This document shows positions 1 through 64,000 of a DNA stretch of 64,000 nucleotides, one piece after another. The notes below the pieces were generated by a model that did not search any database, had not been told where the DNA came from, and worked only from the letters and a program-made list of their open reading frames with translations. Origin of the DNA: Streptomyces roseoverticillatus. GTDB taxonomy: Bacteria > Actinomycetota > Actinomycetes > Streptomycetales > Streptomycetaceae. A program made the translations under genes and the position numbers. The stretch covers positions 186,001 to 250,000 of the forward strand of contig NZ_JOFL01000005.1 in NCBI RefSeq assembly GCF_000719265.1. Direction: 5' to 3'. Each line of letters begins with the position of its first letter. The stretch's first letter is position 1.

Positions 1-2
1 GG

Positions 3-1904
3 GTCGGCGCCCTGCGCCTGCTGGAGAAGCTCCGGCCGTTCGCCGGACGGCTGCGCTTCGCTCCCCGCCCGGGTGCCGCACCCTTGTCCGGCTCCGGCTC
101 CGGCTCCGGCTCCGACTCCGGCTCCGGCTCCGCCGACGCGGCGGTCGCGCACCGGCTCACCGTGGGCGAGGCGGCCCGGGCCGTCGGCCGGCGCCGCCCC
201 AACCGGGCCGTCGAGTCCATGCGCGAAGCCCTCGCCGTCTGGAACCCGTTCTTCGACGAGATGCTCGCGCTCTGGCTGGAGACCGCCGCCGGCGGCCGTG
301 TCCTGGCCCGTACCCCGGACGAGGACTGGATCGCGCGCGGCAGGCAACTGCTCCGGCGGTACGAGCGGCTGTCCTCCGAGCACACGCTGTGCACCAAGCA
401 CCGCAAGCCCGGCGAGAATCCGTCCGCCCTGCGGCTCGCGCTGGAGGCGTACGTGACGGGCCGGACGCTGGACCCGGCATGCTGCGGCCGGCTCCAGCAC
501 GCCGTCGACTCGATGGTGCGGCGGCGCGGCGAGCCCGGATCCGGGCGCCACGGCGAGCTGCGCGCACGGCAGGCGACGGAGGCCGCGCGCCCCTCGCACC
601 ACGCCCTGGCCCAGCTCGTGGCCCGCCGCCTGTCCGGCCTCCCGCAGGACACCGGCACGCCCGACGTCGGGCCGCTCGTCGCGCCGGTCACCGAGGAGGA
701 GGCGCGGGTGAGCAGCGGCCTCACCGCCGGGGCGGAGATCCCGGAGCAGACGCGGCGGGTGGTCGAGTCGGCGCTCAGCGCCCCGCTCGCCACGCTGGTC
801 GCGCGCGGCGTCGTGCCCTCGGCCGAGGTCCTGGCCGGGCTGGTCCCGCAACTCGTCGCGTCGACCACCGCGCTCGCCTACCCCGATGAATCGCTGCGCG
901 CGCTCATGACGGCCCATTACCGGGCCTTCCGCAACCGCCGCTCCCTGCTCCTGCTCAACCTCGAACGCCAGGTGCGCATCGAGGAACTGCCGTGGGTGGC
1001 GGCGGTCGCCCGGCAGCGCCGGAAGGACGAGGCGGGCAGCGGCGCCCGGACGGCGCTGGTGCACCTGGCGGAGGTCGCGCTCCAGGGCTTCCCCGCCACG
1101 ATCCTGCCGAACCCGCTGGTCCGCGAGCTGTCCACGCTGGCCGGGCAGGCGGGTGAGGACGTGCCGTTCGTCGAGGAGCTCGCCGCCGACATCTTCATGG
1201 GGACGTTCTCCGGCAAGTTCCTGGCCTCGGCGGCAGTCGCCGGGCGGCTCCTCGGCGGCTCGCTCTACGAGTGCTACTACGGCCTCGACTACGAGCTGGT
1301 CGTCGCTCTGGAGGAGGACACGCGCGGCCGCGGGCTCCTCGGCCCGGGCACGTCCGCGCAGCGGGACTTCGCGGATCTGTGCCATGCGTACGCCGGCACG
1401 CGGCACCGCGGGTGGTCGGTGGCGGCCAACGGCACGGTGATCGAGCAGGCCCAGATCCTCACCACGCACAACCTCGCCGCCCTCGCCGGCCCGCTCGGCG
1501 CCGCCCCGGCACCGGGCTGGGCCGACCTGGCCCGGCGCTCCTTCACCACCGTGTGCAGGCTGACGGCGCGGATCCCGCACCACCCCCGCCCCCTGCCCAC
1601 GATCAAGGACGCGGCGTACGCGTGGCGGCAGATGCTCTTCCACCTCTCGCTGTGCCTGCCGGACGAGCAGGCCGCGGTCCTGGCCGCGCTGGACGACGAG
1701 GCGGCCCGGCACCCGGGCCACGTCGCGGCCCGGCTCGCCCCCGCCCTGGCCGGCCTGCGACTGACCGCCGAGGGCGGGTCCTTCGACGCCGACGGCACGG
1801 CGGATGGCGGGCGGGCCCGCCGCTTCCTCGGCTGGGCGACGGAGCGGCACTGGATGCGGGACGCTCCCGGGTCGTCAGCGGAGGAACGCCAGCGCCTGCT
1901 GTGA
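3..1904 (+). CDS. Hypothetical protein, 5' end outside the window
   Basis: The frame is open from the first bases, so the true start probably lies upstream and the gene is partial. The visible part is about 633 codons. A Gly-Ser dipeptide tract (about codons 29-45, near bases 90-140) is followed by a largely helical, Leu/Ala/Arg-rich protein with no signal peptide or obvious membrane span. A conserved-looking patch around bases 1425-1480 reads EQAQILTTHNLAALAG. I do not recognise the family. G/C bias at third codon positions is consistent with a real gene. It ends in TGA, 246 bases before the dhaLM start. Confidence 0.6.
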   Translation, partial: VGALRLLEKLRPFAGRLRFAPRPGAAPLSGSGSGSGSDSGSGSADAAVAHRLTVGEAARAVGRRRPNRAVESMREALAVWNPFFDEMLALWLETAAGGRVLARTPDEDWIARGRQLLRRYERLSSEHTLCTKHRKPGENPSALRLALEAYVTGRTLDPACCGRLQHAVDSMVRRRGEPGSGRHGELRARQATEAARPSHHALAQLVARRLSGLPQDTGTPDVGPLVAPVTEEEARVSSGLTAGAEIPEQTRRVVESALSAPLATLVARGVVPSAEVLAGLVPQLVASTTALAYPDESLRALMTAHYRAFRNRRSLLLLNLERQVRIEELPWVAAVARQRRKDEAGSGARTALVHLAEVALQGFPATILPNPLVRELSTLAGQAGEDVPFVEELAADIFMGTFSGKFLASAAVAGRLLGGSLYECYYGLDYELVVALEEDTRGRGLLGPGTSAQRDFADLCHAYAGTRHRGWSVAANGTVIEQAQILTTHNLAALAGPLGAAPAPGWADLARRSFTTVCRLTARIPHHPRPLPTIKDAAYAWRQMLFHLSLCLPDEQAAVLAALDDEAARHPGHVAARLAPALAGLRLTAEGGSFDADGTADGGRARRFLGWATERHWMRDAPGSSAEERQRLL

Positions 1905-2150
1905 CACCGTGCCATCGGTGAGCCCGGTGTCATGTCCTTGCACCCCTGGTCCCACAGCGCGCACAGGTACGCCGGGCCGGTGCCGTGGTCGGGCCCGCCG
2001 AGCGAGACCCAGTGCGCGGCCTTGGGTGTACCGGACACCGCCCGCCCCCGGGCGATCACGCGGGCGACGCTCGCACATTACGCTGAGCCGGGCCGGGCCT
2101 TGCTGTTCACGGAGTTGTTCACGGAGCCGTCCACCGAGGAGTCACCGCAC

Positions 2151-3245
2151 ATGACCGTCCCGCTCGACCTCGCCTTCTTCCGTCGCTTTCTCGAGCGCGC
2201 CACGCGCGTGATCGTGGCGGAGTCGGCGTACCTCACCGAACTCGACGCCGCCATCGGCGACGCCGATCACGGCGCGAACCTCAAGCGCGGGTTCACCTCC
2301 GCCGCCGAGGCGGTGGCCGCCGAGCCGCCGGCCACGCCGGGGGCGCTGCTGACGGCCGTCGGCGTGCATCTGACGAACACCGTGGGCGGGGCGTCGGGGC
2401 CGTTGTACGGGACGGTGCTGCGGCGGATGGGGAAGATCCTGGGCGAGGACCCCGTGGTCGAACCGGAGGCGCTGGGGCGGGCGCTCGGTGCCGCCGTGGC
2501 GAGCGTGCGGCGGCTCGGGGACTCGGCGCCCGGGGACAAGACGATGGTCGACGCGCTGCAGCCGGCCGCCGACGCGTACGCCGCCGCCCTGCCGCAGGGC
2601 GTCGTGGCCGCGCTGGACGCCGCCGCGCGGGCGGCCCGCGAGGGCGCCGGGGCTACGATCCCGCTGCAGGCCCGCCGCGGTCGGGCGAGCTATCTGGGCG
2701 AGCGCAGCATCGGCCACCAGGACCCGGGCGCGACGTCGTCCGCGCTGCTGGTCATGGCGCTGTACGAGGCCACGGACCCGGAGCTGTGCGCGGTGCCGCC
2801 GGAGCGGGAGGCCGCGGCTGCCGAGGCCCCCGCGCAGGCCGCGCCCGCGGGCCGGGTCGGGATCGTGCTGGTCTCGCACAGCCGCGAGGTCGCCACCTCG
2901 ACCGCGGAGCTCGCGAAGGCCCTGACCGGCACGGGCGACCCGGCCCCGGCGGCCCCGGCCGGCGGGCTGCCGGACGGTTCGGTCGGCACCAGTGCCGAGC
3001 TGGTGCGCCGGGCGGTCGGAGCCGCGGACCAGGGTCAGGGGGTGGCGGTCTTCTGCGACATGGGCAGCGCCGTCCTCACGGTCAAGGCGCTGCTCGCCGA
3101 AGGCTTCGGCGGCTCCGGCGTGCGCATCGCCGACGCCCCCTTCGTGGAGGGCGCGGTGGCCGCCCTGGTGACGGCCTCGGCCGGCGGCGACCTCGCGGCC
3201 GTGCTCGCCGCGGCGGACGACGCCCGCACCTACCGCAAACTCTGA
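2151..3245 (+). CDS. dhaLM: Fused DhaL-DhaM dihydroxyacetone kinase / PTS phosphocarrier subunits
   Basis: 364 residues. The N-terminal half (about 1-205) matches DhaL, the ADP-binding subunit of PTS-dependent dihydroxyacetone kinase. It has D32, D37 and D39 in an IGDADHG motif for Mg-ADP, a VGGASGPLYGT loop and HQDPGATSSA. After an Ala-rich linker (about 210-235) comes a DhaM-type EIIA-Man domain with the phospho-acceptor H243 in VLVSHS, followed by CDMGSA. In PTS-type systems DhaM passes phosphate to ADP held on DhaL, and DhaK binds dihydroxyacetone. The ATG at 2151 has GAGGA ten bases upstream, and family homology begins there; the frame also runs open to about 1932. No dhaK lies next to it. 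Confidence 0.88.
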   Translation: MTVPLDLAFFRRFLERATRVIVAESAYLTELDAAIGDADHGANLKRGFTSAAEAVAAEPPATPGALLTAVGVHLTNTVGGASGPLYGTVLRRMGKILGEDPVVEPEALGRALGAAVASVRRLGDSAPGDKTMVDALQPAADAYAAALPQGVVAALDAAARAAREGAGATIPLQARRGRASYLGERSIGHQDPGATSSALLVMALYEATDPELCAVPPEREAAAAEAPAQAAPAGRVGIVLVSHSREVATSTAELAKALTGTGDPAPAAPAGGLPDGSVGTSAELVRRAVGAADQGQGVAVFCDMGSAVLTVKALLAEGFGGSGVRIADAPFVEGAVAALVTASAGGDLAAVLAAADDARTYRKL

Positions 3246-3367
3246 GTCAAGAGGCGGCGGCACCAAGATCGCAGCGGTGGCCGGGACGCATCACCCATGC
3301 CAGGGTGTAATGGCACAAATGCCCCTATGAATCCCGAACCTCGTTCCGGCGTGGAGGTCCCGCCACG

Positions 3368-4561
3368 GTGTCGTCGCGCAGACTCCCCTTCGCGCTGGTC
3401 CTGGCCTACCTGGGGGCCGTCGTCGCCGTCGACCTGATGACACCGTCGAACCTCCGGCTGGACGTCTACGCCGCCCTCGCCCCGATGACGGCCGCGGCGC
3501 TGTGCACGTACCGGCAGACGGTGTTCGTCGGCGTCCTCGACTTCTGCCTGATGGTGGCCCACCACGGCGTGGTGGGCGGCGAGGTGGCCGTCAACAGGGT
3601 CGGCTCGTTCGTCGGCAACGCCCTGATGGTCGGCGCGAGCATCGCCGTGGCCCGGCTGCGGCGCGACGCCGAGTCCCTGCTGGAGCGCGTACGGGCCACC
3701 GGCGAGGCCGCGCAGCGGGCACTGCTGCGGCCGCTGCCGCTGCGCACCCGCAGCGTGGTCGTCGACGGCTTCTACGTGTCCTCGCAGCGGGAGGCGCTCG
3801 TGGGCGGCGACCTGTACGAGGTGGTGGACACGCCGTACGGGACGCGCGTGCTCATCGGCGACGTACGGGGCAAGGGGCTCGGCACGCTGGGCGCGGGGGC
3901 GGCGGTGCTGACCGCCTTCCGCGAGGCGGCCTACCACCGGCGCGACCTGGAGGGCGGGGTGGTGGCGATGGAGCAGGGGCTGTACCGCTACCACCGGTCT
4001 GCGGAGTACCAGGCGCGGCTGCAGCCGGAGCGGCACGGCGGGCGACCGGAGGACGTGCGGATGCGCGCGGCGGAGGAGTTCGTGACGGCGCTGGTCTTCG
4101 GCACGGAGGAGGGCCCGGGCGGCCCCGGCGCGGGCGGGCACGTGCCGGTGGTGTTCGTGGACTGCGGGCACCTCGCGCCGTTCCTGATCGGCGCGGACGG
4201 CGGGGTGCGCGAGCTGGAACCGGACGACGCGGGGCTGCCCTTGGGCCTCGGCGACCTGGCCGCCGCCCCGCGGACGGCGCAGCGCGTCGCTCTGCCGCCC
4301 GGCTGCCGGGTGCTGGCCTGCACGGACGGGGTGACCGAGGCCCGGTCACCGGACGGCGGCTTCTACCCGCTGGCGGAGCGGCTCGACGCGTGGGCCGCCC
4401 TGCCCACACCCCAGCTGCTGGGGCGGCTGCGCGCGGACCTCGACGCGCACACGGGCGGGCGACTGCAGGACGACGTGGCGGTGCTGGTGCTGGAGCGGGC
4501 GGCGGAATACCAGGGCCCGGCCGGCAGCGATGCCCTGACGGAGGGGGCACCGGCCCCGTAG
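3368..4561 (+). CDS. Membrane-anchored SpoIIE/PP2C-type serine phosphatase
   Basis: 397 residues. Two to four hydrophobic segments fill about residues 5-95 and are followed by a short linker helix and a PP2C-SpoIIE catalytic domain (about 125-385). Metal-site motifs include GGDLYEVVD, IGDVRGKG, FVDCGHLAP, CTDGVTEARS and DDVAVLVL. Such proteins dephosphorylate anti-anti-sigma factors or other Ser/Thr phosphoproteins. There is no PAS, GAF or response-regulator input domain, so the membrane part is the likely sensor. Start: GTG at 3368 with GGAGGT nine bases upstream. It converges on the PIG-L gene. Confidence 0.85.
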   Translation: MSSRRLPFALVLAYLGAVVAVDLMTPSNLRLDVYAALAPMTAAALCTYRQTVFVGVLDFCLMVAHHGVVGGEVAVNRVGSFVGNALMVGASIAVARLRRDAESLLERVRATGEAAQRALLRPLPLRTRSVVVDGFYVSSQREALVGGDLYEVVDTPYGTRVLIGDVRGKGLGTLGAGAAVLTAFREAAYHRRDLEGGVVAMEQGLYRYHRSAEYQARLQPERHGGRPEDVRMRAAEEFVTALVFGTEEGPGGPGAGGHVPVVFVDCGHLAPFLIGADGGVRELEPDDAGLPLGLGDLAAAPRTAQRVALPPGCRVLACTDGVTEARSPDGGFYPLAERLDAWAALPTPQLLGRLRADLDAHTGGRLQDDVAVLVLERAAEYQGPAGSDALTEGAPAP

Positions 4562-4730
4562 GGGCCGGGGGTAAGGGCCCGGCCTGCGGTCCATCGACCC
4601 GGCTCGCGGATCGGACTGCCGACCCTGTCCGCGGCCCGGCCCGCAGCCCGGACCACCACGGGACGGCAGCAGTCCGCCCGCAGCGGCCCGTCCGCGGGAC
4701 GGACCCGTAGGGGCCCGGCCCGCTCGTCCG

Positions 4731-5558
4731 TCAGCGGCTGAACAGCTCGAACGACACCCCCGGCCGCCCGCCGAACCGCTCCGCGACGCCCCGCATGCTG
4801 CCTTCCAGGAAGGTGCGGCAGTACGTCTCCGGGTCCTCCTTCGTCAGCGCCTCGATGTACGTGCGGTGGCAGAGGAGCGAGGCGACGGCCCGCTCCAGGC
4901 CGCTGCTCGCGTCGACGGCGTGGGTGGGCTGCGGGGAGCCGGCCACCGCCACGTAGCGCACGCCGTCCCAGGGCACGAGGCCCTCCTCGGCGAGGCCGGG
5001 GAAGATCCAGCGGTTGCCGGCGTCGCCGACGGCGTCGAGGACGGCCCGGCCGACGTTGCGGTGGTCGGGGGTGTTCCAGTACGTGCCGCCCCAGGTGTCG
5101 TGGTGGTTGAGCGTCAGGACGAGCTCGGGGCGGTGGCGGCGGATGGCGGCGGCGAAATCGCGGCGCAGGGCCGTGCCGTACTCGATGACGCCGTCGGGGT
5201 GGCCGAGGAACTCGACGGTCGCCACCCCCACGGCGGCGGCGCTCGCCCGCTGCTCGCGCTCGCGCAGCGGGCCGGCCTCGGCGGGGGAGAGGGTGTCGAT
5301 CCCGGCCTCGCCGACGCTGGCCAGGAGGTAGACGCACTCGCGGCCGTCGTCCAGCCAGGAGGCGATGGCGGCCGAGGCGCCGTATTCGAGGTCGTCGGGG
5401 TGGGCGACGATCGCGAGGGCGCGCCGCCAGTCGGTGGGCATCTCCTTGAGCTGACCGGCGGGCCGCTCCGCACCGGGCGGCTCCGTCGGCGCGGCCTCCG
5501 CCGTGCCCTCCGTCCCCGCCGTGGCCGTCGCACCCGTCACGTCCGTCGCATCCGCCAT
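4731..5558 (-). CDS. PIG-L/LmbE family N-acetylglucosaminyl-type deacetylase
   Basis: 275 residues from the ATG at 5558, which follows GGGAGA at good spacing; the frame extends in-phase to 5654 without a better start. The zinc motif AHPDD lies in IVAHPDDLEYGA, with the partner motif LNHHDTWGGTYWNTPDHRNVG, both typical of the PIG-L fold (MshB, Mca and antibiotic-modifying deacetylases). The N-terminal 40 residues are low-complexity Ala/Thr/Glu. The substrate cannot be told: mycothiol-pathway enzymes usually share more motifs than seen here. It is divergent from the ABC importer genes. Confidence 0.82.
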   Translation of the reverse strand: MADATDVTGATATAGTEGTAEAAPTEPPGAERPAGQLKEMPTDWRRALAIVAHPDDLEYGASAAIASWLDDGRECVYLLASVGEAGIDTLSPAEAGPLREREQRASAAAVGVATVEFLGHPDGVIEYGTALRRDFAAAIRRHRPELVLTLNHHDTWGGTYWNTPDHRNVGRAVLDAVGDAGNRWIFPGLAEEGLVPWDGVRYVAVAGSPQPTHAVDASSGLERAVASLLCHRTYIEALTKEDPETYCRTFLEGSMRGVAERFGGRPGVSFELFSR

Positions 5559-5654
5559 CACGGTCTCCCTCAGCCTGTCGGATCCGCCCCGGCGCGCGCC
5601 GCGCGCCGTCGGCAGGGCGTTCGACGAAGCGTACGTCGCAGTTCTTCGCGACAC

Positions 5655-5700
5655 GCGGGAACCCGGCGCTCCCGCGGTCCGACTACCTGATCCGGGACCG
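5655..5700 (+). promoter_or_regulatory. Two adjacent stem-loops in the ABC-importer leader
   Basis: GCGGGA (5655-5660) pairs with TCCCGC (5670-5675), and CGGTCC (5675-5680) pairs with GGACCG (5695-5700). They end about 33 bases before the Shine-Dalgarno of the lipoprotein gene. No cobalamin-riboswitch box (GCCACTG-like) is present. They may be a leader structure or chance in GC-rich DNA. Confidence 0.25.
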
Positions 5701-5743
5701 CACCGGCGGGCCCGTGGCGAACCGAAATTCCTGGAGTTGTCTG

Positions 5744-6808
5744 ATGCGCCCTCGTGCGTGGTGCGGTGTTCTGGCCGCTGTGGCCCTGTCGGCGACGGCC
5801 TGCGGCGGTGGCGGCGGCGGTGAGGCGAAGAAGACCGACGACGCGGGCGCCGGCGCGCGGTCCGGCTTCCCGGTGACCGTCACGGACTGCACGGGCGCGA
5901 AGACCACCTTCGACGCGGCGCCGAAGAAGATCGTCACCAGCAACGCCGCGGGCCTGGAGCTGCTCATGTGGCTGGGCGCGGGCGACAAGGCGGCCGGCAC
6001 GGGCTTCCCGCCCGGCAACGGCGCCATGCCGGGCCAGTACGCGGACCGTGCGGCGAAGGTGCCGGTGCTGGGGAAGACGGCGATCCCCAAGGAGAAGCTG
6101 CTGGGCTCGGGCGCGGACCTCTACGTGGACGCGTTCTCCTCCATGAAGAACATGGGCAAGATGGGCGACGCCCCCACGGCGGAGGAGTTCAAGGCCGCCG
6201 GCATCAAGCACGTCTTCCTGAAGTCGACGGCCTGCGCGGCGATGAGCAAGACCCCGCGCACGGACCTCTCGGGCGTCGAGGCCGACATCGAGGAGCTCGG
6301 CAAGGTCACCGGCACCTCCGCGCGCGCCGCCGAACTGGTGCAGGAGATGCGGAAGAAGACGGGCGCGGTGCGCGACGCCCTCAAGGACGTCCCCGCGGAC
6401 AAGCGGCCCTCTTACTTCTTCTTCGACTACGACGCGGGCACCAAGCAGCCGATGGCCGTGTGCAACCGGCAGGTCGCCAACGCCGTGATCGGCATGGCCG
6501 GCGGCCGCAACGTCTTCGACGGCTGCGACGGCGACTTCAAGCCCGTGGGCTGGGAGGACGTCGTCGCCAAGAACCCCGACTGGATCCAGCTCGGCGTCCG
6601 CAACCGCGGCAGCGACGAGGCGAACGCCAAGGCCTTCGACGAGGCCGCGGAGTTCCTGAAGACCTTCCCCGCCACGAAGGACCTCACGGCCGTCAAGGAG
6701 GGGCACTTCCTGCGCGTCGGCTCCGAGCGGACCACGATCGGGGGCGTGCGCAGCGCGGACACCGTCCGCGAGATCGCGCACACCCTGCACCCGGACCGGG
6801 TCAAGTAG
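5744..6808 (+). CDS. ABC importer substrate-binding lipoprotein (iron-siderophore/cobalamin type)
   Basis: 354 residues from the ATG at 5744, preceded by GGAG at seven bases; the frame is open upstream to 5714. A basic N-terminus and hydrophobic core end in LSATAC, a lipobox that puts the lipid-modified Cys near residue 20, followed by a Gly-rich tether. The mature part has the two-lobed fold of BtuF/FhuD-type proteins: PVTVTDCTG, PKKIVTSNAAGLELLMWLG and a C-terminal GGVRSADTVREIAHTLHP. The substrate is probably a ferric siderophore, haem or corrinoid. Its stop directly precedes the permease ATG. Confidence 0.85.
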   Translation: MRPRAWCGVLAAVALSATACGGGGGGEAKKTDDAGAGARSGFPVTVTDCTGAKTTFDAAPKKIVTSNAAGLELLMWLGAGDKAAGTGFPPGNGAMPGQYADRAAKVPVLGKTAIPKEKLLGSGADLYVDAFSSMKNMGKMGDAPTAEEFKAAGIKHVFLKSTACAAMSKTPRTDLSGVEADIEELGKVTGTSARAAELVQEMRKKTGAVRDALKDVPADKRPSYFFFDYDAGTKQPMAVCNRQVANAVIGMAGGRNVFDGCDGDFKPVGWEDVVAKNPDWIQLGVRNRGSDEANAKAFDEAAEFLKTFPATKDLTAVKEGHFLRVGSERTTIGGVRSADTVREIAHTLHPDRVK

Positions 6809-7882
6809 ATGGCGGCGCTCACCACGGCGGCCGCGGAGGAGGCGCAGGAACGCGAGCCCGGGGCGCGGGCGCCGTGGGTGGCGGCCGCGCTGGGCTGCGC
6901 GCTGCTGATCGCGCTGACGGCCTCGGTGTGCCTGGGCTCCACGGACGTGCCGCTCGGCGACGTGTGGTCCTCGGTGGCGCGCGGGATCAGCGGCGGGGAG
7001 CCGGTGCCGGGCACGCAGGACCTGATCGTATGGCGGCTGCGGGTGCCGCGGGCGCTGCTGGCCGCCGTGGTGGGCGCGGGCCTGGGCCTGGTGGGCACCG
7101 CCGTCCAGGCCCTCGTCCGCAATCCGCTCGCGGACCCGTATCTGCTGGGCATCTCCAGCGGGGCCTCGCTCGGCGCGGTCGCGGCGATCGTGCTGGGGGC
7201 GGGCGCGGGCGGGCTGCTGGGACTCGGTCTCTCGGCGGCGGCGTTCGCCGGTGCGCTCGCGTCGTTCGCGCTGGTGTGGGCGATGGCGCGGCGCGGGGGC
7301 GGGTTCTCGCCGCTGCGGCTGGTGCTGGCGGGCGTCGGCATCGGCCAGTTCCTGTCCGGCTTCACGCACTATCTGGTGCTGCAGGCCGGCGACGACCAGC
7401 AGACCCACGGCGTGCTGTTCTGGCTGATGGGCTCCCTCGGCGGCGCCCAGTGGTCCACGCTCGGCGTGCCCGCCGCGGCCGTGGCGCTCGGCCTCGCCGC
7501 GCTCCTCGCCCGGGCCCGGGGGCTGGACGCGGTGCTGATGGGCGACGAGACCGCGGCGGGGCTGGGCGTGGACGTGACGCGGCTGCGGCGCGAGCTGTTC
7601 GTGGTGACGAGCGTGCTCACCGGCGTGCTGGTGTCCGTCTCGGGCGCGATCGGCTTCGTGGGGCTGATGGTGCCGCACGTGTGCCGGATGGTCGTGGGCG
7701 GCGCGCACCGCGTCCTGCTGCCGGTGGCCGCGCTCTTCGGCGCGGTTCTGCTGGTCGTGGTCGACCTGGTGGCCCGTACGGCCCTGCCGGACCAGGAGCT
7801 GCCGGTGGGCGTGGTCACGGCGCTGGTCGGCGCGCCGACGCTGCTGTACCTGCTGGACCGGCGTCTGCTGGAGAGAGGCTGA
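6809..7882 (+). CDS. FecCD-family ABC permease
   Basis: 357 residues with about nine to ten hydrophobic helices and the FecCD/BtuC signatures RVPRALLAAVVGAGLGLVG, RNPLADPYLLGISSGAS, LAGVGIGQ and GAIGFVGLMVPHVCR. It forms the membrane channel for the lipoprotein encoded just upstream. The ATG at 6809 directly follows the upstream TAG, so translation is probably coupled. A single permease suggests a homodimer. Confidence 0.92.
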   Translation: MAALTTAAAEEAQEREPGARAPWVAAALGCALLIALTASVCLGSTDVPLGDVWSSVARGISGGEPVPGTQDLIVWRLRVPRALLAAVVGAGLGLVGTAVQALVRNPLADPYLLGISSGASLGAVAAIVLGAGAGGLLGLGLSAAAFAGALASFALVWAMARRGGGFSPLRLVLAGVGIGQFLSGFTHYLVLQAGDDQQTHGVLFWLMGSLGGAQWSTLGVPAAAVALGLAALLARARGLDAVLMGDETAAGLGVDVTRLRRELFVVTSVLTGVLVSVSGAIGFVGLMVPHVCRMVVGGAHRVLLPVAALFGAVLLVVVDLVARTALPDQELPVGVVTALVGAPTLLYLLDRRLLERG

Positions 7883-7895
7883 GAGGGGCTGGGGG

Positions 7896-8723
7896 ATGGG
7901 CGGAATGAAGATCGCGATCGAGGACCTGGAAGTGTCCCTGTCCGGCCGGACGGTCGTCTCCGGGGTGCACCTGGTCGCGGAGGAAGGCGAGATCGCCGGG
8001 CTGGTCGGGCCGAACGGCAGCGGCAAGTCGACGGTCCTGCGCACCGTCTACCGCTATCTGCGGCCGCACGCGGGCCGGGTACTGGTCGGCGGTACGGACA
8101 TCACGTCGCTGACCGCCGCCGAGTCGGCCCGGCGGGTGGCCGCGCTCCCGCAGGAGCGCGGCAGCGACTTCGAACTCTCGGTACGGGCGGTGGTGGCCAT
8201 GGGCCGCACCCCGTACAAGCGGGCGTTCGCGGGCGAGGACCGCGCCGACGCGGAGATCGTGGCGGCGGCGCTGGCGGGGGTCGGGCTCGCCGGGGCGGAG
8301 AAGCGGCGCTTCTCGGCGCTGTCGGGCGGCGAGCGCCAGCGGGTGCTGCTGGCGCGGGCGCTGGCCCAGGACCCGCAGGTGCTGGTCCTGGACGAGCCGA
8401 CGAACCACCTGGACGTCCTGCACCAGGTCGAACTCCTGGCCCTGCTGCGCGCGCAGCGCCGCACGACCCTGCTGTCCCTGCACGACCTGAACGCGGCGGC
8501 GTCGCTGTGCGACCGCCTCCACGTCCTGCACGAGGGCGCGCTCGTGGCCTCGGGTCCGCCGCGGGAGGTCCTGACCCCGGAGCTGCTGGCCGGCGTCTTC
8601 GGCGTCCGGGCGGCGGTCGTCGACCACCCGCTGACGGGCGACCCCCTGATCGCCTTCGACCACCGCACGCCCGCGGCGGGCGCGCCGCGGGCGGTGGCGG
8701 AGGGCGCGACGGCGACTGCGTGA
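7896..8723 (+). CDS. ABC importer ATPase (FepC/BtuD type)
   Basis: 275 residues with Walker A GPNGSGKST, Q-loop PQERG, signature LSGGERQRV, Walker B VLVLDEPTNHLD and H-loop SLHDLN. It powers the importer formed with the two preceding genes, 13 bases downstream of the permease stop. Starts at 7896 or at the internal ATG 7905 are both possible; GA-rich sequence precedes the first. The tail after about residue 250 is low-complexity and Ala-rich. Confidence 0.93.
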   Translation: MGGMKIAIEDLEVSLSGRTVVSGVHLVAEEGEIAGLVGPNGSGKSTVLRTVYRYLRPHAGRVLVGGTDITSLTAAESARRVAALPQERGSDFELSVRAVVAMGRTPYKRAFAGEDRADAEIVAAALAGVGLAGAEKRRFSALSGGERQRVLLARALAQDPQVLVLDEPTNHLDVLHQVELLALLRAQRRTTLLSLHDLNAAASLCDRLHVLHEGALVASGPPREVLTPELLAGVFGVRAAVVDHPLTGDPLIAFDHRTPAAGAPRAVAEGATATA

Positions 8724-8753
8724 GCCCGCCGGTGACGGCCACGCCGTGAGCCC

Positions 8754-8804
8754 GCCGTGACGGCGCCTGCGTGAGCCCGCCCGTCACGGCGACCAGGCGC
8801 CGTC
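8754..8804. terminator. Bidirectional terminator-like inverted repeats
   Basis: Two alternative stems overlap between convergent genes: GCCGTGACGG (8754-8763) with CCGTCACGGC (8781-8790), and GACGGCGCCTG (8759-8769) with CAGGCGCCGTC (8794-8804). Neither has a T-tract, as is common in Streptomyces. The motif GTGAGCCCGCC also recurs three times from about 8720 to 8780. Confidence 0.6.
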
Positions 8805-8840
8805 AAGGCGACCAGGCGAGCCGCCCGTTCCGGTCCGGTG

Positions 8841-10079
<1,239 letters not shown>

Positions 10080-10413
10080 CGGTTCTCCTCGGTGGGGTGG
10101 GGAGAGCTGCTCTGCGGGGGTGACCTGGCATGAACGCGCTAAGCGTGTCCAGGACCATAGAAGGTCTGGACCAGTGCGGTCAATGGTTTGGACCATCCCC
10201 GTTCATGACTCCGTCACAAGCCCGTTGTGCCTGGTGCGCGACTTGTCAACCCGTGACGTCGGCCCGCCGATCGGGCATACTCCAAGCCGCCACAGCCGCA
10301 GGTCATCCGGTGCCGCGACCCGGCGCGGGATCATCGGCTGGGCATCACCGGCGACGGCGCCACACCCTTGCGCGCCCGTCGCCGCAGCGCCCGACAGGGA
10401 GGAGAGCGCCGCC
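10080..10413. promoter_or_regulatory. Divergent promoter region, chitinase / acyl-CoA dehydrogenase
   Basis: This 334-base spacer has no convincing gene. It holds the chitinase operator repeats (10162-10195) and, on the other side, the leader of the acyl-CoA dehydrogenase gene with GGGAGGAG about ten bases before its ATG. Confidence 0.6.
10162..10195 (-). promoter_or_regulatory. 12-bp direct repeats of the chitinase promoter
   Basis: On the minus strand TGGTCCAAACCA (10195-10184) and TGGTCCAGACCT (10173-10162) lie 22 bases apart, two helical turns. They match the 12-bp direct repeats known in Streptomyces chitinase promoters. TGGTC/GACCA half-sites also resemble the DasR (GntR-family) element. 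They are 80-115 bases upstream of the chitinase start. Confidence 0.8.
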
Positions 10414-11586
10414 ATGACCGACCACGGCCCGCAGCCGGTGGAGCGACAGCTGCCCACCGAGGAGGCCCGCGACCTGCTCGCGCTCGTACGCGATCTGGTG
10501 CAGCGGGAGATCGAACCCACCGCGGCCGAGGAGGAGGAAGCCGGGCGCTTCCCCCGTGAGGTCTTCCGGCTGCTGTCCGCCTCCGGCCTGCTCGCGCTGC
10601 CCTACACCGAGGAGTTCGGCGGCGGGGACCAGCCCTACGAGGTCTACCTGCAGGTCCTGGAGGAGCTCGCGGCCGCCCGCCTCACCGTGGGCCTCGGCGT
10701 CAGCGTGCACACCCTCGCCTGCCACGCGCTCGCCGGCTACGGCACCAAGGAGCAGCAGGCCGAGCACCTGCCCGCCATGCTCGGCGGCGGCCTCCTCGGC
10801 GCGTACTGCCTCTCCGAGCCCTCCTCCGGCTCCGACGCCGCCTCGCTGCGCACCCGCGCCACCCGCGACGGCGACACCTGGACCATCGAGGGCACCAAGG
10901 CCTGGATCACCCACGGCGGCATCGCGGACTTCTACACCGTGCTGGCCCGTACGGGAGGCGAGGGCGCCCACGGCATCACCGCCTTCCTCGTCCCCGGCGA
11001 CGCCCCCGGCCTGTCGGCCGCGGCACCCGAGCGCAAGATGGGCATGAAGGGCTCGCCGACGGCCCAACTGCACCTCGACGGCGTGCGGGTGCCGGACGCC
11101 CGCCGCATCGGCGAGGAGGGGCAGGGCTTCGCGATCGCCCTGTCCGCACTGGACTCCGGGCGCCTCGGCATCGCCGCCTGTGCGATCGGCGTCGCCCAGG
11201 CCGCGCTGGACGAGGCGCTCGCCTTCGCCGCCGGGCGGCGGCAGTTCGGCCGGCCGATCGCCGACTTCCAGGGCCTGCGCTTCATGCTCGCCGACATGGC
11301 GACCCAGATCGAGGCCGGCCGCGCGCTCTACCTCGCCGCGGCGCGGCTGCGCGACGCCGGCCTGCCGTTCTCCAAGGAGGCGGCGATGGCCAAGCTCTTC
11401 TGCACCGACGCCGCGATGCGCGTGACCGTCGACGCCGTGCAGCTGCTGGGCGGCTACGGCTACACGGCCGACTTCCCGGCCGAGCGCTACATGCGCGAGG
11501 CCAAGGTGCTGCAGATCGTCGAGGGCACCAACCAGATCCAGCGGATGGTGATCGCCCGTCACCTGGCGGGCCCCGAGAGCCGCTGA
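10414..11586 (+). CDS. Acyl-CoA dehydrogenase
   Basis: 390 residues, a normal length for the family. Motifs are YCLSEPSSGSDAASLRT (FAD and substrate loop), KAWITHGG, KMGMKGSPT, GRRQFGRPIADFQGLRF and the C-terminal LQIVEGTNQIQRMVIAR, whose Glu is the usual base position in short- and medium-chain enzymes. It oxidises an acyl-CoA to the 2-enoyl-CoA and passes electrons to ETF. Chain-length specificity cannot be read off. Start: ATG 10414 with GGGAGGAG; the longer open frame upstream enters the chitinase promoter. Confidence 0.92.
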   Translation: MTDHGPQPVERQLPTEEARDLLALVRDLVQREIEPTAAEEEEAGRFPREVFRLLSASGLLALPYTEEFGGGDQPYEVYLQVLEELAAARLTVGLGVSVHTLACHALAGYGTKEQQAEHLPAMLGGGLLGAYCLSEPSSGSDAASLRTRATRDGDTWTIEGTKAWITHGGIADFYTVLARTGGEGAHGITAFLVPGDAPGLSAAAPERKMGMKGSPTAQLHLDGVRVPDARRIGEEGQGFAIALSALDSGRLGIAACAIGVAQAALDEALAFAAGRRQFGRPIADFQGLRFMLADMATQIEAGRALYLAAARLRDAGLPFSKEAAMAKLFCTDAAMRVTVDAVQLLGGYGYTADFPAERYMREAKVLQIVEGTNQIQRMVIARHLAGPESR

Positions 11587-11596
11587 GCACCGGCAC

Positions 11597-11625
11597 GGCG
11601 GACGGGCCCGCACGGCCCGCCCGCC
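11597..11625. terminator. Terminator-like hairpin between convergent genes
   Basis: GGCGGACGGGCC (11597-11608) pairs with GGCCCGCCCGCC (11614-11625) with one mismatch and a five-base loop. It sits between the acyl-CoA dehydrogenase stop and the end of the convergent small gene. Confidence 0.6.
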
Positions 11626-11640
11626 GGCAACGCTCCCGTG

Positions 11641-12018
11641 TCAGGACGGCCGGCGCATCTCCGGGACGCGGACCGGGCGCGAGCCGGGACCCCCGACGTG
11701 GGAGAACGGCTGCGTCCGCCAGTCCAGGCTCTCCGGCAGCGTGAGCATCAGCGCGGCGTCGAACTCCATGCCGTCCGGCGACTCGTCCGCCGCGGGCGCG
11801 TTCCCCATGGCGCGGCCCGAGCCGGGGCACACCGTGAGCCCGAAGGGATTCCACGGCGAGGGGCACAGTGCGTGCTCGGGGAGCACGTCCTCGTCGGGGA
11901 GCAGTGCGATCGGGCGCGCGCAGTCCGGGCACGTCACCCGGAACATCGTGCTGGTGTCGACCTCATAGGGCTCGTACGGGCTGCCGTCGCCTTCGTTCAG
12001 GCGTTCCAGGCTGGGCAT
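11641..12018 (-). CDS. Small hypothetical protein with a Cys-pair motif
   Basis: 125 residues, no signal peptide. A CPDC pair (TCPDCARPIALLPDED) is followed by HALCPSPWNPFGLTVCPGSG, so four Cys may make a zinc-ribbon-like knot. The C-terminal half (FDAALMLTLPESLDWRTQPFSHVGG) is ordinary. ATG at 12018 preceded by GAGGGGGAG. Divergent from the Lrp-type regulator. Function unknown. Confidence 0.75.
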   Translation of the reverse strand: MPSLERLNEGDGSPYEPYEVDTSTMFRVTCPDCARPIALLPDEDVLPEHALCPSPWNPFGLTVCPGSGRAMGNAPAADESPDGMEFDAALMLTLPESLDWRTQPFSHVGGPGSRPVRVPEMRRPS

Positions 12019-12224
12019 AGTCTTTCTCCCCCTCGGATTGGCCGGCCAGGCGCGGCCTCGGCCACAGCAAGCACTTCCCGCGTGACGAGCCGGGTAATCT
12101 CCGCATCACGGAGGACACGGGTGCATATCTGTGTTGTTCGTCACATGTCTTTGTGCGTGGTCATGCGCCCCCACGGAGCCCGTCGACTGTGCCGCTCCGG
12201 CCCGGACCCAGTAGGTTGATCCGC

Positions 12225-12668
12225 GTGGAGGAGCTGGACAGAGAAATCGTGGAACTGCTCGTCAAGGACGGGCGGATGAGCTACACCGACCTGGGGAAGG
12301 CTACTGGCCTTTCCACCTCGGCGGTGCACCAGCGCGTGCGCCGGCTCGAACAGCGGGGCGTCATCCGCGGCTACGCGGCCGTCGTCGACCCCGAAGCGGT
12401 CGGGCTGCCGCTCACCGCGTTCATCTCGGTGAAGCCGTTCGACCCCAGCGCTCCCGACGACATCGCCGACCGGCTCGCCGAGATCCCCGAGATCGAGGCG
12501 TGCCACAGCGTCGCCGGCGACGAGAACTACATCCTCAAGGTGCGGGTGGCCACGCCGCTGGAGCTGGAGCACTTGCTGGCGCGGATCCGGTCCCTTGCCG
12601 GCGTCTCGACGCGGACGACGATCGTCCTGTCGACGCCGTACGAGGCGAGACCGCCGCGGGTGGGGTGA
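12225..12668 (+). CDS. Lrp/AsnC family transcriptional regulator
   Basis: 147 residues from the GTG at 12225, with AGG about nine bases upstream; an in-frame TTG at 12216 is possible. An N-terminal winged helix (LDREIVELLVKDGRMSYTDLGKATGLSTSAVHQRVRRLEQRGVIRGY) is followed by an RAM ligand-binding domain (AFISVKPFD through VAGDENYILKVRV). Such proteins form octamers and respond to amino acids. It may regulate the adjacent amidohydrolase gene, which follows by 97 bases on the same strand. Confidence 0.92.
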   Translation: MEELDREIVELLVKDGRMSYTDLGKATGLSTSAVHQRVRRLEQRGVIRGYAAVVDPEAVGLPLTAFISVKPFDPSAPDDIADRLAEIPEIEACHSVAGDENYILKVRVATPLELEHLLARIRSLAGVSTRTTIVLSTPYEARPPRVG

Positions 12669-12682
12669 CGCCGCGTCTTTTG

Positions 12683-12712
12683 CCCTCAATCGCCGGACGG
12701 CTCAATTTTTTT
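12683..12712 (+). repeat. Streptomyces-type intergenic element with T-tract
   Basis: CCTCAATCGCCGGACGG followed by CTCAATTTTTTT closely resembles the short GC-rich element (…CGCCGGACGGGCTGA…) that recurs at 3' ends of Streptomyces genes. It lies 15 bases after the Lrp-type stop and may act as a terminator. Confidence 0.5.
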
Positions 12713-12765
12713 GCGGGCGGAGCCCCGGTTACGGGATGGGGCAGGGCAGGGGAGAAACTGATCCC

Positions 12766-14409
12766 ATGACCGAGCCCCACGCATCCCAGGACAAGCCGCG
12801 CACCGTACTGCTGCGCAACGGCGACGTGCACAGCCCCGCCGACCCGTTCGCCACGGCCATGGTCGTCGAGCGCGGCGCCGTCGCCTGGGTCGGCTCCGAA
12901 GGGGCCGCGGACTCCTTCGCGGAAGGAGTGGACGAGGTCGTGGACCTCGGCGGCTCCCTCGTCACCCCCGCGTTCACGGACGCACACGTGCACACCACCG
13001 CGACCGGCCTCGCGCTCACCGGTCTCGACCTCACCGGCTCCCGCTCCCTGGCCGAGGCCCTCGACCGGATCCGGGCGCACGCCGCCGCCCGCCCCACCGA
13101 GGGCGTCCTCCTCGGCCACGGCTGGGACGCCAGCGCCTGGCCCGAGCAGCGCCCGCCGTCCCGCCGCGAGCTGGACGAGGCCACCGGCGGCCGGCCGCTG
13201 TACCTCACCCGGGCCGACGTCCACTCGGCCGTCGTGACCACGGCCCTGCTCGGCCTCGTGCCGGGCCTCGCCGGCCTGGACGGATACGCCGCCGAGGCGC
13301 CGCTGACGGGCGACGCCCACCACGCCGTGCGCGCCGCCGCGCACGCCGGGGTCACCCCCGCGCAGCGCGCCGCGGCCCAGGCGGCCGCGCTCGACCACGC
13401 CGTCTCGCTCGGCATCGGCTCCGTGCACGAGTGCGCCGGGCCGCAGATCTCCGGCACCGAGGACTTCACCGGGCTGCTGCGCCTCGCCGCCGCCCGCCCG
13501 GGCCCGCGCGTCGTCGGCTACTGGGCGGAAGCCGTCGCATCCGCGAACGACGCGGAGCGCATCCGCGAGCTCGGCGCGGCGGGCGCCGCAGGCGACCTCT
13601 TCGTGGACGGCTCCCTCGGCTCGCACACCGCGTGCCTCCACGAGCCCTACGCCGACCTGCCCGGCAGCACCGGCACCGCCCGCCTCGACGCCGCGGCCGT
13701 CGCCGCCCACGTCGCCGCGTGCACCGAGGCGGGCATCCAGGCCGGCTTCCACGCCATCGGCGACGCCGCGCTGACCGCCGTCGTGGAGGGCGTCCGCGCC
13801 GCGGCCGACAAGCTGGGACTGCCCCGCGTCCGCGCGGCCCGGCACCGCGTCGAGCACGCCGAGATGCTCACCCCCGAGCACATCGCGGCCTTCGCCGAGT
13901 TCGCCCTCACCGCCTCCGTCCAGCCCGCCTTCGACGCCACCTGGGGCGGCGACACGGGCATGTACGCCCAGCGCCTCGGCGTCGAGCGGGCCCGCACCCT
14001 CAACCCGTACGCGGCCCTGCTGCGCGCCGGCGTGCCGCTCGCCCTCGGCTCCGACAGCCCGGTCACCCCGCTCGACCCGTGGGGCACCGTCCGCGCCGCC
14101 GCCTTCCACCGCACCCCCGAGCACCGCATCTCGGTCCGCGCCGCGTTCACCGCTCACACGCGCGGCGGCTGGCGGGCGACCGGCAGCGACGACGCGGGCG
14201 TCCTCGTGCCCGGCGCACCCGCCGACTACGCGGTCTGGCAGGCCGGCGACCTCGTCGTACAGGTGCCGGACGAGCGCGTGGCGAGCTGGTCCACGGACCC
14301 GCGCTCGGGCACCCCGGGCCTGCCCGACCTGACCCCCGGCACCGGGCTCCCGGTCTGCCTGCGCACCGTCGTGGGCGGGCACACCGTCTACGAGCGTCCG
14401 AACGAGTGA
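12766..14409 (+). CDS. YtcJ-type amidohydrolase (family 3)
   Basis: 547 residues from the ATG at 12766 with GGGGAGA upstream. The metallo-dependent hydrolase fold shows the HxH metal motif in FTDAHVHTTATGL, FVDGSLGSHTA, GFHAIGDAAL, ARHRVEHAEML, LGSDSPVTPLDPW and the GVLVPGAPADYAVW composite domain. Relatives hydrolyse amide bonds of small molecules; the true substrate is unknown. It probably lies under the control of the Lrp/AsnC gene upstream. Confidence 0.9.
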   Translation: MTEPHASQDKPRTVLLRNGDVHSPADPFATAMVVERGAVAWVGSEGAADSFAEGVDEVVDLGGSLVTPAFTDAHVHTTATGLALTGLDLTGSRSLAEALDRIRAHAAARPTEGVLLGHGWDASAWPEQRPPSRRELDEATGGRPLYLTRADVHSAVVTTALLGLVPGLAGLDGYAAEAPLTGDAHHAVRAAAHAGVTPAQRAAAQAAALDHAVSLGIGSVHECAGPQISGTEDFTGLLRLAAARPGPRVVGYWAEAVASANDAERIRELGAAGAAGDLFVDGSLGSHTACLHEPYADLPGSTGTARLDAAAVAAHVAACTEAGIQAGFHAIGDAALTAVVEGVRAAADKLGLPRVRAARHRVEHAEMLTPEHIAAFAEFALTASVQPAFDATWGGDTGMYAQRLGVERARTLNPYAALLRAGVPLALGSDSPVTPLDPWGTVRAAAFHRTPEHRISVRAAFTAHTRGGWRATGSDDAGVLVPGAPADYAVWQAGDLVVQVPDERVASWSTDPRSGTPGLPDLTPGTGLPVCLRTVVGGHTVYERPNE

Positions 14410-14520
14410 CTCCGCGCCCGGCGCGTACCGCCGAACGATGAGACGTCGGCCTGTCGCCGCCCGTGATCACTCGCCGTACTGACCTGCTGATTTAGTGCAT
14501 ATCCCCAGGTCGTGGAGGTG

Positions 14521-14551
14521 TTGACAGGGTCCGGGCGGCGGCCGGTAGGTT
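14521..14551 (+). promoter_or_regulatory. Putative vegetative (HrdB-type) promoter
   Basis: TTGACA (14521-14526) and TAGGTT (14546-14551) are separated by 19 bases, slightly long for the usual 17-18. The start point would fall about 20-25 bases before the leader ORF. Confidence 0.55.
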
Positions 14552-14581
14552 CTGCGGAGTCCACCACAGGACGTCCGGCCG

Positions 14582-14710
14582 GTGCACTTCCACACAGTCG
14601 TCGAACGCCGCTGGGCCATGGGGTGGTGCGCCGGGGAGCGGCCACCGCCACTGGCAGCCAGGTTCCAGCGCACGGGGGCGAGGGAGGTGCTGCCGGGCCG
14701 GCAGGTGTGA
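14582..14710 (+). CDS. Candidate leader peptide, 42 codons
   Basis: GTG at 14582, with AGGA (14568-14571) ten bases upstream and the TTGACA promoter just before, opens a frame that ends in TGA at 14708-14710. The peptide begins VHFHTVVERRWAMGWC and ends REVLPGRQV. About 88% of its third codon positions are G or C, above the apparent local average. A hairpin follows 43 bases later. I do not recognise the peptide. It could be a regulatory leader ORF for lnt-ppm or a chance frame. Confidence 0.35.
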   Translation: MHFHTVVERRWAMGWCAGERPPPLAARFQRTGAREVLPGRQV

Positions 14711-14753
14711 CCCGGGTGGGGCCCGGACGTTCAGTAGACAACGGCTCTCGGTC

Positions 14754-14772
14754 GACCCGCAGCCAGCGGGTC
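14754..14772 (+). terminator. Hairpin between leader ORF and lnt
   Basis: GACCCGC (14754-14760) and GCGGGTC (14766-14772) form a perfect seven-base-pair stem with a five-base loop. There is no T-tract. It is a possible attenuator or terminator for the short upstream transcript. Confidence 0.4.
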
Positions 14773-14944
14773 CCAGGTCGGCCCGAAGGACGCCGGGCCC
14801 CCATTCGCCCCACCCCCCTCTTCCCGGCCCTTCCCCGGCCTGCCCCTGCTTTTGAGCGCCTTCCGCGCGCACCCAGGGCGGGCGCGGTGCCCCGAGCGAT
14901 GTACCGTCGGGCTCACCACCGCAAGACAGCAGGAAGGCTCGCCC

Positions 14945-16690
14945 GTGCCCCCGGGTCCCGAAACCACCGCCGGAGCCGACGTGGCATCCGCCCCCGGCGA
15001 CGAGCGCTCCCCGGCCGCCCCGGAGGAGACCGCACCCGTCGCGGGGGAGACCGCCGCGGAGGAGACGCCCGCGGAGGAGACCGCGCCCGCCCCGCAGGCG
15101 CGCCCCCGCCGGGCCGTGCGCCTCGCCCGGCTCGCACGCCGCGAGGCGGCCCGCACCGGGATCGCCGTGCTCTCCGGCATCGCGTTCGCCCTGTCCTTCC
15201 CGCCCTACGACGTGTGGCCGCTGTCGGTCGTGGCCGTCGCCGCGCTGGCCCTGCTGACCCGCGGGCGCACCGTCCTGCAGGCCGCCTGGACCGGCTTCGC
15301 CTTCGCCCTCCCCTTCTTCTTCGTGCTGCTGCGCTGGCTGCACGTCGTCGGCTACGACGCCGTGACCGGCCTGTCGATCGCCGAGGCCCTGTTCGTCGCC
15401 GCCCTCGGCGCGGCCCTCGCCCTCGTCTCCCGGCTGCCCGCGTGGCCGCTGTGGGGCGCCTGCCTGTGGGTCGCGCAGGAGCTGGCCCGCGACCGGCTTC
15501 CGCTGGGCGGCTTCCCCTGGGGCCGGCTCGCCTTCGCCAACACCGGCTCGCCGTTCACCCCGCTCGCCGCCCTCGGCGGCGCCCCGCTGGTGAGCTTCGC
15601 CGTCGCCCTCACCGGCGGCCTCCTCGCGTACGCCGTCACCGTCGCCCTGAAGCTGCGCACGGCCTCGGGCACGGGCCGGTTCAAGGCGGTGCTGCCGGGC
15701 GTCGAGGCGCTGGCGCTCGCCGTCGCCGTGCTGCTCGCGGGCTACGCGGTGCCCGTACCGGTCAAGGCCGACGACGAGGTCAAGGTGGCGCTCGTCCAGG
15801 GCAACGTCCAGCACGCGGGCATGGACTTCCTCGGCCGCCCGATGATGATCCTCGACAACCACGCCGAGGCCACCCTGCAACTGGCCAGGGACGTCAAGGC
15901 CGGCCGCGTGCCCAAGCCCGACCTCGTCATCTGGCCGGAGAACTCCTCCGACCTCGGCCCCTTCCAGTACCCGCAGGCCTACGACCGCATCGACGAGGCG
16001 GTCAAGGCGGTCGGCGTGCCCGTCCTCGTCGGCGCTCTGGTGGACCACCCGGGCCGGAGCGGCTATATCGACAACAAGGGCATCGTCTGGGACCCGAGGA
16101 CCGGCCCCGGCGCCTCCTACGCCAAGCAGCACCCCGTGCCGTTCGGCGAGTACGTGCCCTTCCGCAGCGCCCTGAGTAAGGTCATCACCCGCCTCCAGCG
16201 CGTCCAGCGCGACTTCTACCCCGGCGACCACACCGGAGTGATGCAGGTCGGCCCGGCCCGGCTCGGCGACGTCATCTGCTTCGAGGTCGCCTACGACGAG
16301 ATCGTCCGCGACACCGTCAAGGCCGGTGCCCGCGCCCTCGTCGTCCAGACCAACAACGCCACCTACGGCCGCACCGGCCAGCCCGAGCAGCAGCTGGCCA
16401 TGTCCCGGCTGCGGGCCGTCGAGCACGGCCGCGCCGTCGTCACCGTCGCCACCAGCGGCATCAGCGCCGTGGTCGCCCCGGACGGCACGGTGCAGCAGCG
16501 GAGCGAGGAATTCACCCGCGACGTGATCAGCGCCACCCTCCCCCTGCGGGACGGGACGACCGTGGCCGACCGCGTGGGTGCGGCGCCCGAATGGGCGCTC
16601 GCTATGGTGGGCCTTCTGTCCTGTGCGGCCGCACTCCTGATCGGCCGTCGGGGACGGACGGACGAGCCGGAAAAGAGAGGCCAGCAGTGA
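14945..16690 (+). CDS. lnt: Apolipoprotein N-acyltransferase
   Basis: 581 residues from the GTG at 14945, with AGGAAG eight bases upstream. An acidic Pro/Glu-rich cytoplasmic head (about 1-55) precedes six or more membrane helices (FALSFPPYDVWPL, FFFVLLRWLH, GGFPWGRLAFANTGSP) and a nitrilase-like domain outside the membrane. The catalytic triad is visible as E332 (WPENSS), K394 (YAKQHPVPFGEYVPFR) and C445 (DVICFE). It transfers a fatty acyl chain from phospholipid to the N-terminal Cys of lipoproteins. Its TGA overlaps the GTG of ppm, as expected for the coupled Lnt-Ppm pair of actinobacteria. Confidence 0.95.
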   Translation: MPPGPETTAGADVASAPGDERSPAAPEETAPVAGETAAEETPAEETAPAPQARPRRAVRLARLARREAARTGIAVLSGIAFALSFPPYDVWPLSVVAVAALALLTRGRTVLQAAWTGFAFALPFFFVLLRWLHVVGYDAVTGLSIAEALFVAALGAALALVSRLPAWPLWGACLWVAQELARDRLPLGGFPWGRLAFANTGSPFTPLAALGGAPLVSFAVALTGGLLAYAVTVALKLRTASGTGRFKAVLPGVEALALAVAVLLAGYAVPVPVKADDEVKVALVQGNVQHAGMDFLGRPMMILDNHAEATLQLARDVKAGRVPKPDLVIWPENSSDLGPFQYPQAYDRIDEAVKAVGVPVLVGALVDHPGRSGYIDNKGIVWDPRTGPGASYAKQHPVPFGEYVPFRSALSKVITRLQRVQRDFYPGDHTGVMQVGPARLGDVICFEVAYDEIVRDTVKAGARALVVQTNNATYGRTGQPEQQLAMSRLRAVEHGRAVVTVATSGISAVVAPDGTVQQRSEEFTRDVISATLPLRDGTTVADRVGAAPEWALAMVGLLSCAAALLIGRRGRTDEPEKRGQQ

Positions 16691-17448
16691 ACGACGGTGG
16701 GCAGCGGAGATTCGGTCCGCTCGGCACGACCTTGGTGATCATCCCGACCTACAACGAGGCGGAGAACATCAAGAGCATCGTCGGCCGGGTGCGGTCGGCC
16801 GTGCCGGAGGCGCACGTCCTCGTCGCCGACGACAACAGCCCCGACGGCACCGGCAAGCTCGCCGACGAGCTCGCGGGCGACGACGACCACGTCAAGGTCC
16901 TGCACCGCAAGGGCAAGGAGGGCCTCGGCGCCGCCTACCTCGCGGGCTTCCGCTGGGGCCTGGAGCACGGCTACGGCGTGCTCGTCGAGATGGACGCCGA
17001 CGGCTCCCACCAGCCCGAGGAGCTGCCCCGCCTGCTCACCGCCCTCAAGGGCGCCGACCTGGTGCTCGGCTCCCGCTGGGTGCCCGGCGGCAGGGTCGTG
17101 AACTGGCCGAAGTCGCGCGAGATCCTCTCCCGCGGCGGCTCCACGTACTCCCGGCTGCTCCTCGACGTGCCGATCCGGGACGTCACCGGCGGCTTCCGGG
17201 CCTTCCGCCGGGAGACCCTGGAGGGCCTCGGCATGGAGGACGTGGCCTCCCAGGGCTACTGCTTCCAGGTCGACCTGGCCTGGCGCGCCGTCAAGGCCGG
17301 CTTCCACGTCGTGGAGGTGCCCATCACCTTCGTCGAGCGCGAGCTCGGCGACAGCAAGATGAGCCGCGACATCGTCGCCGAGGCCCTGTGGCGGGTCACC
17401 TCCTGGGGCGTCGGCTCCCGGGTCGGCAAGGCGCTCGGCCGCAAGTAG
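16687..17448 (+). CDS. ppm1: Polyprenol-phosphate mannosyltransferase (Ppm1 / DPM1 family)
   Basis: 253 residues. The GT2 fold shows VIIPTYNEAENI, VADDNSPDGTG, GLGAAYLAGFRWGLEHGYGVLVEMDADGSHQPEELP (DAD metal site), VLGSRWVPGGRVVNWP and VTGGFRAF. It makes polyprenol-phosphate-mannose from GDP-mannose for protein O-mannosylation and lipoglycans. No membrane domain is fused: in mycobacteria the Lnt half is fused to Ppm1, while here they are separate with a GTGA overlap. GAGAGG lies eight bases before the GTG. Confidence 0.95.
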   Translation: MNDGGQRRFGPLGTTLVIIPTYNEAENIKSIVGRVRSAVPEAHVLVADDNSPDGTGKLADELAGDDDHVKVLHRKGKEGLGAAYLAGFRWGLEHGYGVLVEMDADGSHQPEELPRLLTALKGADLVLGSRWVPGGRVVNWPKSREILSRGGSTYSRLLLDVPIRDVTGGFRAFRRETLEGLGMEDVASQGYCFQVDLAWRAVKAGFHVVEVPITFVERELGDSKMSRDIVAEALWRVTSWGVGSRVGKALGRK

Positions 17449-17560
17449 CCCGGCGAGCGTGCTGTGAGGGATGCCGGGAGGGGCGGGCCGGGCGGCCGCG
17501 CCGTAAGCGGCCCATAAGCGCCGCCCCCGGCTTCCGCCGCAGGCCAGGCACACTTGAGGC

Positions 17561-18163
17561 ATGACGTTCGGAGCACAGCAGACGATGAACGGCCGCCCGC
17601 CGCAGCGGCGGCGCGCCCGCAGGCTCATCCCCCTGGGAGTGGCCCTCTGGGCCGTCCTGGAGATCTGGCTGCTCACGCTGGTGGCCGGTGCCGCGGGCGG
17701 CCTGACCGTCTTCGCCCTGCTGGCCGGCGGCGTCGTCCTCGGCTCCTACGTGATCAAGCGGGCCGGGCGGCGGGCCTGGAAGCGGCTCACGGTCTCCCTG
17801 CAGCCCGGCGGCGCGACCGCCGGGCCGGGCGGCCAGGAGACCGGTGGCAACGCCCTCACGATGCTCGGCGGCCTGCTGATCATCCTGCCCGGGCTGCTCT
17901 CCGACGCGGCCGGCCTGCTCTGCCTCTTCCCGCCCACCCGCGCCCTGCTGCGCAAGGCGGGGGAGCGGTGGCTGGGCCGGCCGGCGGCCCCCGGCACGCT
18001 CGGGGACGCCTTCCGGCAGGCCCGCAGCGCCGACCTGGGCGGCATGGGCACGGGCGGCCCGGCCGGGCCGGGCGGGTCCGGCGGCAAGGTCGTCCAGGGC
18101 GAGGTCATCCGCGACGACGAGCCGCCCGCCCCTCGCCCGGGCGGCCCTCAGCTGCCGCGTTGA
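17561..18163 (+). CDS. fxsA: FxsA family membrane protein
   Basis: 200 residues. Hydrophobic segments at about 17-62 (LIPLGVALWAVLEIWLLTLV, VFALLAGGVVLGSYVIKR) and 97-125 (MLGGLLIILPGLLSDAAGLLCL) match the FxsA fold, followed by a Gly/Pro-rich soluble tail. In E. coli FxsA protects against F-plasmid exclusion of phage T7; its role in actinobacteria is unknown. The ATG at 17561 has only a weak GAGG one base upstream, so the next ATG (17585) is possible. Confidence 0.85.
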   Translation: MTFGAQQTMNGRPPQRRRARRLIPLGVALWAVLEIWLLTLVAGAAGGLTVFALLAGGVVLGSYVIKRAGRRAWKRLTVSLQPGGATAGPGGQETGGNALTMLGGLLIILPGLLSDAAGLLCLFPPTRALLRKAGERWLGRPAAPGTLGDAFRQARSADLGGMGTGGPAGPGGSGGKVVQGEVIRDDEPPAPRPGGPQLPR

Positions 18164-18172
18164 GAGACGCGC

Positions 18173-18216
18173 AAAAGGGCCCGGGCCACTGCTTCGGCAG
18201 CGGCCCGGGCCCTTTT
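18173..18216. terminator. Strong bidirectional rho-independent terminator
   Basis: AAAAGGGCCCGGGCC (18173-18187) pairs with GGCCCGGGCCCTTTT (18202-18216). Between them CTGC-TTCG-GCAG extends the stem after one mismatch, giving a UUCG tetraloop. With A- and T-runs on both sides it serves the convergent fxsA and rbpA. Confidence 0.93.
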
Positions 18217-18235
18217 GTTACTGCGTGGTGTCCGC

Positions 18236-18610
18236 TCAGGCGGACTTGCGGGTGTCCCGCGGATGAACGGCAATGTTCATGGCGCCGGAACGAAGGACCG
18301 CCAGCCGCTCGGCCAGCACCTCCTCCAGCTCCTCACGAGTACGTCGCTCCATGAGCATGTCCCAGTGCGTACGCGCAGGCTTGCCCTTCTTCTCCTCAGG
18401 ACCGTCGCCGTCCACCAGGAGTGCAACGGCGCCGCACGCCTTGCACTCCCACTCCGGCGGAATCTCCGCCTCTACCGAGAACGGCATCTCGAATCGATGG
18501 CCGTTCGGGCATGCGTACTCCACCGCCTGGCGCGGGGCCAGATCGATGCCGCGGTCGGTCTCGTAGCTGGTAACCACAAGTCGCGTGCCGCGGAGAGCTC
18601 GCTCACTCAT
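18236..18610 (-). CDS. rbpA: RNA polymerase-binding protein RbpA
   Basis: 124 residues, the family length. An N-terminal tail and a core with Cys residues (YACPNGHRFEMPF, WECKACG) precede the sigma-interacting helix MLMERRTREELEEVLAERLAVLR. RbpA binds the principal sigma factor HrdB and RNA polymerase and stabilises open complexes. ATG at 18610 with GGGAGG eight bases upstream. A sigma-R consensus promoter lies 63-89 bases upstream, in line with the known disulphide-stress control of rbpA in Streptomyces. Confidence 0.97.
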   Translation of the reverse strand: MSERALRGTRLVVTSYETDRGIDLAPRQAVEYACPNGHRFEMPFSVEAEIPPEWECKACGAVALLVDGDGPEEKKGKPARTHWDMLMERRTREELEEVLAERLAVLRSGAMNIAVHPRDTRKSA

Positions 18611-18672
18611 GAATCGTGCCTCCCGGGCTTAGTCGCCCACAGGACAGGTGTCGCTGTCGTCGTCATCCGGTC

Positions 18673-18699
18673 AACGTCCGGTCGGCGGTGAAGATTCCC
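18673..18699 (-). promoter_or_regulatory. Sigma-R promoter of rbpA
   Basis: Reading the minus strand, GGGAAT (18699-18694) is followed after exactly 18 bases by GTT (18675-18673), matching the sigma-R consensus GGAAT-N18-GTT. Sigma-R is the thiol-oxidative-stress sigma factor and rbpA is an established member of its regulon. Confidence 0.88.
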
Positions 18700-18866
18700 G
18701 TTGAGGGACATGCGTCGCCCGTCGTGCCGCCCCTTGTTGTACCCACCAACGCCCGTTTTGTCACATCTGGCAACGGATGTCACCCTGCGTTTCTGTCGCT
18801 TTAGCGTGCAGTAACGGTTCGTTCGGTGGGTCGAAGGCGTACACTACCGGGCCACTTCCTCCCGGC

Positions 18867-19580
18867 CTAAACCAGGTCCGGAACTTTCTCCCCGGCCGGG
18901 GTCGCAGGGGCCGGAACCGATCGCTCCGGAAGGGCGAACCGGCGCAGGAAGAACTGCGACAGCGGGCCGATCGCCAGGGCGTAGAAGACGGTGCCCGCGC
19001 CCACCGAACCGCCCAGCGCGAACCCCGTCGCCAGCACGACCACCTCGATGCACGTCCGCACCAGCCGCACCGAGCGGCCCGTGCGCCGGTGCAGCCCCGT
19101 CATCAGCCCGTCCCGCGGGCCCGGGCCGAACCGCGCCGAAATGTACAGCCCCGTCGCCACCGCGCACAGCACCACCGAGAAGCCCAGCAGCGGGATCCGC
19201 AGCCACAGCGACCGCGGGTCGGGCACCACACTCAGTGTCGCGTCCATCGCCAGGCCGATGACCAGCACGTTCGAGACCGTGCCCAGGCCCGGCCGCTGCC
19301 GCAGCGGGATCCAGAGCAGCAGGACGAGCGCGCCGATCGCGATCGACGCCGCGCCGATCGAGATGCCCGTGTGGCGCGCGACGCCCTGGTTCAGCACGTC
19401 CCACGGCGCGAGCCCCAGCCCCGCCCGCAGCTGCAGCGCGCCGCTCACTCCGTACAGCGCGAGCCCGACGTAGAGCTGCAGCAGCCGGCGGGTGAGGGAT
19501 GGCACTCCCGACGGTCCCCCTGATGCGGACAACGGTTCCTCCTGACGGTCGGCACGGCCCCGAAAGCGCGTGCTCGGCAT
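18867..19580 (-). CDS. YczE/YitT-type membrane protein
   Basis: 237 residues with five or more membrane helices. The family signature is LYGVSGALQLRAGLGLAPWDVLNQGVARHTGISIG near residue 45, with GPGPRDGLMTGLHRRTG further on. The ATG at 19580 has GGTGG upstream; a GTG giving VPSLTRRLL, preceded by GGGGGA, would remove the polar first 26 residues and is also credible. YczE proteins are typically encoded beside a MocR regulator, as here. Transport substrate unknown. Confidence 0.83.
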   Translation of the reverse strand: MPSTRFRGRADRQEEPLSASGGPSGVPSLTRRLLQLYVGLALYGVSGALQLRAGLGLAPWDVLNQGVARHTGISIGAASIAIGALVLLLWIPLRQRPGLGTVSNVLVIGLAMDATLSVVPDPRSLWLRIPLLGFSVVLCAVATGLYISARFGPGPRDGLMTGLHRRTGRSVRLVRTCIEVVVLATGFALGGSVGAGTVFYALAIGPLSQFFLRRFALPERSVPAPATPAGEKVPDLV

Positions 19581-19636
19581 ATTGAGCGGCCACCCGCAGT
19601 GGTGCGAGTGGCCTGCCGCATGTCAGTCTGGAGAAC

Positions 19637-19677
19637 AGGTGGACGCAAGATCCATGGCCAATCCCCGAAAGGTGGAC
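19637..19677. promoter_or_regulatory. Direct repeats in the yczE/mocR divergent promoter
   Basis: AGGTGGAC occurs at 19637-19644 and 19670-19677, 33 bases apart, with a related ATTGGACC at 19693-19700. MocR regulators bind direct repeats in such spacers, so these are candidate operator half-sites. Confidence 0.35.
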
Positions 19678-19685
19678 CGATTCAG

Positions 19686-21209
19686 ATGAGTCATTGGACC
19701 TCGTCGGTAGGTGCGCAGAAGCTCGCGCGTCTTCTCGGCTCGCAGCGGGAGCGCGAGACGCAGGGCGTCCGCGGCACGGTCACACCCCTCGGCGGCCGCC
19801 GCGCCCCCGCCTACCGCTCGCTCGCCGACGGCATCCGGCTCCTCGTCCTCGAAGGGCGCGTGCCCGTCGCCGCCCGGCTGCCCGCCGAGCGGGAGCTCGC
19901 CGCGGCCCTCTCCGTCAGCCGCACCACCGTCGCCGCCGCCTACGAGGCGCTGCGCAGCGAGGGCTTCCTCGAATCCCGGCGCGGCGCCGGCAGCTGGACC
20001 GCGGTCCCCGCCGGCAATCCGCTGCCCACCCGCGCCCTGGACCCGCTGCCCCCCGAGGCCGCCGGCTCCGTCATCGACCTCGGCTGCGCCGCCCTGCCCG
20101 CCCCCGAGCCCTGGCTCGGCCGCGCCGTCCAGGGCGCGCTGGAGGAGCTGCCGCCCTACGCCGCCACCCACGGCGACTATCCCGCAGGGCTGCCCGCCCT
20201 GCGCCAGGCCGTCGCCGACCGGTACACCGCCCGCGGCGTGCCCACCATGCCCGAACAGATCATGATCACCACGGGGGCCATGGGCGCCGTCGCCGCCATC
20301 TGCCGGCTCTTCGCCGGGCGCGGCGAGCGGGTAGCCGTCGACTCGCCCTCCTACGCCAACGTCCTCCAGCTCATGCGCGAGGCCGGCGCCCGGCTCGTGC
20401 CCGTCGCCATGGGCGACGGCCTCGCCGGCTGGGACCTGCCGGCCTGGCGCCAGGTGCTGCGCGACGCCGCCCCCCGCATGGCCTACGTCATCGGCGACTT
20501 CCACAACCCCACCGGCGCCCTCGCCACCGAGGAACAGCGCCGGCAGCTCGTCGAGGCCGCGCGCGCCGCGGGCACCCTGCTCGTCGCCGACGAGACCATG
20601 GCAGACCTCTGCCTGGAGCCCGGCCTGGAACTGCCCCGCCCCGTCTGCGCCTTCGACCCCGCCGGCAGCGCCGTCATCACCGTCGGCTCCGCCAGCAAGT
20701 CCTTCTGGGCCGGGCTGCGCATCGGCTGGGTGCGGGCCGCGCCCGACGTGATCCGCAGCCTCGTCGCCGCCCGCGCCTACGCCGACCTCGGCACGCCCGT
20801 CCTCGAACAGCTCGCCGTCACCTGGCTGATGACCACCGAGGGCTGGGACGCCGCCGTCGGGATACGGCGGACGACGACGCGCGAGAGCCGCGACTCGCTC
20901 GTGGCGGCGGTCCGCCGCCATCTCCCCGGCTGGGAGTTCACCGTGCCGCGCGGCGGACTCACCCTGTGGGTCCGCACCGGCGGCCTCTCCGGCTCCCGCA
21001 TCGCCGAGGCGGGCGAGCGGCTCGGGGTACGGGTCCCGTCGGGCCCCCGCTTCGGAGTCGACGGCGCGTTCGAGGGCTACGTCCGGTTGCCGTTCACGGT
21101 CACCGGCGCGGTCGCGGAGGAGGCGGCGTCCCGCCTGGCGGAGGCGGCCCGCCTGGTGGCGAGCGGCGCGACGGCCGCGGTGGAAGCGCCGCGGACGTTC
21201 GTGGCCTGA
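19686..21209 (+). CDS. MocR/GntR-family PLP-fold transcriptional regulator
   Basis: 507 residues from the ATG at 19686. A GntR winged helix (about 50-110: YRSLADGIRLLVLEGRVPVAARLPAERELAAALSVSRTTVAAAYEALRSEGFLESRRGAGSW) is joined to a class-I aminotransferase fold with HGDYPAG, FHNPTGA and the PLP-binding lysine K338 in SASKSFWAGLRIGWV. MocR proteins are dimers that use PLP as effector or cofactor. It is divergent from the yczE gene, a pairing known for the YczR branch, and probably controls it. Confidence 0.92.
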   Translation: MSHWTSSVGAQKLARLLGSQRERETQGVRGTVTPLGGRRAPAYRSLADGIRLLVLEGRVPVAARLPAERELAAALSVSRTTVAAAYEALRSEGFLESRRGAGSWTAVPAGNPLPTRALDPLPPEAAGSVIDLGCAALPAPEPWLGRAVQGALEELPPYAATHGDYPAGLPALRQAVADRYTARGVPTMPEQIMITTGAMGAVAAICRLFAGRGERVAVDSPSYANVLQLMREAGARLVPVAMGDGLAGWDLPAWRQVLRDAAPRMAYVIGDFHNPTGALATEEQRRQLVEAARAAGTLLVADETMADLCLEPGLELPRPVCAFDPAGSAVITVGSASKSFWAGLRIGWVRAAPDVIRSLVAARAYADLGTPVLEQLAVTWLMTTEGWDAAVGIRRTTTRESRDSLVAAVRRHLPGWEFTVPRGGLTLWVRTGGLSGSRIAEAGERLGVRVPSGPRFGVDGAFEGYVRLPFTVTGAVAEEAASRLAEAARLVASGATAAVEAPRTFVA

Positions 21210-21319
21210 GGCCGGTCCGAGGCGCTGATCCGGTCTGCGGTTGCGGCCGCGCCTTGCGCCGGGCCGCGCCGCGGGGGTTGCGCGCCGCCGGTCTGCGATC
21301 ACCGTGCCCTCATCCCGCC

Positions 21320-21363
21320 GGGACGGTGAGCAACCAGTAGCGGCCTGTCCGGCGGTGCCGGAC
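21320..21363. repeat. Repeat core, copy 1
   Basis: The 44-base core opens with GGGACGGTGAGCAACCAGTA and ends in the perfect hairpin GTCCGGC-GGT-GCCGGAC. Copy 2 is 158 bases downstream with one mismatch. Similar sequences recur in Streptomyces spacers (from memory). Confidence 0.7.
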
Positions 21364-21477
21364 TCGCCTGGTGTGTGTACGGCACCGCCGGACTGCGCCG
21401 TGGGGGGTTGAGCGCCGTGGCGGCGGAGCCAGGGTGGGTGGCTCGGTACAGGGTTACCGCCGTGCCTTGTTTCCTCC

Positions 21478-21521
21478 GGGACGGTGAGCAACCAGTAGCG
21501 GCTTGTCCGGCGGTGCCGGAC
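21478..21521. repeat. Repeat core, copy 2
   Basis: It matches copy 1 at 43 of 44 positions (CTTGTCC instead of CCTGTCC), with the same GTCCGGC-GGT-GCCGGAC hairpin. As the last element before the convergent FtsK-like gene it may also serve as its terminator. Confidence 0.7.
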
Positions 21522-21579
21522 CCGCCTAGGGGGTGCGCGGCACCGTCTGACCGCGCCGCCACGGCGGAGCCGGGCCCGG

Positions 21580-23121
21580 CTACCTCGCTCCCGCCGGGAG
21601 GGGATCGTCGTCGGGCCGGCCGCCGGCCGGGAGGAGGGCCAGGACGGCCTCGCGTTCGTGGTCGGACGTTTCCTCGTCGTACGGGTCGGGCGTCGCCGGC
21701 ACCTGCAGCCGGTGCACCGGGCCCGTGCCCAGGCGGGCGTAGCCGCGCCCCGGAGGCGCCTCCGGCGGTGGCGTGGTGCGCGGCGGGGCGCCGAGCACGG
21801 CCCGGACCTGTTCGTCGGTGACGGCGCCCAGCAGCACGCGGGCGCGCGTGAGCGCGAGCACCGGCTCCGCCAACTGGGCCGCCGCGTCGTCCAGGTGGTC
21901 GCCCAGGACGACCGTGACGTTCGCGATCCGCCCGTGCCGCAGCGGCACCTGCAGCAGTACCTGGGGGTCGGCCCGGCCCTCGGCCGCGGCCAGGTGGCCG
22001 AGCGCGGTGGGCCGGTCGACGACGATCCACAGGGGGCGGCGGACGTCCTCGGGCGGCTGGTGGCCTTCCTGGCGCGCGCGGTTGGCCGTCATGAGCCGCC
22101 GTTCGGTCTCGTGCGAGGCCCACTCCAGGACGGCGAGGGCGCCGGCGGCCGAGGACTCGACGGCCAGGACGCCGTCGCGGCCGCGGAGGAAGGAGAACTC
22201 GCCGGACCCGCTGCCGTCGACGGCCACCACGTCGCCCTGGTGCAGGGCCTGGAGGGCGAGGGAGCGCAGCAGCGTGCTGGTGCCGGCGGAGGGCCGGCCG
22301 AGGACCAGCAGGTGCGGCTCCGCGGAGCGCGGGCCCGTGCGCCACAGCACGGGCGCCTCGTCACGGCGGTCGGTGCCGTCGAAGACGGGCAGGGTGCGGT
22401 GCACCTCGCCGGGGTCGGTGAAGCCGAGGACGGTCTCGCCGGGCGCGGTCACGAACCGCTGGGCGAAGATGTCGGCGGGCAGCGCGGGCAGCACGTGCAC
22501 GTGGAGGCGGTTGGCCTCCGCGTCCCAGTCGAACCGGTACTCGCGCCCCCGCCCGGCCTTCATCCGCAGCAACTGCTCGATCCTGGCCCGGGCTTCCGGT
22601 TCTCCGTCGGGGAAGTAGGCGGGGTAGCGCAGTTCCAGGGAGCCGAGCCGGCCCTCGTGGTCGAAGGAGTGGGCGGCGAAGGCCTCTTCCCAGTCGCCGT
22701 CGTGGGCGTAGAGCGGCGCCGGGTCCTCGGGGACGGAGAGGTAGGGCACGAGGGCCTCGTACAGCGCTTGGAGCCGCTCGCCCTCGCTCTCGCGGACCGT
22801 CTCGGACGCCGGGTCGCGGTCGCGCCCGGCCCAGGCCGCGAGGGTCATGAGGGCGACGCCGGTGAGCGGCGGCCCGTACGGCAGGAGCATCACGATGGCC
22901 GTGCACGAAGCCGCGAGCAGCAGCGTGGGGCCGCGGCGGTCGCCCGGTGTCCGCTGCCACCTGCGCCACGCCCCGGCGGCCAGGACGCGCAGGCCGCGCG
23001 CGATGACGCAGAGCGGGTGGAATATGTCGGCCGCGCTGTCGGCCGCCGTGCGCGCGAGCTCCTGCCCGCGGGCGACGGGCCGGCCGCCGGCCAGGGTGCG
23101 GGGGAGCTGTCGTGGGTCCAC
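21580..23121 (-). CDS. FtsK/TraB-like membrane ATPase with degenerate P-loop
   Basis: 513 residues from the GTG at 23121, with GGAGGAG upstream. Two hydrophobic segments lie near residues 67-95 (TLLLAASCTAIVMLL, LTGVALMTLAAWAG). A C-terminal nucleotidase-like domain starts around residue 260. The P-loop reads LVLGRPSAGTSTLLRSLA, so the usual GKS/T lysine is Thr. Later motifs are LWIVVDRP (Walker B-like) and VTVVLGDHLDD. It resembles chromosomal relatives of plasmid transfer proteins (TraB/SpdB neighbourhoods), but ATP hydrolysis is doubtful. It is followed upstream-to-downstream by the 64-codon membrane gene. Confidence 0.6.
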   Translation of the reverse strand: MDPRQLPRTLAGGRPVARGQELARTAADSAADIFHPLCVIARGLRVLAAGAWRRWQRTPGDRRGPTLLLAASCTAIVMLLPYGPPLTGVALMTLAAWAGRDRDPASETVRESEGERLQALYEALVPYLSVPEDPAPLYAHDGDWEEAFAAHSFDHEGRLGSLELRYPAYFPDGEPEARARIEQLLRMKAGRGREYRFDWDAEANRLHVHVLPALPADIFAQRFVTAPGETVLGFTDPGEVHRTLPVFDGTDRRDEAPVLWRTGPRSAEPHLLVLGRPSAGTSTLLRSLALQALHQGDVVAVDGSGSGEFSFLRGRDGVLAVESSAAGALAVLEWASHETERRLMTANRARQEGHQPPEDVRRPLWIVVDRPTALGHLAAAEGRADPQVLLQVPLRHGRIANVTVVLGDHLDDAAAQLAEPVLALTRARVLLGAVTDEQVRAVLGAPPRTTPPPEAPPGRGYARLGTGPVHRLQVPATPDPYDEETSDHEREAVLALLPAGGRPDDDPLPAGAR

Positions 23122-23172
23122 GTCGGTCTCCTCCTGCGGGGGTTGCGGCCGGAGCGCCGCCCGGTGCGGGGG

Positions 23173-23367
23173 TCAGAACTTGAGGCCGCCCAGGAGCCCC
23201 GCGAGGCTGGCGCTGCCGGCCCTGATGCTGGGGGCGATGGCCGTGCTGGAGAGGTAGAAGCCGAAGAGGGCGCAGACGATGGCGTGGCTGGCCTTCAGGC
23301 TGTCCTTGCGGAAGAACAGGAAGACGATGACACCGAACAGCACGACGCCGGAGATGGACAGGATCAT
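23173..23367 (-). CDS. 64-residue membrane protein, SpdD-like
   Basis: Two hydrophobic helices (SISGVVLFGVIVFLFF and AIVCALFGFYLSSTAIAP) and a Gly-rich tail ending LLGGLKF. The ATG at 23367 has AGGAG eight bases upstream. It precedes the FtsK-like gene by 51 bases on the same strand and is probably co-transcribed, a pairing like small Spd membrane proteins in conjugative elements. No integrase or attachment site is near. Confidence 0.75.
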   Translation of the reverse strand: MILSISGVVLFGVIVFLFFRKDSLKASHAIVCALFGFYLSSTAIAPSIRAGSASLAGLLGGLKF

Positions 23368-23710
23368 GACGTTTCTCCTGAGTGGGTCGAGGGGTTCACC
23401 ATGAGCTCCTCAGGACTCACGGAAAGTATTAATGCGAAAAAAAGACAGCGCAGTTCGATCAGTGGGGCCTTCGTCGTGATCGTCGGAGGGGCGGCAAGGG
23501 GCCGCAAAAATGCAAACCGCCTGTCCGGGGCCGCGGGCCGCGCCTCCGCACCGGCGCCGACCGGCTGCGAGACTTCCCGTGCGGGTGTCCGGCGATTCAC
23601 CCGAACGGGCGCGTCCGTGCCTCCCGGACAGCGCGTGGCACCCGTACATAGGGTGGGGGTACACCGATATCGCGTGCACCCGTGCGCACTGACCGGAGGA
23701 CCGCGGACCC
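23368..23710. promoter_or_regulatory. Divergent spacer with an AT-rich patch
   Basis: 343 bases without a credible gene, separating divergent genes. Bases 23420-23450 are unusually A-rich (AAAAAAAGA), an obvious place for a promoter. TCCTGAG near 23375 and CTCAGGA near 23411 form a distant inverted pair. Confidence 0.4.
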
Positions 23711-24124
23711 ATGACCGAGCAGACTCCCGAGACCGAGCCCGCCCACGACCCCGAGGTGCTCCAGCTCGCCGCCAAGGTCTTTGACCTGGCGCGCCACGGA
23801 GACACCGACACGCTCGCCGCCTACGTGGACGCCGGCGTGCCGGCCAACCTCACCAACGACCGCGGCGACTCGCTGCTCATGCTGGCGGCCTACCACGGTC
23901 ACCTCGACGCGGTCCTGGCCCTCCTGGAGCGCCAGGCGGACCCGAACCGGCCCAACGACCGCGGGCAGACCCCCCTCGCGGGCGCCGTCTTCAAGGGCGA
24001 GGACGAGATCATCCGCACGCTGCTGGCGCACGGCGCGGACCCCGGCCTGGGAGCGCCTTCCGCCGTAGAGGCGGCGGGCGTGTTCGGGCGGCAGGACCTG
24101 CTGGAGCTCTTCCGGGGCAAGTAA
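23711..24124 (+). CDS. Ankyrin-repeat protein
   Basis: 137 residues, soluble. Three ankyrin-like repeats run from about residue 20 to 135: DTDTLAAYVDAGVPANLTNDRGDSLLMLAAYHGH, LDAVLALLERQADPNRPNDRGQTPLAGAVFKG and EDEIIRTLLAHGADPGLGAPSAVEAAGVFGR. It probably mediates protein binding; the partner is unknown. ATG at 23711 with GGAGGA about ten bases upstream, and a strong terminator follows. Confidence 0.88.
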   Translation: MTEQTPETEPAHDPEVLQLAAKVFDLARHGDTDTLAAYVDAGVPANLTNDRGDSLLMLAAYHGHLDAVLALLERQADPNRPNDRGQTPLAGAVFKGEDEIIRTLLAHGADPGLGAPSAVEAAGVFGRQDLLELFRGK

Positions 24125-24166
24125 GTCCGCGCGGTTGCGCCGTCGCGACGGCGGCCCCGAGCCCCT

Positions 24167-24201
24167 GAACGGCCGGGCCGGCACCGCAGGTCCGGCCGTT
24201 C
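24167..24201 (+). terminator. Terminator after the ankyrin gene
   Basis: GAACGGCCGG (24167-24176) pairs perfectly with CCGGCCGTTC (24192-24201), 43 bases after the stop codon. No T-tract. Confidence 0.7.
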
Positions 24202-24305
24202 ACGCTTTCCCAAGGGTTTGGGGCCGTCCCCGGAAGCCCCCGCTGTTACCCGCCGCAACAGCCGCTTCTTAAAACCCTCTTAGCTCCGTTCGTTATCAAC
24301 TCTCC

Positions 24306-26294
24306 ATGTCCATCACAACCTGCCGCGCCGCCGCCCTCGTGCTGGCCGCCACCCTTCCGTGCCTCACCCTCGCCGAGCCCGCGCACGCCGCGGCCGGGCC
24401 CGCGCAAGCGGTGCGCGTGCACGGCCGGTCCGTCGGCATTCCCGTCCGCGGCGGCACCGCCACCGTCGACACCGCCACCCTGCGCGTCACCGCCCGCACG
24501 GCCGCGGGCGGCACCGTGGAGCTCTCCGCGCCGGCCGTGACCGCCCCCGGCGCCCCGGGTGCCGTCACCGCCACCGCGGACGGCGCACGCTGGACCTACC
24601 CCGGCACCGGCCTGGAGGTCACCGCCCGCGCCGAGAAGGGCAGGCTCCTCGTCACCGTCCGGTCCACCGGCACCGCCGACCGCACCCTGAAGTGGCCCGT
24701 CACGGGCACCGGTTCCACCACCTCCGCCCTGCAGCTGCCGCGCGGCGAGGGGCTGTCGATCCCCGCCGGCGACACGTTCTGGAACGGTCCCGGGGCCGGG
24801 CTCGCGGGCAGCAGCATCGCCATGGAATCCGGCCTCACGATGCCCCTGTGGGGCTGGTCCGCGGGCCGGAGCGGCGTCAGCTACCTCGTCCCCACCGACA
24901 TCGGCACCGCGCTCGACGTCACCTCCGAGAAGGGCACGCTACGCGCCACCGCCGCCCACACCTTCTCCCGCGGCGAGGGCACCACCGACTACACCGTCGC
25001 CTTCAGCCTCACCGACGGCTCCCCGGTCGCCCCCGCGCTGGACTACCGCGCCTGGCTGAAGGAACACGGGCAACTCGGCAGCCTCAAGGGCAAGATGGAG
25101 GCCGTCCCGGCGAACAAGAAGCTGCTCGGCGCCTTCCACGCCTACACCTGGGGCCGGGCCCGTACCGCCGACGGCGTCCGCGAGCTGCGCGCGCTCGGCG
25201 TGGACCGCATGTGGCTCGGCTACGACGCCGACGACCAGCCCATGACCCCGGATGCCGTCAAGGCCGCCAAGGACACCGGCTACCTCGCCGGGCCCTACGA
25301 CTCCTTCGCCAACGGCCAGGACCCGCAGAAGTCCGACGCGCCCACCTCCGTCTGGCCGGACAAGGTCTACCCGGACTTCTGCGTCCAGCGCGCCGACGGC
25401 TCGCCCGAGCCCGGCTTCCACGACCGCGGCTGCTACCTCAGCACCGAGGCGTTCGAGAAGGCCGAGCCCACCCGCCACTACCTCGCCGACCGCACCCGCA
25501 AGATGACCGCGAACGGCGCCGACAGCTACTTCCTCGACGTCGACGCGGCCGGCGAGCTCTACCGCGACCACAGCGCCGCCCACCCCCAGACCAAGGCCCG
25601 CGACCGAGCAAACCGCCTCGCCCGCATGAAGCGCCTCGCCGACGGCGACAAGCTCGCCCTCGGCTCCGAGTCCGCGGGCGCCTGGGCCAACGAGGCGCTG
25701 TCCTACGACCACGGCTCCGGCACGCCCGTCCACGACGGCCTGTGGGCCGCCCAGCGCGACAAGGAGAAGTGGGGCGGCTACGCCCCCGCCAAGGCGCCCG
25801 GCATCTTCTTCAAGCCCGCCGAGCTCCCGGCCGACGTCGCCAAGGCCATGTACGACCCGGCCTACCGCGTCCCGCTGTTCGAGACGGCCCTCCACGACTC
25901 CCTCGTCAACGCCGAGCGCTGGGAGCTCTCCTACGACAAGCTGCCGCAGCAGAAGACCACCCGCGCCCTGCTCGCGATGCTCTACAACACCCCGCTCAAC
26001 TTCGTCATCGGCGGGGACTCCCTGGAGAAGCGGGGCAGCGAGCTCGCCGCCCTCCAGAAGTACTTCTCGCCCCTCCACCGGGCGGCCGGCACCGAGCCCA
26101 TGACGGACTTCCGCACGCTGACCGGCGACCGCAGCGTCCAGCGCACCGCCTTCGGTGACGGCACCCTCACCGTCACCGCCAACTTCGGCACGAAGGCGTA
26201 CGAGGGCCTGCCCGGCGGCTGCGTGGACGCGAAGCTCAAGGACGACAAGAAGCCGCGGCGGCTCTGCCCCGCCACGGTGAACGTCAACTCGTAG
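24306..26294 (+). CDS. Secreted glycoside hydrolase, GH101/GH129-like
   Basis: 662 residues. A signal peptide (about 1-28, ending AEPAHAA) is followed by a beta-rich N-terminal domain (about 40-235) and a barrel-like catalytic domain starting at LLGAFHAYTWGRARTADGVRELRALGVDRMWLGYDADD. Acidic motifs such as YFLDVDAAGELYRDH and LALGSESAGAW are candidate catalytic sites. The layout resembles proteins related to GH101/GH129 alpha-N-acetylgalactosaminidases, assigned from memory. The ATG at 24306 has no recognisable Shine-Dalgarno behind an AT-rich stretch, so a leaderless start is possible. Its 3' end overlaps the convergent ligase gene by 11 bases. Confidence 0.65.
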   Translation: MSITTCRAAALVLAATLPCLTLAEPAHAAAGPAQAVRVHGRSVGIPVRGGTATVDTATLRVTARTAAGGTVELSAPAVTAPGAPGAVTATADGARWTYPGTGLEVTARAEKGRLLVTVRSTGTADRTLKWPVTGTGSTTSALQLPRGEGLSIPAGDTFWNGPGAGLAGSSIAMESGLTMPLWGWSAGRSGVSYLVPTDIGTALDVTSEKGTLRATAAHTFSRGEGTTDYTVAFSLTDGSPVAPALDYRAWLKEHGQLGSLKGKMEAVPANKKLLGAFHAYTWGRARTADGVRELRALGVDRMWLGYDADDQPMTPDAVKAAKDTGYLAGPYDSFANGQDPQKSDAPTSVWPDKVYPDFCVQRADGSPEPGFHDRGCYLSTEAFEKAEPTRHYLADRTRKMTANGADSYFLDVDAAGELYRDHSAAHPQTKARDRANRLARMKRLADGDKLALGSESAGAWANEALSYDHGSGTPVHDGLWAAQRDKEKWGGYAPAKAPGIFFKPAELPADVAKAMYDPAYRVPLFETALHDSLVNAERWELSYDKLPQQKTTRALLAMLYNTPLNFVIGGDSLEKRGSELAALQKYFSPLHRAAGTEPMTDFRTLTGDRSVQRTAFGDGTLTVTANFGTKAYEGLPGGCVDAKLKDDKKPRRLCPATVNVNS

Positions 26295-27825
26295 CGCCCA
26301 GGGCCAGCACGGCATCCAGCATGTCGGCCTCCTCCGCCCGCTTGTCCTCCCGGTACCGCACCACGCGCGCGAACCGCAGCGTCACCCCCGCCGGGTACCG
26401 GGAGGACCGCTGGAGGCCGTCGAAGGCGACCTCCACCACCAGCTCCGGCCGCACGGTCACCACGAAGCCGTCGTCGCTCACGGCCAGCTCCCGCAGCCGC
26501 TCCGTCTGCCACGCCAGCATCGCGTCCGTCATGCCCTTGAACGTCTTGCCGAGCATCGCGAAGGAGCCGTCCGGCCGCCGCGCCCCCAGGTGCAGGTTCG
26601 ACAGCTTCCCCGTACGCCTCCCGTGCCCCCACTCCACCGCCAGCACCACCAGGTCCAGCGTGTGCACCGGCTTCACCTTCAGCCACGCGGAGCCCCGCCG
26701 CCCCGCCGTGTAGGGCGCGTCCAGCGCCTTGACCACCACGCCCTCGTGGCCGCGCCGCAGCACCGCCTCCGCGAAGTCCCGCGCCGCGGCGCGGGCTCCG
26801 GCCTCCGCCGGGTCCGCGACCACCAGGCGCCGCACCCGCAGCGGCTCGGGAACCACCCGCGCCAGCTCCGCGTGGCGCCCGGCCGAGGGCAGCGCCAGCA
26901 GGTCGCGGCCGTCCACGGCCAGCAGGTCGAAGAAGACGGGCGACAGCGGCACCGTCACCGCCGCCCCGGCCACGTTCAGCCGCGAGCCGACCCGGCCCGC
27001 GGTCTCCTGGAACGGGCGCGGCCGGCCCTCCGCGTCCAGCGCGATCACCTCGCCGTCCAGCACGGCGGACGACACCGGCAGCTCCCGTGCCGCGCGGCAG
27101 AGCTCGGGCAGCCGCTCGGTGATCTCCTCCAGCCTGCGCGTCCAGATCCGTACGGAGCCGCCGTCGCGGTGCACTTGGACGCGGATGCCGTCGAGCTTCT
27201 CCTCGACGGCGCACGGCCCGAGCCGGTCCAGCGCCTCGTCGACGTCCTTGGCGGTGTGCGCCAGCATCGGCAGCACCGGGCGCCCGACTTCCAGCCGGAA
27301 GTCCGCCAGCGCCGCCGGGCCCCGCGCCAGCAGCTCCCGGGCGACCGCGGCGAGCGAGCCGCCCAGCATCACGGCCCGCCGCACCTCGGCGGGGTCCGCG
27401 CCGGCGGCGGCCGCGAGGCCCTCGGCCGCAGCCGCGTCCAGGGCGCCCTGGCGCAGCTCCCCGCCGAGCAGGCCCCGCAGGAAGCGCTGTTCCTCCGCGG
27501 TGGCCGCGGCCATCAGCGCGTCCACCAGGCGGCGCCGCTCGGCCTGCGCGCCCTTGCCGGCGACGGCGGCGAGGGCGCCGACCGCCCGGTCCACCTCCGC
27601 GACGGTCAGCACGGGGACGGCCGCGGGCGCCGGCGAGTCGCGCAGCACGCTCCAGCCGACGCCGACCCTGCCCTGCGGCAGCCGCCCCGACAGGTACGTC
27701 AGGGCGACCGGCGCCTCGTGCGGGTCCGCGCCGCGGAAGAGACCGGCCAGCAGGGCGGTCTTCTCCGACCGCGCGGACGTCGCGGCCACCTCGGCGGACA
27801 CGCGGGCGACATCGGCGAGGAGCAT
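26284..27825 (-). CDS. ligB: ATP-dependent DNA ligase (LigB type)
   Basis: 513 residues. An N-terminal DNA-binding domain (about 1-180) precedes the nucleotidyltransferase core. K210 in VEEKLDGIRVQ is the adenylation lysine (motif I), followed by DGEVIALD (III), FFDLLAVDG (IIIa), EGVVVKALDAPY (IV) and WLKVKP (V). The C-terminal OB domain ends with LRFARVVRYREDKRAEEAD. It resembles mycobacterial LigB rather than the multidomain LigD: no polymerase or phosphoesterase domain is fused. It seals nicks with ATP; the essential ligase of actinobacteria is usually the NAD-dependent LigA. Confidence 0.92.
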   Translation of the reverse strand: MLLADVARVSAEVAATSARSEKTALLAGLFRGADPHEAPVALTYLSGRLPQGRVGVGWSVLRDSPAPAAVPVLTVAEVDRAVGALAAVAGKGAQAERRRLVDALMAAATAEEQRFLRGLLGGELRQGALDAAAAEGLAAAAGADPAEVRRAVMLGGSLAAVARELLARGPAALADFRLEVGRPVLPMLAHTAKDVDEALDRLGPCAVEEKLDGIRVQVHRDGGSVRIWTRRLEEITERLPELCRAARELPVSSAVLDGEVIALDAEGRPRPFQETAGRVGSRLNVAGAAVTVPLSPVFFDLLAVDGRDLLALPSAGRHAELARVVPEPLRVRRLVVADPAEAGARAAARDFAEAVLRRGHEGVVVKALDAPYTAGRRGSAWLKVKPVHTLDLVVLAVEWGHGRRTGKLSNLHLGARRPDGSFAMLGKTFKGMTDAMLAWQTERLRELAVSDDGFVVTVRPELVVEVAFDGLQRSSRYPAGVTLRFARVVRYREDKRAEEADMLDAVLALGATS

Positions 27826-27866
27826 GCCTTCATCGTGCTACGGGTGCACCCGGAGCGCAGTCCGGC

Positions 27867-29507
27867 TCAGCCCTGCCGCTGCCGCTCCCAGAACGCGCAG
27901 TGGTGGGCGGCGCCGAAGTCGACCGGCCGGATGCCGTCCGCTCCCGGCGCGAGGGACAGCGTGAGCGGGTCCCGGTCCCGGAAGACCGGCCAGCGCGGGG
28001 CACCGGCCGCGTTCGGGTCACCGGTGCGCGCGAAGCGGGTCCAGTAGTCGGTCATCCGGTCCGACAGCGCGACCTGGGCCTCGTTCAGCGGCTTCTGGAG
28101 GGGGAAGCCGGTGAACAGGTAGGCCAGTTCGAAGGCGTGCGAGGCGCCGTAGGGAAAGCCGGGCACGGCGGGGATCCCCTCCATGACGGGCGCGTCACGG
28201 TCGGCGAACTCGTAGGCGTACGTGGGCACGCGCCCGGCCAGCGCCTTGTCGGCCTGGAACGCCGAGCACGCGAACGTGGTGTCGGTGAGCACCGCGGACC
28301 AGGCCAGCGCGGGTGTGGGGTACTTGCTCAGCGGGTACTCCGCCTCGACGGCGCCCGCCGCCGCGCCGAAGGACTCCGTCAGCCGGGCCCGGTAGTCGCG
28401 CGCGTCCCGCAGCGGGTACTGGCCCAGGCTGAGGCCGACGAACAGCCGCATCTCGTCACTGGTCGTGCCCTGGACCACCGGCACCCGGTGGAAGCGGCCG
28501 GCGGCCAGCGCGCGGCCGGGCGCCGCCGGCAGCAGGGCGTTGCCGTAGGCGGGCTTGCTGAACGTCTGCGAAAGCTCGGGCGTGATCAGCTTCTCCGCGC
28601 TCAGCCCGCGCAGGCAGTCCAGTGCCCCGGGCCCCTCCGGGCAGCCGAGCCGGCCGGCCGCCGCGGCACCCGCGTCCTGGACGGTCTTCTGCGGCTCGAA
28701 GAACCCGGAGCCGGGCGTGCCCGGAACGATGGCGCCGCGGGGGAACGCAGTGGTGCACGAGCCGCTCTGCAGCACGGCCTTGTGGAAGAGGCCGGCCGCC
28801 GTGGGCGAGGTGAGCTGGGCACAGGTGCTGATGGCGCCCGCCGATTCGCCGAACAGCGTCACGTTGCGCGGGTCGCCGCCGAAGCGGGCGGCGTTGGCCT
28901 GCACCCAGCGCAGGGCCGCCTGCTGGTCGGCCAGGCCGAAGGCGGGCGCGTCGCCGAGCTCCGGGTGGCCGAAGAAGCCGAGGGCGCCCAGCCGGTAGTT
29001 GACCGTGACGACGACGGCGTCGCCGCGCGCGGCCATCCGCCCGGCGTTGTACTCGCCGCCGGAGCCGCCGGTGAACCCGCCGCCGTGCACCCACACCATG
29101 ACGGGCCGGCCCCGGCCCGGGGCACGGCCGGCCGGCGTGGCGACGTTGAGGTACAGGCAGTCCTCGGAGCCGGTGGCGGGCCCGGTGCCGAACACCGGCA
29201 GCTGCAGGCACTTCGGGCCCGGCGCCCCCGCGTCCCGCACGCCCTCCCAGCGGCGTGCGGGCTGCGGCGCGCGCCACCGCAGCGGGCCGGTGGGCGGCGC
29301 GGCGTACGGTATGCCCTCGTACGTGGCGTACGTGCCGTGCGACCTGCCGCGCACCGGGCCGTGGTCGGTGCCCACGACCGGCCCGTCCGGCGTGCGGGTC
29401 CGCGGCCCTGGCGGCGCCGCGGCGGCGACGGAGGTGATGGACAACAGCGCGAGGAGGAGGGCGAGCAGGGCCCCGCCTCTGCGGTGCGGGAGCCGGACAT
29501 GCTGCAT
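27867..29507 (-). CDS. Secreted type-B carboxylesterase
   Basis: 546 residues. A signal peptide (about 1-31, ending VAAAAPPG) precedes an alpha/beta-hydrolase of the cholinesterase family. Motifs are YEGIPYAAPPTGPLRW, SEDCLYLNV, the oxyanion loop VWVHGGGFTGGS and the nucleophile elbow FGESAGA with S222. FPYGASHAFELAYLFTG holds the likely catalytic His. Substrates are probably carboxylic esters outside the cell. ATG at 29507 with AAGGAC eight bases upstream. The ligase gene starts 41 bases after its stop on the same strand. Confidence 0.92.
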   Translation of the reverse strand: MQHVRLPHRRGGALLALLLALLSITSVAAAAPPGPRTRTPDGPVVGTDHGPVRGRSHGTYATYEGIPYAAPPTGPLRWRAPQPARRWEGVRDAGAPGPKCLQLPVFGTGPATGSEDCLYLNVATPAGRAPGRGRPVMVWVHGGGFTGGSGGEYNAGRMAARGDAVVVTVNYRLGALGFFGHPELGDAPAFGLADQQAALRWVQANAARFGGDPRNVTLFGESAGAISTCAQLTSPTAAGLFHKAVLQSGSCTTAFPRGAIVPGTPGSGFFEPQKTVQDAGAAAAGRLGCPEGPGALDCLRGLSAEKLITPELSQTFSKPAYGNALLPAAPGRALAAGRFHRVPVVQGTTSDEMRLFVGLSLGQYPLRDARDYRARLTESFGAAAGAVEAEYPLSKYPTPALAWSAVLTDTTFACSAFQADKALAGRVPTYAYEFADRDAPVMEGIPAVPGFPYGASHAFELAYLFTGFPLQKPLNEAQVALSDRMTDYWTRFARTGDPNAAGAPRWPVFRDRDPLTLSLAPGADGIRPVDFGAAHHCAFWERQRQG

Positions 29508-29615
29508 TGCGTATGTCCTTTCGGCTTGCGGGCACGTGGTCGGGCCCGGGCACCGGGGTAGGTACCCATCCCGGCCCGCAGGTATCTCCGCGCCGCGCCA
29601 CTACCGCCCGTCACG

Positions 29616-29876
29616 TCATGGCCGGGGCCCGATGACCTCCGTTCCCTCGGTGACGGTGATGGCCGCCGCGGGGCACGAGTCCGCCGCGTCCAGCAGCGCC
29701 TCGTCGGGCCCCGCCGCCTCTCTCAGCGGCCGGGACCGCTCGTCCTCCAGCCGGAACGACTCCGGGGCGAGGGCCGCGCAGATCCCCGACCCGAGGCAGG
29801 CGCTCCGGTCCACCGTCACCCGCCACGCCGTCGCGTCCGCCGCCGCTCCTGCCGTCGCGTCCGCCACGGGGCTCAC
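29616..29876 (-). CDS. Ferredoxin, [3Fe-4S]/[4Fe-4S] type, partner of the P450
   Basis: 86 residues from the GTG at 29876, which overlaps the P450 TGA as GTGA; an in-frame start at 29927 would lie inside the P450 gene. The cluster motif is CLGSGIC (C-x5-C) with a distal Cys in DSCPAAAI, the pattern of small P450-associated ferredoxins. It carries electrons from a ferredoxin reductase, not encoded here, to the P450. The first 15 residues are Ala/Thr-rich. Confidence 0.9.
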   Translation of the reverse strand: MSPVADATAGAAADATAWRVTVDRSACLGSGICAALAPESFRLEDERSRPLREAAGPDEALLDAADSCPAAAITVTEGTEVIGPRP

Positions 29877-31063
29877 CACGCCACCGGCATCGAGCGCGGC
29901 CCGCGGACCAGCATCTCCGTCTTCCACACGACGTCACCGGCCGGGCGGAGCCCCGGCAGCCGCAGGACCAGGGCCCGCAGCGCCTCCTGCAGCTCCAGCC
30001 GGGCCAGCGGCGCGCCGAGGCAGTGGTGCACGCCGTGGCCGAAGCCGAGGTGCTGGTTGCCCTCGCGGCCGATGTCGAGGACCTCCGGGGCGGCGAACCG
30101 CCCGGCGTCCCGGTTGGCCGCGCCGACGGACACGAGCACCGCGTCGCCCTTGCGCACCAGCGTCCCGCCCACCTCGGCGTCCTCCAGGGCGTAGCGGGCG
30201 AACGACGCTCCCGCGCCCAGCGGGACGAAGCGCATCAGCTCCTCCACGGCGCGCGGCAGCAGGGCCGGGTCGTTGCGCAGCCGCTCCAGCTCGCCGGGGT
30301 TGCCGAGGAGGGTGAGCACGAAGTTGGGCACCTGGGTCGCGGTGGTCTCGTGACCGGCGACGAGGATGCCCACGCACAGGTCGATCAGCTCCAGCTCGGA
30401 GAGCCGGTCGTTCACGTCGCGCGCTTCGATCAGCGCCGTCATCAGATCGTCGGCCGGGTGCGCGCGGTGCTCCTCGACGAGCCCGGCCATGTAGGCCCGC
30501 AGCTCGTCCCGGTTGGCCGTCTTCTCCTCCGCGGTCAGCGAACTCGTCGACAGCGCGGCATCGCTCCACCTGCGGAACCGCGGCCGGTCCTCCACCGGGA
30601 CCCCGAGCAGCCGGCAGATCACCGCCACGGGGATGGGCAGCGCGTAGTCCTCGACCAGGTCGGCGGGCGGGCCCGCCGCCACCATCGCGTCCACCAGGCT
30701 CTCGGCGAGCGCCCGCACGTCCGGCCGCAGCTTCTCGACCCGAGGCGTGGTGAACGCCTTGGTGACCAGCGTGCGCAGCCGGGTGTGGTCGGGCGGGTCC
30801 ATGCTCAGCAGGCCGGTGCTGGGCGGCCCGTCACTGCGGCGCGGCTCGTCGTGGTGGACGCTCTCGGCGCGGCTGAACCTCCGGTCGCCGAGGACGAGGC
30901 GGGCGTCGGCGTAGCGGGTGACGAGCCAGGCGGGCTCGCCGTACTCCATGCGGACGCGCAGCAGGCCCTCGCCGCTGCGCGCTTCCGCGTACTTCCCGGA
31001 CAGGTCCAGTCCGGTGGGGTCGTTGAAGGGATAGGCGGTGGGCTCGTCATGGGCGATGGACAT
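29873..31063 (-). CDS. Cytochrome P450 (bacterial class I)
   Basis: 396 residues starting at MSIAHDEPTAYPF; AGAGG lies about eight bases upstream, and longer in-frame starts lack a ribosome site. Class-I motifs are present: I-helix VAGHETTATQ, the ExxR motif VEELMRFVP, and haem loop LGFGHGVHHCLGAPLARLE. Length and layout fit CYP105/CYP107-type streptomycete enzymes. The ferredoxin gene is translationally coupled. The substrate is unknown, and no biosynthetic cluster surrounds it. Confidence 0.93.
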   Translation of the reverse strand: MSIAHDEPTAYPFNDPTGLDLSGKYAEARSGEGLLRVRMEYGEPAWLVTRYADARLVLGDRRFSRAESVHHDEPRRSDGPPSTGLLSMDPPDHTRLRTLVTKAFTTPRVEKLRPDVRALAESLVDAMVAAGPPADLVEDYALPIPVAVICRLLGVPVEDRPRFRRWSDAALSTSSLTAEEKTANRDELRAYMAGLVEEHRAHPADDLMTALIEARDVNDRLSELELIDLCVGILVAGHETTATQVPNFVLTLLGNPGELERLRNDPALLPRAVEELMRFVPLGAGASFARYALEDAEVGGTLVRKGDAVLVSVGAANRDAGRFAAPEVLDIGREGNQHLGFGHGVHHCLGAPLARLELQEALRALVLRLPGLRPAGDVVWKTEMLVRGPRSMPVAW

Positions 31064-31194
31064 CCGGGCGCCTCTTTCCTGGCTGTTCCTGCCTGGTTTT
31101 CCTGCGATTCCCTGGCTCCCCCGCGCCATCGCGGCCCGCGGCCGCGGTGACCCTTCAAGCCTCCGCAAAAATGGGTGCCTCAGTCAACAAGGCG

Positions 31195-32583
31195 TCACCC
31201 GGTCGGTGCCGCGGCGCGGGCCCGGCCCGCGCTGTCGCTGATCCGTATCAGCAGCGCCACCATCAGCCAGTTGGCGACGAGCGAGGAGCCGCTCTTGGCG
31301 AGGAACGGCAGTGCCTTGCCGGTCAGCGGTATCAGGCCCAGCACGCCGCCCGCCACGACGAAGACCTGCAGGGCCAGGGCCGCCGAGAGCCCCACCGCCA
31401 GCAGCTTCCCGAACGGGTCGCGCAGGGCCACCGCCGTGCTCAGACCCCGCTGCGCCAGCAGCGCGTAGAGCATCAGCACGACCATCGTGCCGGCCAGACC
31501 CAGCTCCTCGCCGACCGTGGTGAGGATGAAGTCGCTGCGGCCGGCGAAGCCGATCAGATCGGGGTGGCCCTGGCCGAGACCCGTGCCGGTCACGCCGCCG
31601 CTGCCGAAGCCGAACAGCGCCTTCGCGAGCTGGTCCGAACCGGCGTTCTGGCTGTGCAGCGCGGCGAACGGATGCTGCCAGGCGTCGATGCGGCCCTTGA
31701 CGTGCGGCTCTGCCGAGCCGACCACGACGGCGCCCGCCGCCGCCATCAGCACCCCGCACAGCACCCAGCTGAACCGCTCGGTCGCCACGTACAGCATCAC
31801 CACGAACAGCCCGAAGAAGATCAGCGACGTGCCCAGGTCGCGCTCGAAGACGAGCACCAGCAGGCTCAGCACCCACACCGTCAGGATCGGCGCGAGCTGC
31901 CGCCCCGGCGGCAGCCGCACCCCCAGCACCTTGCGGCCCGTGAGGGCCAGCGCGTCCCGGTGGATCACCAGATAGCCCGCGAAGAACACCGCGATCATGG
32001 TCTTGACGAACTCGCCCGGCTGGAACGACAGCGAGCCGATGAAGATCCACCGCTTGGCGCCGTAGGTGTCGCCGGGGAAGAACGCCGGGGCCATCAGCAG
32101 CACCAGCGCCACGGCCATCGTCAGGAAGATGTAGCGCTGGAGCCTGCGGTGGTCCTGCAGGACGATCAGCACGCCCACGCACAGGCCCACGCCGATGACC
32201 GTCCACATCAGCTGGTTGGAGGCCGTCGGATCCGACGAATAGCGCGCGCTGTACGAGAAGTCCAGCCGGTACAGCAGCACCAGGCCGATCCCCGACAGCA
32301 GCACGGCCAGCGGAAGGATCAGCGGGTCGGCGTACGGGGCCCAGCGGCGCGCCGCCAGGTGCGGCACCAGCGCGAGGCACAGCATGGAGCCCGCGAACCC
32401 GGCGAAGCCGTCCGGGATCCGGTCGGCCGTCGCGAGACCGGTGTACACGTAGCCGAAGCAACTGATCAGCACGGCCAGGCCGAGCAGCAGCGCCTCGCGG
32501 CCCCGCCGCGCCGCCGCCGACGGGCCCCGCGCTTGTACGCGGTGCTCGCCACTGCCGTCGAGGTGCACGGAATCCACGGTCAC
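31195..32583 (-). CDS. SEDS family protein (RodA/FtsW/SpoVE)
   Basis: About 462 residues with ten or more membrane helices and SEDS signatures AKRWIFIGSLSFQPGEFVKTM, LVFERDLGTSLIFFGLF and GEELGLAGTMVVLMLYALL. SEDS proteins polymerise lipid II glycan strands together with a class-B PBP; none is encoded here. The start is uncertain: GTG at 32583 or 32577, neither with a good Shine-Dalgarno. It lies 56 bases downstream of the histidine kinase gene, across a spacer with CTGA repeats. Confidence 0.9.
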   Translation of the reverse strand: MTVDSVHLDGSGEHRVQARGPSAAARRGREALLLGLAVLISCFGYVYTGLATADRIPDGFAGFAGSMLCLALVPHLAARRWAPYADPLILPLAVLLSGIGLVLLYRLDFSYSARYSSDPTASNQLMWTVIGVGLCVGVLIVLQDHRRLQRYIFLTMAVALVLLMAPAFFPGDTYGAKRWIFIGSLSFQPGEFVKTMIAVFFAGYLVIHRDALALTGRKVLGVRLPPGRQLAPILTVWVLSLLVLVFERDLGTSLIFFGLFVVMLYVATERFSWVLCGVLMAAAGAVVVGSAEPHVKGRIDAWQHPFAALHSQNAGSDQLAKALFGFGSGGVTGTGLGQGHPDLIGFAGRSDFILTTVGEELGLAGTMVVLMLYALLAQRGLSTAVALRDPFGKLLAVGLSAALALQVFVVAGGVLGLIPLTGKALPFLAKSGSSLVANWLMVALLIRISDSAGRARAAAPTG

Positions 32584-32607
32584 ACCGATCACTATCGGCG
32601 GTCCGGG

Positions 32608-32631
32608 CTGAAGAAAACCTGAGAATCCTGA
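32608..32631 (-). promoter_or_regulatory. CTGA repeats between kinase and SEDS genes
   Basis: CTGA occurs at 32608, 32619 and 32628 (plus strand), spaced 11 and 9 bases, and an inverted CTGAAAGTTCGTTCAG lies next to them on the minus strand. Helical-turn spacing resembles OmpR-family binding sites, so the adjacent regulator could control the SEDS gene. Confidence 0.3.
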
Positions 32632-32639
32632 ACGAACTT

Positions 32640-34157
32640 TCAGGAATCGGATGTTCTGCTCGGTGCGGAGCCCGTCGGCCCGCCCGGTGCGGAGCCCTTC
32701 AACCCTCTCTGTGCGGAGCCCGTCACGGGGAACCGCGCCACCAGCCGCGCGCCTTCCCCGCCCGGCGCCACCGCCAGGCTCCCGCCGTGGGCACGCGCGA
32801 TCTCCCGGGCGATGGCCAGGCCCAGCCCGCTCCCGCCGCTCTCCCGGGCGCGCGCCGCATCCAGCCGCACGAAGCGCTCGAAGACCCGCTCGCGCTCCTC
32901 CTCCGGGATCCCCGGCCCGTCGTCGGCCACCTCCAGCACCGCTTGCCCCGCCGCCTCGTCGAGCGACGCCGTGATCACCACGCGCGAGGCGGCATGCCGC
33001 AGCGCGTTGTCGACCAGGTTCGCCAGCAGCCGCTCCAGCTGGCCGGTCCGGCCGCGCAACGGCACCGGGGCACCGGCGCGCACGCTCACCGGCACCCGGG
33101 CCGCCGTCCGGCGCGCCGCCTCCTCGGCCGCCAGCAGCGCGAGGTCCGCCGGTTCTACCGCGGCCATCGGCGCCCGCGCGTCGAACCGGGCCAGGAGCAG
33201 CAGGTCCGCCGCGACGCCCTGCAGCCGGACGGTGTCCTCCAGCGCCGCGCGGACGGCCTCCGGCGACGGCCCGCCGGGCGCGGCCAGCGCGACCTCCAGC
33301 CGGGAGCGCACCGCGGCCACGGGGTTGCGCAGCTCGTGCGAGGCGTCCGCGACGAACTGCCGCTGCCGGCCGACCGCGAGCTCCAGCCGGTCCAGCGTGG
33401 CGTTGACCGTACGGGCCAGCTCGGCCACTTCGTCGCCCGCCGCCGGCACCGGCACCCGCCGGTCCAGCGCGCTCGCCGTGACGGCGGCCAGCTCCGTGCG
33501 GATCGTGGTCACCGGCCGCAGCGCCAGCCCCGTCACCGCCCACGCGATGGCCGCGGCCAGGGCGATCAGCGGCGGCGCGCCCGCCAGGAGCCCGATCGCC
33601 ACCGCGTGCGTGGCACCGTCGACGTCGTTGAGGACGGTCAGCGCGTACACGTACCGCTCGTGCCGCTCCCCGCCCGGCCCCGGCGGCGGCGCCGAGGCCC
33701 GGACCGCCACCACGTCGGCACGGTCCGGATCGTGCGCCCGGCCGCGGTCGCCGCCCGCCGCCCGCGCCCCGGACAGGATGCGGTGGGCGGAGTCCGAGCC
33801 GGCCTCCGGACGGATCGGCGCCAGCTCCTCGGCGAGGGTCTCCGCGGACGGCCTTGTGGTGGCGACCACCCGGCCGTCCGCGTCCAGGACGAGCACGATG
33901 TCGACGCCCGTGCGCGGCGAGGCCAGCAGCGCGGGCAGCTCCCCGGCGTCCGCCCGCGCCGCCACCTCGCGGGCGGCCAGCTCGGTGCGGCCGGTCGTGG
34001 TGTCCAGCAGGTTGGCGCGCAGCACCGTGTACAGCCAGGTGCCGCCCACGCCGAGGACCACGGCCATCGCCAGGGCCGCCGCGGCCGCGCACCGGCCCCG
34101 TACCGTACGGGGGAGCCGCACTCCGCGTGCCGGGGCCGGCGGCGGGGTCACGCGCAT
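32640..34157 (-). CDS. Sensor histidine kinase (EnvZ/OmpR class)
   Basis: 505 residues from the ATG at 34157, overlapping the regulator's 3' end by ten bases. Layout: first membrane helix about 22-48, extracytoplasmic sensor about 50-175, second helix about 178-205, HAMP, dimerisation domain with H274 in DASHELRNPVAAVR, and ATPase domain with NLVDNALRHA, VADDGPGIPEEER and GGSGLGLAIAREIARAHGG. The signal is unknown. The C-terminus is Gly/Pro/Ser-rich. Confidence 0.93.
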   Translation of the reverse strand: MRVTPPPAPARGVRLPRTVRGRCAAAAALAMAVVLGVGGTWLYTVLRANLLDTTTGRTELAAREVAARADAGELPALLASPRTGVDIVLVLDADGRVVATTRPSAETLAEELAPIRPEAGSDSAHRILSGARAAGGDRGRAHDPDRADVVAVRASAPPPGPGGERHERYVYALTVLNDVDGATHAVAIGLLAGAPPLIALAAAIAWAVTGLALRPVTTIRTELAAVTASALDRRVPVPAAGDEVAELARTVNATLDRLELAVGRQRQFVADASHELRNPVAAVRSRLEVALAAPGGPSPEAVRAALEDTVRLQGVAADLLLLARFDARAPMAAVEPADLALLAAEEAARRTAARVPVSVRAGAPVPLRGRTGQLERLLANLVDNALRHAASRVVITASLDEAAGQAVLEVADDGPGIPEEERERVFERFVRLDAARARESGGSGLGLAIAREIARAHGGSLAVAPGGEGARLVARFPVTGSAQRGLKGSAPGGPTGSAPSRTSDS

Positions 34158-34831
34158 CCGTCGCCCGGGTCGATGCGGTAGCCGGTGCCGTGCACGGTCA
34201 CGATGGTGCGCCGGCCGAACGGCGCGTCGATCTTCCTGCGCAGCGAGGAGACGTACACCTCGACGATGTTCGGGTCCGTGTCGCCGGGGAAGTCCCAGAC
34301 CTCGTCCAGGATGTCCCGCTTGGCGACCGCCTGCCCGGCGTTCGCCATCAGGTAGCGCAGGACCGACAGTTCGCGTGCGGTCAGCTCGATCTCCTGCCCG
34401 CCGCGCAGGCAGCGGCGCGCCGCCGGATCCAGCACGAGGTCCCCGGCGCGCAGCGGGAGCGCCGCCCCGGGGCCGCGGCGGCGGCCCAGCGCGCGCAGCC
34501 GGGCGAGCAGCACGACGAACGAGAACGGCTTCGACAAGTAGTCGTCCGCGCCCGCGTCCAGCCCCTCCGCCTCGTCGTACTCGCCGTCCTTGGCGGTGAG
34601 CATCAGCACCGGCGTCCACTGGCCGAGCCCGCGCAGCCGCCGGCAGATCTCGTAGCCGCTCAGCCCCGGCAGCATCACGTCCAGGACGATCACGTCGTAC
34701 ACGCCGGTGAGCGCCGCCGTAAGGCCGCGGTGGCCGTCGTGGACGGCGTCCACCAGATGGCCCTCGGCGGCCAGGCCGTGCCGCAGCGAGTCGGCCAGCC
34801 CGGCCTCGTCCTCCACTATCAGAATGCGCAC
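34148..34831 (-). CDS. OmpR/PhoB-family response regulator
   Basis: 227 residues. The receiver domain has acidic E7-D8, phospho-acceptor D51 in VIVLDVMLPG, Thr in LTAKD and K in LSKPF. A winged-helix DNA-binding domain follows (LTARELSVLRYLMANAGQAVAKRDILDEVWDF through VHGTGYRIDPGD). The GTG at 34831 gives the canonical MRILIVEDE start; the ribosome site is weak (GGGG). It is cognate to the overlapping kinase gene. Confidence 0.94.
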   Translation of the reverse strand: MRILIVEDEAGLADSLRHGLAAEGHLVDAVHDGHRGLTAALTGVYDVIVLDVMLPGLSGYEICRRLRGLGQWTPVLMLTAKDGEYDEAEGLDAGADDYLSKPFSFVVLLARLRALGRRRGPGAALPLRAGDLVLDPAARRCLRGGQEIELTARELSVLRYLMANAGQAVAKRDILDEVWDFPGDTDPNIVEVYVSSLRRKIDAPFGRRTIVTVHGTGYRIDPGDGCA

Positions 34832-35003
34832 GCCCCAAGCGTCACATATGCCACCAGAAGCACTTGCGGCGCGTCCTTCAGGGCTCGCGCGTGATGTCCC
34901 GCACACTCGGAGAAAGGGCCGTAACCGCCTGATGACCGCCGGGTTGACCCGGGGGAGAGCACGCAGAACGCACCCCGCCACAGGACGGAGCAGTGGTACA
35001 TCC

Positions 35004-35423
35004 ATGAGCAAACGCCAGAAGGGCCGCAGGCACCGCAGGGTCAACCGCACACCGCGCCCGGTCGGCGCGGCCCGCCCCCGCGCCATGGCAGCGGCCGTGC
35101 AGGCGGCCGTCGCGCCTTTGGCCTCGCAGCCGGCGGGGCCGGCCGCTCCGGCGGCGCCCGCCGCGCCCGCGGCCCGGCAACGGCCCCTGGAGCAGGAGAC
35201 CCGGCCCGCGGCCCCCGCTGCCGAGCTCGGCCGGCACGCCGCGCGTACCTGGGAAAGTCTGCGGACGTGCGGTGCCGCCGGGGCCTCCCTGGAAGAGCTG
35301 TGCGTCGCGGCCGGCTACCAGCCGCGCACCGTCACCAAGCACGTCCAGGGCCTCGCGGACCAGGGCCTGGCCGAGCTCCGCGACGAACGCTGGTACGCCC
35401 GCGAAGCGCTTGCCGCGAGCTGA
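35004..35423 (+). CDS. Small protein with C-terminal winged-helix-like domain
   Basis: 139 residues. A basic head (MSKRQKGRRHRRVNR) and Ala/Pro-rich linker precede a MarR-like helix-turn-helix of about 60 residues (RTWESLRTCGAAGASLEELCVAAGYQPRTVTKHVQGLADQGLAELRDERWY). The basic tail may bind DNA or RNA non-specifically. ATG at 35004 with GGACGGAG about 11 bases upstream. Divergent from the response regulator. Family not recognised. Confidence 0.72.
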   Translation: MSKRQKGRRHRRVNRTPRPVGAARPRAMAAAVQAAVAPLASQPAGPAAPAAPAAPAARQRPLEQETRPAAPAAELGRHAARTWESLRTCGAAGASLEELCVAAGYQPRTVTKHVQGLADQGLAELRDERWYAREALAAS

Positions 35424-35752
35424 GACCGCGCCGGGCTGCCCTGGCGTCGGCACCGCAGGGCTCCACGCTGGTGGTGGCTCGCCGCGGCGGCGGATGGAGG
35501 GGGTGCCGCCGGTGCACCCCCTCCGGCCCTGCCGCCCCGGCGCCGGCGCCGACCGCCTGGATGACAGTGCCGGCGCCGCCGGGCTCCACCGCCGCGGCGA
35601 CCGATCGCGGCGACGGTGCTCACATGCCTGCGGCAGGCCAAGCCCCCGCCGCGACGGCGCGCGCGACCACGACGGCGAGGGTCCGGAGGAATCCGGCCGG
35701 CGGCTCGGTCGCCTACAGCTCCCGGCCGCCCGTTCCCGTCCGCCCGGCAGGG
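35424..35752. other. Gene-free spacer between convergent genes
   Basis: 329 bases of GC-rich sequence with no credible coding bias on either strand. Apart from the hairpin at 35496-35524 I see nothing in it. Confidence 0.5.
35496..35524. terminator. Terminator-like hairpin
   Basis: GGAGGGGGTGC (35496-35506) pairs perfectly with GCACCCCCTCC (35514-35524) around a seven-base loop, between the convergent winged-helix gene and the dioxygenase operon. Confidence 0.65.
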
Positions 35753-36046
35753 CTACCGCCACCGCCGGCCCGGCCCGGCGGAGTCGTCGTCCTCCAAACG
35801 CCGGTCCAGGGCCGCCAGGACCGCCTCGTGCCGGGCCAGGGCCTCGGCCGCGCGTTCCAGGGAGCGGGCGGCCGTCTCGGCCCGGTCCGCGTGGGCGATC
35901 ATCCGCTTGCGCAGCGCAGCGCCCTCCGCCCCCAGCGACGCCACCTCCTCGGCGCTCGACCGCAGCCGGGCCGCCTGCTCCCGCAGCGAGCAGGCCTGTG
36001 CCCGGACGGGCCGCGACCAGGGCGCGTGCTCCGCGCCGCCGCCCAT
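35753..36046 (-). CDS. Small coiled-coil protein, last gene of the dioxygenase operon
   Basis: 97 residues. Residues about 15-85 form one long charged helix with heptad-like spacing (CSLREQAARLRSSAEEVASLG through AARSLERAAEALARHEAVLAALDRRLEDDD), so a coiled coil is likely. The ATG at 36046 overlaps the dioxygenase stop by one base (TGATG), which points to coupled translation and a shared function, for example as a scaffold or partner. No family recognised. Confidence 0.7.
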   Translation of the reverse strand: MGGGAEHAPWSRPVRAQACSLREQAARLRSSAEEVASLGAEGAALRKRMIAHADRAETAARSLERAAEALARHEAVLAALDRRLEDDDSAGPGRRWR

Positions 36047-37821
36047 CACCGGATCCCCCCGGGCCGCAGCATCCGCCAGGGCGCGAACGCGTTGCGCACC
36101 CCCTGCAGGGCCGGGGCCAGCTCCGGGTGGTGGCGCAGGAGCACGTCGGTCATGCCGGTGCGGTCGATCCACTCCATGCCCTCGGGCGTGTAGATCTCGG
36201 GGCGGTAGTCCCGGGTGAAGAAGCGGTCGCTCTTCAGCCGCCGCGAGGCCATCAGGACGAAGAGCCGGAACGCCGTGTCGCTGAACGCGAACCCCCGCGG
36301 CCGCCGCTCGGCGTACATGCCGACCATGGTGTCGACGCGGTCCAGCCGCCCGTCGTAGACCTCGCGCAGCTCGGCGGCGAGCCCCACGTCACCGCCGGTC
36401 AGCTCCTCGAAGCCGGAGACGGGCGGGCGGTGCAGCGCCGCCCGGAAGGCGGTGTAGCGGGGCACGCCCCGCTCGCGGTCGCGCAGCACGTCGACCGCGC
36501 CGACGTCGACGTGCTCGCCGGAGATCCGGAGGAGGTCGCGCAGGCAGTCGGGGTGGTTGTGCAGGGTGATGTCGCCGGGGTTCATGACGCCGAAGGAGTA
36601 CAGCAGGTCGGAGAGGCCGAACTTGTCGACGGCCGGCCGGGTGGCCAGGGCCTGCAGGTCGTCGAAGCCGGTGCGCTCGACGAGCGCGCCCGTGCGGTGC
36701 GAGTGGACGGCGTACTCGTCGCGGATCAGGGGGTGCAGCCGGTACGCGGCGACGAACTCCTCCGTCATCGAGTACGGCGCGGTGTGGTGGTCTGTGGGGG
36801 AGCCGGGGATGCCGAACAGCATCTCGCCCGTGCCGAACCGGCGGACGCTGCGCCGCACCCGCGCGGGCAGGACCCCGTACCAGTTCATGTGCATGGCCGC
36901 CCGCGTGACGGGGTGGGCGACGATCCCGGGGGTCCACTCGACCGTGTGGATCTTGGCCATGACGGCGGCGTTCACGAGCCGGGCCGTCTGGAAGAGCCGT
37001 TCGTCGCCCCAGGTGGGGTGGGCGGCGGCGATCCGGTCGCAGATGGCGTTGTGCTCCTTGGCGAAGAGCGTGTGGAGCAGGGACAGCCCGACCCAGTAGT
37101 TGTCGTTGAAGCCGGTGAGGTCGATGCCGGACAGGCCCGGCGCGGTCTCGTCGGGCAGCCGGCCGTCCGCGAGGGCGAGCTTCCCGCGCTCGCCCGTGCG
37201 CAGGGCGCGGCACCGCTCCTCGCTCGACCCGTAGAGCTGGGAGCCGTCCCACCAGTGGCTGACGGTGTTCTCGTACGTGGGCGGCCGGGTGGTGTCCGTG
37301 CGGGGGACGGGGTCGGGGCGGGAGCGGCGCACGAGCATCGGGCACTGCGGCCAGTCGTCGTCCGCGTCGAGCGGCACGGCGAGCGGCTGGTCGGTCTTGT
37401 TGTCGCCGTGGCTGAACCAGCCGTGGTTCTGGAACTGGATCCAGGCCGCGGCCAGCAGGTTCAGCCCGGTCGCCGGGCGGAAGCCGGAGCGGCGGCGCAG
37501 CAGTTGCCGGCTGACCTCGCGGGGGCTGGGCGAGAGCAGCCCGTCGTCCTCGGGCTCGGGGTAGGTCTCCGGCAGGGGGCAGTTGCGGTCGAAGCGGGTG
37601 CCCGCGCGGCCCATGTCGGCGTCGCCGGGGTCGTAGCCCGAGCCGTCGTAGCTGCGGTGGGGGAGGAGGTCGGCGACGGGCGTGCGGGGGCGCTCCCCGC
37701 CGGCCCCGTAGGTGTCGTACAGGTTGTGCGCCCGCAGCACTTGCCGCTGTCTTCTGAGCTCCAGCAGCGCGAGGGGGAAGGGGAGGTCGTGCCACTCGCG
37801 GCGGCGCGGTACCGGCGTCAT
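36046..37821 (-). CDS. Haem-dependent fatty-acid dioxygenase, alpha-DOX/cyclooxygenase type
   Basis: 591 residues, close to plant alpha-dioxygenases (about 640). The distal region AAWIQFQNHGWFSHGD places Q129 and H133 as in alpha-DOX (Gln-x3-His). The proximal region FVAAYRLHPLIRDEY holds Y360 and H363, matching the catalytic Tyr and haem-ligating His of cyclooxygenase and alpha-DOX. Other shared motifs are DGSQLYGSS, LFAKEHNAICDRI, VNAAVMAKIHTVEWTP and SGFEELTGG. Such enzymes insert O2 into fatty acids to give hydroperoxides. No signal peptide is visible. ATG at 37821 with GGAGAA seven bases upstream. Without structure, a plain haem peroxidase is the alternative. Confidence 0.83.
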   Translation of the reverse strand: MTPVPRRREWHDLPFPLALLELRRQRQVLRAHNLYDTYGAGGERPRTPVADLLPHRSYDGSGYDPGDADMGRAGTRFDRNCPLPETYPEPEDDGLLSPSPREVSRQLLRRRSGFRPATGLNLLAAAWIQFQNHGWFSHGDNKTDQPLAVPLDADDDWPQCPMLVRRSRPDPVPRTDTTRPPTYENTVSHWWDGSQLYGSSEERCRALRTGERGKLALADGRLPDETAPGLSGIDLTGFNDNYWVGLSLLHTLFAKEHNAICDRIAAAHPTWGDERLFQTARLVNAAVMAKIHTVEWTPGIVAHPVTRAAMHMNWYGVLPARVRRSVRRFGTGEMLFGIPGSPTDHHTAPYSMTEEFVAAYRLHPLIRDEYAVHSHRTGALVERTGFDDLQALATRPAVDKFGLSDLLYSFGVMNPGDITLHNHPDCLRDLLRISGEHVDVGAVDVLRDRERGVPRYTAFRAALHRPPVSGFEELTGGDVGLAAELREVYDGRLDRVDTMVGMYAERRPRGFAFSDTAFRLFVLMASRRLKSDRFFTRDYRPEIYTPEGMEWIDRTGMTDVLLRHHPELAPALQGVRNAFAPWRMLRPGGIR

Positions 37822-37902
37822 CGACAGTTCTCCGTGAGGGTTGCAGAGGGTGTGCGGAGAGGGTGGGTGCGGAAGGGGTTCCGGGCGCTCGGGCGCACCG
37901 GC

Positions 37903-39264
37903 CTAGCCGCCGGGGAGGCGGTGGACGACGGTCTTCCCGGCCCGGCCCCGGTAGGGGGCGAGCAGCTCGTCCACCCGGTCGCGGGCCTCGGTGGCGGTCT
38001 TGTCGAGGCTCTGGGCGTACGCCTCCGCGCCGAGGCACTGCGGGACGTCGTAGGAGGGATCCGTCCAGGCGAGCTGCAGCCGGTCCGGGGGCGGGGGCAG
38101 GACCGGGCCGCAGCCCTCCAGACGGGGCATCAGGTCGTGCTCCTCGGCCAGTCCGGCGACGCGGGCGCCGGGCGCGGGCAGTCGCCCGGAGCCGGTGGGG
38201 GAGCCGGCCGTGACGACGAGCTCGACGGCCCGGCCGGTCCGCCCCGGGCCGCCGGCCAGGTGCAGGGCCGTCACTCCGCCCAGGCCGTGTCCGACGAGCG
38301 CCACCGGCATCCCCTCGGGCACCGTCCGGCGGAGGGCGTCGCGGGCGGCCAGGGTGTACGGGGAGGCGCCGTGGCGGAGTGCGGCGACGGCCGCGACCAG
38401 CCCCTCCGGGGAGGCGGTGCGCGGCAGGACGAACTTCGGGCCGGGCAGGAGCACCAGGCACCGGGTGGTGCCGTCCGGGCCCGTGACCTGCTGGGTGAGC
38501 ATCCTGCCGGGGCCAAGGGCGGCCAGGTTGCGCAGGTGGGCGGAGATGCCGCCGCCGTCGTCCGGGCCGTCCGGGAACGCGATCTCCGGCGGCTCTGCGA
38601 AGGGGCGCGCGCCGCGGGACCGGGGGACGGACGGGAGGGCGCTCTCCGTCCGGGTGCCCGTGACGGTGTGCCAGGCCGCCGCGTCGTTGAACGGATTGCC
38701 GTCGGTCAGGGCGTGCCACGCCGTCACCTCCTCCCAGGACGGGGCGAGCGCGGCGAGGGCGTGCCCGGCGCTGCGGACCCGCACCTCTTCCCGGAGGATG
38801 CGCAGGGCCAGGGCGGGGAGGCCCGCTTCGACGGCCACGAGCATGCGCCGGACCGGGCCCTCGGCCCCGTACTCGGCGTGCCGGGTCGCGCACAGCCGGA
38901 TCCGCAGCCGCAGCGCGGTGGCCGCGAGGTCGTCGGCGAGGCTCCCGCGGCGGGCGGCCACGCAGGCCAGCCGGACGGCACGCCCGGCCCGCCCGCCGTC
39001 CGGGGCGTGGCCGAGCCCGGCGGGGTCGGTGAGGCTGTGGGCCAGGGCACCCGCCGCCCGCAGGCCGCGGCGGGGCGAGCGGCCGAGCGAGGCGAGCAGC
39101 GCGGGGTCGCTCGCGACGGCCGTGACCGCCCGTCCCGCCGCCCGGACCGCCCCGGCGGCCTCGGCCAGCTCGCGGGCCACGGCGGTGAGCCGCGCCGCGG
39201 CAGCCGCGTCCTGCGGGCCGGCTCCCGTGGTGCCCCGGGGGCCCGGGGTGCTTGCGGCCGTCAT
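37903..39264 (-). CDS. Class-3-lipase-like alpha/beta-hydrolase with Gly in place of the nucleophile Ser
   Basis: 453 residues. A helical N-terminal half (about 1-235) precedes an alpha/beta-hydrolase region. The nucleophile elbow reads MPVALVGHGLGGVTALHL: the codon at the GxSxG serine position is GGC, so the catalytic Ser is Gly. The Asp/proline region AEEHDLMPRLEGCGPVLP resembles the D-x-VP-x-LP motif of class-3 lipases. The ATG overlaps the P450 stop as ATGA, with GGAGGAG upstream. It may be a non-catalytic binding protein for lipid substrates, or use another nucleophile. Confidence 0.7.
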   Translation of the reverse strand: MTAASTPGPRGTTGAGPQDAAAAARLTAVARELAEAAGAVRAAGRAVTAVASDPALLASLGRSPRRGLRAAGALAHSLTDPAGLGHAPDGGRAGRAVRLACVAARRGSLADDLAATALRLRIRLCATRHAEYGAEGPVRRMLVAVEAGLPALALRILREEVRVRSAGHALAALAPSWEEVTAWHALTDGNPFNDAAAWHTVTGTRTESALPSVPRSRGARPFAEPPEIAFPDGPDDGGGISAHLRNLAALGPGRMLTQQVTGPDGTTRCLVLLPGPKFVLPRTASPEGLVAAVAALRHGASPYTLAARDALRRTVPEGMPVALVGHGLGGVTALHLAGGPGRTGRAVELVVTAGSPTGSGRLPAPGARVAGLAEEHDLMPRLEGCGPVLPPPPDRLQLAWTDPSYDVPQCLGAEAYAQSLDKTATEARDRVDELLAPYRGRAGKTVVHRLPGG

Positions 39265-40712
39265 GCGCCCTCCTCCGGCGTGCGGGACTGCGTGGCCCGG
39301 GCTTCCGCCGTTTCGGCTTCCGTCGTCCGGGGGGCGCGGATCCCGATCCGCAGCCGCGAGGTGTCGAAGGTGTGCGGGAGCGGCCGGCCGGGGCCGAGCC
39401 GGACCCCGGCGACGGCGAGCTCGCCGCCGCGCAGCAGCTCGGCGACGAACCCGGTGGCCAGCTGCAGGGCGAGCTCCATGCCGCTGCACTGGGCCTCGCC
39501 GCGGCTGAACGGGGCGACCGCCCAGTCGCGCTCCGCGGTGCCGTCCAGCCACTTCTCGGGCGCGAACCGGTGCGCGTAGTCGAGGCGTTCGCCGTCGCGG
39601 GCGTGGAAGGCGGCCGGCACGAGGACGTTGACCCCGCCCGGCGCGACCGCGTCCCGCCAGCGGGTCTCGGCCGTTGTCCGGCGCGCGAGGCCCGTGACCG
39701 GGGGCCACAGCCGGGCCGCCTCCTGCACGCAGGCGCGCAGGTAGGGCATGCCGAGGAAGCCGGGGACCGTGCGGGGGCCGTGGGTGCGGTCCGCCGCGCG
39801 GATCTCCTCCATGACGCGCTCGTGGTGGCGCGGGTGCGTGGCGAGCAGGGCGAGCGTCTGCACCGTCACCGCGGTCAGCGCGCCCAGAGCCATGAACCAG
39901 TGGCTGACCTGGCACTCCGGAGCGGTCTCGGGGCCCCGGGGCGCGGCCGCGAACAACCCGGCCAGGCTGCGCGGATCCGCTTCGTACAGATATCTCGCCT
40001 GGCGCTGCATCATTCTGCGGCGCAGCCGGCGGGTGCGGCCGGCGCGCCAGCGGCGGGCTCCCATCCAGTTGGCCTCGGCGAGGAGTTCGCCCAGCAGCCG
40101 GGAGAACTCCTCGTCGTCGGCGGCCGCCTCGCCCAGGAAGCAGCGCCGCCCCACGCGCTCGAAGCTCTCCCGCAGGGCCTCCGGGCGCAGCCCGGTCACG
40201 GCCTCCGGGCCGAGCAGGGCGGCGGCCTCTTCGCCGGTGACGCGCAGGAAGCGGTCGGCGAGCCGGTGCACCGGGCAACCGGTGTCCAGGACCGCGTCGT
40301 TGAACAGCCGCCGCACGATCCGCTGCCGGCCGTGCGAGGCCACGAGGGCCTCGGGCTGGACGGGCGCGAACCCGCTCACCTTCTCCCAGGTGTCGACCGC
40401 GTAGACCCCGACCGGGCCGGACAGCACCTGCCGGGCGTCGTCGGCGTCGAGCACGAGCAGGGTGGGGCCGGCGGCGCCGCGCACCATGACGGGGCCGCGG
40501 CCGTGCCGCCGCCGCAGCCGGCGCATGGTCTCCGGGGCGCGGCGGGCGGTGTCCGCCCGTGCGACGAGCGCGGCGATCCGGGGCCGGGACCGGAACACGC
40601 CTTTGAGGTAGTTGGGGAGGAAGTAGGTGAGGGTGAGCCGGAGATTCTCTCCCGCGGATGCGGCGGGCAGTGCCGTCCCCCGGCCCGTGCCGACCCCGGG
40701 CGCGATCGTCAT
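39261..40712 (-). CDS. Divergent cytochrome P450, first gene of the dioxygenase operon
   Basis: 483 residues, long for a bacterial class-I P450. The ExxR motif lies in VQEAARLWPPV, and the haem loop PFSRGEAQCSGMELALQ gives C409 (F-x2-G-x3-C-x-G). The expected I-helix acid/threonine pair is unclear: the matching region reads HWFMALGALTAVTVQTLALL, without a standard A/G-G-x-D/E-T. Loss of that pair is known in P450s that rearrange peroxides instead of activating O2 (CYP74, CYP8), which would suit the neighbouring dioxygenase. No ferredoxin is adjacent. ATG at 40712 with GAGG eight bases upstream. Confidence 0.8.
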   Translation of the reverse strand: MTIAPGVGTGRGTALPAASAGENLRLTLTYFLPNYLKGVFRSRPRIAALVARADTARRAPETMRRLRRRHGRGPVMVRGAAGPTLLVLDADDARQVLSGPVGVYAVDTWEKVSGFAPVQPEALVASHGRQRIVRRLFNDAVLDTGCPVHRLADRFLRVTGEEAAALLGPEAVTGLRPEALRESFERVGRRCFLGEAAADDEEFSRLLGELLAEANWMGARRWRAGRTRRLRRRMMQRQARYLYEADPRSLAGLFAAAPRGPETAPECQVSHWFMALGALTAVTVQTLALLATHPRHHERVMEEIRAADRTHGPRTVPGFLGMPYLRACVQEAARLWPPVTGLARRTTAETRWRDAVAPGGVNVLVPAAFHARDGERLDYAHRFAPEKWLDGTAERDWAVAPFSRGEAQCSGMELALQLATGFVAELLRGGELAVAGVRLGPGRPLPHTFDTSRLRIGIRAPRTTEAETAEARATQSRTPEEGA

Positions 40713-40803
40713 GCGTCGGACCTCGTGAGGTTGAAGTGATCAGTGAGAGGGGAGCATTGCCACTTCAGGTCCGGCGGAGTCATCAGGTAGGAAGATCACC
40801 CGA

Positions 40804-40826
40804 GTTTTCATCCCTGGGGGTGAAAA
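40804..40826. promoter_or_regulatory. Inverted repeat upstream of the P450-dioxygenase operon
   Basis: TTTTCATCCC and GGGTGAAAA flank a short loop, an imperfect palindrome about 95 bases upstream of the P450 ATG. It could be an operator or part of the adjoining terminator. Confidence 0.35.
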
Positions 40827-40832
40827 AGGTGA

Positions 40833-40889
40833 TTGCCGTTGCCATTGCCGGCCGTCCCGGTCGGACGGTCACGGCAACAGCAACGGCAA
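40833..40889 (-). terminator. Long hairpin, likely terminator of the SPW gene
   Basis: Bases 40833-40850 and 40872-40889 form an 18-base-pair stem with two mismatches, with CCGTCC/GGACGG pairing again inside. On the minus strand it is followed six bases on by TTTTT, fitting termination of the SPW-protein transcript before the P450 operon. Confidence 0.65.
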
Positions 40890-40960
40890 GGGTGGGGCGG
40901 CGGGAACCGCGCGGCGGCGGGGGAACGACGAGATTCGGACTTTTTCAGGACGGGTGGCGG

Positions 40961-41401
40961 TCAGCGCCGTGACCTCGCCATCCCCATGCGTGCCAGGGCG
41001 AGGGCCACCAGGCAAGCCACCGCTCCGGCGATGACATTGCTGACGACCGCGGCCGTGATGAACGCGTGACCGGAGACGACCCAGGGCGAAACGATCGTCC
41101 AGGCGCCGAGGCAGAGGGCCGCCCAGCTCATCGCGTGGGTGCGCTCGTAGGCGGGGCCGAAACCGCCGACCAGGCAAGCGAAGGCCGCACCCACGATCAC
41201 ATTGTGGATGGCAAGAGTGGAAGCGCCGCTGAAGCCCACAATCCATGGCGAAGCGGCCAGGTAGACACCGCAGAGGAGGGCGAGTGCCTCGACGGCCTGG
41301 GCGACGGGGGTGCTCGTCGCCACTTCGGAGTGGGCGCGGAGCGCCAGGATGTCCGGGTGCTGGTCTATCCGGGGCGACGTAGGGACGGTCACGTCAGCCA
41401 C
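40961..41401 (-). CDS. SPW-repeat membrane protein
   Basis: 146 residues with four membrane helices in two repeats. The SPW motifs are visible as LAASPWIVGFSG and TIVSPWVVSGH. Function of the family is unknown; it occurs widely in actinobacteria. Start: GTG at 41401 gives MADVTVP but overlaps the AAGAAGG ribosome site; a GTG nine bases in (41392) has that site at ideal spacing and may be the true start. Confidence 0.83.
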   Translation of the reverse strand: MADVTVPTSPRIDQHPDILALRAHSEVATSTPVAQAVEALALLCGVYLAASPWIVGFSGASTLAIHNVIVGAAFACLVGGFGPAYERTHAMSWAALCLGAWTIVSPWVVSGHAFITAAVVSNVIAGAVACLVALALARMGMARSRR

Positions 41402-41414
41402 CTTCTTTCAGTGT

Positions 41415-41427
41415 CAGGTCCGACCTG
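41415..41427. promoter_or_regulatory. 13-bp palindrome in the SPW promoter
   Basis: CAGGTC-C-GACCTG is a perfect inverted repeat 14 bases upstream of the SPW start. TCAGGT also occurs at about 40768 and 40782, upstream of the P450 operon. Confidence 0.35.
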
Positions 41428-41438
41428 CCTGCATTTTA

Positions 41439-41471
41439 ACCTGATTGGAGGGATTTTCACCTGAATGGAGG
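41439..41471. repeat. Two 13-bp direct repeats
   Basis: ACCTGATTGGAGG (41439-41451) and ACCTGAATGGAGG (41459-41471) differ at one base and are spaced 20 bases apart, about two helical turns. They sit in the spacer between the SPW gene and the 51-codon gene, and are candidate operator sites. Confidence 0.4.
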
Positions 41472-41587
41472 CCGTCATATCTGGCGATTTCCCCTGTGTT
41501 GGGACTCGGTTTCATCCCGTCACCCTGGGGGAACCCGGGCAGTCGGTTTCCGGGGGCGAAGAAGGCTCGGCAATCGAGGAGGCGGCT

Positions 41588-41743
41588 GTGGAACAGCTCA
41601 AGGGACAGGGCGAGCGGATGCAGCACCGGGGCGAGGCCCGGGAGGAGACCGCGCGGACCCGCCGTCCGGTCCAGAGTGAGACGCCGGACCGGACCGGCGA
41701 GGATCCCGACGCCGAGTCGCACATCATCCGCGGCCTCGACTGA
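41588..41743 (+). CDS. Small hydrophilic protein, 51 residues
   Basis: The GTG at 41588 has GAGGAGG five bases upstream, an excellent ribosome site; the frame is open further upstream but without one. The peptide (VEQLKGQGERMQHRGEAR through ESHIIRGLD) is rich in Glu, Arg and Gln with no hydrophobic stretch and is probably disordered. A perfect palindrome CCCCGGCGCCGGGG (41745-41758) directly follows the stop. Function unknown. Confidence 0.6.
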   Translation: MEQLKGQGERMQHRGEAREETARTRRPVQSETPDRTGEDPDAESHIIRGLD

Positions 41744-41744
41744 C

Positions 41745-41758
41745 CCCGGCGCCGGGGC
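41745..41758. terminator. 14-bp perfect palindrome between convergent genes
   Basis: CCCCGGCGCCGGGG lies two bases after the small gene's stop and 50 bases from the pxpC end. Its lack of a loop makes hairpin formation weak, and no T-tract follows. Confidence 0.35.
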
Positions 41759-41807
41759 CGCTCGGCGACGAGCGCGGGGCCGCCCGCGGCCGGGACGCGC
41801 GGCGGCC

Positions 41808-42761
41808 TCAGCCCCGTACGGGCACGAACCGCACCGGCGTACCGGGCACGGCCTGGGCCGCGGCGGCCAGTTCCGCCTCGTGGACGACGCCCACGACCGG
41901 GTAGCCGCCGGTCGTCGGGTGGTCGGCGAGGAAGACGACGGGGAGGCCGTCCGGGGGCACTTGGACGGCTCCCAGGACCATGCCCTCGCTCGGTAGCTCG
42001 CTGTCCGCGGCGCGCTCCAGGGCCGGTCCCTCGGTCCGCAGGCCTATCCGGTTGCTCGCGGCCGCCACGCGGAAGGCGCCGCGGGCCAGGGTGCGCAGCG
42101 CGGCGGGCGTGAACCAGTCGTCGCGCGGCCCGAGCACGACCGGGAGCACCAGCCCGCCGACGGGCGGGCCCGCCCACGGGACGGCGTCGGCGTGCGCGGG
42201 CGGGCCGCAGGGCGCACCGAGCGGCAGGACCGCACCCGTGGCGAGCGGCTCGGGGCCGAGGCCCGACAGCAGGTCGCGGGAACGGCTGCCGAGGACGGGC
42301 GGTACGGCGATGCCGCCCGCGAACGCCACGTAACTGCGCAGCCCGGAGGCGGCCCGGCCCACGTCGAGCACGGCGCCCGCCGGCACCCGCACCGCGGCGC
42401 CCCACGCCGCGGGGCGGCCGTCGACCCGCACCGGGCAGGGCGCGCCGGTCACCGCGACGGTCACGGCCGCCGTGGTGCGCACGGCGCAGCCGTCGACGGT
42501 GGTCTCCAGCGCGGCGTGGCCCGCGGGGTTGCCGGCGAGGCGGTTGGCGAGCGCGTGCGCGGGCCGGTCCAGGGCGCCGGAGCGGCTGACGCCCAGGTGC
42601 GCGTGGCCGGGCCGGCCGAGGTCCTGCACGGTCGTCAGGGCGCCGGGCCGGACGACGGTCAGGGCGGGCGCGCCGCTGCCCGCTCCGGTCGTGCGGTCGT
42701 CCGTTTCGGACACGCGCTTGTCCGTTCCGGACGTTCGGGCGTCTGGTCCGGATCCGGTCAT
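41808..42761 (-). CDS. pxpC: 5-oxoprolinase subunit C (biotin-dependent carboxyltransferase-like)
   Basis: 317 residues. After a polar 30-residue head come the allophanate-hydrolase-subunit-2 motifs VVRPGALTTVQDLGRPGHAHLGVSRSGALD, SYVAFAGGIAVPPVLGSRSRDL, SNRIGLRTEGP and SEGMVLGAVQVPPDGLPVVFLADHPTTGGYP. With PxpA and PxpB it forms the ATP-dependent 5-oxoprolinase that opens 5-oxo-L-proline to glutamate. The ATG at 42761 overlaps the pxpB stop as ATGA. Confidence 0.92.
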   Translation of the reverse strand: MTGSGPDARTSGTDKRVSETDDRTTGAGSGAPALTVVRPGALTTVQDLGRPGHAHLGVSRSGALDRPAHALANRLAGNPAGHAALETTVDGCAVRTTAAVTVAVTGAPCPVRVDGRPAAWGAAVRVPAGAVLDVGRAASGLRSYVAFAGGIAVPPVLGSRSRDLLSGLGPEPLATGAVLPLGAPCGPPAHADAVPWAGPPVGGLVLPVVLGPRDDWFTPAALRTLARGAFRVAAASNRIGLRTEGPALERAADSELPSEGMVLGAVQVPPDGLPVVFLADHPTTGGYPVVGVVHEAELAAAAQAVPGTPVRFVPVRG

Positions 42762-43387
42762 GCGGCCACCTCGAAACGTACGCGGGTGCCGGGAGCCAGC
42801 AGCGCCGCCGGTTCCCGTGCCGCGTCCCACAGGACCGCGTCCGTACGGCCGATGAGCTGCCAGCCGCCGGGGGAGGAGCGGGGGTAGACGCCGGTGTACG
42901 GGCCGGCCAGGGCGACCGCGCCGGCGGGCACGGTGGTGCGGGGCGTGGCCCGGCGCGGCACGTGCAGGTGTGCCGGGAGGCCGGTCAGATAGCCGAAGCC
43001 GGGGGCGAAGCCGCAGAAGGCGACGCGGAATTCGAGGCCGGAGTGGATCGCCGCGACCTCGTCCGCGGCGACGCCCCACAGGGCGGCGACCTCGGCGAGG
43101 TCGGCCCCGTCGTAGCGGACGGGCAGGACGACGGGATCGCCGTCGGCGGCCGTGAGCGGCGGGACGTCCCAGTGCACGATGTCGGCGGCGAGGGCCTGCG
43201 GGTCGGCCAGGCCGTTGAGGAGGACCGTGCGCGCCGCGGGCACGATCTCGGTCACGGCCGGCAGGGTCCCGGCGGCCCGGCGGCGCAGGAGTTCGGTGTG
43301 GAGCGCCTGGGCCGCCTCGCCGCCGGCGACCTCGACGAGCAGGGCGTGCGGGCCGACGCGCAGGGGGCGGGCACGGGGCGTGGTCAC
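42758..43387 (-). CDS. pxpB: 5-oxoprolinase subunit B
   Basis: 209 residues from the GTG at 43387, which overlaps the pxpA stop (GTGA). Family motifs are LLVEVAG near the start, PVRYDGADLAEVAALWGV, FCGFAPGFGYLTGLP, VPRRATPRTTVPAGAVALAG and YTGVYPRSSPGGWQLIGRT. It resembles KipI / allophanate hydrolase subunit 1; in this gene order it is PxpB, which binds ATP together with PxpC. Confidence 0.93.
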   Translation of the reverse strand: MTTPRARPLRVGPHALLVEVAGGEAAQALHTELLRRRAAGTLPAVTEIVPAARTVLLNGLADPQALAADIVHWDVPPLTAADGDPVVLPVRYDGADLAEVAALWGVAADEVAAIHSGLEFRVAFCGFAPGFGYLTGLPAHLHVPRRATPRTTVPAGAVALAGPYTGVYPRSSPGGWQLIGRTDAVLWDAAREPAALLAPGTRVRFEVAA

Positions 43388-44157
43388 GCGAAGGCCTCCA
43401 GGCGGGCGCCCGCGGCCTCCAGCGCGGCGCGTACCCGCCGGGCGAGGTCCGCGGCGCCGGGCGTGTCCCCGTGGAGGCACAGGGAGCGGGCCCGTACAGC
43501 TATCTCCTCGCCCGTCAGGGCGGTGACGGCGGCCTCCCGGGCCATCCGCACGGAGCGGGCGACGACGGCGTCCGGGTCGAGGACGACCGCGCCGGGGGTC
43601 CGGCGCGGCACGAGCGTGCCCGCGGCCGTGTACGCGCGGTCGGCGAACGCCTCGCCGATCACCGGCAGCCCGGCCCGCGCGGCGGCCTCGTGCAGCCGGG
43701 AGCCCGGCAGGCCCAGGACGGGCAGGGCCCCGCCCGCGCGCACCACCCCGGCGACGACGGCCGCGGCCTGCCCGGCATCGGTGACCGTGCGGTTGTAGAG
43801 CGCGCCGTGCGGCTTGACGTAGGCGACGTCCGCGCCGGCCGCCCGCGCGAAGACGCGCAGCGCGCCGATCTGATAGGTGATCTCGTCGGCGAGCTCGTCC
43901 GGGGGCACGTCCATGGCGCGGCGCCCGAAGCCGGCCAGGTCGTGGTAGGAGACCTGGGCGCCGATGCGCACGCCGCGCTCGGCGGCCCGCTCGCAGACCT
44001 GCCGCATGGTGGAAGGGTCTCCGGCGTGGAAGCCACAGGCGACGTTCGCGCTGGTCACGACCGACAGCAGGGCGTCGTCGTCGGTCAGGCGCCAGCGCCC
44101 GAAGCCCTCCCCGAGGTCGGCGTTGAGGTCGAGCACGGCGGTGCCGTGGGCGTTCAT
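43384..44157 (-). CDS. pxpA: 5-oxoprolinase subunit A (LamB/YcsF family)
   Basis: 257 residues. Signatures are DLNADLGEGFGRWRLTDDDALLSVVTSANVACGFHAGDP, VRIGAQVSYHDLAGFGRR, VAYVKPHGALYN, GEAFADRAYTAAGTLVPR and SLCLHGDTPGA. It is the catalytic ring-opening subunit in the PxpABC complex. The ATG at 44157 overlaps the regulator stop as ATGA, so the regulator and all three subunits are one translationally coupled operon. Confidence 0.94.
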   Translation of the reverse strand: MNAHGTAVLDLNADLGEGFGRWRLTDDDALLSVVTSANVACGFHAGDPSTMRQVCERAAERGVRIGAQVSYHDLAGFGRRAMDVPPDELADEITYQIGALRVFARAAGADVAYVKPHGALYNRTVTDAGQAAAVVAGVVRAGGALPVLGLPGSRLHEAAARAGLPVIGEAFADRAYTAAGTLVPRRTPGAVVLDPDAVVARSVRMAREAAVTALTGEEIAVRARSLCLHGDTPGAADLARRVRAALEAAGARLEAFA

Positions 44158-44813
44158 GTGTTCTCCTCTTCCCGCTCCCGCAGGGCGCCCAGTATGAGCT
44201 TCAGGGCATCGTCCAGATAGGTGGTCAGCTCGCGCTCCGCCGTCGCGTACTCGCCGTCCTCCAGGAGCCTCACGAAGGCGCGGTTGCGCGCCAGGAACGG
44301 CTCGTGGAAGCGGCGCGCCGAGGGCATCGCGTGGAAGGCCAGGCGCAGTTCGGCCAGCAGCCGGTCCATCGCGGCGTCGATGCGCGGGCTGCCGGAGAGG
44401 GCGGCGAGCGCCCGGTGGAAGCGCAGGTCCGCCGAGCCGACCTCCTGCCAGTCGCCCCCGGCGGCGGCGCGCTCGCCCTCGTCCACCGCCGCGGTCACGG
44501 CCTCGCGCAGCGGCCGCCCGGCCCCCGCGGCGGCCCGGACTCCGGCGCACTCCAGAGCGGTGCGGACGCGGTAGATGTCGGTGACGTCGGCGGCGTCGAC
44601 GACACGGACGAAGACGCCGCGGTTGAGCCGGTGCACGACCAGGCTCTCGTGGACGAGCAGGCGGAACGCCTCGCGCAGCGTGTTGCGCGAGACCCCCAGG
44701 TCCCGGCCGAGGGCCTCTTCCGAGAGCCGGGTTCCGGGCGGCAGGCCGCCGCCCTCGATGCGGTCACGGAGCACGCCGGCGACGCGCTGCGCGGTGGACA
44801 AGGTCATCGGCAT
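44154..44813 (-). CDS. GntR-family regulator, FCD (FadR) branch
   Basis: 219 residues. A GntR winged helix (VAGVLRDRIEGGGLPPGTRLSEEALGRDLGVSRNTLREAFRLL) is followed by an all-helical FCD ligand domain with the metal-binding His pattern (RFHRALAALSG, NRAFVRLLEDGEY). It is the first gene of the pxp operon. The ATG at 44813 or 44807 may start it; the second has GGGGA at better spacing. An ATTGTT-G-AACAAT palindrome lies 37 bases upstream and is the likely operator, with 5-oxoproline or glutamate as possible effector. Confidence 0.9.
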   Translation of the reverse strand: MPMTLSTAQRVAGVLRDRIEGGGLPPGTRLSEEALGRDLGVSRNTLREAFRLLVHESLVVHRLNRGVFVRVVDAADVTDIYRVRTALECAGVRAAAGAGRPLREAVTAAVDEGERAAAGGDWQEVGSADLRFHRALAALSGSPRIDAAMDRLLAELRLAFHAMPSARRFHEPFLARNRAFVRLLEDGEYATAERELTTYLDDALKLILGALREREEENT

Positions 44814-44849
44814 CCCCAAGTACTTGTTGATCGCCCATACCTATTGAGA

Positions 44850-44862
44850 ATTGTTGAACAAT
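44850..44862. promoter_or_regulatory. FadR/GntR-type operator palindrome
   Basis: ATTGTT-G-AACAAT is a perfect 13-base palindrome of the TTGT…ACAA type bound by FCD regulators. It lies between the divergent regulator-pxp and DUF969-DUF979-pcp operons, with a half-site TTGTTGAT at 44825. AT-rich in an otherwise GC-rich region. Confidence 0.7.
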
Positions 44863-44883
44863 ATCTTAGCCTCCTCGCCAATC

Positions 44884-44905
44884 CCCTCACCCGATCGAGT
44901 GAGGG
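44884..44905 (+). promoter_or_regulatory. Inverted repeat in the DUF969 leader
   Basis: CCCTCAC (44884-44890) pairs with GTGAGGG (44899-44905) around CCGATCGA. It lies 28 bases before the TTG start of the DUF969 gene; a leader hairpin or second operator. Confidence 0.35.
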
Positions 44906-44933
44906 TCGTCCGGGATCCCGGAAGGCGGAGCCC

Positions 44934-45641
44934 TTGATCGTTCTCCTGGGCGTCCTCGTGGTGGTGCTCGGCTTCGCCACGAGACGCAACCCCCTGCTGG
45001 TCGTCGGTGCCGCCGGCATCGTCACGGGCCTCCTCGGCGGCCTCTCCCCCCAGCGCGTCCTGGCCGCCTTCGGCACCGGGTTCGCCTCCAGCCGCTCGGT
45101 GACGATCTTCGTGATCACGCTGCCCGTCATCGGCCTGCTCGAACACCACGGCCTCCAGGAACAGGCCCGCCGCCTGATCACCCGCTTCGCCGGGCTCACC
45201 GCGGGCCGCTTCCTCGCGCTCTACCTCCTGCTGCGCCAGATCGCCGCCGCCGTCGGCCTCAACAACGTCTTCGGGCACGCCCAGACCGTCCGGCCGCTCG
45301 CCGCGCCCATGGCCGAGGGCGCCGCCGAGCGCCGCCACGGTCCGCTGGGCGAGAAGGCCCGCGAGAAGGTGCGCTCCTTCGCGGCGAGCGCGGACAACGT
45401 CGGGCTGTTCTTCGGCGAGGACGTCTTTCTGGCCGTCGGCTCGATCCTGCTGATCACCGGCTTCGTCAACACCACGTACCACACGCACCTCGAACCGCTG
45501 CAGCTCGCGCTCTGGGCGATACCCACTGCCCTGTGCGCCCTCGCCGTCCACGGCTGGCGGCTGTTGCGGCTCGACCGGCAGCTGCTCGGGGCGGCCCCCG
45601 GGCCCGGCCGCACCGCCGAACTCGGGGAGACCGTCAAGTGA
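44934..45641 (+). CDS. DUF969 membrane protein, putative 5-oxoproline transporter subunit
   Basis: 235 residues from the TTG at 44934 with GGCGGAG upstream. About six hydrophobic helices and the family's GLSPQRVLAAFGTGFASSRSVTIFVITLPVIGLLEHHGLQEQA and LLRQIAAAVGLNNVFGHAQTVRPL. DUF969 and DUF979 proteins are encoded together and probably form one permease. Context (pyroglutamyl peptidase, PxpABC) points to uptake of 5-oxoproline or pyroglutamyl peptides. It ends in a GTGA overlap with the DUF979 gene. Confidence 0.85.
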   Translation: MIVLLGVLVVVLGFATRRNPLLVVGAAGIVTGLLGGLSPQRVLAAFGTGFASSRSVTIFVITLPVIGLLEHHGLQEQARRLITRFAGLTAGRFLALYLLLRQIAAAVGLNNVFGHAQTVRPLAAPMAEGAAERRHGPLGEKAREKVRSFAASADNVGLFFGEDVFLAVGSILLITGFVNTTYHTHLEPLQLALWAIPTALCALAVHGWRLLRLDRQLLGAAPGPGRTAELGETVK

Positions 45642-46606
45642 TCAAGGCGGAGTGGTTCTACTGGCTGGTCGGCGGCATCTTCCTGGTGATGGCCGCGCAG
45701 ATGCTCACCGACCGCACCAACCCCAAGCGCGTCGGCACCGCCGCCTTCTGGGGCCTGCTCGGGCTCGGCTTCATCTACGGCACCTGGGTCGCCGGCAAGT
45801 CCGCCCCCGCCGAGCCCCTGGGCGCGGCCGTCCTGGCCATGGTCTGCCTCGCGGGCTTCGGCTTCACCGGCCGGGGCAAGGGCTCCGCCGCCACGCCCGA
45901 GCAGCGGGAGGCGCGCGCCGAACGGTGGGGGAACCGCCTGTTCGTCCCCGCCCTCACCATCCCCGTCGTCGCCCTCGTCTGCGCGGTCGGCGTCAAGAAG
46001 CTCTCCCTGGACGGCGAACCCGTCCTCCAGAAGGGCAGCGAGACCATCCTCGGCCTCGGCATCGGAGCCGTCGTCGCCCTCGTCACCGGCATGGTGATGC
46101 TGCGCGAGAAGCGGCTCTCCACCCCCGTGCACGCCGGCCGGTCCATGCTGGAATCGATGGGCTGGGCCATGCTGCTGCCCCAGCTCCTCGCCACGCTCGG
46201 CTCCATCTTCTCCGTCGCCGGCGTCGGCGACCAGGTCCGCCGGATCACCACCGCCGTGCTGCCCGGCGGCTCGCTCTTCCTCGCCGTCGTCGTCTACTGC
46301 GCCGGCATGTTCCTCTTCACCATCGTCATGGGGAACGGCTTCGCCGCCTTCCCCGTCATGACCGCCGCCGTCGGCTGGCCCGTCCTCGTCGTCCAGGAGG
46401 GCGGCAACGCCCCGGCCGTCCTCGCCGTCGGCATGCTCGCCGGCTTCTGCGGCACGCTCGTGACGCCCATGGCCGCCAACTACAACGTCGTCCCGGCCGC
46501 ACTCCTCGAACTGAAGGACCAATACGGGCCCATCAAGGCCCAGCTGCCCACGGCCGTCGCCCTGCTCGGCTGCAACATCGTCATCATGTACTTCTTCGCC
46601 GTCTGA
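45638..46606 (+). CDS. DUF979 membrane protein, partner of DUF969
   Basis: 322 residues with about nine membrane helices. Motifs are FYWLVGGIFLVMAAQMLTDRTNPKRVG, FGFTGRGKG and GFCGTLVTPMAANYNVVPAALLELKDQYGPIKAQLPTA. The GTG at 45638 overlaps the DUF969 stop. The pair is presumably a transporter; substrate assigned only by gene context. Confidence 0.85.
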   Translation: MIKAEWFYWLVGGIFLVMAAQMLTDRTNPKRVGTAAFWGLLGLGFIYGTWVAGKSAPAEPLGAAVLAMVCLAGFGFTGRGKGSAATPEQREARAERWGNRLFVPALTIPVVALVCAVGVKKLSLDGEPVLQKGSETILGLGIGAVVALVTGMVMLREKRLSTPVHAGRSMLESMGWAMLLPQLLATLGSIFSVAGVGDQVRRITTAVLPGGSLFLAVVVYCAGMFLFTIVMGNGFAAFPVMTAAVGWPVLVVQEGGNAPAVLAVGMLAGFCGTLVTPMAANYNVVPAALLELKDQYGPIKAQLPTAVALLGCNIVIMYFFAV

Positions 46607-46657
46607 CGGCCGGGAAGGAACACGGCCGGGACACGCGGCCGGGAGGGAGACAGTGCC

Positions 46658-47302
46658 ATGACCCGCGTCCTGCTCACCGGATTCGAGCCCTTCGGCGGGG
46701 AGGAGGTGAACCCCTCCTGGGAAGCCGTCCGCGCCGTCGCCGCACGGCCGCCCGAGGGGCTCGTCCTCTCCACCGCGCAGCTGCCCTGCGCCTTCGGCAC
46801 CGCCCTCGACGCCCTCCGGGAGGCCGTCGACCGCACCGCACCGGACCTCGTGCTCTGCGTGGGGCAGGCGGGCGGCCGCCCCCACATCACCGTCGAACGC
46901 ATCGCCGTCAACATCGACGACGCCCGCATCCCCGACAACGCGGGCGCACAGCCGGTCGACGAGCCCGTCGTCCCCGGCGGGCCCGCCGCCTACTTCGCGA
47001 CCTTGCCGGTCAAGGCGTGCGTCGCGGCCGTACGCGAGGCCGGGCTGCCCGCTTCCGTCTCCCAGACCGCCGGCACGTACGTCTGCAACCACGTCTTCTA
47101 CGGCCTGATGCACCTCGCCGCGACCGAACGCCCCGGGCTGCGGGGCGGGTTCGTGCACGTCCCCTACGCGCCCGCACAGGTCACCGACCGCGCCCTGCCC
47201 TCACTGCCCGTCCCCACCGTCGCGGAGGCACTCTGTGTGATCGCCGTCACCGCTGCGGGGCGCACCACGGACATCCGTGCGGAAGGCGGAGCCACACACT
47301 AG
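46658..47302 (+). CDS. pcp: Pyroglutamyl-peptidase I (pyrrolidone-carboxylate peptidase)
   Basis: 214 residues, the family length. It begins VLLTGFEPFGGEEVNPSW. The catalytic triad is visible: Glu in VERIAVNI, C143 in GTYVCNHVFYG and His in FVHVPYAP. It cleaves N-terminal pyroglutamate from peptides, releasing 5-oxoproline for PxpABC. ATG at 46658 with GGGAGGGAG upstream; the leader has three copies of CGGCCGGGA. It is 51 bases after the DUF979 gene on the same strand. Confidence 0.95.
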   Translation: MTRVLLTGFEPFGGEEVNPSWEAVRAVAARPPEGLVLSTAQLPCAFGTALDALREAVDRTAPDLVLCVGQAGGRPHITVERIAVNIDDARIPDNAGAQPVDEPVVPGGPAAYFATLPVKACVAAVREAGLPASVSQTAGTYVCNHVFYGLMHLAATERPGLRGGFVHVPYAPAQVTDRALPSLPVPTVAEALCVIAVTAAGRTTDIRAEGGATH

Positions 47303-47369
47303 GGGCGTGGCGGACATTCCGCCCGTGCCGTTTCGTCCGTTGTCGGTGTGACCGCCTACTCTGTGCGAC

Positions 47370-48893
47370 GTGACTTCTCCAGCCCCGGCGGCCGCTCCGC
47401 CCCAGCTCAACGGGCCGTCGCGACCGGCCCCGGGCCCGGCCGCCGACGAGGGCCTGGCCCGCCGGCTGCGCGCGCTCGCCTGCACCGCGCCGCTCCACGA
47501 CCTGGACGCCCGCAAGGCCAACCTCGCGGGCGAGTACGGCGTCTACGCCATGGCGGAGGTGGCGCTCGCCGCCATCGACCTGGTCACGCTCAACATGGAC
47601 TTCGACACCGGCGCCGACCACGAGCAGATAGTGGCCCGGCTGCAGCCGCGCGTCGCCGCCCAGGCGCCCGAGCGGCCGCAGGCCGAGCACGAGCGGGTGG
47701 CCCGCTGGGTCCTGGAGAACCTCATCAACGTCGGCAGCGTCGACCGCGGCTTCCGCGCCGTCTACGGCACCTTCGGGGCCGACGGCGTCTACGTCCGGCG
47801 CGACTACGACTTCAAGCTCGTCGAAGAGGTGCCCGGCCCCGGCGGCACGGTCTTCCTGCGCACCACCGACGAAGCCGTCAACGTCCTCGTCGGCGCCCTC
47901 GACACCGACGTCACCAGCGCGCAGATCGCCGCCGAGGTGAAGCTGGAGGTCCTCATCAGCCGGGGCCGGCTCGCCGACGCCCAGCTCGCCGCGGAGCAGG
48001 CCCGCTACCGCACCGTGCAGTACGCCGAGACCCTCCGCAAGACCCTCGACGCCACCCGGCGCAACGTCCGCGCCGTCGACTGGCTGCGGGCCGTCCCCGA
48101 CATGATCGCCGAAGCGCTCGACCACGTCGCCGACCGCTACCGCCACGAGAACGCGATCCTCACCAACATCCGCAAGGCCCGCGACGAGGCCGAAGAGCCC
48201 GAGCACAAGCGCCGTGCCGCCGAGCTCGTCGACATCGTCAAGGACTGCATCCGCCGCCACACGCAGCTGCAGTCCCGCCTCCTGGAGGCCGGCCCGCTCT
48301 TCCGCGCGGAACAGGACCGCCAGGCGTTCGCCGTCGCCTCCGGGCGGTCCGGCCTGGACCTGTACGGCCAGCTGCTCGCCCCCGTACTGCCCCTGCCGCT
48401 CGAAGCGGCCGGGCGCGTCACCGACGCCTTCTTCGCCCGCGGCACGGGGCTGCGCACGCCCGTCTCCGTACGCGTCACCGACCTCGTCGACATACTCCTC
48501 AGCCCGCCCGCCGAGCGGGAGCACCTCGGCGCGGAGATGCCCGAGCCGGACCTCATCGCCACGCCCGACGACAGCCGCTTCAGCGAGGAGCAGCTCGCGA
48601 GCGCCATGGAGCTGCTCACCCTCCCGCCCGACGCGCCGCGCCGCCTCTCCGGCCTCCTCGCCGACGCCCGCCGCCGCGACCCCGAACTGCCCTACCTCGT
48701 CGCCCTCCTGGCCGTCCACGCCGCGAGCCCCGCGGTCGGCACGGCCTACCGCCAGGGCGAGCAGTCCCTCCTCTTCGCCGTCGACGACGGCACGGTCCTC
48801 GACGACCCCGAATTCGGCGGCGCCGACCTCATCGTCGGCACGGCCCTGCTGGACGCGGCGGGCATGGCGGCGGACCGTGCGGAGGCGTCGTGA
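47370..48893 (+). CDS. Putative MukF/JetA-like (kleisin-type) subunit of an SMC-like complex
   Basis: 507 residues, soluble. An N-terminal winged-helix-like part (about 30-160, with FRAVYGTFGADGVYVRRDYDFKLVEEV) is followed by a helical segment starting LRTTDEAVNVLVGAL. Its IAAEVKLEVLISRGRLADAQ and AEQARYRTVQYAETLRKTLDATRR patterns recall the linker helices of MukF and JetA. The C-terminus has another small domain. The GTG at 47370 has no Shine-Dalgarno but a TACTCT sequence seven bases before it, so a leaderless transcript is possible. Assignment rests on helical pattern and gene order and is tentative. Confidence 0.5.
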   Translation: MTSPAPAAAPPQLNGPSRPAPGPAADEGLARRLRALACTAPLHDLDARKANLAGEYGVYAMAEVALAAIDLVTLNMDFDTGADHEQIVARLQPRVAAQAPERPQAEHERVARWVLENLINVGSVDRGFRAVYGTFGADGVYVRRDYDFKLVEEVPGPGGTVFLRTTDEAVNVLVGALDTDVTSAQIAAEVKLEVLISRGRLADAQLAAEQARYRTVQYAETLRKTLDATRRNVRAVDWLRAVPDMIAEALDHVADRYRHENAILTNIRKARDEAEEPEHKRRAAELVDIVKDCIRRHTQLQSRLLEAGPLFRAEQDRQAFAVASGRSGLDLYGQLLAPVLPLPLEAAGRVTDAFFARGTGLRTPVSVRVTDLVDILLSPPAEREHLGAEMPEPDLIATPDDSRFSEEQLASAMELLTLPPDAPRRLSGLLADARRRDPELPYLVALLAVHAASPAVGTAYRQGEQSLLFAVDDGTVLDDPEFGGADLIVGTALLDAAGMAADRAEAS

Positions 48894-49227
48894 CGGGGCG
48901 TCTGCGGCGGGCGGCCCGGGGTTGCGCCCGGCTCGGCATTGCGGCTCGCCCGCGGCCGGTGCCGGCGACTTGCGGCCGTTCCGGCACCGCCGGGCACGCC
49001 GGTGGACGGCCGAGCGCCGTCGCGGCGGGTGCGGGCCCCGGCCCCGCCCTTTCACCGTTTCCCGGGGCTGCGCCCCGGACCCGGGGGCCGGGGGGCTTGC
49101 CCCCGGTTTCGGGAAGGGGCGGGACCGGGGCTCCCTCTCCCCGCCGCCGCGGCGCGCAACCACCACAGTGCGGCCCGGCGGTGCCGAACGACCCTCCCTT
49201 CACGGACTTCAGCAGGAGCAAGCGAAC
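48894..49227 (+). repeat. 334-base spacer inside the SMC-like gene set
   Basis: No credible gene. It contains the nested-hairpin element at 49058-49115 and ends with the AGGAG site of the next gene. The spacer may split the set into two transcripts. Confidence 0.5.
49058..49115. repeat. Streptomyces-type nested hairpin element
   Basis: TTTCCCG (49058) and CGGGAA (to 49115) enclose two stems: CCGGGGC-TGC-GCCCCGG and GGGGGC-TT-GCCCCC. Elements of the CCCGGGGCT…GCCCCGGAC type recur in Streptomyces spacers (from memory), and can act as terminators or mRNA stabilisers. Confidence 0.6.
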
Positions 49228-50133
49228 GTGACTGAGTACGACGCCTACGAGACGGCGCAGCCGGACGCCGTCGCCGAGACGGAGGCCCCCGCGGCGAGCG
49301 GAACCGCGCCGGTGACCCCCGCGGACGCGGCCGACGCCGCGCGGCTCATCGCGTTCGGGCTGCAGCCCAAGCTCGCGCCCGCGCGGGACGCCGAGTACAC
49401 CGAACTGCTGCGCCGCCACCGCGACGACCCCGCGTTCGCCCGCCTCGCGGACGCCGTCGCGGCCGGCCTGGGCCTGATCGTTCTGGAGGTGTCCACCCGC
49501 GCCGGCATGGCCGTGACCGCCGCGGAGGAATCCGTCTTCGCCGTGCGCATGGGCGACTACGCCCGCCGCGCCACCGTCGACTCCGGCGACCGCTTCCTGC
49601 ACGGCCTCGCCCACCTCGCCGTTGCCGCCCTGGCCTTCCCGCGCCCGGACGACCTCGCCGACGACGGCTACATCGGCCGGATCACCGTCAACGGCGTGGA
49701 CGCCTTCGTCCGGCAGGCCTGCCGCCGCCTGGAGGAGCGCGCCGCCGAGCAGGGCGAGAACACCGACCCGACGACGGACGCCCCCGGCCTGGAGGCCGCC
49801 TGGCGGGTCTACGCGCGCCGCAGCGCGACGGGCGCCACCAAGGACGCCCGCCGCCTGGCCGGCTCGACCACGGGCATCATCGCCAAGGCCGTCGCCTTCC
49901 TCGTCGACTCCGGCTTCCTGCAGCGCACCGGCGACGACGCCGGCGGCGCGTTCCGCACCACCGCCCGCTACCAGCTCCAGGTCCGCGACATGGCCGGCAG
50001 CGCGGCCATGACCGAGCTGCTGGAGCTGGGGGTCGTGCCCGTCGGCGACGGCGGCGCGACGCTCCTGCCGCCGGACGACGCCGACGACCTCGACCTGGTC
50101 GCCGACGCCGGCCTGCCCTTCCACGCCTCCTGA
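49228..50133 (+). CDS. Putative MukE/JetB-like (KITE-type) subunit
   Basis: 301 residues from the GTG at 49228, with AGGAG nine bases upstream. An acidic head is followed by two winged-helix-like regions. The second (STTGIIAKAVAFLVDSGFLQRTGDDAGGAFRTTARYQLQVRDMAGSAAMTELLELGVV) shows the helix, strand and wing layout of KITE proteins that sit between kleisin and SMC. It lies 73 bases upstream of the giant ATPase gene. The role is inferred from context and fold-like pattern; identity is unproven. Confidence 0.5.
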   Translation: MTEYDAYETAQPDAVAETEAPAASGTAPVTPADAADAARLIAFGLQPKLAPARDAEYTELLRRHRDDPAFARLADAVAAGLGLIVLEVSTRAGMAVTAAEESVFAVRMGDYARRATVDSGDRFLHGLAHLAVAALAFPRPDDLADDGYIGRITVNGVDAFVRQACRRLEERAAEQGENTDPTTDAPGLEAAWRVYARRSATGATKDARRLAGSTTGIIAKAVAFLVDSGFLQRTGDDAGGAFRTTARYQLQVRDMAGSAAMTELLELGVVPVGDGGATLLPPDDADDLDLVADAGLPFHAS

Positions 50134-50206
50134 CGCCCCCGGCGTCTACCGGCCCCTGCTGCCCCCTGCTGCCCCCTCCCACTGCGACAAGCGAGAGTCC
50201 GCCGCC

Positions 50207-53200
50207 ATGTACGAGCTGTCCCGGGTCCGCCTCTACTCCATCGGGCCCGCCGGTGCGCGCTACGCCGACACCGTGCTGGACCTCCGGGGAGTGGGCGCGC
50301 CCGTGCCCACCCCCGCCCCGGCGCAGGCGGAGTTCTTCGAGGAGGAGCCCGTGGGGCCGCCGCGCCGCCCCGCCCCGGCCGGCGTGCTCTTCCTGGAGAA
50401 CGGCGGCGGCAAGTCCGTCCTCCTCAAGCTCATCTTCTCGGTCATGCTGCCGGGCCACCGCAACACCCTGGGCGGCGCCAGCTCGGGCGTGCTGCGCAAG
50501 TTCCTGCTGGCTGACGACTGCGGGCACGTCGCCCTGGAGTGGCAGCACGTCCTGACGGGCGAGACGATCGTGGTCGGCAAGGTCAGCGAGTGGCGCGGCC
50601 GCCAGGTCTCCAACGACCCGCGGAAGTTCGCCGAGGCCTGGTACTCGTTCCGGCCGGGCCCGGGCCTGAGCCTGGACGCCCTGCCCGTGGCCGAGTCCAC
50701 CGCGATGCGCGCCGCCGCCGACGGCTCTTCGGGCGCACGGGGACGCCGCCGCACGATGAAGGGCTTCCGCGACGCCCTCACCGAGGCCGGCAAGGCCTAC
50801 CCGCACCTGGACGTGGTGTGGGAGGAGATCCACGAGCGCTGGAACGAGCACCTCGGCGAGCTCGGCCTGGACCCCGAACTCTTCCGCTACCAGCGCGAGA
50901 TGAACGCCGACGAGGGCGAGGCCGCCGGCCTCTTCGCCGTCAAGAATGACTCCGACTTCACGGACCTGCTGCTGCGCGCGGTCACCGACACCCGCGACAC
51001 CGACGGCCTCGCCGACCTCGTCCACGGCTTCGCCCACAAGCTGGGCCGCCGCGCCGAGCTCACCGCCGAGCGGGACTTCACCGCCGGCTCCCTCGACCTG
51101 CTGTCGCGCATCGCCGACGCCGCCGTCAAGCGCGAGCAGGCCCGCGGCGTGCACGCCGGCGCCGAGCGCCGCACCCGCGGCCTGGCCCGCCGCCTGTCCG
51201 CCCGCGCGTTCGAGGAGCGCGGCCGGGCCGCCGAGCTGGCCGAGCAGGTGGCCGCCGCGGCCCACGCCGTCACCGACGCCGAGACCGGGCGCGGCCGCAG
51301 CTCCCTGGTCGCCGCCGAGATCGCCTACCGGCACGCCTCCCTGGCCCTGGCCGCGGCAGAGAAGGCCGCCGCCGCCCAGCGCCGCGAGCTCAACGACGCC
51401 CGCACGCTGCACTCCGCCTGGCAGGCCGCCGAGACCGTCCTGCGCCACCGCGCCGCCGCCGACCGCTCCGCGCGCGTCGCCGCCGCCATCCGCGAGGCCG
51501 AGCGCGACGCCGCCCCCGCGCTGGCCGCCCGCGCCCAGGCCGCCACCGAGCTCGTACGGGCCCTCAACACCGCCGCCGAGAACGGCGAGCAGCGCGCCAA
51601 CGAGGAGGAGGAGCGCTCCGCCGCCCTCCAGGAGGCGAGCGAGGCCGCCCACCGCGACGCGACCGCCGCCGCCACCGAGGCCCAGCGCGCCCGCAGCGAG
51701 TCCGGTCACCTGCGCCAGCGCCTGGCCGAGGTCGAGCAGGAGACCGCCGAGGCCGTCCGCGCCGGCTGGATCGACGACACCGGCCCCGACGCCGACCCGG
51801 CCCGCGCCGCGCTCGCCGCCAGCGACGCCGAGAAGCCCGCCGTCGCCGCCTACGAGGCCGCGCGCGAGGCCGCCCGCCAGGCCGCCGACCGGGCCAAGGA
51901 GACGGCCGCCGCCGAGAGCCGCGCCGAGCTGGCCGCGGCCCGCGCGGCGGACGCCGCCACGGCCGCCGAGGGGGCCTACGACGCCGAGCGCCGCGCAGCC
52001 GAGTCCATCGGCGCCGAGCGGCGCCTGACCGAACTGCTGGGCCTGCCCGAGCCGGCCGCCGCCGGCCAGGTGCCCGGCCCGCGCGCGGGCGAAGGCCCGT
52101 ACGGCGACGGCCAGCCGCCCGCCCCGCGCCGCTCCGCCGAGGGCGACCCGCAGGCCGCGGGCCTGTACTACCCGGGCGCGGTACGGGCGGCCGCCGCCCG
52201 CGGCCGCGCGGAGCTGCCGCCCGTGACGGGCCCGCTCACTGCCGAGGAGCTCGACCGCAACGCCGACGCGCTGCGCGAGCTGCTCGACGAGAGCGTCGCC
52301 GCCTCCGAGCGGCAGCTGTTCGACCTGCGCACGGCCGCCGCCGACGATTCCCGCATCCTCGGCGCCCTCGGCGACGGCGGCCTGCTGCCGCCCCGCCCCG
52401 ACGTCCTCGCGGCCGTGGAGTACCTCGGCGAGCACGGCATCCCCGCCCTGCCCGGCTGGCGCTACCTCGCCCAGGCCGTCGACCCGGCCCGGCACGCCGC
52501 CGTCCTCGCGGCCCGCCCCGAGCTCGTCGACGGCGTCGTCATCACCGACGCCGACTCCCACGCCCGGGCCCGCGAAGTCCTCGGCGCCGCCTCGCTGCTG
52601 CCCCGCTCCGCCCTCGCCGTCGGCACCTCCGAGGCCCTGCTCGCCCCCGTACCGGAGGCGGGCCGGCAGGACACCGGCGTGTTCCTCGTGGCCCCCAACC
52701 CCGCCATGCACGACGAGCGCGCGGCGGATGAGGAGCGGCACACCCTGCGCGAGCGCTCCCTCGCCCGCGACGAGGAGATCCGCGCCATAGCGGCCCGCCT
52801 CGCCGGTGACCGCACCCTCGCCGCCCGCCTCTCCTCCTGGCGCGCCGGCTGCCCCGCCGGCCGCCTCGCCGAGCTGGCCGCCGAGGCAACCCGCGCCCGC
52901 GCCGCCGCGGACACCGCCCAGGAGGAGCTGACCGGCCTGCGCGCCGCCCGCGCCGAGGCCGAGGAGACCTCTGCCGAGGCCGCCCGCGTGCGCGACGAGC
53001 GGCAGGAGACCGCCCAGCGCGCCCGCCGCGTCGCCGACGCCCTCGCCGGGCTCGCCTACCGCCTGCGCGAGCGCGCCAACTGGCAGACGCGCGCCCGCGA
53101 GCTCGCCGAGGAGGCCGCCGAGGCCGAGGAGCGGGCGGCCGTGTGCGTCGACCGCGCCCGCGCCGCCGACGAGGACCGCCGCACGGCCCAGCGCGCCGCC

Positions 53201-54955
53201 GACGACGCCCGCCGCACCGCCCGTGCCCTGCGCGCCGAGCGCGCGGAGATCGCCGGCGCCCCCGACGAGGTGCCGGAGGCCGCCGAGCCCCCCACCGCCT
53301 CGCTGCCCGCCCTGCGCGAGGCCTACCGCGCCGCCTCCCAGGTCTACGAGAAGGTCGGCGTCGGCGCCGACCTGCGCGCCGAGCAGGCCCGCGCGGAGAG
53401 CGACGAGAGCGCCGCCCGCAACGAACTGGACCGGCTCACCAACAAGGTGCGCACCCGCGCCGCCCAGCTCCTGGAGGGCACCGAAGGCGCCGACGGGCCC
53501 TCCCGGCAGGCCGCCGCGGCCCGCGCCGAGGAGCTCGTCCAGATGCTGGAGAGCCGCGCCTCCGCGGCCAGCGAGCAGCTGGGCCGGCTGCGCGGAGAGG
53601 CCGAGCGCCTCGCCCCGGCCGACGGCGACGCCCACACCGAGCTCCCCGAGGAGCTCGTGCCCGGCGACGCCGACCGCGCCAAGGAGCTCCTGCGCACCGT
53701 CACCGGCGAACTCGCCGCCCGCACCGACGCCCTGGAGCGCGCCCGCACCGCCCACAGCGACCTGCTGCGCGCCCACCGCGCCGCCGAGGACGCCGTCACC
53801 GGCTTCGACGACACCGCCGCCCTCCTGCGCGACCTGCTGCGTGACAACTCCCCGGAGGACGACACCGAGGAGCCCGAGCCGTACACGGGCGGCCTGGAGG
53901 AGGCACGCCAGGCCGCGGCCGAGGCACGCCGCTCCCTGCGCGGCTGCTCGGGCGACCTGTCGGCCGCCGAGTCCGCCGTCCGCGAGGCGAGCGACGTCCT
54001 CGTCCGGCACGCCAACTCCACCCGCTACGAGCAGGTGCGCACGCCCGCCCGCCAGCAGATCCGGGAGCTGCCCGCGGCCGCTCTGCCCGAGCACGCGGCC
54101 GCCTGGGCCGAGGCGTTCGCGCCCCGCCTGCGCGTGCTGACCGACGAGCTGGAGCAGCTGGAGCGCAACCGCGACAGCATCGTGGACCGGCTGCGCGGCC
54201 TCGTCGAGTCCTCGCTCACCACCCTGCGCTCCGCGCAGCGCCTGTCCCGGCTGCCCGAGGGCCTGGGGGAGTGGTCGGGCCAGGAGTTCCTGCGCATCCG
54301 CTTCGACGACCCCGACCAGAGCACCCTCACCGAGCGCCTCGGCGAGGTCATCGACGAGGCGACCCGCTCCGCGGTCAAGAAGAACTCCGACCTGCGCCGC
54401 GACGGCATGTCCCTGCTGCTGCGCGGCGTCCAGGCGGCCCTGCAGCCGCGCGGCGTCGCCGTGGAGATCCTCAAGCCCGACGCGGTGCTGCGCGCCGAGC
54501 GGGTGCCCGTCCGGCAGATGGGCGACGTGTTCTCCGGCGGCCAGCTGCTGACCGCGGCCATCGCCCTGTACTGCACCATGGCGGCGCTCCGCAGCAACGA
54601 CCGCGGCCGCGACAAGCAGCGCCACGCGGGCACCTTGTTCCTCGACAACCCCATCGGCCGCGCCAACGCCACGTACCTGCTGGAGCTCCAGCGGGCCGTC
54701 GCGGACGCCCTCGGCGTACAGCTGCTGTACACCACCGGCCTGTTCGACACCACGGCCCTGGCCGAGTTCCCGCTGGTCATCCGGCTGCGCAACGACGCGG
54801 ACCTGAGGGCGGGCCTGAAGTACATCAGCGTCGAGGAGCACCTGCGCCCCGGCCTGCCCCAGCAGCAGGACCCGGACGGGGAACAGGTCCACGGCCAGAT
54901 CACGGCGACGCGGATGTACCGCCGCCCGGCGGAGGAGGCACCGGCACAGGCCTGA
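50207..54955 (+). CDS. Giant SMC/MukB-like coiled-coil ATPase
   Basis: 1582 residues. The N-terminal half-ATPase has Walker A with K69 in FLENGGGKSVLLKL, followed by NTLGGASSGVLRKFLL. About residues 290-1380 are Ala/Glu/Arg-rich coiled coil, broken around 640-830 by a non-coil region that could be a hinge (PALPGWRYLAQAV, VVITDADSHARAREVLG). The C-terminal half-ATPase has the signature MGDVFSGGQLL (S1443), Walker B TLFLDNPIGRAN (D1480, followed by Asn where ABC/SMC proteins often have Glu or Asp) and a switch-like LLYTTGLFD. The layout is SMC/Rad50/MukB. ATG at 50207 with a weak AGCGAGAG site. Confidence 0.75.
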   Translation: MYELSRVRLYSIGPAGARYADTVLDLRGVGAPVPTPAPAQAEFFEEEPVGPPRRPAPAGVLFLENGGGKSVLLKLIFSVMLPGHRNTLGGASSGVLRKFLLADDCGHVALEWQHVLTGETIVVGKVSEWRGRQVSNDPRKFAEAWYSFRPGPGLSLDALPVAESTAMRAAADGSSGARGRRRTMKGFRDALTEAGKAYPHLDVVWEEIHERWNEHLGELGLDPELFRYQREMNADEGEAAGLFAVKNDSDFTDLLLRAVTDTRDTDGLADLVHGFAHKLGRRAELTAERDFTAGSLDLLSRIADAAVKREQARGVHAGAERRTRGLARRLSARAFEERGRAAELAEQVAAAAHAVTDAETGRGRSSLVAAEIAYRHASLALAAAEKAAAAQRRELNDARTLHSAWQAAETVLRHRAAADRSARVAAAIREAERDAAPALAARAQAATELVRALNTAAENGEQRANEEEERSAALQEASEAAHRDATAAATEAQRARSESGHLRQRLAEVEQETAEAVRAGWIDDTGPDADPARAALAASDAEKPAVAAYEAAREAARQAADRAKETAAAESRAELAAARAADAATAAEGAYDAERRAAESIGAERRLTELLGLPEPAAAGQVPGPRAGEGPYGDGQPPAPRRSAEGDPQAAGLYYPGAVRAAAARGRAELPPVTGPLTAEELDRNADALRELLDESVAASERQLFDLRTAAADDSRILGALGDGGLLPPRPDVLAAVEYLGEHGIPALPGWRYLAQAVDPARHAAVLAARPELVDGVVITDADSHARAREVLGAASLLPRSALAVGTSEALLAPVPEAGRQDTGVFLVAPNPAMHDERAADEERHTLRERSLARDEEIRAIAARLAGDRTLAARLSSWRAGCPAGRLAELAAEATRARAAADTAQEELTGLRAARAEAEETSAEAARVRDERQETAQRARRVADALAGLAYRLRERANWQTRARELAEEAAEAEERAAVCVDRARAADEDRRTAQRAADDARRTARALRAERAEIAGAPDEVPEAAEPPTASLPALREAYRAASQVYEKVGVGADLRAEQARAESDESAARNELDRLTNKVRTRAAQLLEGTEGADGPSRQAAAARAEELVQMLESRASAASEQLGRLRGEAERLAPADGDAHTELPEELVPGDADRAKELLRTVTGELAARTDALERARTAHSDLLRAHRAAEDAVTGFDDTAALLRDLLRDNSPEDDTEEPEPYTGGLEEARQAAAEARRSLRGCSGDLSAAESAVREASDVLVRHANSTRYEQVRTPARQQIRELPAAALPEHAAAWAEAFAPRLRVLTDELEQLERNRDSIVDRLRGLVESSLTTLRSAQRLSRLPEGLGEWSGQEFLRIRFDDPDQSTLTERLGEVIDEATRSAVKKNSDLRRDGMSLLLRGVQAALQPRGVAVEILKPDAVLRAERVPVRQMGDVFSGGQLLTAAIALYCTMAALRSNDRGRDKQRHAGTLFLDNPIGRANATYLLELQRAVADALGVQLLYTTGLFDTTALAEFPLVIRLRNDADLRAGLKYISVEEHLRPGLPQQQDPDGEQVHGQITATRMYRRPAEEAPAQA

Positions 54956-54983
54956 TCCGCCGGGCCCGCGGCACCCCGCTCCG

Positions 54984-55574
54984 CTAGGCCCGCAGCACCT
55001 CCTCGATGCTGTCCCGCAGCTCCCGCAGCCTGTCGAGCTGCCCGCCCGGGCGATGCATGGCCTCGTCGATGGCCAGCAGCTCCTCGGCGGGCACCCGGGA
55101 GACGTACGTGCGCAGCTCGGTGAGGTCCAGCCGCCGGTTGAAGTCGTGCACCGCGTCCCGCCAGCGGTGCAGCAGGGAGACGAGCTCGGTGTGCCCGGGC
55201 TCGGAGAACACCCCGGACACCAGCGCCGCGTCCGTCGCCGACTGCACCAGGCGGGGGTAGACGCGCGCCTTCGGCGCGAAGCGGTCCAGCGGCGCGAAGC
55301 CCCCGCCCGTCAGCAGCTCGGTGTTCTTCACGAGCTCGTCGGCCAGGGCGCGGCGCACCTGGGCGCGCCGCTCGCGGGCGGCCGCCCGCCGCTCGGCGTA
55401 CACCCCGGTGATGGCGGCGACGAGCGCGAGCCCGGAGGTGGCGGGCTCGAAGCGGCCGTCGCGGCCCTGGGCCACGGCCAGCCACCAGCTGCAGATGCCG
55501 AGCGCGAGCAGCAGGCAGGCGATGGTGGCGGCGGCGAAGAACTGCCGGCTGAAGCGGCCGAGGAACCCCGTCAC
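54984..55574 (-). CDS. Membrane-anchored hypothetical protein
   Basis: 196 residues from the GTG at 55574. Two hydrophobic segments (about 12-35 AATIACLLLALGICSWWLA and 47-60) are followed by a basic, helical cytoplasmic domain (ERRAAARERRAQVRRALADELVKN … HRWRDAVHDFNRRLDLTEL). It begins 12 bases after the methyltransferase stop, so the two are probably one transcript. Its end converges on the SMC-like gene, 28 bases away. Family not recognised. Confidence 0.65.
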   Translation of the reverse strand: MTGFLGRFSRQFFAAATIACLLLALGICSWWLAVAQGRDGRFEPATSGLALVAAITGVYAERRAAARERRAQVRRALADELVKNTELLTGGGFAPLDRFAPKARVYPRLVQSATDAALVSGVFSEPGHTELVSLLHRWRDAVHDFNRRLDLTELRTYVSRVPAEELLAIDEAMHRPGGQLDRLRELRDSIEEVLRA

Positions 55575-55586
55575 GGTGACGCCCCG

Positions 55587-56723
55587 TCAGTCGAAGGGGT
55601 TGGGCCCGTCGGGCCGCACCCCGTCGCCCTTCGCCAGGAGCAGCAGCGTCATCCCGAAGGCGGGCCGGTCGAAGGACGTGTGCCCGGCCTCGTGGGTCTC
55701 GCCCACCGTGGTGACCCGGGCGTCCACCAGCATCTTCTCCAGCCCCGCCCGGGTGTACTTCCGGCTGAGCAGGAGGCGGATGGTGTCCTGGTCGGGGAAC
55801 GGCACCGTGCTGCGGTCGGGCAGCGTCAGCTCCAGCTCGCCGCCGGTGCGGTTGCGGTAGATCACCTTGACCAGAAGCGACCGGTCGTCCTCGACGAGCC
55901 CCTCGCACGTGAGGCTGTTCATGTCGATCTGCAGGTCGGTGTACTGCAGCAGGGCGCTGGTGACGAACTCGCGGAAGCGCGGGCTGTTCTCGTACTCCTG
56001 CGCGGCGGCCCGCGCCGCCACCTCGTCCTGCCCGGCCGTGCTCGCCACCTCCAGCAGGAAGCGGTCCTGCGGCCGCAGCAGCTTCTCCGCCAGCAGGGTC
56101 AGCAACTGCGTGTCGCTGTCGAAGTTCGCCAGGGTGTTGCCCAGCAGCGAGTACACCACCGGCTCGTCGCCCACCGTGCTGCGGATCAGCGTGCCCAGCC
56201 GGTCGAGGTTGGCGGGCATGGAGAAGTCCAGCTGGACGGGGAGCACGTCCGCGGGGGGCACGTGCAGGTGCTGCAGCGCCTCGCGCTGGGCGAGGCGCAG
56301 CATCTCCGCGCTGACGTCCACCGGGAGGTAACAGCCGCAGCGGCCATGGCTGTCCAGGGAGCGCAGCAGCGCCTGGTCCTTCTGGCCGGTGCCGGGGCCG
56401 AGGCTCACGTAGTGCAGCGGCCCGTCCGGGAGCCGCTCGCTCAGGCCGCGCCAGCGGCGGCTGAAGGAGGCGATGCTCTCGCGCATCACCGGGTAGTACA
56501 GGTCGTTGCACGCGTGGGCCCACGCCACCGTCGACTCCAGGCCCCAGTACGAGAAGCCGGAGGTGATCAGCTTGCCCGAGCCCGAGGGGTCGGGGCCGCG
56601 CCGCAGTCCGGCGGTCACCTGGGCCAGCTTGCCCGACTGCTCCTCGCCGACCAGACACACCGTCCAGCCGGCGTCCCGGAGGATCTCCGGAATCCGATGT
56701 ACCGCCCGGTCCCGCTCCGCCAT
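55587..56723 (-). CDS. EgtD-like SAM-dependent methyltransferase
   Basis: 378 residues from the ATG at 56723 with GGGGGGA eight bases upstream. The N-terminal part resembles the substrate domain of the histidine-specific methyltransferase family (SYWGLESTVAWAHACNDLYYPVMRESIASF). The SAM fold shows LHYVSLGPGTGQKDQALLRSL (glycine loop), LPVDVSAEMLRLA and SLLGNTLANFD. The C-terminus (KYTRAGLEKMLVDARVTTVGE) fits too. The full ergothioneine cluster is absent, so the substrate may not be histidine. Confidence 0.6.
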   Translation of the reverse strand: MAERDRAVHRIPEILRDAGWTVCLVGEEQSGKLAQVTAGLRRGPDPSGSGKLITSGFSYWGLESTVAWAHACNDLYYPVMRESIASFSRRWRGLSERLPDGPLHYVSLGPGTGQKDQALLRSLDSHGRCGCYLPVDVSAEMLRLAQREALQHLHVPPADVLPVQLDFSMPANLDRLGTLIRSTVGDEPVVYSLLGNTLANFDSDTQLLTLLAEKLLRPQDRFLLEVASTAGQDEVAARAAAQEYENSPRFREFVTSALLQYTDLQIDMNSLTCEGLVEDDRSLLVKVIYRNRTGGELELTLPDRSTVPFPDQDTIRLLLSRKYTRAGLEKMLVDARVTTVGETHEAGHTSFDRPAFGMTLLLLAKGDGVRPDGPNPFD

Positions 56724-56807
56724 CCGTACATCCCCCCATGGCCCGTCAGCCCGCCCGTGCCCGGTGTACGCCACCGTCAACTGCCGAACCTACCCGGCAG
56801 TTGACGA

Positions 56808-57161
56808 TCAGGGGAAGCCGGGGCGACGGGCCCGTCTGCCCGCACGCGCCGTGCTGCTGGGCACGGACACCACTCCGTGCCGCTGCCGCCACACCTGCCG
56901 CGTCACCCACACGTCCAGCACCGCCCATGTGGTGGCCACCACACTCGCCAGCGCGCACAGCAGCGCCGGCAGGGCGAGCCACGCCCCGGCCAGCGCGAAC
57001 AGCGCGGCCACCATGCCCTGCACCATCGTGACGGCGACGAAAAGGACCGCGCGCACCGCGGCCGTGCGCACCGGATCCGGCATCCGGTGCCTGCGGGCGG
57101 GCTCCTCCACCCACAGCGGCGGTCGTGCCCGGTCCGACGGGACGTCATGATCCCGCTCCAC
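56808..57161 (-). CDS. Small membrane protein
   Basis: 117 residues from the GTG at 57161, after GAGGGGGTGAG. A polar head is followed by two membrane helices (AAVRAVLFVAVTMVQGMVAALFALAGAWLALPALLCALASVVATTWAVLDVW shown in part: AVLFVAVTMVQGMVAAL and LPALLCALASVVATTWAVL) and a basic tail. It is divergent from the conservon. Function unknown. Confidence 0.65.
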   Translation of the reverse strand: MERDHDVPSDRARPPLWVEEPARRHRMPDPVRTAAVRAVLFVAVTMVQGMVAALFALAGAWLALPALLCALASVVATTWAVLDVWVTRQVWRQRHGVVSVPSSTARAGRRARRPGFP

Positions 57162-57418
57162 GAGCTCACCCCCTCGTCGGCGGACCGCTCCGCCGGCTCC
57201 CGTGCCGACGGCCGGCCGTTGCGGTCCGGCTCCCTCCACAAGAGCGAAGGAGGGTGCCCGATAGTTCCCATGGGCAAGGAATTACCGCATACGGGTGGCC
57301 GTCCCGGCGGTCTGATGACCGTACTGGTCTTCGAGTCTCGTACCGCGCAGTAGTAGGCTCACGCCGCATTGTTGTCGGAACACCACGCCTCCGGAGCGGG
57401 GTCGACGTTGGGGAGGCC

Positions 57419-59860
57419 ATGCGCTTTCGCGGGAAGTCCATCCGCCGGAAGATCGTGGCGCTGCTGCTGGTGCCGCTGGTGTCGCTCACCGGCCTGTGGG
57501 TCTTCGCCACCGTGATCACCGGCACGGAGGCCGCCCGGCTGCTCTCCGCCGCCGGGGCCATCCGCACGGCCGGCCTCCCGGCCGAGGACCTCGTCCGCGC
57601 GCTGCAGAAGGAACGCCGCCAGACCCTCGTCCTCCTCGCCGACCCGCGCCGCGCCGACCACCTCGCCCTCCTGCGCGAGCAGCAGGCCGCCACCGACCGG
57701 GCGGCCGCGGCCTTCCGGACCGGCGCCGCGAAGGTCCGCGACGACATGAGCCCCGCCACGGACGTGCGCTACCGGCGCATCGAGAAGGCCCTCGGCGACC
57801 TCGACGGCCTGCGCGGCAAGGTGCAGGACGCCTCCATCAGCCGGCACGGCGCCTTCCAGGCCTACAACGACCTGGTGGAGCCGTACTACGCCTTCCTCGG
57901 CAGCCTCGGCGCCTTCGAGGACGCCGAGATGGACAAGCAGGCCCGCGCCCTCATCGGCGTGGCCCGCGCCCGCGAGGCGCTCTCCCGCGAGGACGCCCTC
58001 CTCGCCGCCGCCCTCACCGCCGGCACCATGAGCCGCCAGGACCTGCGGGCCGTCTCCGACCGCGTCGCCGAGCGGCAGATCCTCTACAGCACCAACCTCG
58101 CCGTCCTGCCCGCCGCCGACCAGAAGATCTTCGAGGAGTACTGGCGCGGCACCGCGCCGCACACCCTGCGCGCCGCCGAGGACACCGCGATCCTCGCCGG
58201 CTCCACCCGCGCCCCGCAGACCATCGACTCCCAGCGCTGGGAGAAGGCCGCGGGCGTCGTCCTCGACGAGCTCGCCCGGATGAACACCGAAGCCACCGAC
58301 CGCTACGCGGACCGCGTCGAGCCCATCGCCGCCCGCGTCCTGACCAAGGCCGCCGTCGCCGGCGTCCTCGGCGCCGCCGCGCTCGTCGCCTCCCTCGTCA
58401 TCTCGCTGCGCATCGGCCGCGGCCTCGTGCGCGACCTGCGGCAGCTGCGCAAGGAGGCCCACGAGGTCTCCGGCGTGCGGCTGCCCGCCGTCATGCGCCG
58501 CCTGGCCGCGGGCGAGAAGGTCGACCTCGCCGCCGAGGCCCCGCTGCGCGTGTTCGGGCCGGACGAGCTCGGCCAGGTCGGCAAGGCCCTCAACACCCTG
58601 CAGCGGGCCGCCGTCGAGGCCGCCGTCAAACAGGCCGACATGCGCCGCGGCGTCTCCGACGTCTTCGTCAACCTCGCCCGCCGCAGCCAGGTCCTGCTGC
58701 ACCGTCAGCTCACCCTCCTCGATGCCATGGAGCGCCGCACCGAGGACACCGAGGAGCTCGCCGACCTCTTCCGCCTCGACCACCTCACCACCCGCATGCG
58801 CCGCCACGCGGAGGGCCTCGTCATCCTCTCGGGGGCCGCCCCCGCCCGGCAGTGGCGCAAGCCCGTCCGCCTCATGGACGTCGTCCGCGCCGCCGTCGCC
58901 GAGGTCGAGGACTACGAGCGGATCGAGGTGCGGCGCCTGCCCCGGCTCGCCGTCCGCGGCCCCGCGGTCGGCGACCTCACCCACCTCGTCGCCGAACTCC
59001 TGGAGAACGCCACCGTGTTCTCCCCGCCGCACACCGCCGTGCAGGTGCACGGCCAGCGCGTCGCCAACGGCTTCACCCTGGAGATCCACGACCGGGGCCT
59101 CGGCATGCCCCCGGACGCCCTGCTGGAGGCCAACCTCAAGCTCGCCGAGACCCCCGAGTTCGAGCTCTCCGACACCGACCGGCTCGGCCTGTTCGTCGTC
59201 AGCCGCCTCGCGCGCCGCCACGACGTCAAGGTCACGCTCCAGACCTCCCCGTACGGCGGGACCACCGCCGTCGTCCTCATCCCCCTGGACCTGCTCACCG
59301 AGGACGGGGCCGGGCCGGGCGGCGCATCCCGCCCCGGGGACGAGGACACCGGCGAGCAGCTCCTCGCCCCCGGCCGCGGCACGGCGCCGCCCCGGCGCGA
59401 GGCGCTCTCCCCGGCCCCCGGCCGCCTCCCCGCGTCCCCCGCGGATCCGGCAGCGCACGACGACGTGCTCTGCCCGTTCGAGCCGCGCGCGGACGAGGGC
59501 GAGGAACACCACCGGGCGGGCGGCGCCCTCGTGCCCCTGCCCCGCCGCAGGCCCTCCCCTTCGCTTCCCGAGGAGCACGGGGCCGAGCGGACCCCCACCG
59601 GCGGGCTGCCCCGGCGCGTGCGCCAGGCGAGCCTCGCCCCCCAGCTGAAGCAGGATCCGGAGGCCCCCCGCACCCGGGGCGGGGCCACCGGCCCGGACAC
59701 CGCCGGTCCGGAACCCGAGCGCGACGCCGACGAGGTGCGGGCCAGGATGGCCGCCCTCCAGCGCGGCTGGCAGCGCGCCCGGGAGCACAATGAGGCGGAC
59801 ACACCGGAAAGATCACCGAGAACAGCACCACGAACCACATCTGAGGGGGACGGTCGATGA
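57419..59860 (+). CDS. cvnA: Conservon sensor kinase-like protein CvnA (nitrate-sensor-domain type)
   Basis: 813 residues. Membrane helix about 13-37, an extracytoplasmic NIT-type helical sensor (about 38-310: LLADPRRADHLALLREQQAATD), second helix about 318-340 and a HAMP-like linker follow. The ATPase core has HLVAELLENATVFSPPHTAVQV, LEIHDRGLGMP and TDRLGLFVVSRLARRHDVKVTLQ. The phospho-acceptor His is not in a standard HisKA box (LLHRQLTLLDAMERR). The last 170 residues are Pro/Arg-rich and probably disordered. ATG at 57419, with GGAGG only two bases away. It ends in an ATGA overlap with cvnB. Confidence 0.9.
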   Translation: MRFRGKSIRRKIVALLLVPLVSLTGLWVFATVITGTEAARLLSAAGAIRTAGLPAEDLVRALQKERRQTLVLLADPRRADHLALLREQQAATDRAAAAFRTGAAKVRDDMSPATDVRYRRIEKALGDLDGLRGKVQDASISRHGAFQAYNDLVEPYYAFLGSLGAFEDAEMDKQARALIGVARAREALSREDALLAAALTAGTMSRQDLRAVSDRVAERQILYSTNLAVLPAADQKIFEEYWRGTAPHTLRAAEDTAILAGSTRAPQTIDSQRWEKAAGVVLDELARMNTEATDRYADRVEPIAARVLTKAAVAGVLGAAALVASLVISLRIGRGLVRDLRQLRKEAHEVSGVRLPAVMRRLAAGEKVDLAAEAPLRVFGPDELGQVGKALNTLQRAAVEAAVKQADMRRGVSDVFVNLARRSQVLLHRQLTLLDAMERRTEDTEELADLFRLDHLTTRMRRHAEGLVILSGAAPARQWRKPVRLMDVVRAAVAEVEDYERIEVRRLPRLAVRGPAVGDLTHLVAELLENATVFSPPHTAVQVHGQRVANGFTLEIHDRGLGMPPDALLEANLKLAETPEFELSDTDRLGLFVVSRLARRHDVKVTLQTSPYGGTTAVVLIPLDLLTEDGAGPGGASRPGDEDTGEQLLAPGRGTAPPRREALSPAPGRLPASPADPAAHDDVLCPFEPRADEGEEHHRAGGALVPLPRRRPSPSLPEEHGAERTPTGGLPRRVRQASLAPQLKQDPEAPRTRGGATGPDTAGPEPERDADEVRARMAALQRGWQRAREHNEADTPERSPRTAPRTTSEGDGR

Positions 59861-60312
59861 CCGCACCGAAGGCCGAGAACGCGACAACCACCGCAGCAGG
59901 CGGCTCGCCGGCCGCCACGGGCGAGCTGAACTGGCTCCTCGACGAACTCGTCGAGCGCGTCGGCAGCATCCGCAAGGCGCTCGTGCTCTCCGGCGACGGC
60001 CTGGCGACCGGCACCTCCAAGGACCTCTCGCGCGAGGACGGCGAGCACCTGGCGGCCGTGGCCTCCGGCTTCCACAGCCTCGCCAAGGGCGTCGGCCGCC
60101 ACTTCGACGCGGGCAAGGTCCGCCAGACCGTCGTCGAGCTGGACGAGGCGTTCCTCTTCGTCACCGCCGCCGGCGACGGCAGTGCTCTGGCCGTCCTCGC
60201 CGACGCCGACTCCGACATCGGCCAGGTCGCCTACGAGATGACCCTGCTGGTCAAGCGGGTGGGCGCGCACCTGGCCACGGCTCCGCGCACCGGCGTGGCC
60301 GCCGACGGGTGA
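59857..60312 (+). CDS. cvnB: Conservon protein CvnB (roadblock/LC7)
   Basis: 151 residues. After a 20-residue Ala/Thr head comes a roadblock/LC7 fold (LNWLLDELVERVGSIRKALVLSGDGLATGTSKDLSREDGEHLAAVASGF … ADSDIGQVAYEMTLLVKRVG). In conservons it relays between the CvnA sensor and the CvnD GTPase. The ATG overlaps the cvnA stop, and its own stop overlaps the cvnC GTG. Confidence 0.94.
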   Translation: MTAPKAENATTTAAGGSPAATGELNWLLDELVERVGSIRKALVLSGDGLATGTSKDLSREDGEHLAAVASGFHSLAKGVGRHFDAGKVRQTVVELDEAFLFVTAAGDGSALAVLADADSDIGQVAYEMTLLVKRVGAHLATAPRTGVAADG

Positions 60313-60731
60313 CCGCCGGCCTGCCCGGGGACGGCTCCGGCGACGGGGACGTGCGCTGGTACGACGACGCGGCGGGCCCGGTGGTCCGCCCGTACGCCAT
60401 GACCCGCGGGCGCACCCGGCTCGCGGACGGCGCCGGCCTCGACCTCATCGCGGTCGTCGTCGCCGAGGACCCGGCGGGCCGCCCCGCCGCCGCCCTCGCC
60501 GACCAGACGCTGTCCCCGGAACACCTCGACATCGTGGACCTCACGGCGGACCTGCCGCGCTCCGTCGCGGAGCTGGCCGCCGGGCTCGACCTGCCGGTCG
60601 GCGTGGTGCGGGTGCTCGTCGGCGACCTCCTGAACGCGGGCCTGGTGCGGGTCACCCGCCCGGTGCCGCCGGCCGAACTGCCCGACGAAAGCATTCTGCG
60701 CGAGGTGATCGACGGCCTGCGGGCCCTGTGA
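60309..60731 (+). CDS. cvnC: Conservon protein CvnC (DUF742)
   Basis: 140 residues from the GTG at 60309. DUF742 signatures are VRPYAMTRGRTRL, LDLIAVVVAE, SPEHLDIVDLTADLPRSVAELAAGLDLPVGVVRVLVGDLLNAGLVRV and LREVIDGLRAL; the latter part is a winged helix. Member of the membrane-linked cvnABCD complex. Confidence 0.94.
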   Translation: MTAGLPGDGSGDGDVRWYDDAAGPVVRPYAMTRGRTRLADGAGLDLIAVVVAEDPAGRPAAALADQTLSPEHLDIVDLTADLPRSVAELAAGLDLPVGVVRVLVGDLLNAGLVRVTRPVPPAELPDESILREVIDGLRAL

Positions 60732-60868
60732 GGCGGCCCGCGGGCTGCCGGAGCGACCTGACGGGACCTCCGCAGAGACTTGTCGTGGCCATGGTCTTTA
60801 CGGAACGATCACCATCCACCGGGGGCGCCGGACCCCGGAGCACCCCACCGACCGGAGGACGAACAACC

Positions 60869-61468
60869 ATGAGGCTCCTGCGCTCCGACCGCGGCCGCAC
60901 GCGCCCCGCGCCGGCCCCGGTGGCCCTCAAGCTCCTGGTCGCCGGAGGCTTCGGCGTCGGCAAGACCACCCTCGTCGGGGCGGTCAGCGAGATCCGGCCG
61001 CTGCGCACCGAGGAACTGCTCACCGAGGCGGGCCGGCCGGTCGATGACACCGCCGGCGTCGAGGGCAAGCGCACCACCACCGTCGCCATGGACTTCGGCC
61101 GCATCACCCTCCGCGAGGACCTGGTCCTCTACCTCTTCGGCACCCCCGGCCAGGACCGCTTCTGGTTCCTGTGGGACGAGCTGGCCCGCGGCGCCCTGGG
61201 GGCCGTCGTCCTCGCCGACACCCGCCGGCTGCAGGACTGCTTCGCCGCCGTCGACTACTTCGAGCGCCGCGGCATCCCCTTCACCCTCGCCGTCAACTGC
61301 TTCGACGGCGCCGCCCGCTACCCCGAGGAGGACGTGCGGGCCGCCCTCGACCTGGACCCCGGGGTGCCCGTGATCCTCTGCGACGCGCGGGAGAAGGAAT
61401 CGGTGAAGGGGGTGCTGGTGTCGGTGGTGGAGCAGCGCTTCGCCGAACTCGCGGACCGGGCCGGCTAG
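60869..61468 (+). CDS. cvnD: Conservon GTPase CvnD
   Basis: 199 residues from the ATG at 60869, with GGAGGAC about ten bases upstream; an in-frame ATG at 60791 lacks a ribosome site. P-loop GGFGVGKTT, switch region RTTTVAMDFGRI, FGTPGQDRF (DxxG equivalent) and a base-recognition-like VNCFDG make it a small Ras-like G protein. Unlike cvnA-C it is separated by 137 bases from cvnC. Confidence 0.94.
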   Translation: MRLLRSDRGRTRPAPAPVALKLLVAGGFGVGKTTLVGAVSEIRPLRTEELLTEAGRPVDDTAGVEGKRTTTVAMDFGRITLREDLVLYLFGTPGQDRFWFLWDELARGALGAVVLADTRRLQDCFAAVDYFERRGIPFTLAVNCFDGAARYPEEDVRAALDLDPGVPVILCDAREKESVKGVLVSVVEQRFAELADRAG

Positions 61469-61501
61469 GGCGCCCGCATCAGGCTGGAGCCGCCCGCGCG
61501 G

Positions 61502-62998
61502 CTAGAGCCAGCCGAAGCTCCGCTCCACCGCCTTGCGCCACACCCGGTACTCGGCCTCCCGCTCCTCCGGCGCCCGCCGCGGCGTCCACTCCGCGTCCCG
61601 CTGCCAGTGCGCCCGCAGCTCCTCCGGATCGCGCCACACGCCCGTCGCGAGACCGGCCGCGTACGCCGCGCCCAGGCTCGTGGTCTCCGCCACCACCGGC
61701 CGGATCACCGGCACCCCCAGCACGTCGGCCTGGTGCTGCATCAGCAGGCCGTTGGCGGTCATGCCGCCGTCCACCTTCAGCGAGCTGATCCGCACGCCGG
61801 AGTCCTGGAACATCGCGTCGACCACCTCCCGCGTCTGCCAGCTCGTCGCCTCCAGCACCGCCCGCGCCAGGTGCGCCCGCGTCACGTAGCCGGTCAGGCC
61901 GGTGATCACGCCGCGGGCGTCCGCGCGCCAGTACGGCGCGTAGAGGCCGGAGAAGGCGGGCACGATGTACGCGCCGCCGTTGTCGGGGACGCTCGCCGCC
62001 AGCGCCTCGATCTCGCCGGCCGAGCGGATCAGGCCGAGCTGGTCGCGGAACCACTGCACGAGCGCGCCCGTGATCGCGATCGACCCCTCCAGGCAGTAGA
62101 CGGCGGGCTCGCCGCCCAGCCGGTAGCCCACCGTCGTCAGCAGGCCGTTCTTCGACGGGACGGGCCGGGTCCCGGTATTCAGCAGCAGGAAGCTGCCCGT
62201 GCCGTAGGTGTTCTTGGCCTCGCCCACCCCGTAGCAGGTCTGGCCGAACACCGCCGCCTGCTGGTCGCCGAGCGCCGCGGCCACCGGCACCCCGGCCAGC
62301 GGCCCCACGGCCCGCCCGTACACCTCGCTGGACGAGCGGATCTCCGGAAGCACGGCCTCCGGGATGCCCATCGCGGCCAGGATCCCGGCGTCCCACTGGA
62401 GCGTGCCGAGGTCCATCAGCAGGGTGCGCGACGCGTTCGTCACGTCCGTGACGTGCACCCCGCCGTCCGGGCCGCCCGTCAGGTTCCAGACCAGCCAGGA
62501 GTCGACCGTGCCGAACGCGATCTCGCCGTTCCCGGCCCGCCGCCGCAGCCCCGGCACGTGCTCCAGCAGCCAGGCGGCCTTGGGCCCGGAGAAGTAGCTC
62601 GCCAGCGGCAGGCCCGTCGCCGCCCGGAACCGGTCCTGCCCGTCCGCGCCGCCCAGCTCGCGGCAGAGCGCGTCGGTGCGCGTGTCCTGCCAGACGATCG
62701 CGTTGTGCACCGGCTTGCCCGTCGAGCGGTCCCACAGGACCGTCGTCTCCCTCTGGTTGGTGATGCCCAGCGCGCTCAGCTCCCCGGCCTGCAGGCCCGC
62801 CGCGGCCAGCGCACCCGCCACCACGGCCTGGACCTTCGCCCAGATCTCGGCGGCGTCGTGTTCCACCCAGCCCGGCTTGGGGAAGATCTGCCGGTGCTCG
62901 CGCTGGTCCGAGCCGACGGCCCGGCCCTCCCGGTCGAAGACGATGCAGCGGCTGGACGTGGTGCCCTGGTCGATCGCGGCGACGTACGGACCCGTCAT
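61502..62998 (-). CDS. glpK: Glycerol kinase
   Basis: 498 residues from the ATG at 62998, with AGGAG upstream. FGGY-family motifs: [82 protein letters not shown] and [15 protein letters not shown]. It phosphorylates glycerol to glycerol-3-phosphate. No glpF, glpD or gylR-type regulator is in the window, so this may be an orphan or second copy. A 32-base inverted repeat lies 59-90 bases upstream. Confidence 0.96.
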
Positions 62999-63056
62999 GG
63001 CGTCTCCTGACCTGGGAGTCTGTCCGGACGCTGGCGTTCCACCGGCGTTCCCGTGC

Positions 63057-63088
63057 ACTTCCCGTCCGGACCTGTCCGGACGGGAAGT
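63057..63088. promoter_or_regulatory. 32-base perfect inverted repeat upstream of glpK
   Basis: ACTTCCCGTCCGGAC (63057-63071) and GTCCGGACGGGAAGT (63074-63088) are perfect inverted repeats around CT. GTCCGGAC recurs at 63022-63029, nearer glpK. It may be the terminator of the dipeptidase gene, an operator for glpK, or both; no T-tract follows. Confidence 0.5.
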
Positions 63089-63110
63089 GTTCACCCGCCG
63101 TGACGGCGCG

Positions 63111-63935
63111 TCAAGGCATGGGAAGGCCCGGACGGCGCAGCACGGGGAAGTCGAAGTACGTGTCCGGGAACGGCTCCGGCTTGAGCGTGAAGTGCCACCA
63201 CTCCTCCGGCAGATTGACGAACCCGACGCCCTCCAGGGCGGTCTTCAGCAGCATCCGGTTCGCCCGCTGCACGCCCGTGATCCGCGGGTCCAGCGTGTGC
63301 GCGAGGGTGTCGAAGCAGTCGAAGCCCGTCCCCATGTCGACCGAGTTGTCCGGGAAGCGCTGCCACCGCGGCGCGTAGCAGGGCACGAGCGGCTCACCGG
63401 GCACGTACGGCCGCGCCGGCCGGGCCGGCAGCTTCACCAGCGTCAGGTCCATCGTGCTGCCGCGGCTGTGCCCCGACTTCTCCGCGATGTAGCCGTCCGC
63501 GAACAGCCGGGTCTTGTCCACGCGCGGGTAGAACTCCGCCTTCATCCGCGTGTCCGCGAGGTCCTTCGCCCACTCCACGAAGTCGTTCACGGCCCGCTGC
63601 GGGCGGTAGCAGTCGTACACCTTCAGCGAGTAGCCCCGGCGCAGCAGCGAGCGCTGCGCCCGGTGCAGGGCCTCGGCGGCCTCCCGCGTCAGGACGCACA
63701 GGGGCCGCCGGTAGCCGTCGACGCGGTGGCCGGTGAAGTTGTGCACGGTGACGTACCGCATCTCCTGCAGGATCGTCGGGTCCACGTCGGCGAGGGCGAC
63801 GAACCCGCGGGGCGGGCGCGGCTCGTGCGCGGCCGCCTGCGCCGGCGGCGACAACGGGAAGGTCAGCAGGGCCAGGAGAGCCGCTATGAGCAGGGTGACG
63901 GCCCGCAGGGCGGCAGGGAACCGGGTTCTGTCCAT
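63111..63935 (-). CDS. Secreted VanX-type D-alanyl-D-alanine dipeptidase (M15D)
   Basis: 274 residues. A signal peptide (about 1-34, ending AQAAAHE) precedes the M15D fold. The zinc motif [13 protein letters not shown] supplies His and Asp; EEWWHF supplies the catalytic Glu and third ligand His. [18 protein letters not shown] is also typical. Cytoplasmic VanX confers glycopeptide resistance, but a signal peptide and no vanHA neighbours suggest peptidoglycan or dipeptide turnover outside the cell. ATG at 63935 with AGGAGGG. Confidence 0.92.
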
Positions 63936-64000
63936 GCCCTCCTGATAGCAGTGGGGCGGGCGCCCGGGGAAGAGCGCCCGCCCCTCGCTTCACCGGGCGC

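Follow-up and report, generated by a model that had tools for sequence, protein, structure and literature searches.

The closest described relatives of the dioxygenase considered here are the plant alpha-dioxygenases (alpha-DOX) with the structures 4kvj and 4hhr, which we take to be those of the rice and Arabidopsis enzymes, respectively. In PMC8720084 the PDB codes of the two enzymes are reversed relative to this assignment. In the same paper, His311, Thr316 and Arg559 are given roles at the carboxylate and the alpha-carbon, the evidence on bacterial alpha-DOXs, including the cyanobacterial CalDOX and LepDOX, consists of trees and a small number of assays with their purpose left open, and actinobacterial members are already present in the alpha-DOX tree (PMC8720084). 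The combination of a dioxygenase of the Peroxidase-COX superfamily with a P450 that possibly acts on the resulting hydroperoxide is described for the fungal linoleate diol synthase fusions and for COX with prostacyclin or thromboxane synthase (PMC13049297). Concerning the bacterial P450s, CYP184A1 of Streptomyces avermitilis is available in the structures 7wzl and 7wzm with oleic acid, and a literature search on CYP184A1 found no paper. Note also that the mandelate-type route consists of a 2-hydroxyacid oxidase and a benzoylformate decarboxylase.

We consider an operon of four genes on the minus strand of the window, i.e., of the whole 64,000-nucleotide stretch of Streptomyces roseoverticillatus DNA that was analysed; among the papers listed in literature searches, none contains a description of this gene set. 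A sequence-only reading of the window had described four minus-strand genes with ATGA and TGATG overlaps, and the open reading frames are confirmed where it placed them. In the order of transcription, a conserved leader or promoter region (40713..40827) is followed by the gene of a divergent cytochrome P450 (39261-40712, 483 aa), whose junction with the gene of a lipase-like (alpha/beta-hydrolase-like) protein (37903-39264, 453 aa) is an ATGA overlap at 39264-39261. After a gap of 81 bp comes the gene of the alpha-dioxygenase homologue (DOX; 36046-37821, 591 aa), and the TGATG at 36048-36044, where the start of the small protein overlaps the DOX stop, leads into the gene of a small helical coiled-coil-like protein (35753-36046, 97 aa from ATG, with an alternative start GTG at 36049 possible).

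The DOX matches PF03098 with 326.6 bits (cut-off 25) and plant alpha-DOX 4kvj with E 2e-111 across residues 6-582, i.e., over the full length, and the matches to the plant alpha-DOX structures (E 2e-111 and 1e-100) cover residues 6-583 of 591. It has distal His133, His292, Thr297, Tyr360, proximal His363 and Arg528, with His292, Thr297 and Arg528 being the equivalents of His311, Thr316 and Arg559; here the rice numbering was mapped onto 4kvj by an offset of 3, which fits His157, His311, Thr316, Tyr379, His382 and Arg559. Among 134 aligned DOX sequences, the equivalents of the distal His, His311 and the proximal His382 are kept in all, and those of Thr316, Tyr379 and Arg559 in 133. Judged from its sequence, the haem dioxygenase claimed before is thus a full-length homologue of plant alpha-DOX in which the catalytic residues tested appear intact, and its oxygenation position is predicted to be C2. 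While the plant enzymes share with it the full-length similarity, the distal and proximal His, the catalytic Tyr and the His311/Thr316/Arg559 residues, they differ from the window DOX in that the latter has Gly after the distal His, as do 68 of the 134 DOX sequences, and in that its gene lies in an operon with those of a P450 and a hydrolase, joined in relatives by those of ThDP and FAD enzymes. In related peroxidases the Asp after the distal His is a calcium ligand, and its replacement by Gly counts against the alpha-oxidation reading given below.

The P450 matches PF00067 with 76.9 bits (cut-off 22.8), its AlphaFold2 model (pLDDT 93.4) has the P450 fold, and both the FxxGxxxCxG haem Cys loop and the ExxR motif are present; the divergent P450 of the sequence-only reading stands, and its relatives repeatedly adjoin alpha-DOX. 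What is missing is the acid-alcohol pair that canonical O2-activating P450 monooxygenases have in the I-helix, with Gly-Ala in its place, which suggests, but does not prove, that the P450 works on the DOX hydroperoxide. The top Foldseek match of the model is CYP184A1 (TMq 0.68-0.69, 22-23% identity), where by contrast the I-helix has Glu-Thr. Structures of the hydroperoxide-metabolising types CYP74, CYP5A1 and CYP8A1, and of CYP152, are absent among the matches listed (50 each from Foldseek and VIA), which excludes nothing. Compared with the fungal DOX-P450 fusions (LDS/Ppo) and the COX pairs, the window has separate open reading frames, a dioxygenase of the alpha-DOX type, another P450 family and a predicted oxygenation at C2.

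The lipase-like protein has only Pfam matches below the cut-off (Thioesterase, 19.8 of 26.4 bits), and its model is middling (pLDDT 74.6), with the best fold matches being alpha/beta hydrolases at a weak E of 0.012. From residue 325 it has GHGLGG in place of GHSxGG, so that the GxSxG pattern of serine hydrolases is absent; in the window protein and its ten best database matches the nucleophile Ser has become Gly and a conserved His has become Tyr or Phe. Moreover, the gene has a raised dN/dS and evolves faster than its neighbours in the same clade. It is therefore a probable pseudo-enzyme by its residues, the gene seems to be under relaxed constraint, and the lipid release by a lipase that had been claimed is unsupported in the window; as an active acyl-releasing step there, we reject the lipase on account of the missing Ser and His and the raised dN/dS. 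For the small helical protein a Pfam search gave no match, but 12 other Streptomyces loci have an orthologue in the corresponding position, with a similar small protein found in the two Sinosporangium loci using a Sinosporangium query.

The comparison loci were the best 80 of 300 confirmed matches fetched with a P450 profile, and their neighbour genes were located by tblastn. The co-occurrence of the four families in other genomes, which the earlier reading had itself set as the test, is found in 14 of these best 80 of 300 loci. Among the Streptomyces-type loci (L004-L022) all four genes are present in 12 of 19, the other seven comprising two at a contig end (L004, L015) and five without at least one gene (L012, L018, L020, L021, L022). 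In seven relatives the set is extended to a six-gene cassette of a ThDP enzyme, an FAD oxidase, the P450, an alpha/beta-hydrolase, DOX and the coiled coil, with the ThDP and FAD genes preceding that of the P450. The five genes of the ThDP enzyme, FAD enzyme, P450, hydrolase and DOX occur in 10 of the best 80 of 300 loci (L008-L011, L013, L016, L019, L023, L024, L061), with a different gene order in the rearranged cassettes of Sinosporangium and Nonomuraea soli (Streptosporangiaceae). A second Streptomyces lineage (L142-L147) has the ThDP, FAD, P450 and DOX genes in 6/6 loci and the hydrolase gene in 5/6. As 11 of the best 80 of 300 loci (10 outside Streptomyces plus L018, some on short contigs) have P450 and DOX without the other genes, the FAD and ThDP steps would not be obligatory.

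The cassette ThDP enzyme matches the NCBIfam benzoylformate decarboxylase with 664 bits (cut-off 493) and aligns over its full length with solved enzymes, while the FAD enzyme is GlcD-like but scores 406.7 bits where the GlcD family requires 567.9, its PDB matches including D-lactate and D-2-hydroxyglutarate dehydrogenases. These D-2-hydroxyacid matches fit the report that alpha-DOX gives (R)-2-hydroxy acids (PMC9305512), and the presence of the two enzymes in the relatives' set points to alpha-oxidation, in which the chain loses one carbon, rather more than to oxylipins of the jasmonate or Ppo type. The full cassette thus has the same two enzyme classes as the mandelate-type route, but it couples both to alpha-DOX and P450, and the window operon is without both genes.

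The window operon looks like a shortened version of this larger cassette. The ThDP decarboxylase and FAD oxidase genes were not found at the window locus. In relatives the leader, with the motif series TTCACCC..GGGATGAAAACTCGGGTGATCTTCC..TGATGACTCCGCCGG..GGCAATGCTCCCCTC, precedes the ThDP gene, whereas in the window it sits directly on the P450, the first codons of which, the start codon included, can be aligned with the beginning of the decarboxylase gene that was lost. Taken together with the opening 12 bases of the P450 gene, the leader has 73-80% identity to the sequence that precedes the ThDP gene in L008, L010, L013, L016, L019 and L021, and the alignment score against L013 is 64.5, the maximum among 200 mononucleotide shuffles being 7. 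A strict leader pattern was matched in 8 of 27 loci (these 8 being multiply aligned) and in none of L142-L147. Of a tblastn list at E 5, which is mostly noise, we use only the remnants in L007 (4e-12) and L017 (2e-5); a FAD tail in L014/L015 is weak, and past the leader and start no ThDP remnant was found in the window. A single loss of both genes may lie behind the window clade and the L007/L014/L015 clade alike, or the genes may have gone separately in each, the quick P450 tree allowing either. We reject a close decarboxylase orthologue relocated elsewhere in the genome: in the window genome, the ThDP match with the highest score has 30% identity, and nine relatives' genomes without the ThDP gene at the locus gave no match at E 1e-60 in eight, the exception being L007 with a 45% homologue. 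A GlcD homologue of 60% identity is present on another contig of the window genome, so the oxidation may still be available.

The gene set and order, the absence of two genes, the shared leader, the residue states and the substitution rates are sequence data; every reaction, the substrate and the part played by the coiled coil are inferred. With a probability of about 0.7, the operon descends in shortened form from an actinomycete cassette for fatty-acid alpha-oxidation. In the full cassette, the alpha/beta-hydrolase would supply a free fatty acid, alpha-DOX would place O2 onto C2 to give the (2R)-hydroperoxide, and the P450 would take this hydroperoxide by reduction, isomerisation, dehydration or use as an oxidant; then the GlcD-like FAD enzyme would turn the (2R)-hydroxy acid into the 2-oxo acid, from which the benzoylformate-decarboxylase-like ThDP enzyme would release CO2, leaving the Cn-1 aldehyde. 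Since alpha-DOX hydroperoxides can decarboxylate unaided (PMC9305512), the extra cassette enzymes need a reason. In the window, with the decarboxylase and FAD oxidase gone and the hydrolase probably dead, the remaining unit would be DOX and P450 (with the coiled coil), the acid would come from elsewhere, and a 2-hydroxy acid, 2-oxo acid or aldehyde would be made from the 2-hydroperoxy acid. Only tentatively do we put forward the more specific scheme of a dedicated actinomycete route whose P450, lacking the machinery to activate O2, would use the alpha-DOX 2-hydroperoxide as its direct substrate, and in which the window lineage has been cut back to a DOX-P450 pair making its own end product.

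The action on the hydroperoxide has to be weighed against a conventional fatty-acid hydroxylase that depends on O2 and a reductase, modifies the substrate or product of DOX and leaves the hydroperoxide unused. The match to CYP184A1 with its oleic acid speaks for such a hydroxylase, as do the I-helix Asp in 6/6 P450s of the second Streptomyces lineage (with Thr in 1/6, L147) and Asp-Thr in 7 of 10 loci from other families that have DOX plus P450, but all 20/20 P450s of the window's own lineage lack the acid, and 20/20 also lack Thr at the next position, with Ser there in 3/20, which makes the hydroxylase somewhat doubtful. Because cassettes of other lineages have acid residues, including 2/2 Sinosporangium P450s, the I-helix argument is limited to the window's lineage. 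An aryl or branched natural substrate, for example an arylacetic acid passing through mandelate-type to benzoylformate-type compounds, would fit the whole-length homology of the full-cassette ThDP enzyme to benzoylformate decarboxylase; we consider it quite unlikely given that the fatty-acid carboxylate-binding residues of alpha-DOX are kept, which is a weak point, as those residues would also bind other carboxylates.

The oxylipin pathway of the sequence-only reading, in which an acyl chain freed by a lipase is converted to a hydroperoxide by a COX-type dioxygenase and then rearranged into a signal by the P450, is consistent with DOX adjoining P450 in many genomes and with the GHSxGG kept by the hydrolases of sister loci. 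The plant and fungal analogy is reasonable in its logic of a hydroperoxide followed by a P450, while its lipase part fails with the loss of Ser and a conserved His and the raised dN/dS of the window hydrolase; together with the alpha-DOX type of the dioxygenase by full-length match and the 2-hydroxyacid oxidase and 2-oxoacid decarboxylase families among the relatives' partners, this renders the oxylipin pathway very unlikely. That the locus is merely decaying and without function is suggested by two lost genes and one apparently dead, and other relatives have lost more, L020 and L022 retaining only the P450 of the six genes. Against such decay, which we regard as highly improbable, P450 and DOX are intact, with dN/dS (0.14-0.37 and 0.19-0.28, respectively, in the window clade) below that of the hydrolase in the same clade, and the leader is retained.

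As the decarboxylase and oxidase were lost in more than one lineage while DOX and P450 were kept, the DOX-P450 pair is likely a functional core of the proposed alpha-oxidation cassette. It is a new candidate for a couple of P450 and hydroperoxide, of interest to enzymology and to the production of Cn-1 aldehydes or 2-hydroxy acids. If the P450 indeed acts on the 2-hydroperoxide of its partner, the pair would be a bacterial two-gene counterpart, at C2, of COX with prostacyclin synthase and of the fungal DOX-P450 fusions. The recurring gene set would moreover define a concrete pathway with predictable substrate, intermediates and stereochemistry.

Finally, we note how the pair is distributed. 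A sample of 199 genomes of the genus, with the window genome among them, contains 9 DOX genes of at least 66% identity, each with the P450 within a few kb, two of these loci (G060, G018) not being independent of the 80 loci (L005, L016). There are 39 more distant DOX matches (at most 52% identity, above 300 bits), with a partner found by tblastn in none of the 8 whose flanks were checked. Counting against the alpha-oxidation reading, 6 of 15 P450 places in the genus sample are without a nearby DOX. In the P450 tree, which is a quick search version, one clade of 43 rows has no DOX neighbours and 33 of the remaining 44 rows have them. The neighbour clusters inspected in the former clade are broad families, for example short-chain dehydrogenases, at varying places.

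The system to which the four genes belong is real, conserved, functionally coherent and reduced in this strain. On checking the reading frames, all four of the minus-strand genes claimed by the sequence-only reading are found at their places: the P450 (39261-40712; Pfam, 76.9 bits), the lipase-like protein (37903-39264; alpha/beta-hydrolase Pfam matches below threshold only), the dioxygenase (36046-37821; Pfam animal-haem-peroxidase domain, 326.6 bits) and the small helical protein, or coiled coil (35753-36046), for which the Pfam search gave no match. The ATGA and TGATG overlaps that it described are both real, and an 81-bp gap separates the lipase and dioxygenase genes.

The dioxygenase had been labelled as alpha-dioxygenase (DOX) or cyclooxygenase type. 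Its closest solved relatives are plant alpha-dioxygenases, with E-values of 2e-111 and 1e-100 over residues 6-583 of 591; for other peroxidases and for cyclooxygenases the best E-values are 7.7e-24 and 1e-16, far behind. We aligned 134 sequences: the 120 listed of 7970 database matches, those of 12 Streptomyces loci, one from Sinosporangium, and that of the window. The distal His, the proximal His and the equivalent of His311 are invariant, and the equivalents of Thr316, Tyr379 and Arg559 are present in 133 of the 134; the roles of these residues are taken from the Discussion of PMC8720084. Next to the distal His, on its C-terminal side, 68 sequences (window included) have Gly and 66 have Asp. 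Because of the plant matches and the conserved catalytic residues, the enzyme is, by sequence, an alpha-dioxygenase.

A scan of genome contigs with the P450 profile gave 300 confirmed matches, of which the 80 best were kept as loci (L-numbers) with up to 8 kb of flank; within this flank 26 of the 80 have an alpha-DOX. Seven Streptomyces loci (L008-L011, L013, L016, L019) have the order ThDP enzyme, FAD oxidase, P450, hydrolase, DOX and coiled coil. The same set is rearranged in Sinosporangium (L023, L024), with the P450, opposite-strand FAD and ThDP genes, then DOX, small protein and hydrolase, while Nonomuraea soli (L061) has DOX, ThDP, FAD, P450 and hydrolase, and Actinorhabdospora (L025) has ThDP, FAD and P450 with no DOX within 8 kb. 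The P450 and DOX alone are present in ten further loci (Nonomuraea, Nocardioides, Nocardiaceae, Mycobacterium, Solirubrobacterales and other actinomycetes), some of them on short contigs, and likewise in Streptomyces L018. That the gene order changes between families argues that selection, besides descent, holds the gene set together.

In the survey of 199 genomes of the genus, window genome included, 49 have a DOX match of any strength. Nine DOX genes are at least 66% identical, and all nine have the P450 within a few kb; two of the nine, G060 and G018, repeat L005 and L016 and are not independent of the 80 loci. Six of the nine constitute a second Streptomyces lineage (L142-L147), where the order of ThDP, FAD, P450 and DOX is unchanged and five of the six have the hydrolase. 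Near the distant DOX genes (at most 52%, over 300 bits; 39 matches), cassette partners were found by tblastn for none of the eight whose flanks were read. Of the 15 places in the survey that match the P450 at E 1e-60, 9 have a DOX nearby. In a quick tree of the P450s, DOX neighbours are absent from one clade of 43 rows and present for 33 of the remaining 44.

The reduction can be traced in the leader of the cassette, which lies before the ThDP gene in L008, L010, L013, L016, L019 and L021 but in the window immediately precedes the P450. Between the window and those six loci it is 73-80% identical over 126-127 aligned bases, start codon included, and the alignment with L013 scores 64.5, as compared with 7 for the best in the shuffle control. 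A strict leader pattern was matched by 8 of the 27 Streptomyces loci and by no member of the second lineage (L142-L147), so that by this pattern the leader is a feature of the window's lineage. In the window P450 N-terminus, MTIAPGVGTG, the MTI aligns with the ThDP start (MTTVRA), and APGVGTG corresponds to the inside of the N-terminus of the L006 P450, the start of which lies upstream. The simplest reading is that deletion of the ThDP and FAD genes joined the P450 to the former ThDP start codon. As judged from their matches, L007 (ThDP fragments, E 4e-12) and L017 (ThDP N-terminus, 2e-5) show other stages of loss, as perhaps do L014 and L015, with a weak match to a possible FAD tail remnant. 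Because the quick tree places L017 away from the window clade, inside a starred group that includes intact cassettes, the loss occurred at least twice; the window and L007/L014/L015 clades may share a single loss. For the ThDP enzyme, the highest-scoring match in the window genome has 30% identity, a FAD homologue (60%) is present on another of its contigs, and at E 1e-60 no ThDP match was found in eight of the nine relatives' genomes examined.

The L016 ThDP enzyme scores above the cut-off of the NCBIfam model for benzoylformate decarboxylase, and its alignment with solved enzymes of this kind covers the full length. The FAD enzyme has FAD_binding_4 and FAD-oxidase_C domains, is GlcD-like but under the GlcD cut-off, and its solved relatives include D-lactate and D-2-hydroxyglutarate dehydrogenases; the (R) enantiomer of 2-hydroxy acids is that taken by such enzymes. 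(R)-2-hydroxy acids are named among alpha-DOX products in PMC9305512. These identities and this match argue for a reading in which the cassette would carry out alpha-oxidation to the Cn-1 aldehyde, where the P450 step may be placed between the hydroperoxide and the hydroxy acid. Support is good for the gene content and for the history of the locus; the chemistry, the P450 step above all, is predicted. No description of this gene set was found among the titles and abstract starts listed by searches of open-licence literature.

The window lipase and its ten best database homologues (P0001-P0010) have the motif GHGxGG, with Tyr or Phe for the His of DPSHDFP; homologue P0014 has GHG, yet keeps this His. 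Ser and His are both kept in 21 of 35 aligned sequences, P0030 and P0034 being incomplete there. Among the window, L005 and L006 pairs, the dN/dS of the lipase is 0.50, 0.64 and 0.61, with 0.14-0.37 for the P450 and 0.19-0.28 for DOX. Lipase values for seven further pairs of the lineage are 0.22-0.42, near those of the neighbouring genes. The window lipase is probably a pseudo-enzyme under relaxed constraint, with a non-catalytic role possible.

It is also noted that the ExxR Glu of the P450, to our knowledge nearly universal in P450s, is replaced by Asp in 10 of 20 lineage members (window and L004-L022). Just upstream of the four genes, on the same strand, is a gene for an SPW-repeat protein (40961-41401), with a homologue in 18 of the 19 Streptomyces-type loci (its place read in L005, L013 and L016). 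A conserved protein of about 220 residues adjoins DOX-P450 pairs in Nocardioides, Nocardiaceae and an uncultured actinobacterium (L051 5911-6561, minus strand; L053 7273-7941, L065 7288-7956 and L071 5470-6114, plus strand), with no Pfam match in the two searched (L051, L053). The Sinosporangium hydrolase (L024 14731-16968, plus strand) has at its C-terminus a domain resembling acetoacetate decarboxylase (PF06314, 35.1 bits; cut-off 29.8). DOX reading frames of about 1000 residues occur in a number of Streptomyces in the genus survey. The window genome has a second alpha-DOX (L003 6869-9742, plus strand, contig C25), a 957-residue fusion to a catalase-related domain, which we take to be reminiscent of the catalase-related allene oxide synthase fused to lipoxygenase. 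This domain matches Pfam Catalase at 3.6e-7, with 3e4w as the nearest solved structure, and the gene after the fusion (9905-12913, plus strand) encodes a LodA/GoxA-like CTQ amino-acid oxidase having a long N-terminal extension with no Pfam match.
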